Source: Bacteroidales bacterium (GTDB taxonomy: Bacteria > Bacteroidota > Bacteroidia > Bacteroidales > P3). From it: DNA of 53,253 nucleotides. The notes below the pieces were generated by a model, which saw only the letters and a list, made by a program, of their open reading frames with translations, was not told the DNA's origin and searched no databases. Below are positions 1 through 53,253 of the stretch, piece after piece. Numbering within the stretch: the first letter of the stretch is position 1; the number at the start of each line of letters is the position of its first letter. Both the position numbers and the translations under genes were made by a program. The DNA lies in NCBI GenBank assembly GCA_017522065.1, contig JAFXAD010000038.1, positions 1 to 53,253 of the forward strand. The letters run 5' to 3'.

Positions 1-24
1 GCCAGGATCAAACTCTTCATTGTA
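1..24 (-). rRNA. rrs: 16S rRNA, extreme 5' end (partial)
   Basis: Read on the minus strand, the first bases of the window give AGAGTTTGATCCTGGC, the universal 5' end of bacterial 16S rRNA (the 27F primer site), preceded by ACAATGA as is usual in Bacteroidetes. Only about two dozen bases of the mature gene are present; the rest lies off the left edge. The exact mature 5' end cannot be fixed from sequence alone and may differ by a few bases. Confidence 0.95.
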
Positions 25-193
25 AGAATTTCTCTCTGTAACCTTGACTCTCGCATCCAGCCTCCTTGTGCTCCTCGCACCGAAGGCGGACACACGCTAT
101 CTCTTGTTTCATACTTTTCAATGTTCTCGCGCTTCCTCTCGCAATTTTTAGTGATTGTTTTCAACACAACCCGTTTTGGAGCGAAAGCGGATG

Positions 194-223
194 CAAAAAT
201 ACAAGCTTTTTTGAAACTACCAA
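194..223 (-). promoter_or_regulatory. Promoter of the rRNA operon
   Basis: On the minus strand TTG (223-221) is followed after exactly 19 bases by TATTTTTG (201-194), matching the primary-sigma promoter of Bacteroidetes (TTG, N19-21, TAnnTTTG). Transcription would start near 187, giving a leader of about 160 bases before 16S. The leader itself is GC-richer than the promoter region, as expected for a structured pre-rRNA leader. Confidence 0.75.
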
Positions 224-288
224 AAATTTTTTTCGCTAAAATACATACCAGTTCTATTATTTTACTATTTTTCAGCAAAATATTCTTC

Positions 289-310
289 AAAAAAATTTTT
301 ATCCCACGTC
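289..310 (+). repeat. 22-base motif shared with the sigma-factor upstream region
   Basis: An A-run/T-run followed by TCCCACGTC. The same 22-base arrangement occurs at 7348-7369 with only two differences. Here it sits upstream of the rRNA promoter on the opposite strand, about 400 bases before ansA. It may be a target of the sigma factor encoded at 7427, or a coincidence of AT-rich sequence; the TCCCAyGTC part is the informative portion. Confidence 0.35.
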
Positions 311-710
311 CTAAAAAACAGAAAAACGGCCATCAAACATGGGGCATAGAGACATAAAAGAATGCAAAATCAGCCACGGAGACAACAAAAACAGCAAAAA
401 CCGCTTTTTCTAACTACATTTCAGTAATTTAACACCATTTTACATGACTATTTCATCCAAGTTATTAACAATAGTGTAGCATTTTTTGTGTATATCGATT
501 AACACTATCCGTTAAAAAAGACTTTAAAAACATCACAACCTGAATAACAGGCATTTCTATAAGAAAGAAACAGTGAATGCAGACAATATGAAAAAAATGT
601 GTAAATTTGCAAATTATATAAATAATATGACCACGTGCGCGCGAATACATATATGATATTGGTTTACAACATACTAAACACTACACATAGACAATTACAA
701 AACCACAAAA
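311..710. other. AT-rich intergenic stretch before ansA
   Basis: No convincing gene is seen; short open frames on both strands have no recognisable features and poor coding character. A TAAATTTG at 602-609 fits the Bacteroidetes -7 element and is correctly placed about 100 bases before ansA, but no TTG lies at the expected distance upstream, so it is only a candidate ansA promoter. Confidence 0.5.
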
Positions 711-1766
711 ATGAGTGACAGGAAGAGAAAAGACAAAGTGTTGCTGATATACACCGGAGGCACAATAGGAATGGTTCAGGACGAGAGCGGTGCTCTACAG
801 CCCTTTGCAATGGAACGAATATATGACGCTTTGCCGCTATTGCACCGAACGAACTACATTATTGATTCATGCCAGCTGGAGAGGATAATCGATTCTTCGA
901 ACATGACACCCGAATTCTGGGTCGACATTGCCAACATAATAGAGAAACGCTACGACGACTACGACGGCTTCGTTGTTCTGCACGGAACCGACACGATGGC
1001 ATATACGGCATCTGCGCTGAGTTTCATGTTCAAGAACCTTACCAAACCCATAGTGCTGACAGGCAGCCAACTGCCATTGGGCATGCTGCGTAGCGACGGA
1101 AGAGAGAACATCATCTGCGCACTCGAAATAGCATCGTCACAGCACATGCTGATACCCGAAGTGACCATATTCTTCGAGAGTCATCTATATCGCGGCAACC
1201 GCAGCACAAAAGTGAGTGCCGAGAATTTTGATGCCTTTTCATCGTTCAACTATCCATCACTCGCAAAAGCCGGAATAAAAATAAGTTACAAGCCAAATCT
1301 TTTCCTTCCGGTTCCGACGGGTGAGCTGAAAGTGCGCAAAGCCTTTGACAGAAGAATTGCCGTACTGAAACTATTTCCAGGCATAACACCATCCGTTGTC
1401 CAGTCTATCGTCTGCATTCCAAACCTTCAGGGTCTCATTATAGAAACATTCGGTTCCGGCAACGCGCCGACCGAGCCGTGGTTCATAGAAGCGCTGCAAG
1501 ATGCTTTAGACAAAGGCATTATTGTTTTCAACGTCACACAATGCAAAGCTGGAGCAGTACAAATGAGACAATATCAGGCAAGTTGCGATATGGACAGAAT
1601 AGGCGTTATCGGCGGACATGACATAACCATAGAGGCAGCCGTGACAAAACTCATGTACCTTCTCGGCAATTTCCCCGACGACAAAGACAAGGTCCGTGAC
1701 CGGCTAAGCAAATCCCTACGCGGCGAAATTTCAACTGACATTCACGAAGATTGCGAAGATCTATAA
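711..1766 (+). CDS. ansA: L-asparaginase, type I (cytoplasmic)
   Basis: Hydrolyses L-asparagine to aspartate and ammonia. The 351-residue product has the two family signatures: TGGTIG at residues 15-20 carrying the nucleophilic threonine, and HGTDTMAYT at 91-99 carrying the second catalytic Thr-Asp pair. There is no signal peptide, and the length fits cytoplasmic type I enzymes. It is the first gene of a plus-strand run; the heptose kinase follows after 15 bases, suggesting cotranscription. The start chosen is the only ATG before the TGGTIG motif. The family assignment is firm; substrate preference between asparagine and glutamine is not testable here. Confidence 0.93.
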   Translation: MSDRKRKDKVLLIYTGGTIGMVQDESGALQPFAMERIYDALPLLHRTNYIIDSCQLERIIDSSNMTPEFWVDIANIIEKRYDDYDGFVVLHGTDTMAYTASALSFMFKNLTKPIVLTGSQLPLGMLRSDGRENIICALEIASSQHMLIPEVTIFFESHLYRGNRSTKVSAENFDAFSSFNYPSLAKAGIKISYKPNLFLPVPTGELKVRKAFDRRIAVLKLFPGITPSVVQSIVCIPNLQGLIIETFGSGNAPTEPWFIEALQDALDKGIIVFNVTQCKAGAVQMRQYQASCDMDRIGVIGGHDITIEAAVTKLMYLLGNFPDDKDKVRDRLSKSLRGEISTDIHEDCEDL

Positions 1767-1781
1767 CAATCCTACCGAACT

Positions 1782-2789
1782 ATGACAACAGACATTTTTG
1801 ATAAATTCACCAACGAAACAATCATGATCGTCGGTGATGTGATGATTGATTCTTACATGTGGGGTAATGTGACACGAATATCGCCAGAGGCCCCAGTGCC
1901 AGTGGTTTCTGTCACGAAACGCGAGAAACGGCTTGGCGGTGCCGCCAATGTTGCCCTTAATATTGAAGCCATGGGCGCGACCCCAATTATATGCTCCGTC
2001 CTTGGCAACGACGACAGCAGCAAGGACTTCCTTCACATCATGTACGGCAACAATATGGATCGTCGTGGCATAGTGACCTCCGACAACCGCATGACCACAG
2101 TAAAATCGCGTGTCATCGGCAACAACATGCACATCGTCCGTGTCGACGAAGAGAACACAAACCCGCTTTCTCCCATCGAAGAAGACCAACTGCTCGACAG
2201 AATCCTTCGCACCATCAAAGCGCTCCCTATCGATGCCATCATTTTCCAAGACTATGACAAAGGCTGCATTACGCCACGAATCATCGACCAAGTGACGGAC
2301 ATTGCACGACGCAAGAAAATTCTCACAACAGTAGATCCCAAGCACCGCAACTTTTCCTCTTTCAAGAACGTCAACCTATTCAAACCCAATTTAAAAGAAC
2401 TACGAGAAGGATTGAATATCGAAATTGACGACAGTTCGGACGAATTACTTATACGTGACCTTGACAAAGCCTCAACCATACTGCACGAACGCCAGAACAT
2501 AGACATCGTCCTCACCACCTTGTCAAGCAAAGGCATGTATGCCTGTGACTTTCGGAACGGTTCCCCCACTTCTGTTCTGATACCCTCATGCGCACACTCA
2601 GTCTCTGACGTTTCTGGTGCAGGTGACACAGTGATCAGCGTCATAACAATTGCCCTTGCCGCAGGAATGGACCTAAAAGATGCCGTAAAATGCGCCAACC
2701 TCGCCGGAGGCATTGTCTGTGAGCAAGTTGGCGTTGTTCCTATTCAGCACGAGCGTCTAAAAAAAGAATATCAGGCAACATTGCAATAA
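1782..2789 (+). CDS. rfaE1: D-glycero-beta-D-manno-heptose-7-phosphate kinase
   Basis: A PfkB/ribokinase-fold sugar kinase of 335 residues that phosphorylates heptose 7-phosphate in ADP-heptose synthesis for LPS inner core. GDVMIDSYMWG (18-28), ISPEAPVP (33-40) and LGGAANVA (51-58) are diagnostic for the RfaE N-terminal domain. DVSGAGDT (276-283) is the PfkB signature with catalytic Asp282. The C-terminal nucleotidyltransferase domain of bifunctional HldE is absent, so a separate adenylyltransferase must exist elsewhere. The next pathway enzyme present in this window is HldD at 17968. It lies between ansA and porT with short gaps. Confidence 0.92.
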   Translation: MTTDIFDKFTNETIMIVGDVMIDSYMWGNVTRISPEAPVPVVSVTKREKRLGGAANVALNIEAMGATPIICSVLGNDDSSKDFLHIMYGNNMDRRGIVTSDNRMTTVKSRVIGNNMHIVRVDEENTNPLSPIEEDQLLDRILRTIKALPIDAIIFQDYDKGCITPRIIDQVTDIARRKKILTTVDPKHRNFSSFKNVNLFKPNLKELREGLNIEIDDSSDELLIRDLDKASTILHERQNIDIVLTTLSSKGMYACDFRNGSPTSVLIPSCAHSVSDVSGAGDTVISVITIALAAGMDLKDAVKCANLAGGIVCEQVGVVPIQHERLKKEYQATLQ

Positions 2790-2819
2790 TATTTCTTCAT
2801 TTCTGGAGTTATATAGATT

Positions 2820-3551
2820 ATGACCATTGCGGGAACAAAAATAAAGCACAAAGTCCTGATATTAACTCTACTGAGTTTATGCATCCATTCGTATGCCCAG
2901 GTCAACTATCTGGCCGGTTTCGACAAGAAGAAGATACATTTCGGCATACAATTGGGCTATACGCAATCCAAATTCGAAGATGCCTACACACAGGATGACG
3001 AAGTAAGGGAGTCGCTGCAGGGCACGGGGTCATACTATACTCCAGGCTTCCATCTTGCCATCATTGCCCCAGACGTACGGTTAGGCAACTACTTCAACTT
3101 CCGCATAATGCCAGGCATAACTCTCATCAACCGCACATTCAATTACAGTTGGACCGAAACCTACATAGACCAGCATCACGGAGCAGATGCAAAACGCAAT
3201 GTTGAATCCGTCTATGGTGAAATAGCCTTTGATTTCAAGTTCCGGGCATTCCGATACAATAATTTCCGACCCTACCTGACAGCTGGTGGCAGTTATGGAT
3301 TCGACTTCGCATCCATGAGAAACAACAAGAACAACAACGACCAGTCGATCATACGCCTCAACACAAGCGACTTGCGATACTCGGCCGGAATTGGCTTTGA
3401 CTTTTTTCTACGATATGTGAAGTTTGCCATAGAGATGAAAATGAGTTTCGGGTTTTCTGATTTAAAAATCCCGGACGATGACCTCTACACACGTTCGGTC
3501 GACTTCATCAACACACGCACATTCACGCTTGGATTTATTTTTGAAGGATAG
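2820..3551 (+). CDS. porT: T9SS outer-membrane protein PorT
   Basis: A 243-residue exported beta-barrel protein. A signal peptide covers residues 1-26 (cleavage after SYA). The mature part alternates short amphipathic strands (FGIQLGYTQSKF, NFRIMPGITL, KFAIEMKMSFGFSDL) and ends in an aromatic/Gly-rich final strand, TLGFIFEG. Length, strand pattern and the conserved FRIMPG and MKMS segments match PorT/SprT, required for type IX secretion and gliding in Bacteroidetes. It is followed after 12 bases by the FAD oxidoreductase. The family call rests on remembered similarity, not an alignment. Confidence 0.85.
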   Translation: MTIAGTKIKHKVLILTLLSLCIHSYAQVNYLAGFDKKKIHFGIQLGYTQSKFEDAYTQDDEVRESLQGTGSYYTPGFHLAIIAPDVRLGNYFNFRIMPGITLINRTFNYSWTETYIDQHHGADAKRNVESVYGEIAFDFKFRAFRYNNFRPYLTAGGSYGFDFASMRNNKNNNDQSIIRLNTSDLRYSAGIGFDFFLRYVKFAIEMKMSFGFSDLKIPDDDLYTRSVDFINTRTFTLGFIFEG

Positions 3552-3563
3552 AGGAACTGCGAT

Positions 3564-5126
3564 ATGAAAAACGTCGATCTTAATCTAACGCCCGAAGCCT
3601 ATTTCAACTCCGAGCTGCTGAAAAACGCAGCAGCGAAGTGTTTGGGGGTGAAAAGCAACGAGATAAGCCACGTAGAGATAGTGCGTCGCAGTCTCGATTC
3701 GCGTCGCAGTATACTTTATCGATGCCAGGCCGAGGTTTATATGGCAGATGAAACATTTATGCCTCCAGACTTCCATTCGCCATATCTTGACTGTGGCAAC
3801 GGCAAGCGGGTTGTCATTGTCGGGGCAGGACCTGCCGGACTTTTTGCCGCATTGCATGCGCTTGAATTAGGTCTGAAGCCTGTCATCGTAGAGCGTGGCA
3901 AACCCGTTGAAGAACGACGAAAAGACATAACGCAAATGGTGCGCAGCGGCAACGTGAATGCCGACAGCAACTGGTGCTTCGGCGAGGGAGGCGCTGGCAC
4001 ATACAGCGACGGAAAACTCTACACACGATCGACCAAACGCGGCGATGTTGGCGCCGTTATGAGGAAATTTGTCGAGCACGGCGCAGACCCCAAAATAACC
4101 ATCGACTCTCACGCCCACATCGGAACAGACCGGCTGAGTGGCATCATATCCAATATGCGTGCCACCATAGAAGGACATGGTGGCGAAATACACTTCAACC
4201 AATGCGTCAAAGAACTGATAATCGACAGCAAGACTCAGAGAGTCAAAGGTGTGCGATGTGCGGGTGGAGACTCTTTTGAGGGGTGTGCGGTTCTTCTCGC
4301 ATCAGGCCATTCCGCCCGCGACATTTACACCCTTTTCCACAACAACCAGTGGCTTCTGGAAGCAAAACCTTTTGCACTCGGAGTTCGCGTTGAACATCCG
4401 CAACATCTCATCAACGAGATACAGTACCATGGCCGCAACTACTCACCTCTCCTGCCTCCGGCTTCCTATAGTCTGACAACACAAGTCGATGGCCACGGTG
4501 TATTCTCTTTTTGCATGTGCCCAGGAGGTGTTATCGTTCCTGCATCGACCGCGCAGGGCGAACAAGTCGTCAACGGCATGAGCAACGCCAACCGAAGTTC
4601 AGCCTACGCCAACAGCGGAATTGCTGTCACCGTCGCGCCCAACGACATACCTGAGTATGACAAATACGGTTCCCTGGCTCTTCTTAGATTCCAACAAGAT
4701 ATAGAACAGCGAGTTTTCAATTCCGCAGGCGGTGGCCTCAGAGCACCCGGCCAACGTCTCACCGACTTCTGCGAGCACCGTTCTACAGGGCTTTTGAACA
4801 AAAGCAACTATATGGGAGAATACGTCTATGGCGAACTCGACGCAATGCTTCCTCAATTCATATCCAACTGCCTTAGAATTGCTTTCCGCCATTTCGGGCA
4901 AAAAATGAAAGGATTCTACACACAAGATGCCAGTCTCCTTGCGGTTGAAAGCCGCACCTCTTCGCCCGTCCGCATTCCGCGCGACCAAAGCGGACAGCAT
5001 CCACAGCTGCGTGGTCTCTACCCCTGCGGAGAAGGGGCAGGATATGCAGGAGGCATTGTATCTTCGGCCATAGACGGCATCAAACAGATCGACCAAATCG
5101 CCTCCAACTCACTTTCCAACACTTAA
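3564..5126 (+). CDS. FAD-dependent oxidoreductase (COG2509 type)
   Basis: A 520-residue flavoprotein whose N-terminal 80 residues form a small leading domain, followed by the dinucleotide-binding motif VVIVGAGPAGLFA (83-95). Later segments CFGEGGAGTYSDGKLYTR and SSAIDGIKQ near the end are typical of the widespread uncharacterised FAD-dependent dehydrogenases (COG2509). No signal peptide, so cytoplasmic. The substrate is unknown. It sits between porT and uvrB with gaps under 20 bases, which suggests one transcript but not a shared function. Confidence 0.88.
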   Translation: MKNVDLNLTPEAYFNSELLKNAAAKCLGVKSNEISHVEIVRRSLDSRRSILYRCQAEVYMADETFMPPDFHSPYLDCGNGKRVVIVGAGPAGLFAALHALELGLKPVIVERGKPVEERRKDITQMVRSGNVNADSNWCFGEGGAGTYSDGKLYTRSTKRGDVGAVMRKFVEHGADPKITIDSHAHIGTDRLSGIISNMRATIEGHGGEIHFNQCVKELIIDSKTQRVKGVRCAGGDSFEGCAVLLASGHSARDIYTLFHNNQWLLEAKPFALGVRVEHPQHLINEIQYHGRNYSPLLPPASYSLTTQVDGHGVFSFCMCPGGVIVPASTAQGEQVVNGMSNANRSSAYANSGIAVTVAPNDIPEYDKYGSLALLRFQQDIEQRVFNSAGGGLRAPGQRLTDFCEHRSTGLLNKSNYMGEYVYGELDAMLPQFISNCLRIAFRHFGQKMKGFYTQDASLLAVESRTSSPVRIPRDQSGQHPQLRGLYPCGEGAGYAGGIVSSAIDGIKQIDQIASNSLSNT

Positions 5127-5141
5127 CATCCACTACCCATC

Positions 5142-7307
5142 ATGAACTTTGACCTCGTATCAGACTTTGCCCCTATGGGCGACCAAATCGAAGCCATAAA
5201 AGAGCTCGTCGACGGTATCCGCAACGGACAGCGCGCCCAGGTCCTCCTTGGCGTCACGGGCAGCGGCAAGACATTCACCGTGGCCAACGTCATAGCACAA
5301 CTCAACCGCCCCACATTGGTAATGAGCCACAACAAGACGCTGGCCGCCCAGCTATACGGTGAATTCAAGCAATTCTTCCCCCATAATGCCGTCGAATATT
5401 TTGTCTCATACTACGACTACTATCAGCCCGAAGCATACATTCCTGCCACAAATACATATATCGAAAAAGACTTAGCCATCAATGATGAACTTGACAAGCT
5501 TCGACTCCGTGCCTCGTCAGCACTCCTCAGCGGACGGCGCGACGTCGTTGTCGTTTCCTCCGTCAGTTGCATCTATGGCATAGGCAACCCTACCGAATTC
5601 CAAAAGGGCACCATCCACATCTCCAAAGGCGAGCACCTCACTCGCGACATACTACTCATGCGACTGCTCGACGCACAATACACCCGCAACGAAATCGAAT
5701 TCGTCAACGGACGTTTCCGCGTCAAGGGCGACACGGTAGACGTATACCCTTCTTTTGCAGACTTCTGCTACCGTATCTCATTCTGGGACGATGAAATCGA
5801 GTCCTTAGAGACCTTCGACCCTATAAGTGGACAGCGGCTTGAGTCTTGCGACGAAGTGACCATCTACCCGGCCTCCAACTTCCTCACCAACAAGGAGAAC
5901 ATGGCGTCCGCGCTACTCAACATCCAGCACGACATGTTCGAGCGACGCGACTATCTGAACGAGATCGGCAAACATCTTGAAGCCAAGCGGCTTGAAGAAC
6001 GCGTCAACTACGACATCGAGATGATTCAGGAATTAGGCTATTGCAGCGGCATAGAGAACTATAGCCGTTATTTCGACGGACGCGAACCCGGTTCGCGCCC
6101 CTTCTGTCTGCTCGACTATTTTCCCGACGACTTTCTGCTTGTGGTCGATGAGAGCCACGTAACCATTCCTCAAATCGGTGCCATGTACGGTGGCGACCGC
6201 AGCCGCAAGACCGCCCTTGTCGAGTACGGATTCCGACTGCCATCAGCCCTCGACAACCGACCACTCCGCTACGAGGAGTTCTACGCCCTGACAGGACAAA
6301 CCATCTATATCAGTGCAACACCTGCCGACTACGAACTCGCCGAAGCCGAAGGCGTTGTCGTCGAACAAGTCATCAGGCCCACCGGCCTCCTTGACCCCGT
6401 AGTCGAAGTCCGACCAGCTGTCAACCAAGTCGACGATCTTCTTGAACAGATTGAAGACACCGTCGACAAAGGCGAACGAGTCCTGGTGACAACACTCACA
6501 AAACGTATGGCGGAAGAATTGAGCAGCTACCTTATCAACCTAGGAATAAAGACTGCATACATACACAGCGATGTAGACACTCTGGAGCGCGTCGAGATAA
6601 TGCGCGACCTGCGAATGGGCACATACGATGTCCTTGTCGGTGTCAACCTGCTACGCGAAGGTCTCGACCTCCCAGAGGTATCGCTCGTTGCCATACTTGA
6701 CGCCGACAAAGAGGGCTTCCTTCGTAGCGACCGAGCCCTTATACAGACCATAGGCCGTGCTGCACGCAACGTCCACAGCCGTGCCATACTATATGCCGAC
6801 AAAATCACAGGCTCCATGCAACGTGCCATTGACGAGACAAACCGCCATCGCGAGAAACAGATACGCTACAATATGGAACACGGCATCGTTCCTCGACAGA
6901 TTGTCAAAAGTACAGAAGCCATCCTTGGCCAGACTTCAGTCATCGAAATGGCAGCCGAAGCCGCTGGCGACGACCACGCCGGACTCTCAGACAACCTCAA
7001 GAATCAGGGTACCAACCTCGCCGCAAGTCCCTATGCCATGAACACGCCAGCCTCTACAAAACGGCCCAAACCGTACACAACCCCCGATGCACCTTCGCCT
7101 CTCGCAGGCGAGTCTGAACCTACCGACGACAACACCCAACAAGTCAAAGTCGAGACTCGCACCAAAGCCCAACTGCGCAAGGACATCCGTGAGGCACAAC
7201 GTAAAATGCAGCTCGCTGCCAAAGAGATGGACTTCCTTGCCGCCGCCAAATATCGCGACGAAATCAAAGCCATGCAAGCCGCCCTCGACACCGCTCGCGG
7301 AGAGTGA
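5142..7307 (+). CDS. uvrB: Excinuclease ABC subunit B
   Basis: DNA damage-verification helicase of nucleotide excision repair, working with UvrA and UvrC. Walker A GVTGSGKT is at 37-44, the DNA-clamping beta-hairpin [10 protein letters not shown] at 90-99, and the Walker B region VVDESHV at 334-340. A C-terminal UVR motif that contacts UvrC is near 680-715. At 721 residues it is about 40-50 longer than typical; the extra length is a Pro/Thr/Ser-rich linker, roughly residues 605-675, between the helicase core and the UVR motif. It is the last gene of the ansA-uvrB run. Confidence 0.97.
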
Positions 7308-7347
7308 CAGCAGGGCCGCCGCACTCCCGTCAATGGTCGGTATCCGA

Positions 7348-7369
7348 AAAAAAATTTTTGTCCCATGTC
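7348..7369 (+). promoter_or_regulatory. Possible sigma-factor operon control motif
   Basis: An A-run/T-run followed by GTCCCATGTC, about 60-80 bases before the sigma-factor gene and nearly identical to 289-310. Position upstream of an ECF-like sigma gene and recurrence elsewhere would fit an autoregulated promoter element. This is inference; no TAnnTTTG primary promoter is evident here. Confidence 0.35.
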
Positions 7370-7426
7370 ACAAACCGGCAAAATAATATGCATTTATATA
7401 TATGGAAGCTATTGCATAAATAGGTT

Positions 7427-7939
7427 ATGTTCAAACTGAGAGAACAAAAAATTGACGAGATATACGCTCTGCTGCTCAAATACAGGATACCCCTGACCGA
7501 CTACTGCATCCGCAAAACTCACGGAAACTATAGCTACGTCGAGGATCTCATTCAGGACATAATGCTATCTGCTTGCGTCCGACGCGACGAACTGCACTCC
7601 AATGCCAGCGAGTTCTGGAAACGACGATGGCTCTTTTCCGTCGCACGTACCGAACTATTCAAGTACCACCAGCGCAAAAAGCATCGCATTACTACAGTAT
7701 TGCTTCCGCGACATATTGACACGGCCGAAGAAAACGTCTCCTCGCTGCTGACCGACATGGCTCGCGAGGCACTGAACGACACCGAATTCGACATCCTGAA
7801 GATGCGCCTTGACGGATACTCCTACAAGGAGATTGCCTTCAAGCACAACAGCACCGACTCCGCCATGCGCAAAAAACTGCAGCGGAGCATAGAAAAAATA
7901 ATCAAGTATCACAATATTACCCCACAGAACAAGACATAA
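7427..7939 (+). CDS. ECF-type RNA polymerase sigma-70 family factor
   Basis: A 170-residue protein with the two-domain layout of extracytoplasmic-function sigma factors. Region 2 is at about 20-90, including DLIQDIMLSA. Region 4 is at about 115-165, with LNDTEFDILKMRLDGYSYKE as the helix-turn-helix start (promoter -35 recognition). It is followed after two bases by a small one-helix membrane protein and then an exported protein, the usual sigma/regulator arrangement. The exact subgroup is not recognised. It likely controls envelope genes, perhaps the exported proteins downstream. Confidence 0.82.
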   Translation: MFKLREQKIDEIYALLLKYRIPLTDYCIRKTHGNYSYVEDLIQDIMLSACVRRDELHSNASEFWKRRWLFSVARTELFKYHQRKKHRITTVLLPRHIDTAEENVSSLLTDMAREALNDTEFDILKMRLDGYSYKEIAFKHNSTDSAMRKKLQRSIEKIIKYHNITPQNKT

Positions 7940-7941
7940 AA

Positions 7942-8250
7942 ATGAAAACACAAAAGGAAATAGAACAGATTGTTGACAATCTGAACGCCAAAGCCCTCTC
8001 GGACAGCCTGCTGCTACCCGACCTCGCACAGATGCTCGACGGCGTCGAGCGGCGGTGTGACAAAGAAATGCTACACCACAAACGCCTGACCACAATCCGC
8101 CGATGCACACTCAACACAATCTCCTGCATCATCATCATCCTGTTTACCTACTGTTTCTTCCCCAACAATCAGTATGCATACGTGTTCGACGGCAACCTCG
8201 TCAACCACAGCGAAACCGTCAACAAGATTGACAAACTATTTGCCCTATGA
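7942..8250 (+). CDS. Small single-pass membrane protein, possible anti-sigma factor
   Basis: 102 residues. A charged, helical cytoplasmic part (about 1-50, rich in Asp/Glu/Leu) is followed by one membrane helix (about 58-72, NTISCIIIILFTYCFF) and a short outer tail. The place directly after a sigma gene, and the topology, are those of anti-sigma factors, but the His/Cys zinc motif of the ZAS family is not present. It overlaps the next gene by ATGA, so translation is coupled. The function is inferred from position only. Confidence 0.6.
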   Translation: MKTQKEIEQIVDNLNAKALSDSLLLPDLAQMLDGVERRCDKEMLHHKRLTTIRRCTLNTISCIIIILFTYCFFPNNQYAYVFDGNLVNHSETVNKIDKLFAL

Positions 8251-8756
8251 AAAAAAATATCACAGTGATACTATCCATGACAGCCCTTACACTGCTCCTG
8301 GCCAGTGTCACAGTTACCGCCAAACGTTACGCCACAGTCAGCGAAGTCTACCTGCGCTATAAAGACCGGGCCGACCTCCAAGCCAGTTTTGTCAAGGACT
8401 ACCGCATTGACGACAGCACCACAGTCGATGTCACCACCCTCACAGCCCGTGACTCTGCCAGCTGGGAAAAACTGCTGAGGGAAATGAATACACCATCAGC
8501 ACTTATAGACATCAATAATAAATCACTTCAAAAAGGGCACAATTCAACAACCACTTACTTATCAAAAAAGAATCATCCCGATGAACGAACTGAAATTGAC
8601 ATTGATGGAGGTAAGAATGATTTAGTCGTGTTTTCATACAGAGAAAGAATTATCTATATTTTTGACATAACATCACAAAACCAATCCGACATAATTCAAA
8701 AAAACAAACGAAAAGAAATATTACATAAAAAAGACAACCACACAATGAAAATGTAG
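8247..8756 (+). CDS. Exported hypothetical protein of the sigma-factor operon
   Basis: 169 residues with an N-terminal signal peptide (about 1-26, ending VTVTAKR). I do not recognise the family. The first 90 residues (RYATVSEVYLRYKDRADL onward) use the GC-richer codons of the preceding genes. From about base 8510 to the end the DNA becomes AT-rich and the protein Lys/Asn-rich, ending in low-complexity KNKRKEILHKK. This suggests the 3' part was replaced or has decayed. It overlaps the upstream gene by four bases. Confidence 0.6.
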   Translation: MKKNITVILSMTALTLLLASVTVTAKRYATVSEVYLRYKDRADLQASFVKDYRIDDSTTVDVTTLTARDSASWEKLLREMNTPSALIDINNKSLQKGHNSTTTYLSKKNHPDERTEIDIDGGKNDLVVFSYRERIIYIFDITSQNQSDIIQKNKRKEILHKKDNHTMKM

Positions 8757-8904
8757 CCATTACACTAAAAAACAAACACCTGGCATGCTTAAAACAAAAA
8801 ACGGCATAATAACCAACAACATGTAATTAACCCGCATAATAAAGCGCCTTTATTGCAAAAGATAATGCTCTAATTGTACAAGACTTATAAAACGCATAAA
8901 AAAT

Positions 8905-9324
8905 ATGAAAAAAACAGTAAAAACCTTAGCCCTTCTATCTATACTTAGCATTATGGCACTGGGATGCCAGAAAGACATCCTTGTCAAGCCGATAGAGAAT
9001 CAGATTGTTCAATCAAATCAGCAGCAAACCTTTGTATACTTTATTGATGGTTCTGTTTATAGGACAACCATAAGTGGCGACACTGAAATGCACAATTTTA
9101 TCGCCTGGATGTTAACTCTTGCGAGGAACGGGCACAATGTGAGTTTCTACAATGAAAGTGTTTGTAATTCCAATTCTCCTGCAACAAAAGAGGTTGTAAC
9201 TCATAAGACTAAAGACGAGGAAGATGCAAACAATTGGGCAACAATGATGACGAATAGAGGTTATATAGTTAAAGTTGACTTTGATGAGGTAACAGGAATC
9301 TACACATGCACTGCGATAAGATAA
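8905..9324 (+). CDS. Small lipoprotein, function unknown
   Basis: 139 residues with a lipoprotein signal ending at Cys21 (IMALGC). The mature part has a YFIDGSVYRTT segment, then TKEVVTHKTKDEEDANNWA and a final GYIVKVDFDEVTGIYTCTAIR-like end; such short lipoproteins with a conserved Tyr-x-Cys-Thr tail recur in Bacteroidales. A second, decayed copy of the tail lies immediately downstream (9335-9382). DNA is AT-rich relative to the uvrB block. It stands alone between gaps of about 150 and 400 bases. Confidence 0.6.
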   Translation: MKKTVKTLALLSILSIMALGCQKDILVKPIENQIVQSNQQQTFVYFIDGSVYRTTISGDTEMHNFIAWMLTLARNGHNVSFYNESVCNSNSPATKEVVTHKTKDEEDANNWATMMTNRGYIVKVDFDEVTGIYTCTAIR

Positions 9325-9334
9325 GATCATTTGC

Positions 9335-9382
9335 GAATATGACAAAAAGAGTGGACAATATATCTGTACTGCCGAAAATTAG
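9335..9382 (+). pseudogene. Remnant of a duplicated lipoprotein 3' end
   Basis: An open stretch reading EYDKKSGQYICTAEN then stop. It matches, residue for residue in spacing, the end of the preceding lipoprotein (DFDEVTGIYTCTAIR). No start codon or upstream part of the gene remains, so this is most simply the tail of a tandem paralogue lost by deletion. Confidence 0.6.
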
Positions 9383-9724
9383 AATTAACGGGACTTAAAC
9401 ATTGACGGAAGTCCATTTGTCTAACCAGTGTTGACGTAAATGGTCGACGCACAACAATAGAAAGGATCCCAACGCCTATGGACAAATAGAAGTCTCACTC
9501 ATAAAAATATGCGCCAATGAAATGAGGCAATGACATTGAGGGCACTCGGGTAAGGACGGTCACATAACTCACAAACGCTTCCGTCCTACCCTGCGGATGC
9601 CCAAGGCATAGAACAATATTCCACACCACAACAATAACGGAGAAATGTTGATTCTATTGTGTGATAATATTACGCAGCATATAGCGTTAACAAAAAAGAG
9701 TATTTAACCATAAAAAACTATGGA
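9383..9724. other. Intergenic stretch without recognised genes
   Basis: No open frame with coding character, RNA gene or strong hairpin was seen on either strand. The sequence is unremarkable except that it lies between a decayed gene tail and a solitary lipoprotein, consistent with a deletion scar. Confidence 0.5.
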
Positions 9725-10768
9725 ATGAACAAATTACCTAAATTAATAACTATTGTAACTATTACAATTTTCTCCATTTTTTCTTCATGCAAAAAAGATA
9801 TTATTGATTTTGGAGATAGCATAACCCCTATTGTAAGTAAAGATCAAGCGAACTACATACCCAAATATGAATCACTTTCAGAGGTTTTTAATCGTATTGT
9901 AACCATAAACAATGCTGATAGCATTGATTATATTGTACACTATGAGGATAGTTGTGGTTACCGATCTATCGGCCTTATTTCTGATTTAGTATATGATACA
10001 TTGAATATAGAATCACACTGTTCTGACTTTGATTCCTTATTGCTATTTTTCAATCAACACAATGATGTTCTAGATACAATTTGGGATGGAGGAGATTTTT
10101 ATGTTGAGCCAAAATATGATGGCAACTTTTTTAGACACGTTGCAAATATTGACGGACTATTTCGCATAGGGGACACTATTGTAAGAATCTTTAAAAAGAC
10201 TACAATTGCAGCTCACATTAACGATATCAACACTTTGCTTGCTCTTGAAACTGGCAATGAAGATTTAAAGGATTCTGATTTATTCTATCTTGCGAAGACA
10301 ACTCCTTCTTCATATTACCCTCCTTATTTTGACCACCTTAGATGCCGCGGTATGAGACTGAAAGGCGACACTACAGGTCATACACCCAACAATTCGTTAC
10401 ACGACAGACGAGTTAAACTAAAAACCGAATGGTATTTTGATGTTGCCGGGAACCTTAATCCTACATGCAACAATTACGCATATGTCATGACTCTGAAGGC
10501 CTTTAAAAAAACACGTGTATGTTTCATAGCGATTAAAAGCAATATCAGTTACAAATGGGACATTGTTTTTCATTGGTTTACACCCAGTATGCAATGGTAT
10601 GTGGAAACAAAAACATATGGATGGCACACTGATTACAAACATAAAGTACAGAAAATTATTTTTCAGCGTGACTGCTGCGACATTTTGGGTGTTAATGGAG
10701 TACATCACAATGGTTTATCAATCCAAACATATGCCCCCAACTCAGGAGTTCTTACAATTACACAATAA
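9725..10768 (+). CDS. Lipoprotein of unknown function
   Basis: 347 residues beginning with a lipoprotein signal (Cys22 in IFSSCKKD). I do not recognise the family. The central part is acidic with many Asp/Tyr. The C-terminal third contains RRVKLKTEWYFDVAGN and a run of aromatic beta-strand-like segments (WDIVFHWFTPSMQWYVETKT), so a beta-rich surface-exposed domain is likely. DNA is clearly AT-richer than the housekeeping genes, suggesting acquisition. The next gene follows after 11 bases. Confidence 0.65.
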   Translation: MNKLPKLITIVTITIFSIFSSCKKDIIDFGDSITPIVSKDQANYIPKYESLSEVFNRIVTINNADSIDYIVHYEDSCGYRSIGLISDLVYDTLNIESHCSDFDSLLLFFNQHNDVLDTIWDGGDFYVEPKYDGNFFRHVANIDGLFRIGDTIVRIFKKTTIAAHINDINTLLALETGNEDLKDSDLFYLAKTTPSSYYPPYFDHLRCRGMRLKGDTTGHTPNNSLHDRRVKLKTEWYFDVAGNLNPTCNNYAYVMTLKAFKKTRVCFIAIKSNISYKWDIVFHWFTPSMQWYVETKTYGWHTDYKHKVQKIIFQRDCCDILGVNGVHHNGLSIQTYAPNSGVLTITQ

Positions 10769-10779
10769 TCCTTAAAACT

Positions 10780-11340
10780 ATGGTCAAAAAAAACCTTTTG
10801 TGCATTATTATGGCTGTTTTATCTGTCAGTCTAAAAGCACAGCAGACTAATGAAAACAGATTAAGTATTGACTATTCATTTTCGCAACATCAGCATTTGG
10901 TCAACTTGACTGATAACGGAAATGTGAAGTACACCAACCAAAACGCAATCTGCATCTCGTACGGCAGACTGACTTCTGATAATTTGGAGGCTGGTGTTTA
11001 TTGCGGTATTCTTTTCGCAGAATACCACGTCTCCGACGACCCTAACACTCTGACTGACCGGTTGGTCTTTTCTCCAGGGGTGTCGTTGAGCTATCATCTC
11101 CTACCAAAAATGAACATCCCATCCGAGCACATTGACATTACTCTGGACAATATTGTCGGAGGCACATTTGCCAAAGGATGCAAACTGGAATACGGTATCG
11201 GTCTCGGAATCCATTACTACCCTTTCAATCATTTCGGGATTAATGCCTCCGCCCTTTTTGGTAATTTCACTATTGCACGATTGGGGGCAACCAGCACCAG
11301 TAATTTTCAGTTGAAAACCGGTTTGTCGTGGAGGTGGTAA
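10780..11340 (+). CDS. Small outer-membrane beta-barrel protein
   Basis: 186 residues with a signal peptide (about 1-20, cleavage after LKA). The mature protein consists of alternating amphipathic strands (RLSIDYSFSQH, AICISYGRL, LEYGIGLGIHYYPF, IARLGATSTSNFQLKTGLSW) and ends in a Trp-containing last strand, the usual pattern of a small eight-stranded barrel. Paired with the preceding lipoprotein (11-base gap), so the two may act together at the outer membrane. No specific family recognised. Confidence 0.6.
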   Translation: MVKKNLLCIIMAVLSVSLKAQQTNENRLSIDYSFSQHQHLVNLTDNGNVKYTNQNAICISYGRLTSDNLEAGVYCGILFAEYHVSDDPNTLTDRLVFSPGVSLSYHLLPKMNIPSEHIDITLDNIVGGTFAKGCKLEYGIGLGIHYYPFNHFGINASALFGNFTIARLGATSTSNFQLKTGLSWRW

Positions 11341-11350
11341 GTCCTTAACC

Positions 11351-11447
11351 CCTGACGCTGCCAACACACATTAATTTAGGGAACAATTATAGTTTCCTAA
11401 AATCCATTTGCGGCGGATTTGTAATCCGACGCCCGTTACAACAAAAA
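11351..11447 (+). repeat. Hairpin-containing repeat, copy R1 (left of secreted cassette)
   Basis: Begins CCTGACGCTGCCAACACACA and ends CCGTTACAACAAAAA. It shares both ends and a central hairpin with copy R2 at 17001-17077. The hairpin is TTTAGGGAAC (11375-11384) pairing with GTTTCCTAAA (11392-11401), with one G-T pair. R1 carries an extra insert before its right end containing a second inverted repeat, CGGATT-TGT-AATCCG. The two copies are direct repeats flanking three secreted-protein genes. Confidence 0.75.
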
Positions 11448-11464
11448 GGAACAGATATGACCTT

Positions 11465-11625
11465 TAACGAGCCCTCCCGCATGTCCGGTGCCGATGCGGG
11501 TTAGGGCCATGAAAGATGAAGGATGCCTCCGGCGGGAGGTGCGGCACAGGGGGTCTGCCAGTCCTCTCCGCGCCAACCCGCCCCTCCGGCATCCGAGGCA
11601 CCATAAGGATAACCTGCAAGGGTAA
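11465..11625. other. GC-rich, hairpin-rich non-coding patch
   Basis: A sharply GC-rich block inside an AT-rich gap. It contains CCCT-CCCGCAT pairing with ATGCGGG-TT-AGGG (about 11470-11504) and GCCTCC-GGCG-GGAGGTGC. The minus-strand open frame through it is Arg/Cys/Gly-rich and looks like a shadow. It does not match tmRNA, RNase P, SRP RNA or a cobalamin riboswitch as far as I can judge. It may be a structured RNA or a REP-like repeat. Confidence 0.4.
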
Positions 11626-11670
11626 CGTAAGAAACCAAAAAAAATTATCAAACCCTTAATCTTTAAAAAA

Positions 11671-13257
11671 TTGAAAAGAACTGTATTTTTCTTATTATTT
11701 CTCACTGCTATATTTTATACTATAGCACAAGGACCAGGCATCGTTCAGCCTAGTATAGGCATTTCCTATAGGTCTTATGAGACAGTCGTCAGAAACTACA
11801 ATTCCGACTATAATATTGTGATGGACTATGGGGAAGACCCTGGCGGAGTTAATCCGCCACACATAATCACATATTCCTCATTCTATATTCAGAAAACCAA
11901 TACAGGCACCCTTACCCATCTTTTTCGGCTGCCTTTCGGCTACAATGTTCACGATGTACGCTTTGTAACACTGCGCAGAAAAAGCGACACAACCCAATCG
12001 GTGGATTTCTGCTGTTTCTGCGGAACAAGATACACTTATGTAGGAGAAGCATATGGTTACACAATAGGCAACGAGCCAGGATACGTATACACTATTATCG
12101 ACAGCACCGGCTTTGCAGGCTTCTTTGCCATGCCGGACGCCATTGCAGCAGATATAGACCCCTCCGCACCCACCAGTGCAACGGCAAAAGTGCGTGATGT
12201 AGAGGGTATGGCATCATTATATCGCATGACATGCTATGCCGAGGGGTACTGCTATTATCTGAATGGTTCTGCTTTTTGGGACAACGCAGTGCTTGACATG
12301 ATTGGCATTGAAGACACTGTAGGGGTACACCCTTGTTTTGTAAGAGCAAAATTCTACCCCGACTATAACGACACCATTCTATGGGACAACAACCTGCGAT
12401 ATAACACAAGCAGTAACGAGATACTCTGCGATGTTACAGGAACAAACAATTATACTGTAACCGTTTCGCGATACAAAAACAATAATCATGATGTGATTAC
12501 CAGACACAGCATAAAAGAGACATGGAGATATCTTGGAGGTCGCCAACTTAACAGCACAATCAAACACATGGACTGGGATGCGTTGACAATATGCGGGGAT
12601 AAGACGGATGATAGCTATTCAATCGTTTTTAACGATTCTCTTCGACTCTGCAATATTTTTGAAAACCGATACGCTATTGCACTAAATGTCACTTCGCTGA
12701 ACTTAGGCGGTATACTTACATACAAGTTCGATATACTGAACAATGGCAATGAAAGTTCATGTGCCGAAGGTGCATACGAAAAGACAGATGTTACCCGATT
12801 GAGGGAACTAATCTATTTGCCGCACAATAAATTTACAGCCACACTTGTGTCAAACGACAACCAATCATATTCAACAACTCGGATAAACACATGGAATGTG
12901 GGAGAATGTTCAATACCGGTAAATACAATTACAACACTAAACAAGTACCATCAGTCAGCAACACCTTATTTCAACAACAATACGGAAAGCCTGCTATGGG
13001 GACTTACTTCAACTGTTAGCCAAGAGCCTTTTTTTCTCATGAACTATGAAATGCCCACTAACGGATACAGCAATGATGATTGTGCCCAAAAGGATAAAGA
13101 TAATGCACTGCCGTCAGAAATAGGCAATAATGGTTCCTCGTTACCGTTACAAATTACGATGAGGTTACCGTACGATTCTCATAAATACCCGGTATCATTT
13201 CTCGGCTTTGCGCCATATCGTCTTTCATTGGAGCAAAACTGCATAGGAAACAATTAG
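11671..13257 (+). CDS. Large exported protein, function unknown
   Basis: 528 residues. The start is TTG at 11671, because it is the only codon giving an intact signal peptide (KRTVFFLLFLTAIFYTIAQ) and no ATG is available upstream. The mature protein is Tyr/Asn-rich with YNVHDVRFVTLRRKSD, FCCFCGTRY and later RAKFYPDYNDTILWDNNLRY, the kind of beta-rich repeat-free surface protein common in gut Bacteroidales. No clear T9SS C-terminal domain; it ends SLEQNCIGNN. It is the first gene in the repeat-bracketed cassette, 25 bases before the next secreted protein. Confidence 0.7.
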   Translation: MKRTVFFLLFLTAIFYTIAQGPGIVQPSIGISYRSYETVVRNYNSDYNIVMDYGEDPGGVNPPHIITYSSFYIQKTNTGTLTHLFRLPFGYNVHDVRFVTLRRKSDTTQSVDFCCFCGTRYTYVGEAYGYTIGNEPGYVYTIIDSTGFAGFFAMPDAIAADIDPSAPTSATAKVRDVEGMASLYRMTCYAEGYCYYLNGSAFWDNAVLDMIGIEDTVGVHPCFVRAKFYPDYNDTILWDNNLRYNTSSNEILCDVTGTNNYTVTVSRYKNNNHDVITRHSIKETWRYLGGRQLNSTIKHMDWDALTICGDKTDDSYSIVFNDSLRLCNIFENRYAIALNVTSLNLGGILTYKFDILNNGNESSCAEGAYEKTDVTRLRELIYLPHNKFTATLVSNDNQSYSTTRINTWNVGECSIPVNTITTLNKYHQSATPYFNNNTESLLWGLTSTVSQEPFFLMNYEMPTNGYSNDDCAQKDKDNALPSEIGNNGSSLPLQITMRLPYDSHKYPVSFLGFAPYRLSLEQNCIGNN

Positions 13258-13282
13258 AAAAAAATATTAAATGTAAAATATT

Positions 13283-15013
13283 ATGAAAACACTTGCAAAA
13301 AACCTTGTTCTTGTCATATTGTCTGTATACTGCTATACCGCTGCGGCACAGTCGCTAATACCATGTACGGATTGCGACACAATACCATCCAGATATGAAA
13401 AATACTACTATACCGAATGGTACGACCAGGTGCCGATGTACGGAGTAACCGACAGCTGCTGGTACGAAACATACTTGACTACTTCTGCCGGTGGCCCCGT
13501 TGCAATATGGGGGTATGCCAACCAGCCCATGCTTGTGAGAGGCCTTGTTGCACTGGTGGACCCTTATGCAGGCCACATACCGTTTGTACAACCGACGAAA
13601 CTGCCCGAACACCTTTACCTATACCAGCTAACGATGAAGGACTCCTCGTGGACCGGCACTCCTACCCCGTGGGCCGTCACAATAGACCTGCAGCTGTTGG
13701 ATTCTGTGCGCTGGGATACGGTAAAGCCCCACTGGATGCCGGTGGAACAGGGAGGCTTAGCGCCGGTCACGCAGTATTTTTATGCTTACGAGTGCTATTT
13801 CAAAAACCCCGTATATGTTGATACGGACTTCTATATTCAAGGCACAGATCGCAGCAATGTTCCCGTATACGACTCTGTACAGGGTTACTACCTCATAAAC
13901 TTTTCCGAGTATATCCCCACAGCATATGTACACATTAGAAGAGAGGTGCATCCCGACAAGGGAGTATGGGATGACGACTGCCCGCGTCCGATTGCAGAAG
14001 ACTCTCCGTTATGGGATCTTACACGCGGCCATTGTGCGATATATACCGGTGGCGTGGGCTGGCACTGCCCCTGGCCCAACAACTACTATGGAATGTATCT
14101 ACCCATTGTCGACCAGCTGAATATTGATGTGGATGTCGACTCCGCCATACACGGCGAGGCAATTGGCGGCGGACGCTACCCCATAGGCTGGTACGACACC
14201 ATTACCGCCGTGCCCGCCTTCGGCTACAGGTTCCTGCACTGGAACGACGGCAGCACCGACAACCCGCGAATCATCCACCCCTACGGCGACACATCGTTCA
14301 CGGCATACTTCACACTGGCGGAGCACTATATGCTTGAAGTCCTGTCCGCCAACGATGAAACGGGAGTCGTTGTTGGAGGAGGGCCATACCCCGAGAACCA
14401 GCCCGCAACCATTACTGCCGTGCCGGCACACGGCTTCCGCTTCTCGCACTGGAACGACGGCAACACCGACAATCCGCGCACCATATATGTGACACAGGAC
14501 ACCTCGTTCACAGCCTATTTCGTCGAGAAACCACAATACTCCATCACTGTTGTGTCTGCCGACAGCGAGCTGGGTACTGTCGACGGCGGCGGAATTTACT
14601 ATGAGGGCGACATGACGGTACTGACAGCCACCCCAGCCGACAGCTGCATATTCGACATGTGGAGCGACGGCTACTGGACCAACCCGCGCCATATTACAGT
14701 AACACAAGACTCCTCTTTCATGGCGCTGTTCATCAAACTGGAAGCAGGAGGCGGACAAGAAGGTGTCAGCATGCCGCAGACGCTCAAGTTCAGCCTATCG
14801 CCCAACCCCACCACAGGCAACATCACTGTAGCCACCGACGCTGACGGACACCACCATGCCGACATCTACGACGGCAACGGACGTCGCATAATGTCTGTAG
14901 ACTTCGCCGGCCCGCAGGCCGAGATAGCCACCGCGCCGCTGCCGCACGGCCACTATGTCATTCGCCTGACACACGACGGGCAGTCGGGCACACAGACTTT
15001 TGTGAAGAACTGA
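13283..15013 (+). CDS. T9SS cargo protein with InlB-like (Flg_new type) repeats
   Basis: 576 residues with a signal peptide (ends YTAAAQ). Residues about 60-275 are a Trp/Tyr/Pro-rich domain I do not recognise. About 285-495 hold three tandem repeats of some 70 residues with HWNDGSTDNPR, HWNDGNTDNPR and MWSDGYWTNPR followed by TSFTAYF-like ends, matching the divergent InlB B-repeat family. The last ~75 residues (FSLSPNPTTGNITV, then IYDGNGRRIMS and GHYVIRLTHDG) are a type A T9SS sorting domain. Expected to be exported by T9SS and anchored at the cell surface or released. Confidence 0.85.
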   Translation: MKTLAKNLVLVILSVYCYTAAAQSLIPCTDCDTIPSRYEKYYYTEWYDQVPMYGVTDSCWYETYLTTSAGGPVAIWGYANQPMLVRGLVALVDPYAGHIPFVQPTKLPEHLYLYQLTMKDSSWTGTPTPWAVTIDLQLLDSVRWDTVKPHWMPVEQGGLAPVTQYFYAYECYFKNPVYVDTDFYIQGTDRSNVPVYDSVQGYYLINFSEYIPTAYVHIRREVHPDKGVWDDDCPRPIAEDSPLWDLTRGHCAIYTGGVGWHCPWPNNYYGMYLPIVDQLNIDVDVDSAIHGEAIGGGRYPIGWYDTITAVPAFGYRFLHWNDGSTDNPRIIHPYGDTSFTAYFTLAEHYMLEVLSANDETGVVVGGGPYPENQPATITAVPAHGFRFSHWNDGNTDNPRTIYVTQDTSFTAYFVEKPQYSITVVSADSELGTVDGGGIYYEGDMTVLTATPADSCIFDMWSDGYWTNPRHITVTQDSSFMALFIKLEAGGGQEGVSMPQTLKFSLSPNPTTGNITVATDADGHHHADIYDGNGRRIMSVDFAGPQAEIATAPLPHGHYVIRLTHDGQSGTQTFVKN

Positions 15014-15133
15014 GAAGCCTGCAAGAAACCGGCATTCGTTCGATTCGTGCAATTTGTGTTCGAAAAAGAATCATTAGTGGTTTCTATAAGTGACAACAAA
15101 CTTTTTCTCATTATTTTAGTCGTTACCAAACCC

Positions 15134-16798
15134 ATGAAAACAAAGATATTTATTTCGCTGATAGTTTTTTTTGCACCGCTGGCGGCATATGCCCAGAGTT
15201 TCTCTGAAGTCTCGCCGTCGGGAGACCTGCTTAACTATGAAATCGTTGACGGCTACGCAGTTGTTACAGGCAGGAGCGACTCCATATCGAGTGCCAGCCC
15301 ATACATCGACCTTGAAATCCCAATGACAGTCTCCTGCGACGGTGCTGCACTCACGGTGCGTGAGATTGGCGCCGAGGCTTTCGCATCGGACAAGAAACTG
15401 GCGTCTGTCATTTTTCCGCCCACACTGAAAAGAATCGGCTACAGAGCCTTTGCAGCCTGTTACAGTCTCGGAACGGTAGAGATTCCGCAGACAGTGACGA
15501 TGATAGACGAGAATGCCTTTTTCATGGTTGCCAATGTGGACTACCAAGGCTCTGCCACCGGTGCACCGTGGGGGGCCGCCTTCTGCAACGCCTACAATGC
15601 CGACGGCTGGTGCTATGCCGACAGCACGATGAGGCATCTTGTGCATGCCGCCTGCAGCACCACGGATATTGCCTACCCCGCTACAGTCGACACAATATCG
15701 CCCAGGGCTTTTGTGGGAACAATGGTGGAGGAGATATCCGTCGACGGCAGAGACCCCATGCTGGCCAACCTGAATTTCGCATACTGCCAGAACTTGCGCA
15801 GGGTTTATTATAACTTGGCGTACCCGGAGCCGAGGATATTTGCGGATTGCCCTGTGCTTGAGGAATTGACTCTCGGCAGCAGTGTCAGAAACATCCCCAG
15901 AGACATGTGTATCGACTGCCCCTCGCTGAGGAACATTGCGATTCCGAATTCGGTGCAGCAGATAGGCATATCGGCTTTTGAGGGGTGTACAAGTCTTGAG
16001 AAAGTATTTGTTGGCGACAGCGTGACAATTATAGGTTCCTGGGCTTTCAGAGGATGCACTCGCCTCTGCACCATCCATTTCGGCAGTAGGGTTTCTGTCA
16101 TTGGCAGCAAAAGCTTTGACGGCTGCGACAGCCTGCGCGAGGTCGTGCTGCCACAAAGCATCACACAAATAAGCAACGCCTTTGCGCAGTGCCCTAACAT
16201 CGAAATGCTGGCATGCATGTCCTATTCTCCCCCCAACGGTGTATCATCGCCGTTCGCATCGTGCAGACCCGACATTCCTGTCTGCGTTCCCTGCGGACGA
16301 GGCTATACATACAGCGTCAACTGGCCGACGTTCAGCAACTTCATTTATATGCCGTTTGTGGTAAGGGTAAAATCGGAGGACGAAACACACGGCACAGTGG
16401 AGATGACTGATACGTCTTCCTGTGACGAACACGTTTCCGTAGTGAGTGCGCATGCCGCCAGCGGCTATGTCTTCGACCACTGGAGCGACGGCAGCACAGA
16501 CAACCCGTATGTGGTGCAGCCGGGCGACGGCGAGACCCTCCTGCTGACAGCCCACTTCAAGTCAACCAACGAAATAGGCGCCCCACCTGTTCATGACCCC
16601 ATGCGTGTCTATGCACGCAACGGTGCAGTGGTGGTGGAGAACTGCAATGGCGCAGTGAGCGTCTACGACATCCGCGGACGTCTGATACACACCATGGTCA
16701 GCAGTCAAGGCAGCATCACGATGCCAGTCCCTGCCACTGGAGTGTACATCGTCAAACCCGCCAACGCTCAGGCCCGAAAATGCGTGGTGGTAAAATAG
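15134..16798 (+). CDS. BspA-like leucine-rich repeat secreted protein
   Basis: 554 residues. I place the start at the ATG at 15134, because it gives a proper signal peptide (KIFISLIVFFAPLAAYAQ); an in-frame ATG at 15047 would put 29 non-signal residues in front. The body carries LRR_5/BspA repeats (LRNIAIPNSVQQIGISAFEG, VIGSKSFDGCDSLREVVLP). Near residue 455 one InlB-like repeat (DHWSDGSTDNPYVV) matches those of the preceding gene. It ends with a short T9SS-like tail (VYDIRGRLI, then GVYIVKPANAQARKCVVVK). Likely a surface adhesin; BspA proteins bind host proteins in oral Bacteroidetes, which is family knowledge, not shown here. Confidence 0.82.
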   Translation: MKTKIFISLIVFFAPLAAYAQSFSEVSPSGDLLNYEIVDGYAVVTGRSDSISSASPYIDLEIPMTVSCDGAALTVREIGAEAFASDKKLASVIFPPTLKRIGYRAFAACYSLGTVEIPQTVTMIDENAFFMVANVDYQGSATGAPWGAAFCNAYNADGWCYADSTMRHLVHAACSTTDIAYPATVDTISPRAFVGTMVEEISVDGRDPMLANLNFAYCQNLRRVYYNLAYPEPRIFADCPVLEELTLGSSVRNIPRDMCIDCPSLRNIAIPNSVQQIGISAFEGCTSLEKVFVGDSVTIIGSWAFRGCTRLCTIHFGSRVSVIGSKSFDGCDSLREVVLPQSITQISNAFAQCPNIEMLACMSYSPPNGVSSPFASCRPDIPVCVPCGRGYTYSVNWPTFSNFIYMPFVVRVKSEDETHGTVEMTDTSSCDEHVSVVSAHAASGYVFDHWSDGSTDNPYVVQPGDGETLLLTAHFKSTNEIGAPPVHDPMRVYARNGAVVVENCNGAVSVYDIRGRLIHTMVSSQGSITMPVPATGVYIVKPANAQARKCVVVK

Positions 16799-16869
16799 GA
16801 ACTGACACTTTACATCATCGACCCGCAGAAACAGATTGACGAACTGAAAACAGAAAAATTAAAAATGAT

Positions 16870-16983
16870 ATGAAAAGAAAAGTATTAATAGTAATAGCCG
16901 TTGTAATGTCATGCTGTACCGGATGCAAGAAGCACGAATGTGCCGAACTGTCGTGGACAGACTACAACACGGTGGAGGGGTAG
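16870..16983 (+). CDS. Tiny lipoprotein, possibly a truncated gene
   Basis: 37 residues: MKRKVLIVIAVVMSCCTGCK, then HECAELSWTDYNTVEG and stop. The first part is a lipoprotein signal with lipobox Cys at 15, 16 or 19. The WTDYNTV segment resembles the start of a mature domain in longer Bacteroidales lipoproteins, so this is probably a gene cut short just after that motif. It lies directly before repeat copy R2, and the truncation point is close to the repeat. Confidence 0.5.
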   Translation: MKRKVLIVIAVVMSCCTGCKKHECAELSWTDYNTVEG

Positions 16984-17000
16984 CAAAATAAGGGGGAAGT

Positions 17001-17077
17001 CCTGACACTGCCAACACACATAAATTTAGGGAACTATTGCATTAGTTCCCTAAATTTTAACGCCGTTACAACAAAAA
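17001..17077 (+). repeat. Hairpin-containing repeat, copy R2 (right of secreted cassette)
   Basis: Begins CCTGACACTGCCAACACACA and ends CGCCGTTACAACAAAAA, matching R1 at both ends. The hairpin is a perfect 15-base stem, AAATTTAGGGAACTA (17022-17036) with TAGTTCCCTAAATTT (17043-17057) and loop TTGCAT. R1 and R2 differ inside the arms yet both keep the stem, which points to selection on the structure. It could also act as a terminator for the cassette. Confidence 0.75.
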
Positions 17078-17101
17078 TGATAAAGAGGCGTTATATAAGT
17101 A

Positions 17102-17899
17102 ATGAACCTCCTATCGAAAAACCAACTGAAGAATCTTGCCGCCTACCGGCAGCAGAAACGCTGCGACGAAGAGGGGCTCTTTGTCGTTGAGGGTGTCAAA
17201 CTCTGCACCGAGGCTGTAGCGTCGGACTTCTCCATCCGCACAGTCTGCATGACAAACGACTTTTTGTCAACGGCGGAGGGCAGAAGTATGGCCGGAAGAC
17301 TTGAACAGAGAGGGTGCGAGATTACAGAAGTGACCGACGACCAGCTGGAGCGCCTCAGCAATCAGCGCACTCCCAACAAAGTGTGGATGCTCGTCGAACG
17401 CCATGCCGTCGCGCCAGCCAGCAACGCCAGCCAGCTGACACTCGCCCTCGACCGACTGCAGGACCCCGGCAATCTCGGCACAATACTCCGCTCCGCCGAC
17501 TGGTACGGCATTCGTCACGTCGTCTGCAGCCGCGACACGGTGTCATGCTACAACCCCAAAGTTGTTCAAGCCACCATGGGAGCCATATTCCGCACACGTA
17601 TTGACTATTGCGACCTCGTCGACTATATCTCCGCCGAAAAAAAGAAAGGCACACCTGTCTATGGTGCGCTCCTCGACGGCGACAGCATCTACCATTCAAG
17701 CCTTACGACGCCCGCCATCCTTGTTGTCGGCAACGAAGGCCGGGGGATATCTGCAGCCGTCGCTTCGCTCGTCGACACACGACTTACCATCCCCAATATC
17801 GGCGGAACATGCGAATCGCTCAACGCCGCCACCGCCACCGCCATCCTCCTGTCGGAGTTTTGCAGGTGCAACGGCAAACACATGCCCCCATCCTTCTGA
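17102..17899 (+). CDS. SpoU/TrmH-family RNA 2'-O-methyltransferase
   Basis: 265 residues. The N-terminal substrate-binding part begins NLLSKNQLKNLAAYRQQKRC and contains EGLFVVEGVKLCTEA. The SPOUT core has its three motifs: LDRLQDPGNLGTILRSADW (about 118-136), VVGNEGRGIS (about 203-212) and LTIPNIGGTCESLNAATA (about 225-242), which together form the knotted SAM site. Probably methylates ribose in rRNA (RlmB-like), but the exact site is not deducible. No obvious promoter; it follows repeat R2 closely. Confidence 0.9.
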   Translation: MNLLSKNQLKNLAAYRQQKRCDEEGLFVVEGVKLCTEAVASDFSIRTVCMTNDFLSTAEGRSMAGRLEQRGCEITEVTDDQLERLSNQRTPNKVWMLVERHAVAPASNASQLTLALDRLQDPGNLGTILRSADWYGIRHVVCSRDTVSCYNPKVVQATMGAIFRTRIDYCDLVDYISAEKKKGTPVYGALLDGDSIYHSSLTTPAILVVGNEGRGISAAVASLVDTRLTIPNIGGTCESLNAATATAILLSEFCRCNGKHMPPSF

Positions 17900-17929
17900 C
17901 GCACCCTAATGTTTAAAGAGGTAAAAACG

Positions 17930-17959
17930 AGGTATGCCCACGTGGACGTGGGCATACCT
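17930..17959. terminator. Long perfect hairpin between convergent genes
   Basis: AGGTATGCCCACGT (17930-17943) is followed by GG and its exact reverse complement (17946-17959). It sits in the 68-base gap between the SpoU gene (plus) and hldD (minus). No T-run follows on the plus strand, so a bidirectional or Rho-assisted terminator is likely rather than a classical one. Confidence 0.6.
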
Positions 17960-17967
17960 GCTATAAT

Positions 17968-18951
17968 CTATCTGTAGTTATCCTGCTGCGACAGATAGCA
18001 GCCCACATATTCTGCCACACCGTCAGGCACACCGGTCATCGCTCTGTCATAGCCGACCTTGCGAAGCTTTGTCAAGTCGGCCTCAGTAAAGTACTGATAC
18101 TGCCCGCGTACCGAATCAGGCATATCTATATATTCGATAACAGGATTCATATCCATAGCTGACGCTACACTGCGAGCGACAGTGTTGTACGATGCAGCGC
18201 TGCCAGTTCCGACATTGAAAAGGCCTCTTGCTTCGTTGTGTTCCATCATCCAGAGCATTACATCCACACAATCGCCCACCCATACGAAATCGCGACGCTG
18301 TTCTCCGTCTGCACAGTCCTCACGGTAAGACTTGAAGAGCCTTACCTTGCCTGTTTCCTTAAATTGTCTGCAGAAATGACGCATCACGCTCATCTGCATC
18401 CCTTTGTGATATTCGTTAGGGCCATATACATTGAAGAACTTCAAGCCCACAACGCCCGTTCCTTTAGAATCGAAACACGAGTCGGAAGCAATGAATTTAT
18501 CCACAGCGTTTTTGCTCCAGCCATACGGATTCAGCGGACGCAAACTGCTGAGGAACGACAAATCGTCATTATCCACAAAGCCATGTTCTCCAGCTCCATA
18601 CGTAGCAGCTGAAGAAGCGTATACCATGCGTATACCATGCATACGGCAAAACTCGTATAAATCAACCGTAAGCTGGAAATTGTTGGCGACAATGGTATCC
18701 ACGTTGGTTTCTGTGGTCGACGATATGGCTCCGAGATGAAATATTCCTTTAATCTTCTTGGCGTTTTTATCCAAAAAACTGCTTAGCTGTTCGGGCATCA
18801 CAAACCGCAGGGCTCCGCGTTTAGCTACATTCTTCCACTTGGCGTCACAGCCAAACCAGTCGACAACTACAATCTCCTCATAGCCACGACTCTGCATCTC
18901 TGCAATCAGATTGGACCCGATAAACCCAGTCGCACCGGTTACAATGTACAT
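17968..18951 (-). CDS. hldD: ADP-L-glycero-D-manno-heptose 6-epimerase
   Basis: Short-chain dehydrogenase-fold epimerase that converts ADP-D-glycero- to ADP-L-glycero-manno-heptose, the last step of LPS heptose precursor synthesis. 327 residues: NAD(P)-binding VTGATGFIGSN at 4-14, YASSAATYG at 111-119 with the active-site Ser, and YGWSK at 143-147 with the catalytic Tyr/Lys pair. FHLGAISSTTETN (71-83) and FFNVYGPNEYHKG are HldD-specific. Together with the heptose kinase at 1782 it indicates a heptose-containing LPS. Confidence 0.93.
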   Translation of the reverse strand: MYIVTGATGFIGSNLIAEMQSRGYEEIVVVDWFGCDAKWKNVAKRGALRFVMPEQLSSFLDKNAKKIKGIFHLGAISSTTETNVDTIVANNFQLTVDLYEFCRMHGIRMVYASSAATYGAGEHGFVDNDDLSFLSSLRPLNPYGWSKNAVDKFIASDSCFDSKGTGVVGLKFFNVYGPNEYHKGMQMSVMRHFCRQFKETGKVRLFKSYREDCADGEQRRDFVWVGDCVDVMLWMMEHNEARGLFNVGTGSAASYNTVARSVASAMDMNPVIEYIDMPDSVRGQYQYFTEADLTKLRKVGYDRAMTGVPDGVAEYVGCYLSQQDNYR

Positions 18952-18977
18952 ATCTATATAGTTTTCCTGGACTTGTT

Positions 18978-19448
18978 TCAGTTTCTTTTGACTGCCGAGT
19001 ACTCGGCCGTACCAGGTATTGCAACACCTGCCATACTTGCACTCAGCGTTGCCGTTCCACTAATGACACCGTCCGTCGGGGCTGCAACGACAGGCACCGT
19101 AACGGTAATAGAAAGATCGTAGCCCGCAATGTTTTGCTGGGCAATAAATGGATCAACATGTAATCCAGAGGCGTTTGCATAGCCTTCGATTGTGCGGTTT
19201 GACATTGTAAGGGTCACCTCGTTGCCATCACCTTTGCGTTCGCATACAGCTTCCATCGAAGGCAGCGGGACCGGAGTTTCTCCTATTATCGGCAGTGTCA
19301 TGCTGGCGTTAATCGTAACGTCGTATGTACCTATAAATGCGGCGGCATAGTCGGTCGGACGAGGTTGTTCTTCGTTTTCATTATTCTTTTCACACGATGT
19401 GAACGCAAGCAAAGAAACTGCAAACAAGCAAGTTAAAATCTTTTTCAT
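18978..19448 (-). CDS. Small lipoprotein, beta-rich
   Basis: 156 residues with a lipoprotein signal ending at Cys19 (LLAFTSC). After an acidic linker (EKNNENEEQPRPTD) the mature part is a lipocalin-like string of beta strands: GTYDVTINASMTLP, NEVTLTMSNRTIEGYA, DGVISGTATLSASM. No enzymatic motif is visible. It has its own good promoter at 19475-19506 and is 26 bases upstream of hldD on the same strand, so hldD may be transcribed from it. Confidence 0.7.
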   Translation of the reverse strand: MKKILTCLFAVSLLAFTSCEKNNENEEQPRPTDYAAAFIGTYDVTINASMTLPIIGETPVPLPSMEAVCERKGDGNEVTLTMSNRTIEGYANASGLHVDPFIAQQNIAGYDLSITVTVPVVAAPTDGVISGTATLSASMAGVAIPGTAEYSAVKRN

Positions 19449-19474
19449 TGTTATATGGTTTTATAATTCATTTG

Positions 19475-19506
19475 CAAAGATAGTCAAAAAATAATGACAT
19501 CCACAA
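19475..19506 (-). promoter_or_regulatory. Promoter for the 18978 lipoprotein (and hldD)
   Basis: On the minus strand TTG (19506-19504), 21 bases, then TATCTTTG (19482-19475): a close match to the Bacteroidetes primary promoter. The start codon is about 27 bases further on. Confidence 0.65.
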
Positions 19507-19539
19507 AAACTCATCTTCATTTTTTATATAAGGAGACCC

Positions 19540-20937
19540 TCAATCCTTGTATTGCTCCTTGACGAATGAGGAGACTTCTTCCATCGCCTCGCGTGCCATG
19601 GTCTCCTCTATCCTCATATATTCACTCGTCGCTCCAGTTTCGCAATGTTGGAAAAGATGGTTCAAACCTGCCAGCAGTCTTATGCGGGCACGACCACCGG
19701 TTGCATTGTCGATTCCGTCCAAGTTTACAGGCAATACCTGGCAGTCACGGTCACCTCCCAAGGCAAGAATTGGGCAACGCACTTTGCGCAGATAGACACG
19801 GCTGTCAAGCTTCACGAAACAGCGCATCCATGCCATCTGCATTTGCATGGACAAACCCATGAGGTCTCCTTTGCGAAGGAACACCATCTTTCGCTGCTCA
19901 GAAGTCATATCCTTGCATTTTTCGTCAGCAATTGCATTCAACACCTTATTGTAATCATCCAAAGCAACGGTATCAATAGCTTTGAAAAAACTATTCATTA
20001 CGTCAAGTCTGACATCGATGACCTCTTTCGGGACACCGTTCAGTTCAAACAATCGTTCGTTCTGCTGCAGCAGCACATCTGCACCCGTAGTCCCCTGCCC
20101 GGCCATCATTACTATGAAGGCCACCTTCTTGTTCCTCGACGCCACGATTGGAGCAATCAAGCCACCCTCGCTGTGGCCCACAATGCCTACACACTTCGGG
20201 TCAATATTCTTTTGTTTACGCAGAAACTCGAACACCGCCTCCGCATCGTCGGCAAAATCCAGTGTTGTGGCATCGTTCACCGCACCTTTCGAACCACCCA
20301 CACCCCTGTCGTCATACCTCAGCACCGCTATTCCACGACGAGACAAAAAGTCGGCAAGAACAAGAAAAGGCTTATGCCCCATCAGTTCCTCGTCACGATT
20401 CTGCTGACCACTGCCACTCACAAGCACAACTGCCGGGAACGGACCTTTACCTTCTGGCACGGTCAGTGTTCCTGCCAAAGTCACACCTGCCTTTTTGCGT
20501 TCTATGGTGACCTCGCGCTCCGAATATGGGAATGGTGCTTGTGGCGTTTGAGGCCGTACAAGAGCAAACATCGTGTCGGTCGGTTCGAGAACCATCTGAC
20601 TTTTCAGCAGTCCCTGACGGAAAACACCTGTAAATATATTCGTTCCGGAGTTCCACACCAATGTAAGGCGGACACCCGTCGCGCTATGGTTGATGCGTAG
20701 CGTATCCTTCTCGAAACTCCATTTTGTGGCCTTCATCGGCTTGTCACTCTGCAGCGGGCTGTACAGAACCGGAGCGTTCTCCGAAAAAGTAAGGTTTATA
20801 GGCAAATTCGCCTCTTCTATCATTCCGAGCCACCATTTCCCTTCAAATTGAGACACATCTGCCTTTTGCGCAATCGCATATCCGAAACACGATGTCAAAA
20901 CCCAAAGGGCTACAAAAATTCCTATAGATTTCTTCAT
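19540..20937 (-). CDS. Exported alpha/beta hydrolase
   Basis: 465 residues from ATG at 20937, chosen because it overlaps the gldD stop as ATGA; an in-frame ATG nine bases earlier is also possible. A signal peptide ends YAIAQ. An N-terminal domain of about 120 residues precedes a hydrolase fold with VVLVSGSGQQNRDEE (oxyanion region), VLRYDDRGVGGS, the nucleophile elbow GHSEGG, and likely Asp and His near LGGDRDCQV and AGLNHLFQ. Resembles the broad periplasmic esterase/peptidase-like family; substrate unknown. Translationally coupled to gldD. Confidence 0.85.
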   Translation of the reverse strand: MKKSIGIFVALWVLTSCFGYAIAQKADVSQFEGKWWLGMIEEANLPINLTFSENAPVLYSPLQSDKPMKATKWSFEKDTLRINHSATGVRLTLVWNSGTNIFTGVFRQGLLKSQMVLEPTDTMFALVRPQTPQAPFPYSEREVTIERKKAGVTLAGTLTVPEGKGPFPAVVLVSGSGQQNRDEELMGHKPFLVLADFLSRRGIAVLRYDDRGVGGSKGAVNDATTLDFADDAEAVFEFLRKQKNIDPKCVGIVGHSEGGLIAPIVASRNKKVAFIVMMAGQGTTGADVLLQQNERLFELNGVPKEVIDVRLDVMNSFFKAIDTVALDDYNKVLNAIADEKCKDMTSEQRKMVFLRKGDLMGLSMQMQMAWMRCFVKLDSRVYLRKVRCPILALGGDRDCQVLPVNLDGIDNATGGRARIRLLAGLNHLFQHCETGATSEYMRIEETMAREAMEEVSSFVKEQYKD

Positions 20938-21602
20938 TTTCTCCATTTTAAAGTTTCAACCAAATGCACCATATCTTCCTGCAGGTACTCAAGAACAGGG
21001 GCCAACGAGTCGTTGTTCGGAACACAGTCTATGTAGAGCGACCCGCGCAGGAACCGGCTTACGCTGTCCGTGGCCCAGAACTGGAATGTCGACGCTACAT
21101 TCTGACCCTGAAGCCGATAAGTAGTAGCATACACATGGTTTGTATTATTTACAAACTGGCGTTCGTCCACTCCCGACGAGAAGCCGAAATGCTTGGACAG
21201 CAACTGATAGGAGGTGTCGACTTCAGCAGCCAAGTCGGAAAGACTGTTTATCTTTTTGTATGTAAGGAATATAATGCCGTCCCACTGCGGATAGGTGATG
21301 TCTATCCATGTCACTCCTTTGGGAGCGCCCTTCTCCCCCACCTCGGCACACTGGTTAGCCTCGAAAATGATTGGGAAAGTGTGGAAAGGCTTATCGTGCG
21401 AAATAGCAACCATAGTGTCACCCTGCCATATCAGCGTGTCGGCAAGAGGCAGGGTATCAACCTGCCAGTATTTGTGTTCAGGTAAGTCAATACGCATATA
21501 TCCCTGGGGTTTAGGCGTATACGAATCGCTGCCACCACACGAAACAAGCGTGGCAGCCATCATGACAGACATGAAAAAACACAGACCTTTTTTCTTTATC
21601 AT
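20934..21602 (-). CDS. gldD: Gliding motility/T9SS lipoprotein GldD
   Basis: 222 residues with lipobox Cys22 (ATLVSC). The mature start YTPKPQGYMRIDLPEHKYW and later WIDITYPQWDGIIFLTYK, TFQFWATDSVSRFLRGSLY and SLAPVLEYLQEDMVHLVETL are the conserved GldD segments. GldD is a periplasmic-facing lipoprotein needed for gliding in Flavobacterium and found in Bacteroidetes with T9SS, although its molecular role is unclear. It overlaps the downstream hydrolase gene by four bases. Confidence 0.88.
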   Translation of the reverse strand: MIKKKGLCFFMSVMMAATLVSCGGSDSYTPKPQGYMRIDLPEHKYWQVDTLPLADTLIWQGDTMVAISHDKPFHTFPIIFEANQCAEVGEKGAPKGVTWIDITYPQWDGIIFLTYKKINSLSDLAAEVDTSYQLLSKHFGFSSGVDERQFVNNTNHVYATTYRLQGQNVASTFQFWATDSVSRFLRGSLYIDCVPNNDSLAPVLEYLQEDMVHLVETLKWRK

Positions 21603-21641
21603 AAATAATTAGTTATTTTTGCAATAAAATCAATTCATCCT

Positions 21642-22049
21642 TTGAACAGATTCGGATTCATATTAAAAGCTAAGACTCAATACTCTATCCAGTCGCCCTT
21701 CCTCTTCGACCTCTACTCCAATGTTGTTGCTCCACGACTGGACCGCCGCTTTGCGTCAACGCATGGCATCGATAGCAGAGACCGTTATGCACAGATTCTC
21801 TTCAAAATCTCTGACCACTACCGTGCCACAGATATCAGCCTTGGCGAGTGGTCTCTCGACGACCTCCTGCGAACCCCCGACGGCAACTGCATCGGGCTCG
21901 TGCGACAACCTCACCGCAACAAAATCCGCGAAGCTGAATGGTCGCATCTCGTCGCCGATCCTCGCGTCACTCTTTCTGTCGACCTCTTTCACACCGGTCT
22001 CATCTTTACATCGTCAAAGCTTTCAAAGCAGCACTGGCTTCTGCGATAG
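21642..22049 (+). CDS. Shortened relative of a class I SAM methyltransferase family
   Basis: 135 residues, cytoplasmic. The start (LKAKTQYSIQSPFLFDLYSN) and end (WSHLVADPRVTLSVDLFHTG, then LSKQHWLLR) look like the two ends of a Bacteroidetes family of about 240-residue SAM-dependent methyltransferases, but the SAM-binding Rossmann portion between them (glycine loop) is missing. Only about 60 residues lie between. Either an internal deletion has produced a non-enzymatic remnant, or this is a short family in its own right. A TATTTTTG -7 element lies at 21614-21621. Confidence 0.6.
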   Translation: MNRFGFILKAKTQYSIQSPFLFDLYSNVVAPRLDRRFASTHGIDSRDRYAQILFKISDHYRATDISLGEWSLDDLLRTPDGNCIGLVRQPHRNKIREAEWSHLVADPRVTLSVDLFHTGLIFTSSKLSKQHWLLR

Positions 22050-22065
22050 TAAAAGACCTCAATTA

Positions 22066-22716
22066 TCAGTAATTCAATTTTTCAAGCATCGGAACAAATT
22101 TGCAGTCACCGAATTTCTGCACTTTTATGTCTCTGATATCCTCACTCTGTTTCACTATGTGCAGCATCTCCTGACGTCCGTTGCCCACAGGAATAACCAT
22201 AACGCCTCCCGGTTTCAGTTGTCTCAGAAGTGCCTCTGGTATCTGTGGAGCCCCACAAGTCACGAGCACCCTGTCGAAAGGTGCGAACTCGGGCAGTCCG
22301 GCATAGCCGTCGCCAAGAAAACACTTGGCTTTGTACCCAAGTTCCGAAAGTCGCTTTATCGTCTCGTCATAAAGTTCTTTCTGACGTTCAACAGTATATA
22401 CCGTCAAACCCATCGCACAGAGAACTGCTGTCTGATATCCGCTACCGGTGCCGACTTCGAGTACCTTCATCCTTGGCGAGGCACCCAGCAACTGGCTCTG
22501 GAACGCCACCGTCGACGGTTGCGATATCGTCTGTCCGCAGCTGATAGGCAACGCTTTGTCCTCGTATGCCATATAGTCCAACATCGTCTCCAAAAACAGG
22601 TGCCGTGGAACACAAACAAGAGCATCGAGAACATTTCTGTCGTCAATGCCCTTATCGGCAAGTTTCTGTACCATTTCAGTACGCCAACGTTTATGCTTGA
22701 ATGTATCTAATTCCAT
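22066..22716 (-). CDS. pcm: Protein-L-isoaspartate O-methyltransferase
   Basis: Repairs isoaspartyl residues in damaged proteins by SAM-dependent methylation. 216 residues with the hallmark segments: PRHLFL and YMAYEDKALPISCGQTISQP (substrate loop), then VLEVGTGSGYQTAVLC (SAM glycine-rich motif I, about 90-105), DRVLVTCGAP and PGGVMVIPVG. The gene lies 56 bases downstream of the thiL homologue on the same strand, so the two may be cotranscribed. Convergent with 21642. Confidence 0.94.
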   Translation of the reverse strand: MELDTFKHKRWRTEMVQKLADKGIDDRNVLDALVCVPRHLFLETMLDYMAYEDKALPISCGQTISQPSTVAFQSQLLGASPRMKVLEVGTGSGYQTAVLCAMGLTVYTVERQKELYDETIKRLSELGYKAKCFLGDGYAGLPEFAPFDRVLVTCGAPQIPEALLRQLKPGGVMVIPVGNGRQEMLHIVKQSEDIRDIKVQKFGDCKFVPMLEKLNY

Positions 22717-22772
22717 TTCCGATTATTCTCCAAATCAAATACTCTGTTGGCAATCATATTCTTCAATAAGAA

Positions 22773-23822
22773 TCATCTTTCTCTGAAGCCCTGTGCCACT
22801 AATGTTATCGTGCTGTTCTGAGGTGTCACCATGACAGCTGGCGCTCCTTTTTCAGTAATATGCCCGATTATGTGGACGCCTTCCATATCCTTCACCTTCT
22901 CGTAGTCCTTTTGGTCTATCGTGAACAGCAGTTCGTAGTCGCCACCGCCATTCAAGGCATTCGAAACAGGCAACATATTGTTGCTCATCTCGCTGCATAC
23001 TCGCGTGGTCTGATAGTCGATAGGTATACGTTCTTCGTACACCTCGCAACCGCATTCCGACTCTTTACAGATATGAAGCAGTTCAGAAGCAAGTCCGTCA
23101 CTCACGTCTATCATCGAAGTCGGCACAACACCTTTCTCGTCGAGTACCTTAACTATATCAATACGCGGCTCCGGCTTCAGAAAACGCTCAAGTACGTAAT
23201 CGTACGAATCGAGGTCCGGCTGGAAATTTGGATTTGCCTGGTACGTGACCTTTTCACGTTCCAAGACAAGCAGTCCCGAATAGGCACTGCCAAGATCACC
23301 GCTCACGCAAATCAGGTCGTGGCATTTGGCACCGTTCCGGTATGTTATCTTGCCTTCATCGGCCTCGCCTATTGCCGTAACTGTCAGCACCATCCCCGAC
23401 CGGCTGCTTCCAATGTTGCCACCAACAAGGTCCACATCGTAACGTTCACAGCACAAACGTATTCCGGCATAGAGCTCTTCGAGGGCTTCCACCGAATAGC
23501 GGTTCGAAACAGATACGCCTACCTCGATGTGTGTCGGTGTCCCGTTCATGGCGGCGATATTACTGATAGCGACAGCAACAGCCTTGTATCCAAGATGTTT
23601 CAGAGGAGTGTACATCATATCGAAGTCCACACCCTCGGCAAGAGAATTCATCGATATCAGGGTTTTCACTTTTCCGGCTCCTGTCACGGCGCAGTCGTCA
23701 CCGACTCCTTTTATGGTATTGGGACGACGGGGTTCGAAACCGTCCGTAAGACGCTCTATCAGCGCAAACTCACCCAATTCGTTCAGTTCGGTGCGTCCTT
23801 CCTGATATTCAAGTCCACTCAT
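22773..23822 (-). CDS. thiL: ThiL-like thiamine-monophosphate kinase homologue, variant active site
   Basis: 349 residues of the AIR-synthase/ThiL fold; ThiL makes thiamine diphosphate from the monophosphate. The Bacteroidales ThiL backbone is clear: KGVGDDCAV (39-46), YTPLKHLGYKA (71-81), CVSGDLGSAYSGL and SMIDVSDGLASELLHI. However, three Asp residues that normally bind Mg-ATP are Asn: the TTD position reads SMN (Asn59), SD..AMN reads SNIAAMN (Asn88), and GGD reads GGN (Asn136). GDD (41-43) and Asp242 are kept. Each Asn codon was checked on the minus strand. Function is therefore uncertain. Confidence 0.8.
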   Translation of the reverse strand: MSGLEYQEGRTELNELGEFALIERLTDGFEPRRPNTIKGVGDDCAVTGAGKVKTLISMNSLAEGVDFDMMYTPLKHLGYKAVAVAISNIAAMNGTPTHIEVGVSVSNRYSVEALEELYAGIRLCCERYDVDLVGGNIGSSRSGMVLTVTAIGEADEGKITYRNGAKCHDLICVSGDLGSAYSGLLVLEREKVTYQANPNFQPDLDSYDYVLERFLKPEPRIDIVKVLDEKGVVPTSMIDVSDGLASELLHICKESECGCEVYEERIPIDYQTTRVCSEMSNNMLPVSNALNGGGDYELLFTIDQKDYEKVKDMEGVHIIGHITEKGAPAVMVTPQNSTITLVAQGFRER

Positions 23823-23868
23823 TTACTTTACTTTTTAAAGTGATAATCCGATTTATAAGGTCAGAAAA

Positions 23869-23903
23869 CTTGTAATCGTGCAGGAACGCTGCACGATTAC
23901 AAG
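23869..23903 (-). terminator. Terminator of enolase
   Basis: A perfect 15-base stem (23869-23883 with 23889-23903) and five-base loop. On the minus strand it follows the eno stop by about 20 bases and is itself followed by TTTTCTGACC, consistent with an intrinsic terminator. It also separates eno from thiL. Confidence 0.75.
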
Positions 23904-23921
23904 ACATTATTTTAGGGCAAA

Positions 23922-25229
<1,308 letters not shown>

Positions 25230-25378
25230 TTAATTTATAATTTTAGCATTTTTCTAAACCTTGATTTTCATTAACGGCAAATCCATAATTTTATTTTCTA
25301 CGTCTATTGTTTTACAAAAAACATTTTTCGTCATCTTGCTAAAGCTGTGGATTACAGTCAAAAAATATGTGGATTTCA

Positions 25379-26383
25379 TCATTTCACACGCAACTTGCGC
25401 CCGATTCGCAATGTTGTCGTGGACTTTATGCCATTGAGTCGGCACAATTCCTTTACCGTGGTTCCGTATCGTTTTGCTATGCTGCCCAGCGTGTCGCCCT
25501 TTCGGATGGTGTGGTGTTTTGACGGAGAACCCGCCTCGGGTTCAGCTTCGTACTCGGACGACGACTTTCCTGTGTCTGTCTTGACGGACAGGTGGACATT
25601 GCCGTTTTTCTGAAGTTCACGATAAATGTTTCCACTCAACCGCGATGGCGTTATTTCCACACTGCGGTTCACAGCCCTGTTGCTGTCCGCAAGGCTATGC
25701 GACAACAACCATCCGTACGTTTCCGGAAGGTAAAAAACGCGCGCCAATTGCCCATGGTTCATCCCCTGCAACTTGGTCCATATCAGGCGGTCGCGATCAG
25801 CGCAGCCTCTGACGGCGTCCACAACCTTCTGCGATGCACTGACACCGACAGCGCGGTCGGCTGTCCCATGAAGTATCCAGAGCGGCATCGTGGCCAGTCC
25901 GCACATGTCTTTTATCGTACCGCCCCCACACAGAGCCATAGCAGCGGCAATCTTATCCGGGTATGTGCCGGCGAAATCGATGGTTCCGTAGCCTCCCAAA
26001 CTCATGCCGATAACGTATATCCTGTTGCTATCCACCCTGTAGTTGTTCTCCGCCCAATCCACAAGGCGCTTCACCTTCTCCGGATTCCACGCTCCGCCCG
26101 GATTCTGCGGTGCAAGAACCATAGCGTCTAATTTCAAGCCCCGTTCAATGGCATTCAACGGTCCATAACGGCGCACTCGCGACAAGTCCTTGCCGCACAG
26201 ACTGCGTCCATGAAGAAAGACCACGAGCGGCTTCTCGCCGGCATTGTCATTATACCCCTCCGGAACAAAATACCAGAAATTGTACGAGTCTTTGACCACA
26301 CCTTTGTGCGACGTAAGCTGCTGAGCTGCGAGCAATGCAGCATTCAAAAAGAACAGTATAAATAACGAAATGCGTTTCATCAT
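25379..26383 (-). CDS. Exported alpha/beta hydrolase with C-terminal LysM domain
   Basis: About 334 residues from ATG at 26383 (a second ATG is the next codon); starting further upstream would bury the signal peptide (RISLFILFFLNAALLAAQ). The catalytic domain has PLVVFLHGRSLCGKD, the nucleophile elbow GMSLGGYG, LHGTADRAVGVSAS (acid) and GMNHGQLARVF (His), like PHB-depolymerase/peptidase-type esterases. After a low-complexity linker comes one LysM domain (HTIRKGDTLGSIAKRYGTTV to LRIGRKLRVK), which binds peptidoglycan-type sugars. Likely periplasmic and wall-associated. Confidence 0.85.
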   Translation of the reverse strand: MMKRISLFILFFLNAALLAAQQLTSHKGVVKDSYNFWYFVPEGYNDNAGEKPLVVFLHGRSLCGKDLSRVRRYGPLNAIERGLKLDAMVLAPQNPGGAWNPEKVKRLVDWAENNYRVDSNRIYVIGMSLGGYGTIDFAGTYPDKIAAAMALCGGGTIKDMCGLATMPLWILHGTADRAVGVSASQKVVDAVRGCADRDRLIWTKLQGMNHGQLARVFYLPETYGWLLSHSLADSNRAVNRSVEITPSRLSGNIYRELQKNGNVHLSVKTDTGKSSSEYEAEPEAGSPSKHHTIRKGDTLGSIAKRYGTTVKELCRLNGIKSTTTLRIGRKLRVK

Positions 26384-26390
26384 TGGAATG

Positions 26391-26419
26391 CAAAAATAGC
26401 AAAAAAAAACATCTTGCAA
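26391..26419 (-). promoter_or_regulatory. Promoter of the LysM hydrolase
   Basis: On the minus strand TTG (26419-26417), 18 bases, then TATTTTTG (26398-26391), a few bases before the start codon region. It overlaps the divergent rpsA promoter region. Confidence 0.5.
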
Positions 26420-26441
26420 CTCAAACATTAAACTTTTTTTC

Positions 26442-26449
26442 TATCTTTG
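26442..26449 (+). promoter_or_regulatory. Promoter -7 element of rpsA
   Basis: TATCTTTG fits the Bacteroidetes -7 consensus; the only upstream TTG (26414-26416) is 25 bases away, longer than usual. Transcription from about 26456 would give a leader of about 100 bases containing the structure at 26467-26527. Confidence 0.6.
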
Positions 26450-26466
26450 CATTTCCGACTGTGCGG

Positions 26467-26527
26467 CCGAATTCCTGCCAATTCGGTAAAACACAGCCGT
26501 TTAACTTATGTCAAACTGGCAGGCAGG
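26467..26527 (+). promoter_or_regulatory. Candidate pseudoknot in the rpsA leader
   Basis: CCGAATT (26467-26473) pairs perfectly with AATTCGG (26480-26486), leaving the loop CCTGCC. That loop is complementary to TGGCAGG (26517-26523), and a second overlapping GGCAGG follows at 26522-26527, about 28 bases before the start codon. A hairpin whose loop pairs downstream is a pseudoknot, a common form for ribosomal-protein autoregulation. This is an inference from pairing alone. Confidence 0.45.
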
Positions 26528-26554
26528 AGCCACAAAAACATTTATTTTATCTTT

Positions 26555-28354
26555 ATGAACTATAAAGATGTCAAACCGTTAGAAGATTTCGATTGGGGTG
26601 CAATCGATAACAAATCAGAAAAAACAAACCAGGCTGAAATCGAACAGCAAAGTGCTGCCTACGAAAAAACTTTCAACCAGATTACCGAACAGGAAGTTAT
26701 CGAAGGTACCATCGTTTCCATCAACGACCGCGAGGCCGTGGTGAACATCGGATTCAAGTCTGACGGTGTCATCCCCGCTTCAGAACTCCGCTACAATCCC
26801 GATTTCAAGGCTGGCGACAAGATTGAGGTCTATGTCGAGAGCCAGGAGGACGCCAACGGCCAGCTCATGCTCAGCCACAAGAAAGCACGCATCCTCAAAT
26901 CGTGGGAGCGCGTCAACGAAGCCTACGAAAAACAGGAAATCATCACCGGTTACGTCAAGAGCCGCACCAAAGGCGGTCTTATCGTTACCGTTTTCGACAA
27001 CATCGAGGCTTTCTTGCCCGGATCGCAAATCGATGTCAAACCCATCCGCGACTACGATGTATTTGTCGATAAGAATATGGAATTCAAGGTTGTCAAAATC
27101 AACCACGAATACAAGAATGTTGTCGTTAGCCACAAAGCCCTTATCGAGGACGAAATCGAAGCCCAGAAAGCCGAAATCATCAGCCACCTCGAAAAAGGTC
27201 AGGTGCTCGAAGGCGTTGTCAAGAACATCACCTCTTACGGTGTCTTCATCGACCTTGGCGGTGTCGACGGTCTTATCCACATCACCGACCTCAGCTGGGG
27301 CCGCATCTCTCATCCCGAAGAGATTGTCCACCTCGACGAGAAAATCAACGTCGTTATCCTCGATTTCGACGAGGCAAAACGCCGCATAGCCCTCGGTCTC
27401 AAACAGCTCACTCCTCACCCATGGGATGCCCTCGACCCGAACCTCAAAGAAGGCGACCATGTCAAAGGTAAAGTTGTTGTCCTCGCCGACTACGGTGCTT
27501 TCGTCGAAGTCGTTCCTGGTGTCGAAGGTCTTATCCATGTCAGCGAAATGAGCTGGAGCCAGCACCTCCGCAGTGCTCAGGACTTCCTCAAAGTTGGCGA
27601 CGAAGTCGAAGCCGTAATCCTGACCCTCGACCGCGAACAGCGCAAGATGAGCCTCGGCATCAAGCAACTCATGCCCGACCCGTGGCTGGCCATTGCCGAA
27701 AAATATCCTGTCGGAAGCAAACATACCGCAACCGTACGCAACTTCACCAACTTTGGTATCTTCGTTGAACTTGAAGAAGGTGTTGACGGTCTCATCCACA
27801 TCAGCGACCTCAGCTGGAGCAAGAAAATCAAACACCCCGCCGAGTTCACCAAGATTGGCGACAAGATTGATGTCGTCGTTCTCGAAGTCGATGCCGAAAA
27901 CCGTCGTCTCAGCCTCGGTCACAAGCAACTCGAAGAGAATCCGTGGGATGTCTACGAAAGCATCTTCACCGTCGGCAGCGTTCACCAAGGCACCATCAGC
28001 TCAATGAACGATAAGGGAGCCACCGTCACTCTGCCCTATGGCGTTGAAGGCTTCGCTCCTATGCGCCACCTCGAGAAGGCCGACAAGAGCCGCGCCAAAA
28101 ACGGCGAGACCCTTGACTTCAAGGTAATCGAATTCTCCAAAGAGAACAAGAAAATCATCGTCTCGCACACCCGCGTCAACCAAGACGTTGCCGAAGGCGA
28201 TGTCCGCGAAGAGGGCGACAAGAAAGAACGCGCTACCAAGAAAACCGTCAAGAAGATTAACGACACCCTCGAGAAAACCACCCTTGGCGACCTCGACGTA
28301 CTCGCTAACCTCAAAGAGGAAATGGAAAAAGAATCCGGCGACACCGAGAAATAA
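26555..28354 (+). CDS. rpsA: 30S ribosomal protein S1
   Basis: 599 residues, starting at ATG 26555 (MNYKDVKPLEDFDWGAID); the same frame is open upstream but only across the leader. Six S1 RNA-binding domains follow one another from about residue 47 to 530. Repeats such as GVFIDLGGVDGLIHITDLSW, GAFVEVVPGVEGLIHVSEMSW and GIFVELEEGVDGLIHISDLSW carry the canonical motif. A Lys/Glu-rich tail ends the protein. It binds mRNA on the small subunit and helps initiation, which matters in Bacteroidetes where Shine-Dalgarno sites are weak. Confidence 0.97.
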   Translation: MNYKDVKPLEDFDWGAIDNKSEKTNQAEIEQQSAAYEKTFNQITEQEVIEGTIVSINDREAVVNIGFKSDGVIPASELRYNPDFKAGDKIEVYVESQEDANGQLMLSHKKARILKSWERVNEAYEKQEIITGYVKSRTKGGLIVTVFDNIEAFLPGSQIDVKPIRDYDVFVDKNMEFKVVKINHEYKNVVVSHKALIEDEIEAQKAEIISHLEKGQVLEGVVKNITSYGVFIDLGGVDGLIHITDLSWGRISHPEEIVHLDEKINVVILDFDEAKRRIALGLKQLTPHPWDALDPNLKEGDHVKGKVVVLADYGAFVEVVPGVEGLIHVSEMSWSQHLRSAQDFLKVGDEVEAVILTLDREQRKMSLGIKQLMPDPWLAIAEKYPVGSKHTATVRNFTNFGIFVELEEGVDGLIHISDLSWSKKIKHPAEFTKIGDKIDVVVLEVDAENRRLSLGHKQLEENPWDVYESIFTVGSVHQGTISSMNDKGATVTLPYGVEGFAPMRHLEKADKSRAKNGETLDFKVIEFSKENKKIIVSHTRVNQDVAEGDVREEGDKKERATKKTVKKINDTLEKTTLGDLDVLANLKEEMEKESGDTEK

Positions 28355-28380
28355 TCCCATTTTCTCCTATTCCAACTTTT

Positions 28381-28409
28381 AAAAGGCTGCCTTTGTGCAG
28401 CCTTTTTTT
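28381..28409 (+). terminator. Intrinsic terminator of rpsA
   Basis: AAAAGGCTGC and GCAGCCTTTT form a ten-base stem around CTTTGT, followed by a run of T: a classic intrinsic terminator 26 bases after the stop. Confidence 0.9.
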
Positions 28410-28594
28410 GTATGACAAACCTCTTTTTAACATTTTTTTTGAATTATTTTACATTTCTCACGCAGCAAAAAAGAGTCTTTAAAAGACTTATTATATGAAA
28501 CATTGTCGGAAACGACACGTAAAAAGCAAAAAACTCCACAGGAATCAACACAAATAAATAATAAGTATAATAATATATAAAACATAATATTACC

Positions 28595-31315
28595 ATGAAA
28601 AACGTCGTCTCTTTTCTTTGTCTTCTTGGCTGCATTCTTGCTGTGGCAATGGCTCAAAGGCCAAGCTATCCACAGAACACAAATTGTACTGGTTTGAAAA
28701 ATCCCTCAAATTTCACCTTTACAGGAGGTTTGGCAAACTCACAATGGGCTGGCTATATAGGCTCACGGCCCGCAGGTATTAGTACTTGCACAACACCCGC
28801 AGCGAGTTTCACAACTCCAGTCGCAGCAGCCAATCTGGAAAGTACCACTGGCTCAACGTCATGTACATCATCATCTTCCGTCAATATCGATGGACAAAGC
28901 GACCAATACAAACGATTTGTCATCAAAGCAGCAGGCAACGACCCCGTGACAGGCAATAACCTGTCGTACCTTCCGCCTGACACCTCCTTCCATACCTCCA
29001 TACGCTTAGGAAACTCATGCCAAAGCGCTGAAGCAGAGATGCTCATCTACTCTTTTGACGTAACCGCCGACAATGCTCTGGTTACCATTTGGTATGCAAT
29101 GTCTCTCGAGAACGCATTACATGCCTCATCCAACAATCCTGAATTCACAATCGTTGTTGAAAAACAAGACCCCGTCACTCAAGCCTGGTCTCTCGCCGGA
29201 GGTAATGCATTATGCTACATCAAACAGAGTCCTGCATCAGGAGAGCCTTTAGGCGATTTCCAACAGTCAGGTTACAACCTCTACCTGCCTTGGCGAAAGG
29301 TTGTTATCAATCTTCAAGACTTGATTTACTGGAGAGTCCGCATCAAAATCGCAGCAGGCGACTGCTCTCAGAGTGGTCACTATGGCTACTGCTACTTTGC
29401 CGGCGAATGCCAGTCCATGAGCCTTAAAGCCAACGGTTGCGCCGCTGGCGAAACCGAGACCGTGGCCACCATCGCCGCACCTAATGGGGCAACAGCATAC
29501 GAATGGTACCGCAGCCGCACCGGACGACTCGACGAAGGCGTTAACGACCTCAGCAACTACGTTCTTATCCCTGGCGCAACTGAATCTGTCCTTAATGCCA
29601 CCATCTCTCAATTCACTAACCTCAACACCAACGAGACCCTCAATGAGAACACCTTCCTCTGCCGCATGACAACCTACATGAACCCCGCCATCCCGGTATA
29701 TTCCAACCTTACCGTCAATGTCGGCAACACAAAACCTACTCTCATCGTCGACAGCATCTTCGGTTGCGAAGCCAACATCACTCTTCGCGACCTCAGTGTG
29801 ACTCCATACCACTCGAGCGAAGACGAAACCGTCGATACCACCAAGACTCGCTGGTACTTCTACAACTCCGCCAACCCAACACCTCAAACTCTTGCCGACA
29901 GCTCTGTAGGCCCTTCGGCTTCTCACACGTTCAACAACGCCGGCAACTACTGCGTCCGAATCCGCACATCGACCTACGACTCCACCTGCTGGAACGAGAA
30001 AACCGTTAACTTCCGCGTCTATAAGAAACCCACACCCGTCGTAAACATCGACCGCAACAATCTTTGCGAGGGTGACACCATTCGACTCTTCGACCAAACC
30101 ATGGGCTCCACATACCACCGCTGGATTACTCCCGACACCGATTTTGTTGCTCCCGCTCAGGCTACACGTCTGACATTCAACACAACGACCGATGTACGAC
30201 TCATCACCCGCAACGCCAACTACTTCATGTCCGACACCACAGGCGACGGCATAACGGAACCCACCTACTGCTACAACGACACAACATTCACCATCTTCGT
30301 CGAGAAATACCCAGAGGTGCATGTCCTCGGCGACACCATCGTCTGCAACGGCGACCAGTCCGACGTATCTGTGACAAGCGATGTGCCCAACACACACTTC
30401 AACTGGTATCAGATTTATGGTAGCACTGCACCCTTCATCGAGGACAACGACCGACTCGTCACCAGCATCAGCGACGACCGCACCTACTTTGTCAAAGCCA
30501 TAACCCCGTTCGGATGCGAGGCCTGGGACAGCATCAACCTCTATCTCGTCAAACCCGACCTCCATGCCGACAAGGACCGCATCTGCGTCGGCGATTCGGT
30601 CCACCTCACGGCAGGACAAGCCGCATACTTCGAATGGACTTCCAACCCGCCCGACCCGTTCCTCAGCACCCAGAGCACCGAATCCGAAATCGTCGTCAAT
30701 CCTGAGCAGACTACCGTCTACAGCGTCGTCGGACACGGAACCAACGGCTGCAGCGCCACAGCTCTATCGCAGAAAATTACCGTCTATCCTTGGCCCATAC
30801 AGCACATAAAGCTGACTCCCGACTATATCGACTCCGAGAATCCATCGGTCCAGTTCGCCGACCTGTCCGAAAACAGCACCACATCGCTCTGGAATTTCGG
30901 CAATGGCAACACTTCCACACTCCGCACCGTGGTCTTCTCCTTCTCCGACCTCAGCCAGGACTCCATCCTCATCTCGCTGACCACAGGCAACGAGCTGGGC
31001 TGCTCGCGCGACACTTCGTTCTACATTCCCGTAGGCATCTTCGCAGTGTGGTTCCCCAACGCTTTCACTCCGCGACTCGAGACCAACAACATCTTCAAGC
31101 CCTTCACGGCTAATGACCTCGAAGACTACGAACTCTACATCTACGACCGGTCGGGAACACTGGTATTCCACACCAACAACATCGAAGAGGGCTGGGACGG
31201 AAAATACAGAGGACACGACTGCAAACCAGGAGCATACGTATACATAACGAACTACCGCCGTACCGGAGTCAAACAGCTCCTCTCTCAGAAAGGTACCGTG
31301 ACTATCATCAGATAA
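28595..31315 (+). CDS. T9SS type B cargo protein, tandem copy 1
   Basis: 906 residues with a signal peptide (ends AVAMAQ). The N-terminal ~270 residues form a Cys/Ser/Thr-rich beta domain (SYPQNTNCTGLKNPSNFTFT start). The middle holds several Ig/PKD-like modules, including SVQFADLSENSTTSLWNFGN near 775. The C-terminal ~85 residues (WFPNAFTPRLETNNIFKPF, then LYIYDRSGTLVFHTN, EEGWDGKYRG and GAYVYIT) are a gliding-motility-associated (type B) sorting domain. Expected to be secreted by T9SS and kept on the surface. A paralogue follows; identity jumps near residue 270. Terminators lie on both sides. Confidence 0.85.
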   Translation: MKNVVSFLCLLGCILAVAMAQRPSYPQNTNCTGLKNPSNFTFTGGLANSQWAGYIGSRPAGISTCTTPAASFTTPVAAANLESTTGSTSCTSSSSVNIDGQSDQYKRFVIKAAGNDPVTGNNLSYLPPDTSFHTSIRLGNSCQSAEAEMLIYSFDVTADNALVTIWYAMSLENALHASSNNPEFTIVVEKQDPVTQAWSLAGGNALCYIKQSPASGEPLGDFQQSGYNLYLPWRKVVINLQDLIYWRVRIKIAAGDCSQSGHYGYCYFAGECQSMSLKANGCAAGETETVATIAAPNGATAYEWYRSRTGRLDEGVNDLSNYVLIPGATESVLNATISQFTNLNTNETLNENTFLCRMTTYMNPAIPVYSNLTVNVGNTKPTLIVDSIFGCEANITLRDLSVTPYHSSEDETVDTTKTRWYFYNSANPTPQTLADSSVGPSASHTFNNAGNYCVRIRTSTYDSTCWNEKTVNFRVYKKPTPVVNIDRNNLCEGDTIRLFDQTMGSTYHRWITPDTDFVAPAQATRLTFNTTTDVRLITRNANYFMSDTTGDGITEPTYCYNDTTFTIFVEKYPEVHVLGDTIVCNGDQSDVSVTSDVPNTHFNWYQIYGSTAPFIEDNDRLVTSISDDRTYFVKAITPFGCEAWDSINLYLVKPDLHADKDRICVGDSVHLTAGQAAYFEWTSNPPDPFLSTQSTESEIVVNPEQTTVYSVVGHGTNGCSATALSQKITVYPWPIQHIKLTPDYIDSENPSVQFADLSENSTTSLWNFGNGNTSTLRTVVFSFSDLSQDSILISLTTGNELGCSRDTSFYIPVGIFAVWFPNAFTPRLETNNIFKPFTANDLEDYELYIYDRSGTLVFHTNNIEEGWDGKYRGHDCKPGAYVYITNYRRTGVKQLLSQKGTVTIIR

Positions 31316-31334
31316 CAACTAACTCTAATATTTT

Positions 31335-31365
31335 TAAGGATTGCTCTATACAGCAATCCTTTTTT
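31335..31365 (+). terminator. Intrinsic terminator between the tandem cargo genes
   Basis: AAGGATTGCT (31335-31344) and AGCAATCCTT (31351-31360) form a perfect ten-base stem around CTATAC, followed by a T-run. The two cargo genes are therefore transcribed separately. Confidence 0.9.
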
Positions 31366-31472
31366 TATTTTAACATATTTTAACGCAGCAATAATATGAC
31401 ACAAACAGACTATAATATATAGAAAGACGTTAATTTCTAATTATTCATCACACAAGACAAATCTTAACATAA

Positions 31473-34202
31473 ATGAAAAAATACCGTTACTCCCTCCTTC
31501 TATTGGCATGCTTATCATTAGCAGCCATTTCGGTAGCACAAAACAGCTACCCGCAGAACCCAAACTGTACGGGTCTTAAAAACCCAACCAACTTCACCTT
31601 CACAGGCGGATCGGCCAATTCGGTCTGGGCAGGAAAAACAGGTACCAAACCATGTACTGCAAGTACCTGTACAACTCTTGGTTCTTCATTACCCACCGAT
31701 GTACAGGCATCTCAACTCGAGAGTGCAACAGGTAGTACAGGAAGCTGTTATGGGCAAACCATGACCAACATCAATGGGCAAGCAGACTATCTGAAACGGT
31801 TCTCTATCAAGGGTGCCGGATACGATGTTCTGACCAACAACAACGTTTCCTATCTTCCACCGGACACTTCGTTCCACACCTCTATCCGTTTAGGAACCCC
31901 CTGCGGTGACGGACAGGCAGAAATGCTGACTTATGAGTTCGACGTAACACCCGAAAATGCCCTTGTAACTATCTGGTATGCAGTATCACTATACAAGGTT
32001 TTCCATTCCGCTGCTGAAAATCCAGAATTCGTTATCCAAATTGAGAAACTGAACCCCATAACCAACACTTGGACGCTCGCAAGTGGCGATACACTCTGCT
32101 ACATCAAACCGAGTCCGACGTCCACAAACAACATGGGGCCATTCCTTACCGGACAGTCTGATAATGCATATCTGCCATGGAACAAGGTCATCATCAACCT
32201 CCAAAGCCTGATCTACTGGAGAGTCCGCATCAAATTAGCAACAAGCGACTGCTGCTATAATGCACATTACGGCTACTGCTACGTCGCCGGCGAATGCCAG
32301 TCCATGAGCCTTAAAGCCAACGGTTGCGCCGCTGGCGAAACCGAGACCGTGGCACGCATCGCCGCTCCTAAGGGAGCAACAGCCTACGCATGGTACCGCA
32401 GCCGCACCGGACGTCTCGACGAAGGCCTTAACGACCTCAGCAACTACGTTCTTATTCCTGGCGCAACCGATTCGGTACTCAATGCCACCATCTCCCAATT
32501 CACAAACCTCAACACCAACGAGACCCTCAACGAGAACACCTTCCTCTGCCGCATGACAACCTACATGAACCCCGCCTATCCGGTTCACTCCAACCTTACC
32601 GTCAATGTCGGCAACACCAAGCCTACCCTTATCGTCGACAGCATCTTCGGTTGCGACGCCAGCATCATGCTTCGCGACCTCAGCGTGACGCCATACCATT
32701 CAAGCGATGAGGAAACCGTCGATACCACCAAGACTCGCTGGTACTTCTACAACTCAGCAACCCCAACACCTCAAACTCTTGCCGACAGCAGTGTAGGCCC
32801 TTCGGCTTCACACACATTCAACAACGCCGGCAACTACTGCGTCCGAATCCGCACATCGACCTACGATTCCACCTGCTGGAACGAAAAAACCGTAAACTTC
32901 CGTGTCTACAAGAAACCCACACCCGTCGTAAACATCGACCGCAACAATCTCTGCGAGGGTGACACCATACGACTCTTCGACCAGACCTTGGGCTCCACCT
33001 ACCACCGCTGGATAACATCCGATACCGATTTCATCGCACCCGGTCAGGCCACACGTCTGACATTCAACACGACGACCGATGTACGGCTCATCACTCGCAA
33101 CGCCACCTATTTCATGTCCGACACCACTGGCGATGGCATAACGGAACCCACCTACTGCTACAACGACACAACCTTCACTGTTTACGTCGAAAAATATCCC
33201 GAGGTGCATGTTCTGGGCGACACCATCGTCTGCAACGGCGACCAGTCCGACGTATCAGTGACCAGCGATGTGCCCAACACTCATTTCAACTGGTACCAAA
33301 TCTACGGTAGCACAGCTCCCTTCATCGAGGACAACGACAGGCTCGTCACCAGCATCAGCGACGACCGCACCTACTTTGTCAAAGCCACGACCCCGTTTGG
33401 ATGCGAGGCTTGGGACAGCATCAACCTCTATCTCGTCAAGCCCGACCTCCACTCCGACAAAGAGCGCATCTGCGTAGGTGATTCGGTCCACCTCACAGCT
33501 GGTCGCGCTGCCTACTTCGAATGGACCTCCAATCCGCCCGACCCGTTCCTCAGCACTCAGAGCACCGATGCCGAAATCGTCGTCAAGCCCGAGCAGACTA
33601 CCGTCTACAGCGTCGTCGGACACGGAACCAACGGATGCAGCGCCACAGCACTCTCGCAGAAAATCACCGTCTTCCAATGGCCCATACAGCACGTACAGCT
33701 GACTCCCGACTATATCGACTCCGAGAATCCTTCGGTCCAGTTCGCCGACCTGTCAGAATACGGCACCACATCGCTCTGGAACTTCGGCAACGGCAACACT
33801 TCCACACTCCGCACCGTGGTCTTCTCCTTCTCCGACCTCAGCCAGGACTCCATCCTCATCTCGCTGACCACGGGCAACGAACTGGGCTGCTCACACGACA
33901 CCTCGTTCTACGTACCGGTGGGCATCTTCGCAGTGTGGTTCCCCAACGCTTTCACTCCAAACCTCGAAACCAACAACACCTTCAAGCCTTTTACTGCAAA
34001 CGATATCCTTGATTACGAGCTCTACATCTACGACCGTGCAGGAATACTGGTATTCCACACCAACGACGTCGAAGAAGGCTGGGACGGTACCTATCGCGGA
34101 CACGAATGCAAATCAGGAGCATACGTATACATCACCAAATATCGCAGAAAAGGAGTAGAGAGACTCATGTCACAAAAAGGAACTGTGACCATCGTCAAAT
34201 AG
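31473..34202 (+). CDS. T9SS type B cargo protein, tandem copy 2
   Basis: 909 residues, same architecture as the copy at 28595: signal peptide (ends AISVAQ), N-terminal domain, Ig/PKD-like modules and type B sorting domain (WFPNAFTPNLETNNTFKPF, EEGWDGTYRGHECKSGAYVY). The first ~270 residues are only moderately similar to copy 1. From GECQSMSLKANGCAAGETET onward the two proteins are nearly identical, and DNA identity is also very high there with short fully identical runs. This fits recent duplication with replaced N-termini, or gene conversion of the 3' two-thirds. recQ follows after 16 bases without a terminator. Confidence 0.85.
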   Translation: MKKYRYSLLLLACLSLAAISVAQNSYPQNPNCTGLKNPTNFTFTGGSANSVWAGKTGTKPCTASTCTTLGSSLPTDVQASQLESATGSTGSCYGQTMTNINGQADYLKRFSIKGAGYDVLTNNNVSYLPPDTSFHTSIRLGTPCGDGQAEMLTYEFDVTPENALVTIWYAVSLYKVFHSAAENPEFVIQIEKLNPITNTWTLASGDTLCYIKPSPTSTNNMGPFLTGQSDNAYLPWNKVIINLQSLIYWRVRIKLATSDCCYNAHYGYCYVAGECQSMSLKANGCAAGETETVARIAAPKGATAYAWYRSRTGRLDEGLNDLSNYVLIPGATDSVLNATISQFTNLNTNETLNENTFLCRMTTYMNPAYPVHSNLTVNVGNTKPTLIVDSIFGCDASIMLRDLSVTPYHSSDEETVDTTKTRWYFYNSATPTPQTLADSSVGPSASHTFNNAGNYCVRIRTSTYDSTCWNEKTVNFRVYKKPTPVVNIDRNNLCEGDTIRLFDQTLGSTYHRWITSDTDFIAPGQATRLTFNTTTDVRLITRNATYFMSDTTGDGITEPTYCYNDTTFTVYVEKYPEVHVLGDTIVCNGDQSDVSVTSDVPNTHFNWYQIYGSTAPFIEDNDRLVTSISDDRTYFVKATTPFGCEAWDSINLYLVKPDLHSDKERICVGDSVHLTAGRAAYFEWTSNPPDPFLSTQSTDAEIVVKPEQTTVYSVVGHGTNGCSATALSQKITVFQWPIQHVQLTPDYIDSENPSVQFADLSEYGTTSLWNFGNGNTSTLRTVVFSFSDLSQDSILISLTTGNELGCSHDTSFYVPVGIFAVWFPNAFTPNLETNNTFKPFTANDILDYELYIYDRAGILVFHTNDVEEGWDGTYRGHECKSGAYVYITKYRRKGVERLMSQKGTVTIVK

Positions 34203-34218
34203 CAGCGTCCTTCTGCCA

Positions 34219-36117
34219 ATGACACCGGAAGAAATTCTACAGAAATATTGGCATTACAGCAGTTTCCGCCCATTACAGAAAGAAATCATCGATTCTGTAA
34301 TGGGCGGAAACGATACTTTAGTCCTGCTCCCTACGGGCGGCGGTAAATCATTGTGCTACCAGATTCCAGCCTTGAGTTCCGAGGGAATTGCTTTGGTCAT
34401 CTCGCCTCTCATTGCCCTGATGAAGGATCAGGTATCCCAACTGAGACACCGGCACATTGCTGCGGCATGCATAACCTCGGGCATGTACCAAAGCGAAATC
34501 AACTCCATACTTAACAACAGCGTTTTCGGAAAACTCAAACTGCTTTATGTCTCTCCCGAGCGGCTTCAAAACCGCACCTTCATCGATCATTTCAGACAAA
34601 TGCCCATAAGCCTCATTGCCGTCGACGAAGCTCACTGCATCTCTCAATGGGGTTACGACTTCAGACCTCCTTATCTCGACATAGCACGCATTCGGCAATA
34701 CCACCCCTCGGCACCGGTCATAGCACTTACTGCAACCGCAACTCCCATCGTTGTCAGAGACATCCAGAACAAACTGGAATTCCGCAAAGGCAATCTTTTC
34801 CAAGGCAGCTTCGTTCGCCCCAACCTTTCCTACTGTGTTGTAAAAACCGAAGACAAGCAGGGACTTATCCTTCGTATAGCACGCAATGTAGGCGGTTGCG
34901 GAATAATATACGTCCGCAACCGCCGCCATACCGTTGAATACGCACGAATGCTCAACGACCAAGGCCTACCAGCTGCCGCATACCATGCAGGTCTGCCGAT
35001 GAAAGAACGCGACCAAAAGCAGAAAGAATGGCTCGCTTCAAAATTCGGCATCATGGTTGCCACAACGGCCTTCGGCATGGGCATTGACAAACCCGACGTA
35101 CGATACGTTATCCACACCGACCTTCCGGAATCGCCCGAAGAATATTTTCAGGAAGCAGGACGCGCCGGTCGCGACGGGATGAAAGCCTACGCAGTCTTAG
35201 CCTACAACGACGGCGACATCGACCGGCTGCGTCAAGGACTCGAACGTTCTTTCCCTCCAATCTCGTACATAAAGAACGTTTACCGCGCCGTATGCAACTA
35301 CTACCAGATACCAGTCGGCTCGGGACTCGACAGCCACTTCGATTTCGAGCTTGACAAAATATGCGACACTTACAACTTCGACTACGTCAGTTTCTTCTGC
35401 GCCGCCAAATTCCTTGAACGAGAAGGCCTCTTTTCGCTCCCCGAGCACAACGAACTGACATCCAAACTAAAAATCACCATCGACAAAGAAGAGCTCTATC
35501 GGTTCCTCCTGTCAAACGACAAGGTTAACGATGTCGTCCCTACTATCATAAGAACCTATGGAGGCCTCTTTACCGATTATACCCCAATAAGCGAAAGCCT
35601 CATAGCCAAGCGCTGCAACATGAGCGAAACCAACGTCTGCAACTTGCTCAAAGAGCTCGACAGGCTTAAAATAGCAGAATATCAGCCCAAAGCGCTAAAA
35701 CCACAGATAATTTTCTGCTCAGAACGTATCGACATAAAAGACATTCATATTAGCGACCAGAATTACAAGCAACTCAAGAACGCTGCTGCCGACCGGCGCG
35801 AGGCTATGATTTCCTACGCGACCTCGTCATCCGAATGCCGAAGCAAGGTGCTGCTCCGCTACTTCGGCGAGACCGACTCGCCAAACTGCAACATCTGCGA
35901 TGTGTGTGTATCCAAACACAAAAACGACCATTACTCCAAAGAGGACATATCCTCTGCCATATCATCCGCTCTGCTTCAAGAAGAACTAACAATAAAGCAG
36001 TTGACAGAAAAACTCAAGCAATTTGATGCGACAGAACTGGCCGATGTCGCGCGAAAAATGCTCGACAAAAGGATTCTTAAAATGGATAAGGATTTCAGAC
36101 TGTCACTTGGAAAATAG
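34219..36117 (+). CDS. recQ: ATP-dependent DNA helicase RecQ
   Basis: 3'-5' helicase in recombination and fork repair. 632 residues: Walker A LLPTGGGKSL (37-46), DEAH box in AVDEAHCISQWGYDFRP (134-150), motif VI region QEAGRAGRDG (around 311-320), then the RecQ C-terminal zinc module with CNICDVC near residue 558. A C-terminal winged-helix-like tail is present, but no clear HRDC domain, as in shorter Bacteroidetes RecQ proteins. It may be read through from the preceding cargo gene. Confidence 0.95.
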   Translation: MTPEEILQKYWHYSSFRPLQKEIIDSVMGGNDTLVLLPTGGGKSLCYQIPALSSEGIALVISPLIALMKDQVSQLRHRHIAAACITSGMYQSEINSILNNSVFGKLKLLYVSPERLQNRTFIDHFRQMPISLIAVDEAHCISQWGYDFRPPYLDIARIRQYHPSAPVIALTATATPIVVRDIQNKLEFRKGNLFQGSFVRPNLSYCVVKTEDKQGLILRIARNVGGCGIIYVRNRRHTVEYARMLNDQGLPAAAYHAGLPMKERDQKQKEWLASKFGIMVATTAFGMGIDKPDVRYVIHTDLPESPEEYFQEAGRAGRDGMKAYAVLAYNDGDIDRLRQGLERSFPPISYIKNVYRAVCNYYQIPVGSGLDSHFDFELDKICDTYNFDYVSFFCAAKFLEREGLFSLPEHNELTSKLKITIDKEELYRFLLSNDKVNDVVPTIIRTYGGLFTDYTPISESLIAKRCNMSETNVCNLLKELDRLKIAEYQPKALKPQIIFCSERIDIKDIHISDQNYKQLKNAAADRREAMISYATSSSECRSKVLLRYFGETDSPNCNICDVCVSKHKNDHYSKEDISSAISSALLQEELTIKQLTEKLKQFDATELADVARKMLDKRILKMDKDFRLSLGK

Positions 36118-36126
36118 GCCAACCGG

Positions 36127-36690
36127 CTACCACTCGGCACTCGTCAACTCACTGTACAGACGCGAAAGCGGCAGCCCCATGACATTGTAATAGCAACCCT
36201 CTATCCGCTCTACGCCAACCATGCCAATCCATTCCTGGATACCATAGGCACCCGCTTTGTCCATGCACGTTCCCATGTCCACATAATGCTCCATGATGCT
36301 CCTGTCGAGCCTGCGGAAAAAGACATCTGTATGTTCGGAGAAAACCACCTGGCGACGGCAACTTCTAAGGCATACTCCAGTATAGACCGTATGTACATCG
36401 CCCGACAACGAGCCGAGCATTGCCAATGCCTCGTCACGACTGTGCGGCTTGCCAAGCAGCTCGCCACGATGCACCACCACGGTGTCCGCCGTAACAAGGA
36501 CTTCGCCATCACACAAGGGTTTCTGGTAGCCTTTGCTCTTGAGCAGTGCCAGACTTGAAGCCACGATATCGACTGACGTAGCAGGAGGCACAACCTCATC
36601 GACATCAATGTCGACAATCTCGACCGGAATCCCCAACTGCATAAGCAACTGTCTGCGACGGGGCGACTTTGACGCCAAAAACAATTTCAT
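36127..36690 (-). CDS. maf: Maf-family nucleotide pyrophosphatase
   Basis: 187 residues. The start at 36690 (MKLFLASKSPRRRQLLMQLG) is the usual Maf beginning and has a purine-rich site AAGGAAG eight bases upstream; an ATG at 36747 would overlap the preceding gene and add 19 atypical residues. SKSPRR, VLVTADTVVVHRGELLGKP and DKAGAYGIQE (catalytic Asp and base-recognition residues) are present. Hydrolyses non-canonical or modified NTPs (dTTP/UTP-type Maf). Convergent with recQ, nine bases apart. Confidence 0.94.
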   Translation of the reverse strand: MKLFLASKSPRRRQLLMQLGIPVEIVDIDVDEVVPPATSVDIVASSLALLKSKGYQKPLCDGEVLVTADTVVVHRGELLGKPHSRDEALAMLGSLSGDVHTVYTGVCLRSCRRQVVFSEHTDVFFRRLDRSIMEHYVDMGTCMDKAGAYGIQEWIGMVGVERIEGCYYNVMGLPLSRLYSELTSAEW

Positions 36691-36733
36691 CAGTTCTTCC
36701 TTACGTTTACAGTGTATTCCTGAAAATTGCGTT

Positions 36734-37960
36734 TCAAAAATCTCCATCGCGTCCGTGGCCCACCGGTTTGGACTCGTCGGTTTTCTTTTTGCCGGCCTTG
36801 AAAGTCATTTCCATGGCGACCTTGCCTTGCTCATCGTACATCACCCATCGTCCGTCCTTTTCGCCGTTGGCAAAAGAACCCTGCTCTATCGGTTTTCCTG
36901 CACTGTTGAATCGCTCGTATTTCCCGTGCCACACACCATTGCGGTAGTTGGAGCGCGACTCTATTTTCCCGTTCGGGAAATACCGGACCTCTTCGCCGTC
37001 CTTTTCGTCGGCGGAATAGTGCATCACATAGCGTGGGCGACCATCATCATAGAAGGCCTTCCATTCGCCGTCTTTCAGTCCCTTGTGGAACGAACCAGTA
37101 TAGTCCGTATGGCCGTCCTCGTACCACGCAGTCCAGACACCTTCCTCCTTGCCGCCGACATAGTTGCCTTCATGCAATTTGCGTCCCGACTCGTACCACG
37201 TGGTCCATTTACCGCTTTTGTCGCCATTGACATACAGACCTTCGCGCCACTTTTCGCCGGTTTCGTAATAATACGTCCATATACCTGTCTCTATGCCGTT
37301 GCTATAATTTCCTTTGATGCCGAGTTTGCCGTTGGTGCGCCAATAGAATAGCCATTCACCCTGCTGTTGTCCGTTGTCCAAGCGGCCTTTCATGTCAAGG
37401 CCTCCGTTTTCGGTCCACCATGTGGCTTGTCCGTCAAGCTCGTTGTTCTTGTACGTACCTTGGAATTTCTTCTGCCCGTTTGAATGCCATTCTGTCGAAG
37501 GTCCCTGCTTGATTCCGTTTTCGAACCGGATCTCCTCATTTTGCTGACCGTTTGAATACCACGACTTGTACACGCCGTTCTTTTTTCCGCCGGCAACGGG
37601 CACCTCGCTTTTCTTGGAGCCGTCGGCATACCATTCACGCGACATACCGTCGGCATAGCACTCTTCGGCACAACGTTTTCCATCTTCATAATACACCTTC
37701 CATACTCCAGTCTTCTCACCACGGTCGTTGTACGCACCTTCGCGGAACACTTTACCGTTCTGGTGCCACCATGTCCACTGTCCGGTGCGGACACTGTCGT
37801 CGGTCATCATTCCCTCAACAGCAGCATGCTTTTTCTCCACATCGTAGAATTTCTGGTATCTGACTTGAGCCTGCAATGCTACTGATGTCATAAACAAGAC
37901 ACTGAAAACGGCCAACTTTGCTGTTGTATTCTGGATTCTTTTTACCTCAATGCGAATCAT
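36734..37960 (-). CDS. Exported MORN-repeat protein
   Basis: 408 residues: a signal peptide (ends VALQAQ) followed by about fifteen tandem MORN-type modules of 20-24 residues, each like WYSNGQQNEEIRFENGIKQG or WTAWYEDGHTDYTGSFHKGL. Similar proteins are often named YwqK-family antitoxin, but a role as antitoxin is not supported by an exported MORN array; scaffolding or envelope binding is more plausible. It ends just inside the maf 5' region and starts 108 bases after the DUF4270 gene, on the same strand. Confidence 0.85.
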   Translation of the reverse strand: MIRIEVKRIQNTTAKLAVFSVLFMTSVALQAQVRYQKFYDVEKKHAAVEGMMTDDSVRTGQWTWWHQNGKVFREGAYNDRGEKTGVWKVYYEDGKRCAEECYADGMSREWYADGSKKSEVPVAGGKKNGVYKSWYSNGQQNEEIRFENGIKQGPSTEWHSNGQKKFQGTYKNNELDGQATWWTENGGLDMKGRLDNGQQQGEWLFYWRTNGKLGIKGNYSNGIETGIWTYYYETGEKWREGLYVNGDKSGKWTTWYESGRKLHEGNYVGGKEEGVWTAWYEDGHTDYTGSFHKGLKDGEWKAFYDDGRPRYVMHYSADEKDGEEVRYFPNGKIESRSNYRNGVWHGKYERFNSAGKPIEQGSFANGEKDGRWVMYDEQGKVAMEMTFKAGKKKTDESKPVGHGRDGDF

Positions 37961-38068
37961 AAGTTATGGAAATGAAAATGGTTATACACTGTTTTGTACT
38001 ATGGACGGCGCTTTTGTTGTATGTTATTCGGACTGCTTTGTCATTCAGAATGCATCCACGACAACTTG

Positions 38069-39355
38069 CTACTCACTGTATACGAACTCTATGCGGATCG
38101 GGTTGCCCGATGTTGCTCCAACATTGCTGCCGTTAATGACTGTGTATTCCGGCGACGACCGTCGTCCGCTGATTACCAGCAGGGTGCCGAGATCCATACC
38201 GCTGTTCAGTGTTTTCTGGAGGTGCTGCGTTATGCGCAACCGGTAGCATCCACGCTCGGCATCGTATTTGCCGTCGTAGCCCGACATGGTATACGTGTCG
38301 TACATGTCAGGGATGCTGACCACCACGTCGTTCAGATAACACTTGAATGCCGCAATCAGTTCAGGCTTGCTTGCCGGTGCAATGTCGGCAACAGGCATAA
38401 GCAATTCGGCATAGTGTATGACAGCATGAGGATGCTGACGGTGGAAGTTTTCGACAAAACTGTCGAAATAAATCTTGATGTTGGTTCCACCCATGGGATT
38501 GAGATAAAGGTAACGGCTTCCGTCTATCGAGTCACCGGTATTGTTGTTGAATACCGACAGCATGCCCGTGTAGTTGTTCTTGAACTGGCTGAAATGCGGC
38601 AAATCCTGTCCAACCGTCAGGTCGAACGTACGGGCGATGGTATCGCTTCCGTTGACGTACTTGTAGTATGTCGTGATGTTTGTGGCACTCGATTTAAGAT
38701 TCAGCAATGCCATGATAGGGGTGCCGTCGTTAACCAGCCTGATGCGGACGCCTTTCACAGCGTTGACGAAATCCTGCTCAGTGGCGTAGCTTTTGTTCAG
38801 AAGATACTGCACAAATACCGAATTGAGCTTCATCCTTACAACCATACTATCGTTCTCCTCTATCCTGACAACGTCGTCGAAAAAACACTTGCCACTGACC
38901 GCAATCTCGTCAAAAGCATAGTACGACGTATCCTTCTGCGGACTTTCTACCGTCTGATACACCTCGAAATGAAGATTCTTGTACGATTTGGAATTGTTAT
39001 CCTGGCTGTACAGCTTGCTCACAAACAGCGACATCACGACAGAGTCGATGACACAATTCTGGTCAAACTCCACTCCCGATCCGTTATAGGTTGATATCTG
39101 CGAAAACAGCACGGCCTCCGTACTGCCGACCAAGGGGTCGACATAGCTGCCGACGAGCGCATTCGACTGACCCGACGTCAGCAGCGAATCTTCAAACATG
39201 GTGTACGCTCTGCCGTATGCGGTATCGACAACACCGGAATACATGGTCGACGGATCCTGAAGTTCCACGCCTATCGACGACTCTTTTTCATTACAGGCGG
39301 CAAACAGCATTGCCGCAATGACACACAACGGATAAAGGATTTGTCTCTTGTTCAT
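38069..39355 (-). CDS. DUF4270-family lipoprotein
   Basis: 428 residues with lipobox Cys21 (AAMLFAAC). The mature start NEKESSIGVELQDPSTMYSG and the segments LVGSYVDPLVGSTEAVLFSQ and IDSVVMSLFV match DUF4270, a Bacteroidetes-only family usually encoded beside the GT5-like gene, as here (21-base gap). Predicted beta-rich and outer-membrane-anchored; function unknown. Confidence 0.85.
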   Translation of the reverse strand: MNKRQILYPLCVIAAMLFAACNEKESSIGVELQDPSTMYSGVVDTAYGRAYTMFEDSLLTSGQSNALVGSYVDPLVGSTEAVLFSQISTYNGSGVEFDQNCVIDSVVMSLFVSKLYSQDNNSKSYKNLHFEVYQTVESPQKDTSYYAFDEIAVSGKCFFDDVVRIEENDSMVVRMKLNSVFVQYLLNKSYATEQDFVNAVKGVRIRLVNDGTPIMALLNLKSSATNITTYYKYVNGSDTIARTFDLTVGQDLPHFSQFKNNYTGMLSVFNNNTGDSIDGSRYLYLNPMGGTNIKIYFDSFVENFHRQHPHAVIHYAELLMPVADIAPASKPELIAAFKCYLNDVVVSIPDMYDTYTMSGYDGKYDAERGCYRLRITQHLQKTLNSGMDLGTLLVISGRRSSPEYTVINGSNVGATSGNPIRIEFVYSE

Positions 39356-39376
39356 CTATATCTCTGAAAAATAAAC

Positions 39377-40201
39377 TCAATTATTGATATTGCTGCCGAT
39401 TATGGTGTCGTAAAGCTTATTGATTTGCTCATAGAACACCGCTTTGTCTGGGTTGTAGTCGACAATGTTTTTCTTGTTTTCACGTGCAAATGCAAGCAAC
39501 TCGGGATCCACATCGGGCGAAGCCACCACTATACCGTGGGCATACGTTATGGCAGCCTTGGTCAATGTGTTGTAGTCAAGATTTTCGAATAGCCTCAGAT
39601 CCTTGGCAGTCGCGCCGTCGGCTTTTAGCTTACGTTCCATTTCGGAGCCGAAATCGCCCTTGAAAGAATCGTTGCACAGCGTGAAGACCGTCTTGGTCCC
39701 GGAGAAGAAAGCATTTTCCTTATTGATTCGGCGCAGATAGAACGGAATCATGCACGAAAACCATCCTGTGAAATGAATCAGGTGAGGCTGCCATGCCAAT
39801 TTGCGGACAGCCTCAAGGGTACCTCGTCCGAAAAAGAGCATGCGCTCGTCGTTGTCGGCACAGAATTTGCCCTTGTCGTCGTAGAAACCTTTATGTCGTG
39901 TAAAATATTCTTCATTGTCAATAAAATACACCTGCATTCGTGCCGTCGGAATTGATCCTACCTTGATTATGAGCTGATGGTCTGCATTGTTGACAATCAA
40001 ATTCATGCCCGACAGACGTATTACCTCATGCAACTGGTTTTTGCGTTCGTTCACACTACTGAATCGGGGCATAAACACCCTTATCTCACGTCCCTTTTCC
40101 TGGACGTACGAAGGCAAATAGCGCCCCAAATAGGAAATTTCATTCTCAGGCAGAAATGGCATAATTTCCTGACTGACAAAAAGTATCCTTCCTTTTCCCA
40201 T
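39377..40201 (-). CDS. Glycogen/starch synthase-like (GT5) N-terminal domain protein
   Basis: 274 residues resembling only the N-terminal half of GT5 synthases: ILFVSQEIMPFLPE, GREIRVFMPRFSSVNER and YFIDNEEYFTRHKGFYDD. The C-terminal ADP-glucose-binding domain is missing. The KxGG glucosyl-acceptor motif is absent (PENEISYLGRYLP instead), and the usual HxHxW-type site reads LIHFTGW. Such short forms are widespread in Bacteroidetes beside DUF4270 but are unlikely to make glycogen. It has a near-perfect promoter and heads a minus-strand run into the DUF4270 gene. Confidence 0.82.
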   Translation of the reverse strand: MGKGRILFVSQEIMPFLPENEISYLGRYLPSYVQEKGREIRVFMPRFSSVNERKNQLHEVIRLSGMNLIVNNADHQLIIKVGSIPTARMQVYFIDNEEYFTRHKGFYDDKGKFCADNDERMLFFGRGTLEAVRKLAWQPHLIHFTGWFSCMIPFYLRRINKENAFFSGTKTVFTLCNDSFKGDFGSEMERKLKADGATAKDLRLFENLDYNTLTKAAITYAHGIVVASPDVDPELLAFARENKKNIVDYNPDKAVFYEQINKLYDTIIGSNINN

Positions 40202-40227
40202 ATTATTGTTTCTTTATTTATATTTTG

Positions 40228-40257
40228 CAAAGATACACAAAAACAGTCGTATGTCAA
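40228..40257 (-). promoter_or_regulatory. Promoter of the GT5-like/DUF4270 operon
   Basis: On the minus strand TTG (40257-40255), exactly 19 bases, then TATCTTTG (40235-40228): an ideal Bacteroidetes promoter about 27 bases before the start codon. Confidence 0.8.
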
Positions 40258-40406
40258 AATTTATTTTTTTACTGGCAGATTCCGACACTCGACTTTGCCT
40301 GTACGACTATTTGCCAAACACATAGTTCAGTCCCTGCCTTTCGCAGATTCCATACTTTCCGCAACAAATTAAATTTTCTATTCGTCTGTAAAATAATTTT
40401 TTTTTG

Positions 40407-40414
40407 TATTTTTG
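40407..40414 (+). promoter_or_regulatory. Promoter -7 element of recX
   Basis: TATTTTTG matches the Bacteroidetes -7 element, 59 bases before the recX start; no convincing TTG at the usual upstream spacing. Confidence 0.45.
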
Positions 40415-40473
40415 CCCTCGGATTTTATTTGTTTAAGGATAGTTAATGATTTTTATACCAAAGTATTACGTAT

Positions 40474-40965
40474 ATGTCGCACACCCACAAATTTAACGAG
40501 ACAGAGCAGGTTTATGTATCGAAAGCAGAACAATATTGTGCCACCAACGAACAGTGTCGATCCGCAGTAAGAGACAAGCTCCGCACATGGGGCGCCGACA
40601 TGGGACTTACGGAACGCATTGTTGAATACCTTGTAGACAACGACTTTATCAACGAAGAACGCTATTGCCGAATCTATTGCGATTCCAAAATCAACCTTCA
40701 AAAATGGGGACGCATTAAAATAGCCTACCAGCTGCGCAGCAAACGCATTGAAAACAAGACAATCGACCAAACTCTTAAAAATATCGACGAACAGACTTAT
40801 ACCGAAACACTACACAATCTGGCTGTCAACAAGGCCTCTTCAATCAAAGAAGATGACCCTGTCAAACTCAGAAACAAGCTTGTAACCTTCCTCTCATCGC
40901 ACGGATTCACCCCCGACGAAATAAACAACGCTCTGCAAGACATACTCTATTCCGACAAAAAATAA
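40474..40965 (+). CDS. recX: Regulatory protein RecX
   Basis: 163 residues, all-helical, modulates RecA filaments. The three-helix RecX repeats are visible: KAEQYCATNEQCRSAVRDKL, then VEYLVDNDFINEERYCRIYCDSK and WGRIKIAYQLRSKRI. The C-terminal repeat ends HGFTPDEINNALQDI. No recA gene is nearby. The DUF3078 gene follows after 54 bases. Confidence 0.88.
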   Translation: MSHTHKFNETEQVYVSKAEQYCATNEQCRSAVRDKLRTWGADMGLTERIVEYLVDNDFINEERYCRIYCDSKINLQKWGRIKIAYQLRSKRIENKTIDQTLKNIDEQTYTETLHNLAVNKASSIKEDDPVKLRNKLVTFLSSHGFTPDEINNALQDILYSDKK

Positions 40966-41019
40966 ACCCATTTTTTTGCCTTAACAAAACAAGACTATAA
41001 CAATCAACATATAAAGCTC

Positions 41020-42120
41020 ATGACAAAGAAATTACTCTTTTTCGCTGTTCTCGCTTTCATGACTACAGCCATCGCTTCTGCTCAAGAAGAGGCAACCGCC
41101 GAAAAAACCAAGGCCGGCACTTGGACCACATCTTCCACACCAGCCCTCAAGATTGGAGAATTCATGTTCAACAACTGGTCTTCATCCGGCAACTCTCAAA
41201 TCGACGTGACCGGAACCTTCTTCGGCAACTACAAGTTCTCGCACCCTAAATATGTGTGGGACAACATTGTCGACCTCGCCTACGGCTATGCTTGGCAAGA
41301 CCTTGCAGAAGGCGACACTCTCTTCGAAACCCGCCGCAAAAGCAATGACAAAATCGACCTGACCAGTGCCATATCATGGAAAGCATACAAGGACTGGGGA
41401 GCCAGCTTCACGGCCAACCTCAAAACCCAATTCGGCAACGGATACGAATACAACGGTTTCGGTGCCAACCAGACACAGAAACAAGTGTCGGGGTTCTTTG
41501 CTCCTGCCTACCTGACAACGGCACTCTCTTTCGAGCACAAGAAAGACAACTGGTCCGTTTCGCTCTCTTTCCTGACCGGAAAAACAACTTTTGTCTGCAA
41601 CAATGACCTCATCGACAGCGGTTACAACTACGGTGTCATCCAACCCGACGACTTCAAGATTGATGACGGCACAGGCAACAGCATCCTCAACCCCTCACGC
41701 AGCTACACCCACGCCTATTTCGCTCTCGGTAGCTACATCAAGGCCATGTACCTCAAGAAGGACATCCTTCCGAAACTCGACCTCTATGCTCGCATCGAAC
41801 TTTTCTATGACTACAAGAAACCCAAAAACATGAGCTGGGACGACCTCAGCAATTCCAAATACGAAGTGGCTTTAGACAGCGAGGGCAATCCCTACGACGA
41901 CCTCGCCAGCTTTGGCTGGATGAAGAGAAGGGCATTCGAGACCGACCTCGATTTCGAACTCAAGCTCGACTACCGACTCGCCAGCTTCCTCTCCGCCAAT
42001 TTTGCCCTCAACACAAAGTGGGACACCGACTTCAACGGTATCGGCAAATGGGGTCACTGGCAGATATACCAAATGGCAGGAATCCAAATCCTCTTCAACT
42101 GGAAAACCCCGAAAGAATAA
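41020..42120 (+). CDS. DUF3078 outer-membrane protein
   Basis: 366 residues with a signal peptide (ends AIASAQ). EFMFNNWSSSGNSQIDVTGT, followed by YVWDNIVDLAYGYAWQ, is the DUF3078 signature; the rest is a long beta-barrel (RIELFYDYKKPKNM, LNTKWDTDF) ending in a typical last strand, MAGIQILFNWKTPKE. The family is found across Bacteroidetes with unknown function, probably an outer-membrane barrel. A strong terminator follows. Confidence 0.87.
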   Translation: MTKKLLFFAVLAFMTTAIASAQEEATAEKTKAGTWTTSSTPALKIGEFMFNNWSSSGNSQIDVTGTFFGNYKFSHPKYVWDNIVDLAYGYAWQDLAEGDTLFETRRKSNDKIDLTSAISWKAYKDWGASFTANLKTQFGNGYEYNGFGANQTQKQVSGFFAPAYLTTALSFEHKKDNWSVSLSFLTGKTTFVCNNDLIDSGYNYGVIQPDDFKIDDGTGNSILNPSRSYTHAYFALGSYIKAMYLKKDILPKLDLYARIELFYDYKKPKNMSWDDLSNSKYEVALDSEGNPYDDLASFGWMKRRAFETDLDFELKLDYRLASFLSANFALNTKWDTDFNGIGKWGHWQIYQMAGIQILFNWKTPKE

Positions 42121-42140
42121 CTCCAAAGCATAAACAAATA

Positions 42141-42169
42141 AAAACGTGCATTTCTGCACGTTTTTTTTA
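42141..42169 (+). terminator. Intrinsic terminator of the DUF3078 gene
   Basis: AAAACGTGCA-TTTC-TGCACGTTTT stem-loop followed by a run of T, 20 bases after the stop. It also lies just past the 3' end of the convergent gene. Confidence 0.9.
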
Positions 42170-42220
42170 TTTCCAATCGGTCAGACGATTTCTACTGCCC
42201 TGCCTTTGTGCCTTCTTACG

Positions 42221-43039
42221 TCAGTCCAAAAAAACGAAGCGGCAACGGGAAGCATAACTCAAACCCAGCAGCTTGGACGCAGAATCCTTGTTGACAGCCA
42301 GCTGCAGGAAGCCTGTCGACGAAACCGTCAATAGCAATTCTCCCATTCGCACATCGCTGTAGTGTCGGCTCACACTGCTGATATCCTCATAGCGCTCATT
42401 GCTTCCAAGCCTGCGATCCAGCTCCACGCGGAACCTGCGACCCGCTCTAATCTTTTCAAACTCGTCGAAAGTGATGTTCAGGTCCACATTCCCATACGAG
42501 TCCATATAGATCACCATAGATTCAAGCCTGTTCCCATCGACCTGCGCCTTGAGGAACGAACGGAAACGCAATGATTCGCACGGCTGTCCGAGTGTATGTA
42601 TATCAGCACCACCTACAAGCGCCGCGGCAATGTCGCAATACTGGTCATACGCCAGAAACGAATTCGAAGTCGACACCTCCGGAAACGGCAACCCGACAAC
42701 GGCATCGCATTCGCTATCCAGCGAGACCTCGATGAGCTTGCGGTTGCTGCAGATGAAATACTGGCCCCTATAGCTGGCAATAAACGAAAGCCTCTCCGGT
42801 TCAGAACCTTGAGCCTGTTCGCACCCGACATCGACTATATGCACCGTACCCGACGGAAACGACATGCACCCATGCTTGATGACATTCATGGCAGTGGAGA
42901 GATCGTTCCAGACTTGACGATGAGTCAAGTCCACCACGCGGACTCCCTCAATCTGCGAGTACAGTTTCCCTTTAACCTTCGCAGCATAGAAATCGCGGTC
43001 ACCCCAATCGGTGGTCAATGTGACTATTGGTGCATCCAT
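42221..43039 (-). CDS. SAM hydrolase (SAM hydroxide adenosyltransferase, DUF62)
   Basis: 272 residues from ATG at 43039 (a TTG nine bases upstream is less likely). VTLTTDWGDRDFYAAKVKG at the N-terminus and DSYGNVDLNITFDEF in the C-terminal half are hallmarks of the chlorinase/fluorinase/SAM-hydrolase superfamily, in which most bacterial members split SAM to adenosine and methionine. The halogenase-specific loop is not evident, so hydrolase is preferred. It has its own promoter with a leader of about 115 bases. Confidence 0.87.
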   Translation of the reverse strand: MDAPIVTLTTDWGDRDFYAAKVKGKLYSQIEGVRVVDLTHRQVWNDLSTAMNVIKHGCMSFPSGTVHIVDVGCEQAQGSEPERLSFIASYRGQYFICSNRKLIEVSLDSECDAVVGLPFPEVSTSNSFLAYDQYCDIAAALVGGADIHTLGQPCESLRFRSFLKAQVDGNRLESMVIYMDSYGNVDLNITFDEFEKIRAGRRFRVELDRRLGSNERYEDISSVSRHYSDVRMGELLLTVSSTGFLQLAVNKDSASKLLGLSYASRCRFVFLD

Positions 43040-43160
43040 TTTTATCAATCAGGTAGTGGTTTACTTTTTGTTTGTCAAGAATGTTTTTCGGTGCAGAGCG
43101 ACCCTCTATTTGTTTGTTTCACAGAATAAAACACATCATTAGCTCCGCACCTATGTTTTG

Positions 43161-43190
43161 CAAAGATACGCATTCCGACAAATTTGTCAA
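43161..43190 (-). promoter_or_regulatory. Promoter of the SAM hydrolase gene
   Basis: On the minus strand TTG (43190-43188), exactly 19 bases, then TATCTTTG (43168-43161): an ideal match. The remaining gap between this gene and sufC (43040-43446) holds no open frame with coding character. Confidence 0.8.
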
Positions 43191-43375
43191 AAAATATTTT
43201 TCAACCGCATGAATTCTATACCCTTACATGCGTTTTATGAGATGATTTGCCGGCGAAACATGCAAAAAAATCGCCAAACGTTCATCGTCAGCATTTATTT
43301 TACAGATACAGTGTACATAACACCCTCCAACAGCCACCCCTTGAATTTAAACTTTTCCAAGTCAATAATTTTTAT

Positions 43376-43383
43376 TACTTTTG
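43376..43383 (+). promoter_or_regulatory. Promoter -7 element of sufCD
   Basis: TACTTTTG matches the -7 consensus, 63 bases before sufC. The -33 TTG is not at the usual distance. It shows that sufC probably starts its own transcript rather than continuing from an upstream sufB. Confidence 0.5.
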
Positions 43384-43446
43384 TTTATTTATACGCAATG
43401 CGTATATCAGTAACAACACACAAATAATCAACTAACTACACAATAT

Positions 43447-44205
43447 ATGTCACTCTTATCCATCCGCAATTTGCACGCCAGCATCGGCGACCGCGAGATT
43501 CTGAAAGGCGTAAATCTTGAAATAAACAAAGGCGAGGTCCACTCCATCATGGGCCCGAACGGCAACGGGAAAAGTACCCTTGCAGGCATCATTGCAGGCA
43601 ACCCGAAATATACCGTGACCGAAGGCGAAGTCATTTACAACGGAAAGAACATCCTCGATCTCCCCGTCGACGTGCGCGCCAACGAAGGCATTTTCCTTGG
43701 CTTCCAATATCCCGTCGAAATACCGGGCGTGACCATCACCAACTTCATGCGTACCGCTGTCAATGAGCAACGCAAATACCGCGGTCTCGACCCCCTCTCC
43801 GGTTCCGAGTTCCTCAAACTCATGGAAGAAAAGAAAAAGGTTGTCGAAATGACCACCAACCTTGCCAACCGCTCTGTCAACGAAGGCTTCAGCGGCGGCG
43901 AGAAGAAGAAGAACGAAATCTTCCAGATGGCTATGCTCAACCCCACCCTCGCCATCCTCGACGAGACCGACTCGGGACTCGACATCGACGCTCTACGCAT
44001 CGTCGCCAACGGTGTCAACCAGCTCCGCTCGCCCGAGAACGCCACCGTAGTCATAACCCACTACCAACGCCTGCTCGACTATATAGTTCCCGACTTCGTC
44101 CACGTCCTCTACGAAGGACGCATCGTAAAAACGGGACCAAAAGAGCTGGCTCTCGAACTGGAAGAAAAAGGATACGAATGGATTAAAAAAGAACTCGAAA
44201 AATGA
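43447..44205 (+). CDS. sufC: Fe-S cluster assembly ATPase SufC
   Basis: 252-residue ABC-type ATPase of the SUF scaffold complex. Walker [11 protein letters not shown] (36-45), signature [10 protein letters not shown] near 148, Walker [15 protein letters not shown] near 173. The SufC-specific signature with GEKKK and the DSGLD box are intact. It overlaps sufD by ATGA. sufB, normally the first gene of the cluster, is not upstream. Confidence 0.96.
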
Positions 44206-45131
44206 TACGCAAAGACGTTCTGCCCAATGTCTGGAACGACAACTGGTCGTGCAACAGCCCGGCTCAAGACATCCATCTGCAAAGCAATGGAGAACTCATT
44301 CTGGTGCTGTGCGACATCAACGACGCCCCGATGTTCTTCCTGCACGAAAAAAACGGCTACTCTATATTGCCCGATATCGAGAATCTGAATATCTATGTGG
44401 ATTCCAACGCTCACCTCAGTCTCTACAGGCTTCAAGGCATGAACACCCCGGGCAACCACCTCACCTCACTGCGACTCTTCATGCAGCAGGACAGCACTGC
44501 CGACTTGTGCACAATCACCCTTGGCGGTACCCATGTGCGCAACAATATCGAAGTGCGCATGCAGGGCGAAGGATGCACCCTCAACGCCAACGGGCTTTAC
44601 CTCATCGACCGCGAACAGCAATGCGACAACTACATCTTCGTCGAGCATGCCAAGCCTCATTGCTTCAGCCGCGAACTCTACAAAGGCATCATCGATGATG
44701 CGGCACGCGCGCGCTTCAACGGACACGTCCTGGTGCAAGACGGCGCCATCAAGACCGAGGCTTACCAAACCAACCGCAACATCCTCCTCACAGACAAAGC
44801 CCACGTCGACACCCGGCCGTTCCTCGAAATCTACAATGACGACGTCAAGTGCTCACACGGCAGCACCATCGGACAGCTCGACGAACAGGCGCTCTTCTAC
44901 CTAATGACTCGCGGCATCAGCCAACGCACCGCAACCACCTTGCTCAGCTACGCTTTCTGCGACGAAGTGATAAGCACCATCGCCATCCCTTCGCTACACG
45001 ATGCCGTAGGCGACATGGTAAAGAAACGTCTGCACGGCGAACTGACTCCCTGCGCCGACTGTGCCCTGCAGTGCTCATCGCCTTGCAACGGTCCCGATGC
45101 CAACTTCGTAATCGACCCGTCGAAACTCTAA
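44202..45131 (+). CDS. sufD: Fe-S cluster assembly protein SufD (short form)
   Basis: 309 residues, shorter than the roughly 430-450 of most SufD proteins; the N-terminal helical domain is reduced, while the right-handed beta-helix core is clear ([20 protein letters not shown], then [20 protein letters not shown] with the conserved His). The C-terminus is unusual: instead of ending in the normal helix, it carries Cys284, Cys287, Cys291 and Cys295 ([12 protein letters not shown]), a possible metal site. Translationally coupled to sufC. sufS and sufE do not follow. Confidence 0.88.
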
Positions 45132-45151
45132 CCCCCAACAAGTCGCCGCAC

Positions 45152-46990
45152 GTGAAGTGTCTACTCTTTTTCCTCCTGCTCGCATTGTCGCCTTTCATGC
45201 TCTACGCACAGGCCGACGACTGTCACCCTCACTTTTCGGGTAGCGACCGCACCGATTTCGAAAAGGGAGTTGAAGCCTACAACAACAAGCGCTACCAGCA
45301 ATGCATCACGCTGATGCGCAAGGTGTTGCAACGCAACCGCACGGCTGCCGACCCTTATTTCTACTTAGGAGTAGCCTCTGTCAAGGCCGGCGACAAACCC
45401 GCAACCATCCGGAACTACTTCAACCGGCTCTTCAAACTTTGCCCCGACTATCCAAACGCTTTGGCATACTTCTATATGGGAGTTGTGCATTACTCCTACA
45501 AGGAGTATTCCGATGCCGTAGTGCAGCTCAACCGCTACTTCGACATCGCCAACCAGCTTCCAAACCCCGCCTACGATGTCGTTTATGAAGAGGCTTCCAC
45601 CTACCTCTATTGGTCTGAATTCCTCGCTAACGCACAGCTCAACGAAGCCCCTTTCAATCCCGTCGTCCTGCGAGGCCCCTCCTCACGCTCCGACGAGCTC
45701 CTTCCCTACATCTCGCCCAATGGTCGCGAGATTTATTTCCATCGCCTTGTCCAGCCTTCCAAAACGAAGACATTCTACGACAAAAACAACGAGCCCAAGG
45801 TTCCGCGCCTCTTCTGCAGCCAGTGGAAGGATACGGCCTTCTCTTCCGGAACCCCAATGCCGTCTCCGTTCAACCAGGACAGAGCTGAAGGCAACATCAC
45901 GCTCACTGCTGACGGACAAATACTCTATTGTGCAGCCATCAACAGCAATGCGGGCTACGACAATTGCGACATCTTGGTGGCACACCGCAAGAACGGCATC
46001 TGGCAGGAGCTCGAAAATGTAGGTCGCAACGTCAATGGCGAACGCACATGGGAATCTCAACCATCAATAACCCCCGACGGACAATATCTCTATTTTGCCT
46101 CCAACCGCAGCGGCGGACAAGGCGGAACGGATATTTGGGTGTGCCGTCGCCTCCCTAACGGCGACTGGAGCCGCGCCGAGAACCTCGGTCCATCTGTGAA
46201 CACTCCAGGCAATGAAAAATGCCCATTCATACATGCCGACTCCAAAACACTCTATTTCGCCTCCAACGGCTGGCAGGGCTTCGGTGGCTACGACATGTAT
46301 TTCATCAACCTTACAGACACATACCTCCAGCGGCCCACAAACCTTGGCCTCCCCATCAATACCGAAGACGATGACATCTGCTTTGGGGTGACAACCGACG
46401 GAAAATACGGCTATTTCGCAAACAAATCACCCCAATGGACCGGCATCGGCGGTACCGACATCTTCACCTTCGAGCTCTACCCTGCGGCTCAACCCGAGGA
46501 GATGGCCATCGTCGAAGGCTCGCTCCGCACGCCCGACGGCAAACCCACGTCAGCCTCCATCTCGGTCCTGCGACAGAAAACGGATGCCGACATCTACCTT
46601 GTCAGCGACGACGGACGCTTTGCCTTGGCTCTCCCCGTCAAGTCCAGCGCCACCGTGACCGTCAACGCACCCGACTGCATGCCGCGCATTCTACAAGGCA
46701 ACGCCATGCAGCTCAAACGAGACCTCAATGCCGCCGACTTCTCCCCTCTCCCCATCGCCCTCTTCGGACGCTATCCTCTCCCGAACATCAAGCAGCTCTC
46801 TTGGCTCGACCCCCTTGCCGACTTCCTGCTGCAAAACCCAAGAATCCACATCCGCATCGAAGCCACAACAATGGAATCCTCCAAAGCCATACACGACTAC
46901 CTCCTCTCGCGACAGCTCCGACCCGAAAGGCTTGAATACAAACCCAATCCCGCTTTGGCCAATCCGCAAATAGTAATAACCCAGAATTGA
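45152..46990 (+). CDS. PorE-like TPR/beta-propeller protein with degenerate OmpA end
   Basis: 612 residues from GTG at 45152, chosen because it begins a good signal peptide (KCLLFFLLLALSPFMLYAQ). TPR motifs (about 38-145), PD40/WD40-like propeller blades (SITPDGQYLYFASNRSGGQG, then LYFASNGWQGFGGYDMYFIN), a carboxypeptidase-regulatory-like beta domain near 455-530 and a final region resembling an OmpA fold (WLDPLADFLLQNPRIHIRIE) that lacks the usual peptidoglycan-binding residues. This domain order is that of the T9SS protein PorE. The stop overlaps the start of the ABC transporter gene. Confidence 0.75.
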   Translation: MKCLLFFLLLALSPFMLYAQADDCHPHFSGSDRTDFEKGVEAYNNKRYQQCITLMRKVLQRNRTAADPYFYLGVASVKAGDKPATIRNYFNRLFKLCPDYPNALAYFYMGVVHYSYKEYSDAVVQLNRYFDIANQLPNPAYDVVYEEASTYLYWSEFLANAQLNEAPFNPVVLRGPSSRSDELLPYISPNGREIYFHRLVQPSKTKTFYDKNNEPKVPRLFCSQWKDTAFSSGTPMPSPFNQDRAEGNITLTADGQILYCAAINSNAGYDNCDILVAHRKNGIWQELENVGRNVNGERTWESQPSITPDGQYLYFASNRSGGQGGTDIWVCRRLPNGDWSRAENLGPSVNTPGNEKCPFIHADSKTLYFASNGWQGFGGYDMYFINLTDTYLQRPTNLGLPINTEDDDICFGVTTDGKYGYFANKSPQWTGIGGTDIFTFELYPAAQPEEMAIVEGSLRTPDGKPTSASISVLRQKTDADIYLVSDDGRFALALPVKSSATVTVNAPDCMPRILQGNAMQLKRDLNAADFSPLPIALFGRYPLPNIKQLSWLDPLADFLLQNPRIHIRIEATTMESSKAIHDYLLSRQLRPERLEYKPNPALANPQIVITQN

Positions 46991-48819
46991 ACAAGCATAA
47001 TCCCATAGTTCGTGTATTCCGCTATCTCAGGTTCTACCCTCTGGAGATAACGCTCAACGTTGTCTTCAATCTGCTCTCCGTCCTGTTCAACCTCCTTTCC
47101 TTTGCTCTCATCGTTCCCGTCATCGAACTCTTCTTCGGCACCTCCACGCCGCCCGAAGTGCCACCAGCTTTTTCTCTCGACCGCTCCACGCTGACCGACT
47201 GGGCCATGTATCACATCTACCTCTGCAAGGATCAATTCGGGATTTGGAACTCTCTTTTCATCTTCGCTGGCGCCTACCTCGCCTGTGTCCTCCTCTACGA
47301 CCTCTCGCGCTACCTCGGACTATTCTTCCTCAGCCCCATCCGCAACGGTGTACTCGAACGCCTACGCAACGACATCTATCACAAAATCACAATCCTGCCC
47401 ATCTCCTATTTCGCCGGACACCGCAAAGGCGACCTCATAAGCCGTATGTCCGCCGACCTGGCCGATATCGAATGGAGTGTCGTCAGCATGCTCCAGTCGC
47501 TCGTCAAAGACCCCATCAACGTGATTGTCTTTGCGGCCTCGCTTGTCATAATCAGCCCTCGTCTCTTCCTCACCTTCCTCCTCGTGCTTCCTCCTGCCGT
47601 ATGGCTCATCGGACGCATAGGTAAAAGCCTCAAGCGCAATTCCTACAAAGGGCAGGAGCGTCTCGGACAGCTGATGTCCAACTACAAAGAAACCCTCGAC
47701 AATCTCGAGGTCATCAAAGCCTACCGCCGCGAGCGACAACGCCAACAGCGCTTCGAGCAGGTCAACGACAACTACTCACGTCGCATGCTTCGCGTGGCTC
47801 GACGCCGCGAGGCTGGTAGCCCCCTTTCCGAAGTCCTCGGAACCATCGGACTGGGTTTCATTCTCATCCTCGGCGGCAACGCCGTCATGGGCGGACAACT
47901 GCAAGCCTCAATATTCATCCTCTTCGTCATCCTCTTCGCGCGCCTCATTCCGCCCGTACAGGCCATAGTCAAAGCCTATGCGAGCCTCCAGAAAGGCAGC
48001 GCCTCCGCCAGACGCATCTTTGAAATCATCGATGCCGACGAACGCATCGTCGAGAAACCCGATGCTGTCACGATGGAGGGCTTTCATAGCGAAATCCGCT
48101 ACGAGAACATTTCCTTCTCTTACGACGAAAACAACGTCTCTCACCCCGTCCTCTCCAACGTCAATCTCACTATTCCCAAGGGTATGAAGGTGGCCATTGT
48201 CGGACCCTCGGGGGCAGGCAAGACAACCCTTGCCGACCTCCTGCCGCGTTTCTACGACCCGACCTCCGGCCACATCACCATCGATGGTCGCGACATCCGC
48301 GACCTCAACATCGATTCTCTACGTCGCAACATCGGTGTCGTCTCCCAAAACTGCATCCTCTTCAACGACTCCGTCTACAACAACATCACGTTCGGGCTCG
48401 AGGACATCCCTCTCGACAAGGTACGTGATGCTGCACGCCTCGCCGGTGCCGACGACTTCATCTCTCAGATGCCTGACGGCTACGACTCTCCCGTCGGCGA
48501 CCATGGCAGCGCCCTCAGCGGCGGACAACGCCAACGCATCAGCATAGCTCGTGCCATTCTCCGCAACCCTCCCATTTTGCTGCTCGACGAGGCCACTTCC
48601 GCTCTCGACACCGCCTCACAGCAGGCTGTTCAGCAGTCGCTCGACAACCTCATGCAAGGACGCACCACTATCGTCATAGCCCACCGCCTCTCCACTATCA
48701 GCAATGCGGACATCATCGTCGTCCTCGACCACGGACGCATCGTCGAGCAGGGCACCCACTCCCAACTCCTCGACCTCCACGGCACTTACGCCGAACTCGT
48801 TTCCATGCAAAATCTCTGA
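46987..48819 (+). CDS. MsbA-type ABC exporter
   Basis: 610 residues: six-helix membrane domain (about 15-330) then ATPase with Walker A GPSGAGKTTL near 406, signature LSGGQRQRISIARA near 508 and Walker B ILLLDEATSALD. It starts with TTG at 46987, four bases overlapping the previous stop (TTGA), since no better start lies nearby. Closest in style to MsbA-like lipid A/lipid exporters; cargo is unproven. Adjacent to the PorE-like gene, in keeping with an envelope role. Confidence 0.88.
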   Translation: MNKHNPIVRVFRYLRFYPLEITLNVVFNLLSVLFNLLSFALIVPVIELFFGTSTPPEVPPAFSLDRSTLTDWAMYHIYLCKDQFGIWNSLFIFAGAYLACVLLYDLSRYLGLFFLSPIRNGVLERLRNDIYHKITILPISYFAGHRKGDLISRMSADLADIEWSVVSMLQSLVKDPINVIVFAASLVIISPRLFLTFLLVLPPAVWLIGRIGKSLKRNSYKGQERLGQLMSNYKETLDNLEVIKAYRRERQRQQRFEQVNDNYSRRMLRVARRREAGSPLSEVLGTIGLGFILILGGNAVMGGQLQASIFILFVILFARLIPPVQAIVKAYASLQKGSASARRIFEIIDADERIVEKPDAVTMEGFHSEIRYENISFSYDENNVSHPVLSNVNLTIPKGMKVAIVGPSGAGKTTLADLLPRFYDPTSGHITIDGRDIRDLNIDSLRRNIGVVSQNCILFNDSVYNNITFGLEDIPLDKVRDAARLAGADDFISQMPDGYDSPVGDHGSALSGGQRQRISIARAILRNPPILLLDEATSALDTASQQAVQQSLDNLMQGRTTIVIAHRLSTISNADIIVVLDHGRIVEQGTHSQLLDLHGTYAELVSMQNL

Positions 48820-48989
48820 TTTCAGACCTTATTCAGCCCTCTCCTATGGCCGTTTGGGTCATATTCCAGTAAGTTCATATTCAAAAAAATTATAACTTAT
48901 ACCAACTGAATATCAATTATTTTACAAAACAAAAACCCGACAAATGAAAAAAATCGCGTTTTTTTGCTTCATCTTTTCAAAAAAGTTAG

Positions 48990-48997
48990 TACTTTTG
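48990..48997 (+). promoter_or_regulatory. Promoter -7 element of tRNA-Val
   Basis: TACTTTTG lies 14 bases before the mature tRNA; TTTG at 48963-48966 is 23 bases upstream, slightly longer than the consensus spacing. Confidence 0.55.
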
Positions 48998-49010
48998 CAA
49001 ACCAATTCAA

Positions 49011-49085
49011 GGGAGTTTAGCTCAGCTGGTTCAGAGCACTTGCCTTACAAGCAAGGGGTCATTGGTTCGAATCCAATAACTCCCA
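49011..49085 (+). tRNA. tRNA-Val (anticodon TAC)
   Basis: A 75-base cloverleaf. Acceptor GGGAGTT pairs with AACTCCC. The D-arm is GCTCAGCTGGTTCAGAGC. The anticodon stem CTTGC/GCAAG encloses the loop CTTACAA with TAC, and the T-arm contains GGTTCGAATCC. CCA is not encoded. A terminator follows directly. Confidence 0.96.
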
Positions 49086-49092
49086 CATTACT

Positions 49093-49121
49093 AACGGAAA
49101 CCTCAGTTTCCGTTTTTTTTT
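49093..49121 (+). terminator. Terminator of tRNA-Val
   Basis: AACGGAAAC-CTCA-GTTTCCGTT stem-loop followed by a long T-run, eight bases after the tRNA. Confidence 0.9.
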
Positions 49122-49166
49122 AATAATGCTTAACGAAAAGTTCTCACACCTCCCGACCCATACCCC

Positions 49167-49586
49167 ATGAAAAAAAACCTCTTGCCTTTGCTCTTCATCT
49201 TGCTCTGCGGCTGCAGCAGTGACCCCAAGCCCGACGGCATCATCGATACCGCCACCATGACTGCCTTCCTGACCGAAGCCCATCTTATCGAAAGCTACGA
49301 CTTCATAGCAGTCCAGCCGCATCGCGACTCGCTCGCACCCCGCACCGCTGCCGCCACCGATTCCCTGCTCAATAAATACGGCATCACCGCCGCCGACTAC
49401 GACTCCTCTATGTCATACTATCTCCTTCACCCCAAAATTCTCGAAGACATCTACTCCCGAGTTGTCAACAACCTACGCGCCATCGCCAATGCCGCTCCCG
49501 AACTCCCCCAAGTCACACCCGATTCCACCACCACAACCCGCCAAGCCCTCAAACCCGACCTGCATAAAAAAGGCAATAACGAGTAA
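49167..49586 (+). CDS. DUF4296-family lipoprotein
   Basis: 139 residues with lipobox Cys16 (FILLCGC). TATMTAFLTEAHLIESY, later NKYGITAADYDSSMSYYLLH and LEDIYSRVVNNL form the helical DUF4296 domain, known only from Bacteroidetes and without assigned function. Pro/Thr-rich tail. It stands between the tRNA and yifB with no close partner. Confidence 0.83.
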   Translation: MKKNLLPLLFILLCGCSSDPKPDGIIDTATMTAFLTEAHLIESYDFIAVQPHRDSLAPRTAAATDSLLNKYGITAADYDSSMSYYLLHPKILEDIYSRVVNNLRAIANAAPELPQVTPDSTTTTRQALKPDLHKKGNNE

Positions 49587-49748
49587 GCGACAAAAAAAGA
49601 GTACAGACGAAGTCACGACCTGCAAAACCACGGCCGCATTCGCAATCAGGGAAACTAAGAGCCTATAGCATTTTTAGAGTTTCAAAAAAAACACCATAAC
49701 GTATCGTCCAAATACCATTCAACATCTAATTCCAAAACCGAACTCACC

Positions 49749-51287
49749 ATGTTGGTCAAAACCTACGGCAGCGCCATCCATGGCATCAGTGCAATCACAA
49801 TCACCATCGAAGTCAGCGTCGAACAAGGCGTCTCCTTCACCCTGGTCGGTCTACCCGACAGTGCCGTGAGGGAAAGCCAGCAACGCATCCATTCTGCCTT
49901 GCTACAATCCGGCTATCGCATTCCGCAGCGACGCGTCGTAATCAACATGGCCCCTGCCGACATCAAGAAAGAAGGCGCAGCCTACGACCTCCCGCTCGCT
50001 ATCGGACTGCTCGCTGCCGACTCGCAGATGAAGACCGAGTGTCTCGACAGCTTCGTCATCATGGGCGAACTCTCGCTCGATGGCAGTTTGCGCCCCATCC
50101 GCGGCGCCCTCCCCATGGCCATCGAAGCAAGGAAACACCATTACAAAGGCATCATCCTTCCCAAAGACAATGCACGCGAGGCCGCCATCGTCAACAACCT
50201 TGAGGTCTACGGAGCCGACAACATCAAGCAGGTAATAGGTTTCCTCAATGGCGAGAGCACTATCACCCCTACCGTCGTTGACACCCGTGCCGAATTTGCA
50301 CGCAGCCTCGACCGCTACGAATTCGACTTTGCCGACGTCAAAGGGCAAGAAAATATCAAACGCGCTCTCGAGATTGCTGCCGCCGGTGGCCACAACGTCA
50401 TCCTTATCGGGCCTCCGGGCAGCGGCAAGACCATGCTCGCCAAGCGCCTTCCGAGCATCCTTCCACCTCTCAGTCTCGAAGAGTCGCTCGAAACCACACA
50501 AATCCACAGCGTCGCAGGAAAAATGCACCCCGACGATTCACTCATCGCCGTTCGCCCCTTCCGCGCACCTCACCACACCGTCAGCGACGTGGCCCTTGTA
50601 GGTGGAGGAGCCAACCCCCAGCCTGGCGAAATCAGCCTGGCCCACAATGGCGTACTGTTCCTCGACGAGCTCCCCGAGTTCAAGCGTAGCGTGCTCGAAG
50701 TGCTCCGCCAACCCATGGAGGAACGTCGCGTCACCATCAGCCGCGCCAAAATGACTACCGAATATCCTGCCGCCTTCATGCTTGTCGCCGCTATGAATCC
50801 CTGTCCCTGCGGCTATTACAACCATCCAACAATAGAATGCACCTGCAGCCCTGGGGCGGTAAACAAATACCTCAACAAGATCAGCGGCCCTCTTCTCGAC
50901 CGCATCGACCTCCATATCGAGGTGACGCCACTGCCCCACTCCGCCCTCGCCGAGAAAAAGCTGGGCGAACCCAGCGCCGTCATACGCCAACGCGTCATCG
51001 CTGCCCGTAAAATTCAGGAAGAACGCTACAAGGACTACCGCGGCATCCTCTGCAATGCCCAGATGAACCAGAAACTCTTCCGACAGTGGTGCGACATCGA
51101 CACCGATTGCCAGAATCTCATGAAGGCTGCCATGGACCGACTCGGACTCAGCGCCCGTGCCTACGATCGCATCCTCAAGGTTGCCCGCACTATCGCCGAC
51201 CTTGAAGGAGCTCCTGACATTACCACTACCCACCTCAGCGAAGCAATCAACTATCGTTCGTTAGATCGTGACAATTGGGGGAGATGA
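49749..51287 (+). CDS. comM: YifB/ComM-family Mg-chelatase-like AAA+ ATPase
   Basis: 512 residues: N-terminal Lon-protease-like fold domain ([18 protein letters not shown] start; [14 protein letters not shown]), AAA+ core with Walker [16 protein letters not shown] near 228, DELPEFKR and [14 protein letters not shown]-type Cys finger, and a C-terminal Mg-chelatase lid domain. In transformable bacteria ComM is a branch-migration helicase used in natural transformation; comM is also an insertion site for islands in some species. A foreign copy of its 5' end lies about 340 bases downstream. Confidence 0.94.
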
Positions 51288-51493
51288 CGCTCCTTTTGCT
51301 ATATCGATACGATTTCCTGAATGCCTATACTGAACGGAAATTGAATGATTGTCGCATAGCCGACAGCATCGCCGAGGCCCAGAATCCCGACTCGACGGCA
51401 CGAGAGGCTTCGAATAAAAGAAGGAGAGCAAAAGACGAGCCTGCCGAAATTAAGGTGTTCAGAAGCATCAAGGACATTAAGGGTGTAAAATAG
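51284..51493 (+). CDS. Small hypothetical protein overlapping comM end
   Basis: 69 residues from an ATG overlapping the comM stop as ATGA. A short hydrophobic start ([11 protein letters not shown]) is followed by a highly charged tail ([19 protein letters not shown]). No family recognised. The coupling supports it, but length and composition do not, so it may be only an open frame. A possible terminator follows. Confidence 0.35.
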
Positions 51494-51523
51494 AAGTTTT
51501 GGGAAACCGTCAGGAGAAAAACC

Positions 51524-51553
51524 GGCCTGTTTTGCAACCACAGTTTACAGGCC
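51524..51553 (+). terminator. Possible terminator after comM
   Basis: GGCCTGT pairs with ACAGGCC across a 16-base loop, followed by ACTATTTTTATATT. Weak but in the right place, and it marks the change from the comM region to the AT-rich island. Confidence 0.4.
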
Positions 51554-51623
51554 ACTATTTTTATATTGCTATGCAATAATAATGTCTATTCAGCGTTAAT
51601 AAAAATATTTAAGCGATAGAACT

Positions 51624-51695
51624 ATGTTAGTCAAGACCTTCGGTAGTGCAATCTATGGAGCAGCAAGTTGCGTCTGTAAAAAGGTTGGCAAATAA
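51624..51695 (+). pseudogene. Fragment of a second yifB/comM 5' end
   Basis: Reads MLVKTFGSAIYG and then leaves homology, stopping after 23 residues. The resident comM starts [12 protein letters not shown]. The 36 bases differ at eight mostly third-codon positions, so this is not a copy of the local gene but the start of a diverged homologue brought in with the island or left from an older duplication. Confidence 0.7.
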
Positions 51696-51798
51696 CGATG
51701 GTTTTGCCGACAAAGACATTATTATAATAGGCGCAAATGAAAGCGCAATCAAATTGAATAACGAAGAAAATGGACTACTACTTTGGAGATTAACATAG
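51655..51798 (+). CDS. Short open frame, probable gene fragment
   Basis: 47 residues ending DGFADKDIIIIGANESAIKL, NNEENGLLLWRLT. The ATG lies inside the yifB fragment in another frame, so the real 5' part of this gene seems to be missing and the junction is near 51660. The stop is seven bases before the nuclease gene. Family not recognised; it looks like the C-terminal end of a larger protein. Confidence 0.4.
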   Translation: MEQQVASVKRLANNDGFADKDIIIIGANESAIKLNNEENGLLLWRLT

Positions 51799-51805
51799 AA
51801 AGAAA

Positions 51806-52783
51806 ATGTCAGTAACAGAGAAGTTTATATCAAACCTTTCCTTCCGATTAAACAAGGAGAACGACTTGTCCGACATCACTTGGGCAATGTGTGAAACTTC
51901 TGACCTTTTCCTGACAGAGTTTCTTGCCTTTTTCTTCCCTAGTGTAGACTTTGACGAAGTCACACTTCAAAGAGAAGTGGCTAATGACGATAGTCGCCCA
52001 GATTTCTATTTTGAGTACAATGATAAGATTTACCTTATAGAATGTAAGATATGGGACAGGAATCATCATTTCGCTCAATACACAAAAAGATTTGGCATTC
52101 CTAATGAACAATTGGGTTACATTACCAATTACCCTATGATGAAAGAGGGCTTTGCCGTTCATACTTGGACGGAACTATACTCTTATTTGAAGAAACGTAT
52201 TCCAACAGAAGAAAAGGAGTTGTGGAATGGCTATCTGGAATATTTAAAACAAGTATGTTACATCTTTATACCTACTAAGCCTATGAATACAGATGGTATG
52301 TACTCGCTGTATGCTTTTTACTGTTCACTGGACGAGGTGTTTGCCTGTGATAACGATAAATATACATCATTGATATACGATAGCAGAAAGGACACTAACA
52401 GTGGTGGCAATATTTATGGCACACCACGTGATGGTGTAATGGGGAAGTATTTTGACGTTACCTTCAAACATATAAGATTACAGCAAACGTGGGGATGGAT
52501 GGGTGTTTATTTTGAACGAGAAAAACCAGTGATTTGTATTGGATTTGACAACCGTGAAGGATGGGGTGAACCCGTGTATAAATTATTAAAAAACCAACTA
52601 ACGAAGATTAAGAAGGGAAAATACTTTGATTCAGCGTATGAGGATGGGAACTCCATTTGGTTTGATTTCAATAAGGTCGACAGATTCAACTCCCTAGATA
52701 GTCCATCAAAGCAAATATCTTTACTGAGGTCGTATTTCTTTGAGGTACTTGATGTGATATATACAATAAAACAAAACGCTTGA
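51806..52783 (+). CDS. PD-(D/E)XK-type nuclease family protein
   Basis: 325 residues. The catalytic motif is clear: Asp66 in SRPDFYFEY, then Glu79 and Lys81 in IYLIECKIWD (D-x12-ExK), the arrangement of restriction-like nucleases. Upstream SDLFLTEFLAFFFPSVD is the helix that usually precedes the core. The C-terminal half (HIRLQQTWGWMGVYFEREKP, then KKGKYFDSAYEDGN) is not recognised. Codons are AT-richer than comM. It directly precedes a broken type I restriction gene, so a defence role is plausible but unproven. Confidence 0.75.
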   Translation: MSVTEKFISNLSFRLNKENDLSDITWAMCETSDLFLTEFLAFFFPSVDFDEVTLQREVANDDSRPDFYFEYNDKIYLIECKIWDRNHHFAQYTKRFGIPNEQLGYITNYPMMKEGFAVHTWTELYSYLKKRIPTEEKELWNGYLEYLKQVCYIFIPTKPMNTDGMYSLYAFYCSLDEVFACDNDKYTSLIYDSRKDTNSGGNIYGTPRDGVMGKYFDVTFKHIRLQQTWGWMGVYFEREKPVICIGFDNREGWGEPVYKLLKNQLTKIKKGKYFDSAYEDGNSIWFDFNKVDRFNSLDSPSKQISLLRSYFFEVLDVIYTIKQNA

Positions 52784-52786
52784 ACC

Positions 52787-53118
52787 ATGAGAAACTTCGA
52801 CTACTTGAAAGACATAGACACATTGCAGGACTAATACGGTTACTGCAATGCGGCTGAGGTGAATCAGGTGAATAATCCTGAGCAGTCTGCTATCAATAGC
52901 CGAAGGGCATTAGAATGGATTACCCGTGCAATCTACCTCGTTAAGGGGTATGAAATAAAAGAACACGCTTCATTATTCGAGCTGGTAGATGGGGAGCCAT
53001 TCAAAGAATTTGTGGGCAACAATGACCTGATGAAAGCAGTCCACTACATCCGTAAAGTGGACAATGCCTCAGCTCATACTGGAAAAGTCAGCAAGAAGGA
53101 ATCCTTCTTTGCCCTGAT
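52787..53118 (+). pseudogene. hsdR: Broken hsdR (type I restriction subunit) N-terminus
   Basis: Starts MRNFDYLKDIDTLQD then TAA at 52832-52834; one base change from TTA (Leu) would restore it. After the stop the same frame continues YGYCNAAEVNQVNNPEQSAI, then ALEWITRAIYLVKGYEI, SLFELVDGEPFKEFV and HYIRKVDNASAHTGKVSKKE, the N-terminal (DUF4145-like) domain of HsdR. At about 53099-53118 the frame passes into transposase sequence, and the nuclease/helicase part of HsdR is missing. The gene cannot make a working enzyme. Confidence 0.8.
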
Positions 53119-53253
53119 GAAGAACGAACTGCTCTATGTCAACCGCTTCGACAGCATGGACGATTTCAAACGTCAGCTGGCCGACTATATCGACTACTAC
53201 AACAACAAACGCATCAAACTGAAACTAAAAATGAGTCCGGTACAATACCGAAC
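53099..53253 (+). mobile_element. IS3-family transposase C-terminal fragment (partial)
   Basis: In frame with the hsdR remnant: ESFFALMKNELLYVNRFDSM, then DFKRQLADYIDYYNNKRIKL and KMSPVQYR, the conserved end of the OrfB integrase domain (YYNxxRIKxKL, MSPVxYR) of IS3/IS150-type elements. It runs off the right edge. Transposase normally starts far upstream, so only a 3' piece is present. Confidence 0.85.

Follow-up and report, generated by a model that had tools for sequence, protein, structure and literature searches.

A ThiL homologue from Bacteroidales with two metal-site aspartates replaced by asparagine: a candidate kinase-dead protein

What keeps a thiL gene in a genome when acids of its active site have been replaced? 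This question is raised by a gene in a stretch of 53,253 nucleotides from a member of the Bacteroidales (contig JAFXAD010000038.1 of assembly GCA_017522065.1), the whole of which is called the window below. The gene occupies positions 22773–23822 of the minus strand and codes for a ThiL homologue of 349 aa, which by its sequence appears to be kinase-dead, i.e., a putative pseudo-ThiL. An earlier note on the same DNA had placed the gene at 23319–23822, an interval that covers residues 1–168 only.

The gene and its active site

The window protein matched TIGR01379 (thiL) over its full length with 281 bits, against a curated cut-off of 184, and contained both AIRS (72.8 bits; cut-off 24) and AIRS_C (23.5 bits; cut-off 23.1). 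Scores for the families HypE (44 bits; cut-off 251.6) and SelD (33.7 bits; cut-off 125) both remained below threshold, and PurM was absent among the listed family matches of the protein. Its structure, predicted with AlphaFold from 46 genus and outgroup sequences, had a pLDDT of 86.9 and a pTM of 0.86. When the model was searched against the PDB, the 17 best matches were all ThiL structures, led by AaThiL (E 1.1e-30), with TM-scores of 0.79/0.90 against entry 3c9r. As modelled, the window protein has the ThiL fold. The earlier note had proposed looking for a second, canonical thiL; none was found in the window's genome, a 2.6-Mb draft that is 91% complete.

Downstream, thiL is adjoined by pcm, the gene for protein-L-isoaspartate O-methyltransferase (22066–22716, minus strand). 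The same arrangement is seen in the loci of the genus, pcm being found beside thiL in 186 of 187 of them, many of which represent the same genomes seen twice. Also downstream on the same strand is gldD, coding for a gliding motility lipoprotein (20934–21602, minus strand). The upstream neighbour is eno, encoding enolase (23922–25211, minus strand), which we took as an independent marker to build a tree of the genus; it lies directly upstream of thiL in the closest relatives of the window and elsewhere in many other genus members. The window also encodes, at 28595–31315 of the plus strand, a predicted secreted protein of 906 aa, whose C-terminal part resembles by eye a gliding/type IX secretion domain.

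For PaThiL, PMC13254938 names Asp30, Asp47, Asp75 and Asp211 as metal-coordinating and "strictly conserved": Asp47 and Asp75 bind one metal together with the gamma-phosphate of ATP, and Asp30, Asp75 and Asp211 bind another. Matched by motif, with alignments to AaThiL and AbThiL as support, these four correspond to window residues 43, 59, 88 and 239. The window protein keeps Asp43 within an intact GDD motif (residues 41–43, codons GGT GAC GAC; 23694–23702, minus strand) and Asp239 within an intact DVSD motif (residues 239–242; 23097–23108, minus strand). The other two residues are Asn59 (AAT; 23646–23648, minus strand) and Asn88 (AAT; 23559–23561, minus strand), so that, if the motif matching is right, both acids of the gamma-phosphate metal site are now amides. 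Asn136 (AAC; 23415–23417, minus strand) stands at the position of PaThiL Asp122. AaThiL naturally has Asn there, which according to the same paper serves Mg coordination, and the A. aeolicus chains 1vqv and 3c9r read GGN at the aligned position; Asn136 therefore does not speak clearly for either activity or inactivity. Two further changes accompany these three: Asp66 (23625–23627, minus strand) replaces the His that, matched by motif, corresponds to the TMP-contacting His54 of PaThiL (PMC13254938), and Gly294 (22941–22943, minus strand) replaces the Glu of GGEDYE in the genus alignment.

Rereading the codons on the minus strand returned Asn59, Asn88 and Asn136 as the earlier note had reported them, along with its retained GDD and Asp242 (GAC). 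Its statement that three Asp had been lost at metal/ATP sites stands for 59 and 88, the strictly conserved ligands, and is weaker for 136, given the Asn of AaThiL. Judged from these alignments, Asn59 and Asn88 are the two of the three Asn changes that matter.

Spread, recurrence and selection within the genus

Our genus sample comprised 119 genomes, 62 of them classed as good, and thiL was present in 108 of all and in 60 of the good ones. We rejected loss of the gene in the other 11 genomes, since the linked pcm gave no match in the same 11 (in a search without a positive control), which makes a missing region likelier than gene loss. For the residue counts, G013b (another ThiL type) and G120 (a fragment) were dropped and the second copy of G070 was left out; the 108 sequences that remain represent 107 genomes, two of them being from G068. 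Site 88 was Asn in 82 of these sequences (codons AAT in 54, AAC in 28) and Asp in 26, with no other residue found. Asp59 was also gone in 76 of the 82 Asn88 sequences, site 59 being Gln in 60, Asn in 12, Asp in 6, Glu in 2, and Ser and Gly in 1 each. Of the 60 good genomes with the gene, 42 had lost both Asp, 2 Asp88 alone, and 16 had kept both. The earlier note had spoken of three coordinated changes. They do not represent one event: sites 59 and 88 mostly changed jointly, but six Asn88 proteins keep Asp59, and site 136 varies separately from both across the genus (D, E, S, N, G). The closest relative found, from a separate genome (G112) and 86% identical, shares Asn59, Asn88 and Asn136. Together with the Asn88 of 82 genus sequences, this makes sequencing error, which the earlier note had named as a possible refutation, very unlikely; with the same residues and codons in relatives from other genomes, we rejected sequencing or assembly error.

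Other positions tell how far the change extends. Every genus sequence readable there has Asp at 42 and 43, and Asp42, Asp43, Asp239, Asp295 and Glu297 are invariant in the 76 proteins without Asp59 and Asp88, across which we counted 107 invariant sites. Asp242, intact in the window, and Glu294 are replaced in many genus members, and roughly three in four of the changed proteins lack the TMP-contacting His. Glu18 and Phe19 of helix 1, both kept in the window protein, are gone from most of the 76. In 43 of the 108 sequences, a positive residue at 242 or 294 is paired with a negative one at the other site (Lys/Arg242 with Glu/Asp294 in 24, Asp/Glu242 with Lys/Arg294 in 19), and in none are both positive; by corrected mutual information, this pair ranks only 431 of 55,945. 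Such a pattern is no more than suggestive of a salt bridge in place of a metal. There was no stop inside any genus thiL match, and split matches occurred in 2 of 108 genomes, namely in G020, which has Asp88, and in G120, which is unreadable at site 88.

A single origin of Asn88 was not supported by either of our trees. The enolase tree included 96 of 102 matched genomes (6 partial ones were left out), 92 of them with a site-88 state. On this tree there were six site-88 changes within the genus, compared with at least 17 when labels were shuffled; in the shortest histories, four or five of the six were from Asp to Asn and the rest were regains. The ThiL tree also gave six changes within the genus, and its shortest histories count three to five of them as Asp-to-Asn. 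When regain was forbidden, 10 losses were needed on the enolase and ThiL trees alike. It is important to note that these counts rest on weak single-gene trees and that, with the changed proteins evolving faster, long-branch attraction may have affected the ThiL tree. By a rough estimate, a single-base change in an Asp codon yields Asn about one time in four. Without selection it would thus be unusual for three to five independent changes to end at Asn every time and to show no later drift, although this is a rough argument and not a test.

The changed thiL is under purifying selection, though relaxed. For the changed group (933 of 2850 pairs usable) and the Asp88 group (111 of 325), median dN/dS was 0.178 and 0.110, respectively, with pairs limited to dS of 0.15 to 1.2, dS being near saturation and the pairs not independent; for the six nearest relatives of the window, dS was saturated and gave no ratio. 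Relative to pcm, thiL distances were also larger in the changed group (ratio 0.67, 74 genomes) than in the Asp88 group (0.32, 26 genomes).

We then asked where conserved positions had been lost. The reference was a set of 51 canonical ThiL from the Bacteroidales (of 61 order-level sequences, 7 were degenerate and 3 were incomplete or ambiguous), in which 80 positions reach a conservation of at least 95%. The changed group had lost 5 of 10 active-site positions versus 8 of 70 others (p 0.0084), an enrichment that is partly circular because sites 59 and 88 define the groups; the Asp88 group had lost 0 of 10 and 1 of 70, respectively. Leaving out 59 and 88 gave 3 of 8 (p 0.08), and leaving out 136 as well gave 2 of 7 (p 0.22). 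By our own reading, four of the eight "other" losses, Glu18, Phe19, Ser246 and Glu294, belong to or border on motifs of this active site.

Thiamine route and the wider Bacteroidales

The earlier note had also suggested looking for other thiamine genes. ThiC was matched in none of the 119 genus genomes, the window's genome included (controls 13 of 14), and ThiE in one, which was not the window's genome (controls 11 of 14); Bacteroides ihuae was among the control genomes with a match. Thiamine pyrophosphokinase (TPK), on the other hand, was matched in 110 of the 119 and in 61 of the 62 good genomes, and is present in that of the window. Given these three counts, TPP in the genus is probably made without ThiL: cells would take up thiamine, and TPK would turn it into TPP in one step, bypassing TMP. 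One locus (L139), from the 59% complete draft genome G106, where thiL was not found, has the order TonB receptor, PnuT-like transporter, TPK, all putative as read from the sequence. It corresponds to the OMthi-pnuT-tnr3 order that PMC5613172 reports from gut Bacteroidetes; the same paper lists YjbQ beside ThiE. No TPP riboswitch scored above the gathering threshold in the window or in L139. The thiamine route alone fails to explain the loss of the metal acids, because it is common to Asp88 and Asn88 members.

The single ThiE match of the genus comes from G013, where thiE lies on one contig (C207, locus L230) with a different, canonical thiL of the thiE-associated type. This contig probably represents contamination or horizontal transfer.

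Beyond the genus, thiL was found above the cut-off in 189 of 198 Bacteroidales genomes and thiE in 86 (75 above the cut-off); 106 of the 112 genomes without a thiE match have thiL above the cut-off. That thiL is far commoner than thiE in this order raises the question of what else ThiL does. We read 101 order-level sequences, a non-random set made of best-scoring and low-scoring ones, 40 from the lower middle and close relatives, one of which (G202) is of the thiE-associated type. The set of four metal Asp is complete in 93 of them and incomplete in 7, and 1 (G239) is truncated; site 59 of G276 and G214 is canonical in the multiple alignment and reads differently in the pairwise view. Most thiE-less genomes read have a canonical ThiL (52 of the sequences read, G213 included), so loss of ThiE alone is not enough for degeneration.

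The seven degenerate sequences come from four families, labelled f2 (3), f9 (2), f53 (1) and f86 (1). In the order-level ThiL tree (FastTree), the f86 sequence (G290) fell among canonical ones, while f2, f9 and f53 grouped together, possibly by long branches. Such a topology suggests at least three separate origins of degenerate ThiL, the genus included. The f53 genome (G170; loci L306 and L301) carries thiE and two ThiL, one canonical and grouping with the thiE-associated type, the usual copy being degenerate. We rejected the gene neighbourhood as a clue to function: within the genus, pcm is adjacent to both thiL forms, neither a partner nor a neighbour specific to the changed one was found, and at the order level the neighbours vary (punA/lpxK, sufB and uvrC, as read from the sequences).

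Possible roles and comparison with known systems

On balance, and with modest confidence, we consider the window protein to be probably a kinase-dead pseudoenzyme with the ThiL fold, kept for a non-catalytic role. The ThiL active site sits between the two subunits of a dimer. Asn59 and Asn88 would put neutral amides at the gamma-phosphate metal site, and Asp66 would stand where TMP is contacted by His; because these residues replace metal and TMP contacts, phosphate transfer to TMP would be lost while the fold stays. The protein would still fold and probably dimerise, and a nucleotide may still bind via the kept GDD loop and one metal. The kinase step would be dispensable because the genus appears to import thiamine and to make TPP by TPK without TMP, and the protein would be kept because of a second role, most likely that of a dimeric scaffold or regulatory partner. 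With its GDD loop, Glu18 and Phe19 in place, the window protein might possibly sense ATP. Nucleotide binding need not be shared by the relatives, because many have lost Glu18 and Phe19, and a dimeric scaffold or regulator would be the more general reading. The pseudoenzyme reading can explain why the metal acids are gone, why the pathway is missing, why site 88 is uniformly Asn and why the gene was retained. We are more tentative about extending it: it is quite possible, though somewhat less likely than not, that Bacteroidales ThiL has a second, non-kinase function, kept whether or not TMP is made, and that kinase activity was given up in the genus and, independently, in other families, leaving that function alone.

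The earlier note had favoured a changed reaction, a pseudo-enzyme or a regulatory role over random decay. Slow decay would mean that import and TPK made the TMP kinase needless and that the active site drifted in a gene not yet deleted. The higher thiL/pcm ratio and dN/dS of the changed group agree with this, as do the near absence of a TMP-making pathway (ThiE in 1 and ThiC in 0 of the 119 genomes) and the weak concentration of losses in the active site beyond the defining sites. We nevertheless find decay unlikely: Asn is the sole replacement at site 88 in 82 of 82 changed sequences, dN/dS is far below 1, internal stops are absent, neither split match is readable as Asn88, and a gene kept in 60 of 62 good genomes retains 107 invariant sites in its most changed forms. 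A pseudo-enzyme, one of the readings offered in the earlier note, is thus favoured over simple decay, with the amendments that the pattern is genus-wide and the constraint relaxed.

Two readings would preserve catalysis. The protein might be a changed enzyme, either a metal-poor or re-specified phosphotransferase or one performing another AIR-synthase-fold reaction, through Asp42, Asp43, Asp239, Asp295 and Glu297. The invariance of these residues in all 76 proteins that lost both Asp speaks for it, as do the opposite charges at 242 and 294 in 43 of the 108 scored, which would fit a salt bridge taking the place of a metal, and the diversity of reactions in the superfamily (HypE, SelD, AIR synthetase). 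But the 76 lack both gamma-phosphate metal acids and mostly Glu18/Phe19, no new catalytic-looking residue was recognised, and the neighbours give no clue to a substrate, so we regard a changed enzyme as rather improbable. It is most improbable, in our opinion, that the protein is still a TMP kinase that tolerates amides at 59 and 88 and salvages TMP from TPP breakdown. Asn is admittedly a conservative swap, accepted at 136 by A. aeolicus ThiL, and the window protein still has GDD, Asp239 and Asp242. Nevertheless, the replaced residues correspond to Asp47 and Asp75, both reported among the strictly conserved ligands (PMC13254938), all four metal Asp persist in 93 of 101 Bacteroidales ThiL outside the genus, and about three quarters of the changed group have lost the TMP-contacting His.

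The presence of ThiL is taken as a sign that a genome makes TPP, and in vitamin reconstructions the final step is scored by ThiL or ThiN (PMC6593275). Should these copies be kinase-dead, annotation of this kind would be misleading for a set of Bacteroidales from rumen and gut. The genus might also be seen as a natural experiment, in which canonical and stripped ThiL occur in close relatives without a TMP-making pathway, separating the kinase from any second role. No report of degenerate ThiL was found in the open-licence PMC literature among the matches listed.

With characterised ThiL (AaThiL 3c9r/3c9t/3c9u, AbThiL 5cc8, PaThiL 8yks), the window protein shares full-length homology, AIRS/AIRS_C, the predicted fold, and the GDD and DVSDG motifs, and with AaThiL also the Asn at the Asp122 position. 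Unlike them, it has Asn at two of the four metal Asp, Asp for the TMP-contacting His and Gly for the Glu of GGED; a TMP-making pathway was not found in its genus. The degenerate ThiL of f2, f53, f86 and f9 resemble it in having lost some of the same metal sites in an apparently orthologous gene. Their residues differ from those of the window, namely Lys59 with Asn or Val239 in f2, Arg59/His136/Ser239 in f86, and Leu59/Ser88/Ser239/Ser242 in f53, where a second, canonical ThiL is present in the genome; the f9 sequences (G032, G236) are too diverged for safe site alignment.

The nearest precedent found for such a functional shift comes from the same superfamily: SEPHS1/SPS1, the second selenophosphate synthetase of animals, is an AIR-synthase-fold protein kept without the ancestral reaction, as we propose for the pseudo-ThiL. 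According to PMC8584027, SEPHS2 alone is known to have selenophosphate synthetase activity, and PMC4561486 describes functional relocation as recurrent. A SEPHS1:QRICH1 complex (9hjt) is in the PDB, where it appeared among our structure search matches. The two cases differ in that SEPHS1 is an animal paralogue beside an active copy, whereas the window protein is a single-copy bacterial orthologue in a genome where no active copy was found.
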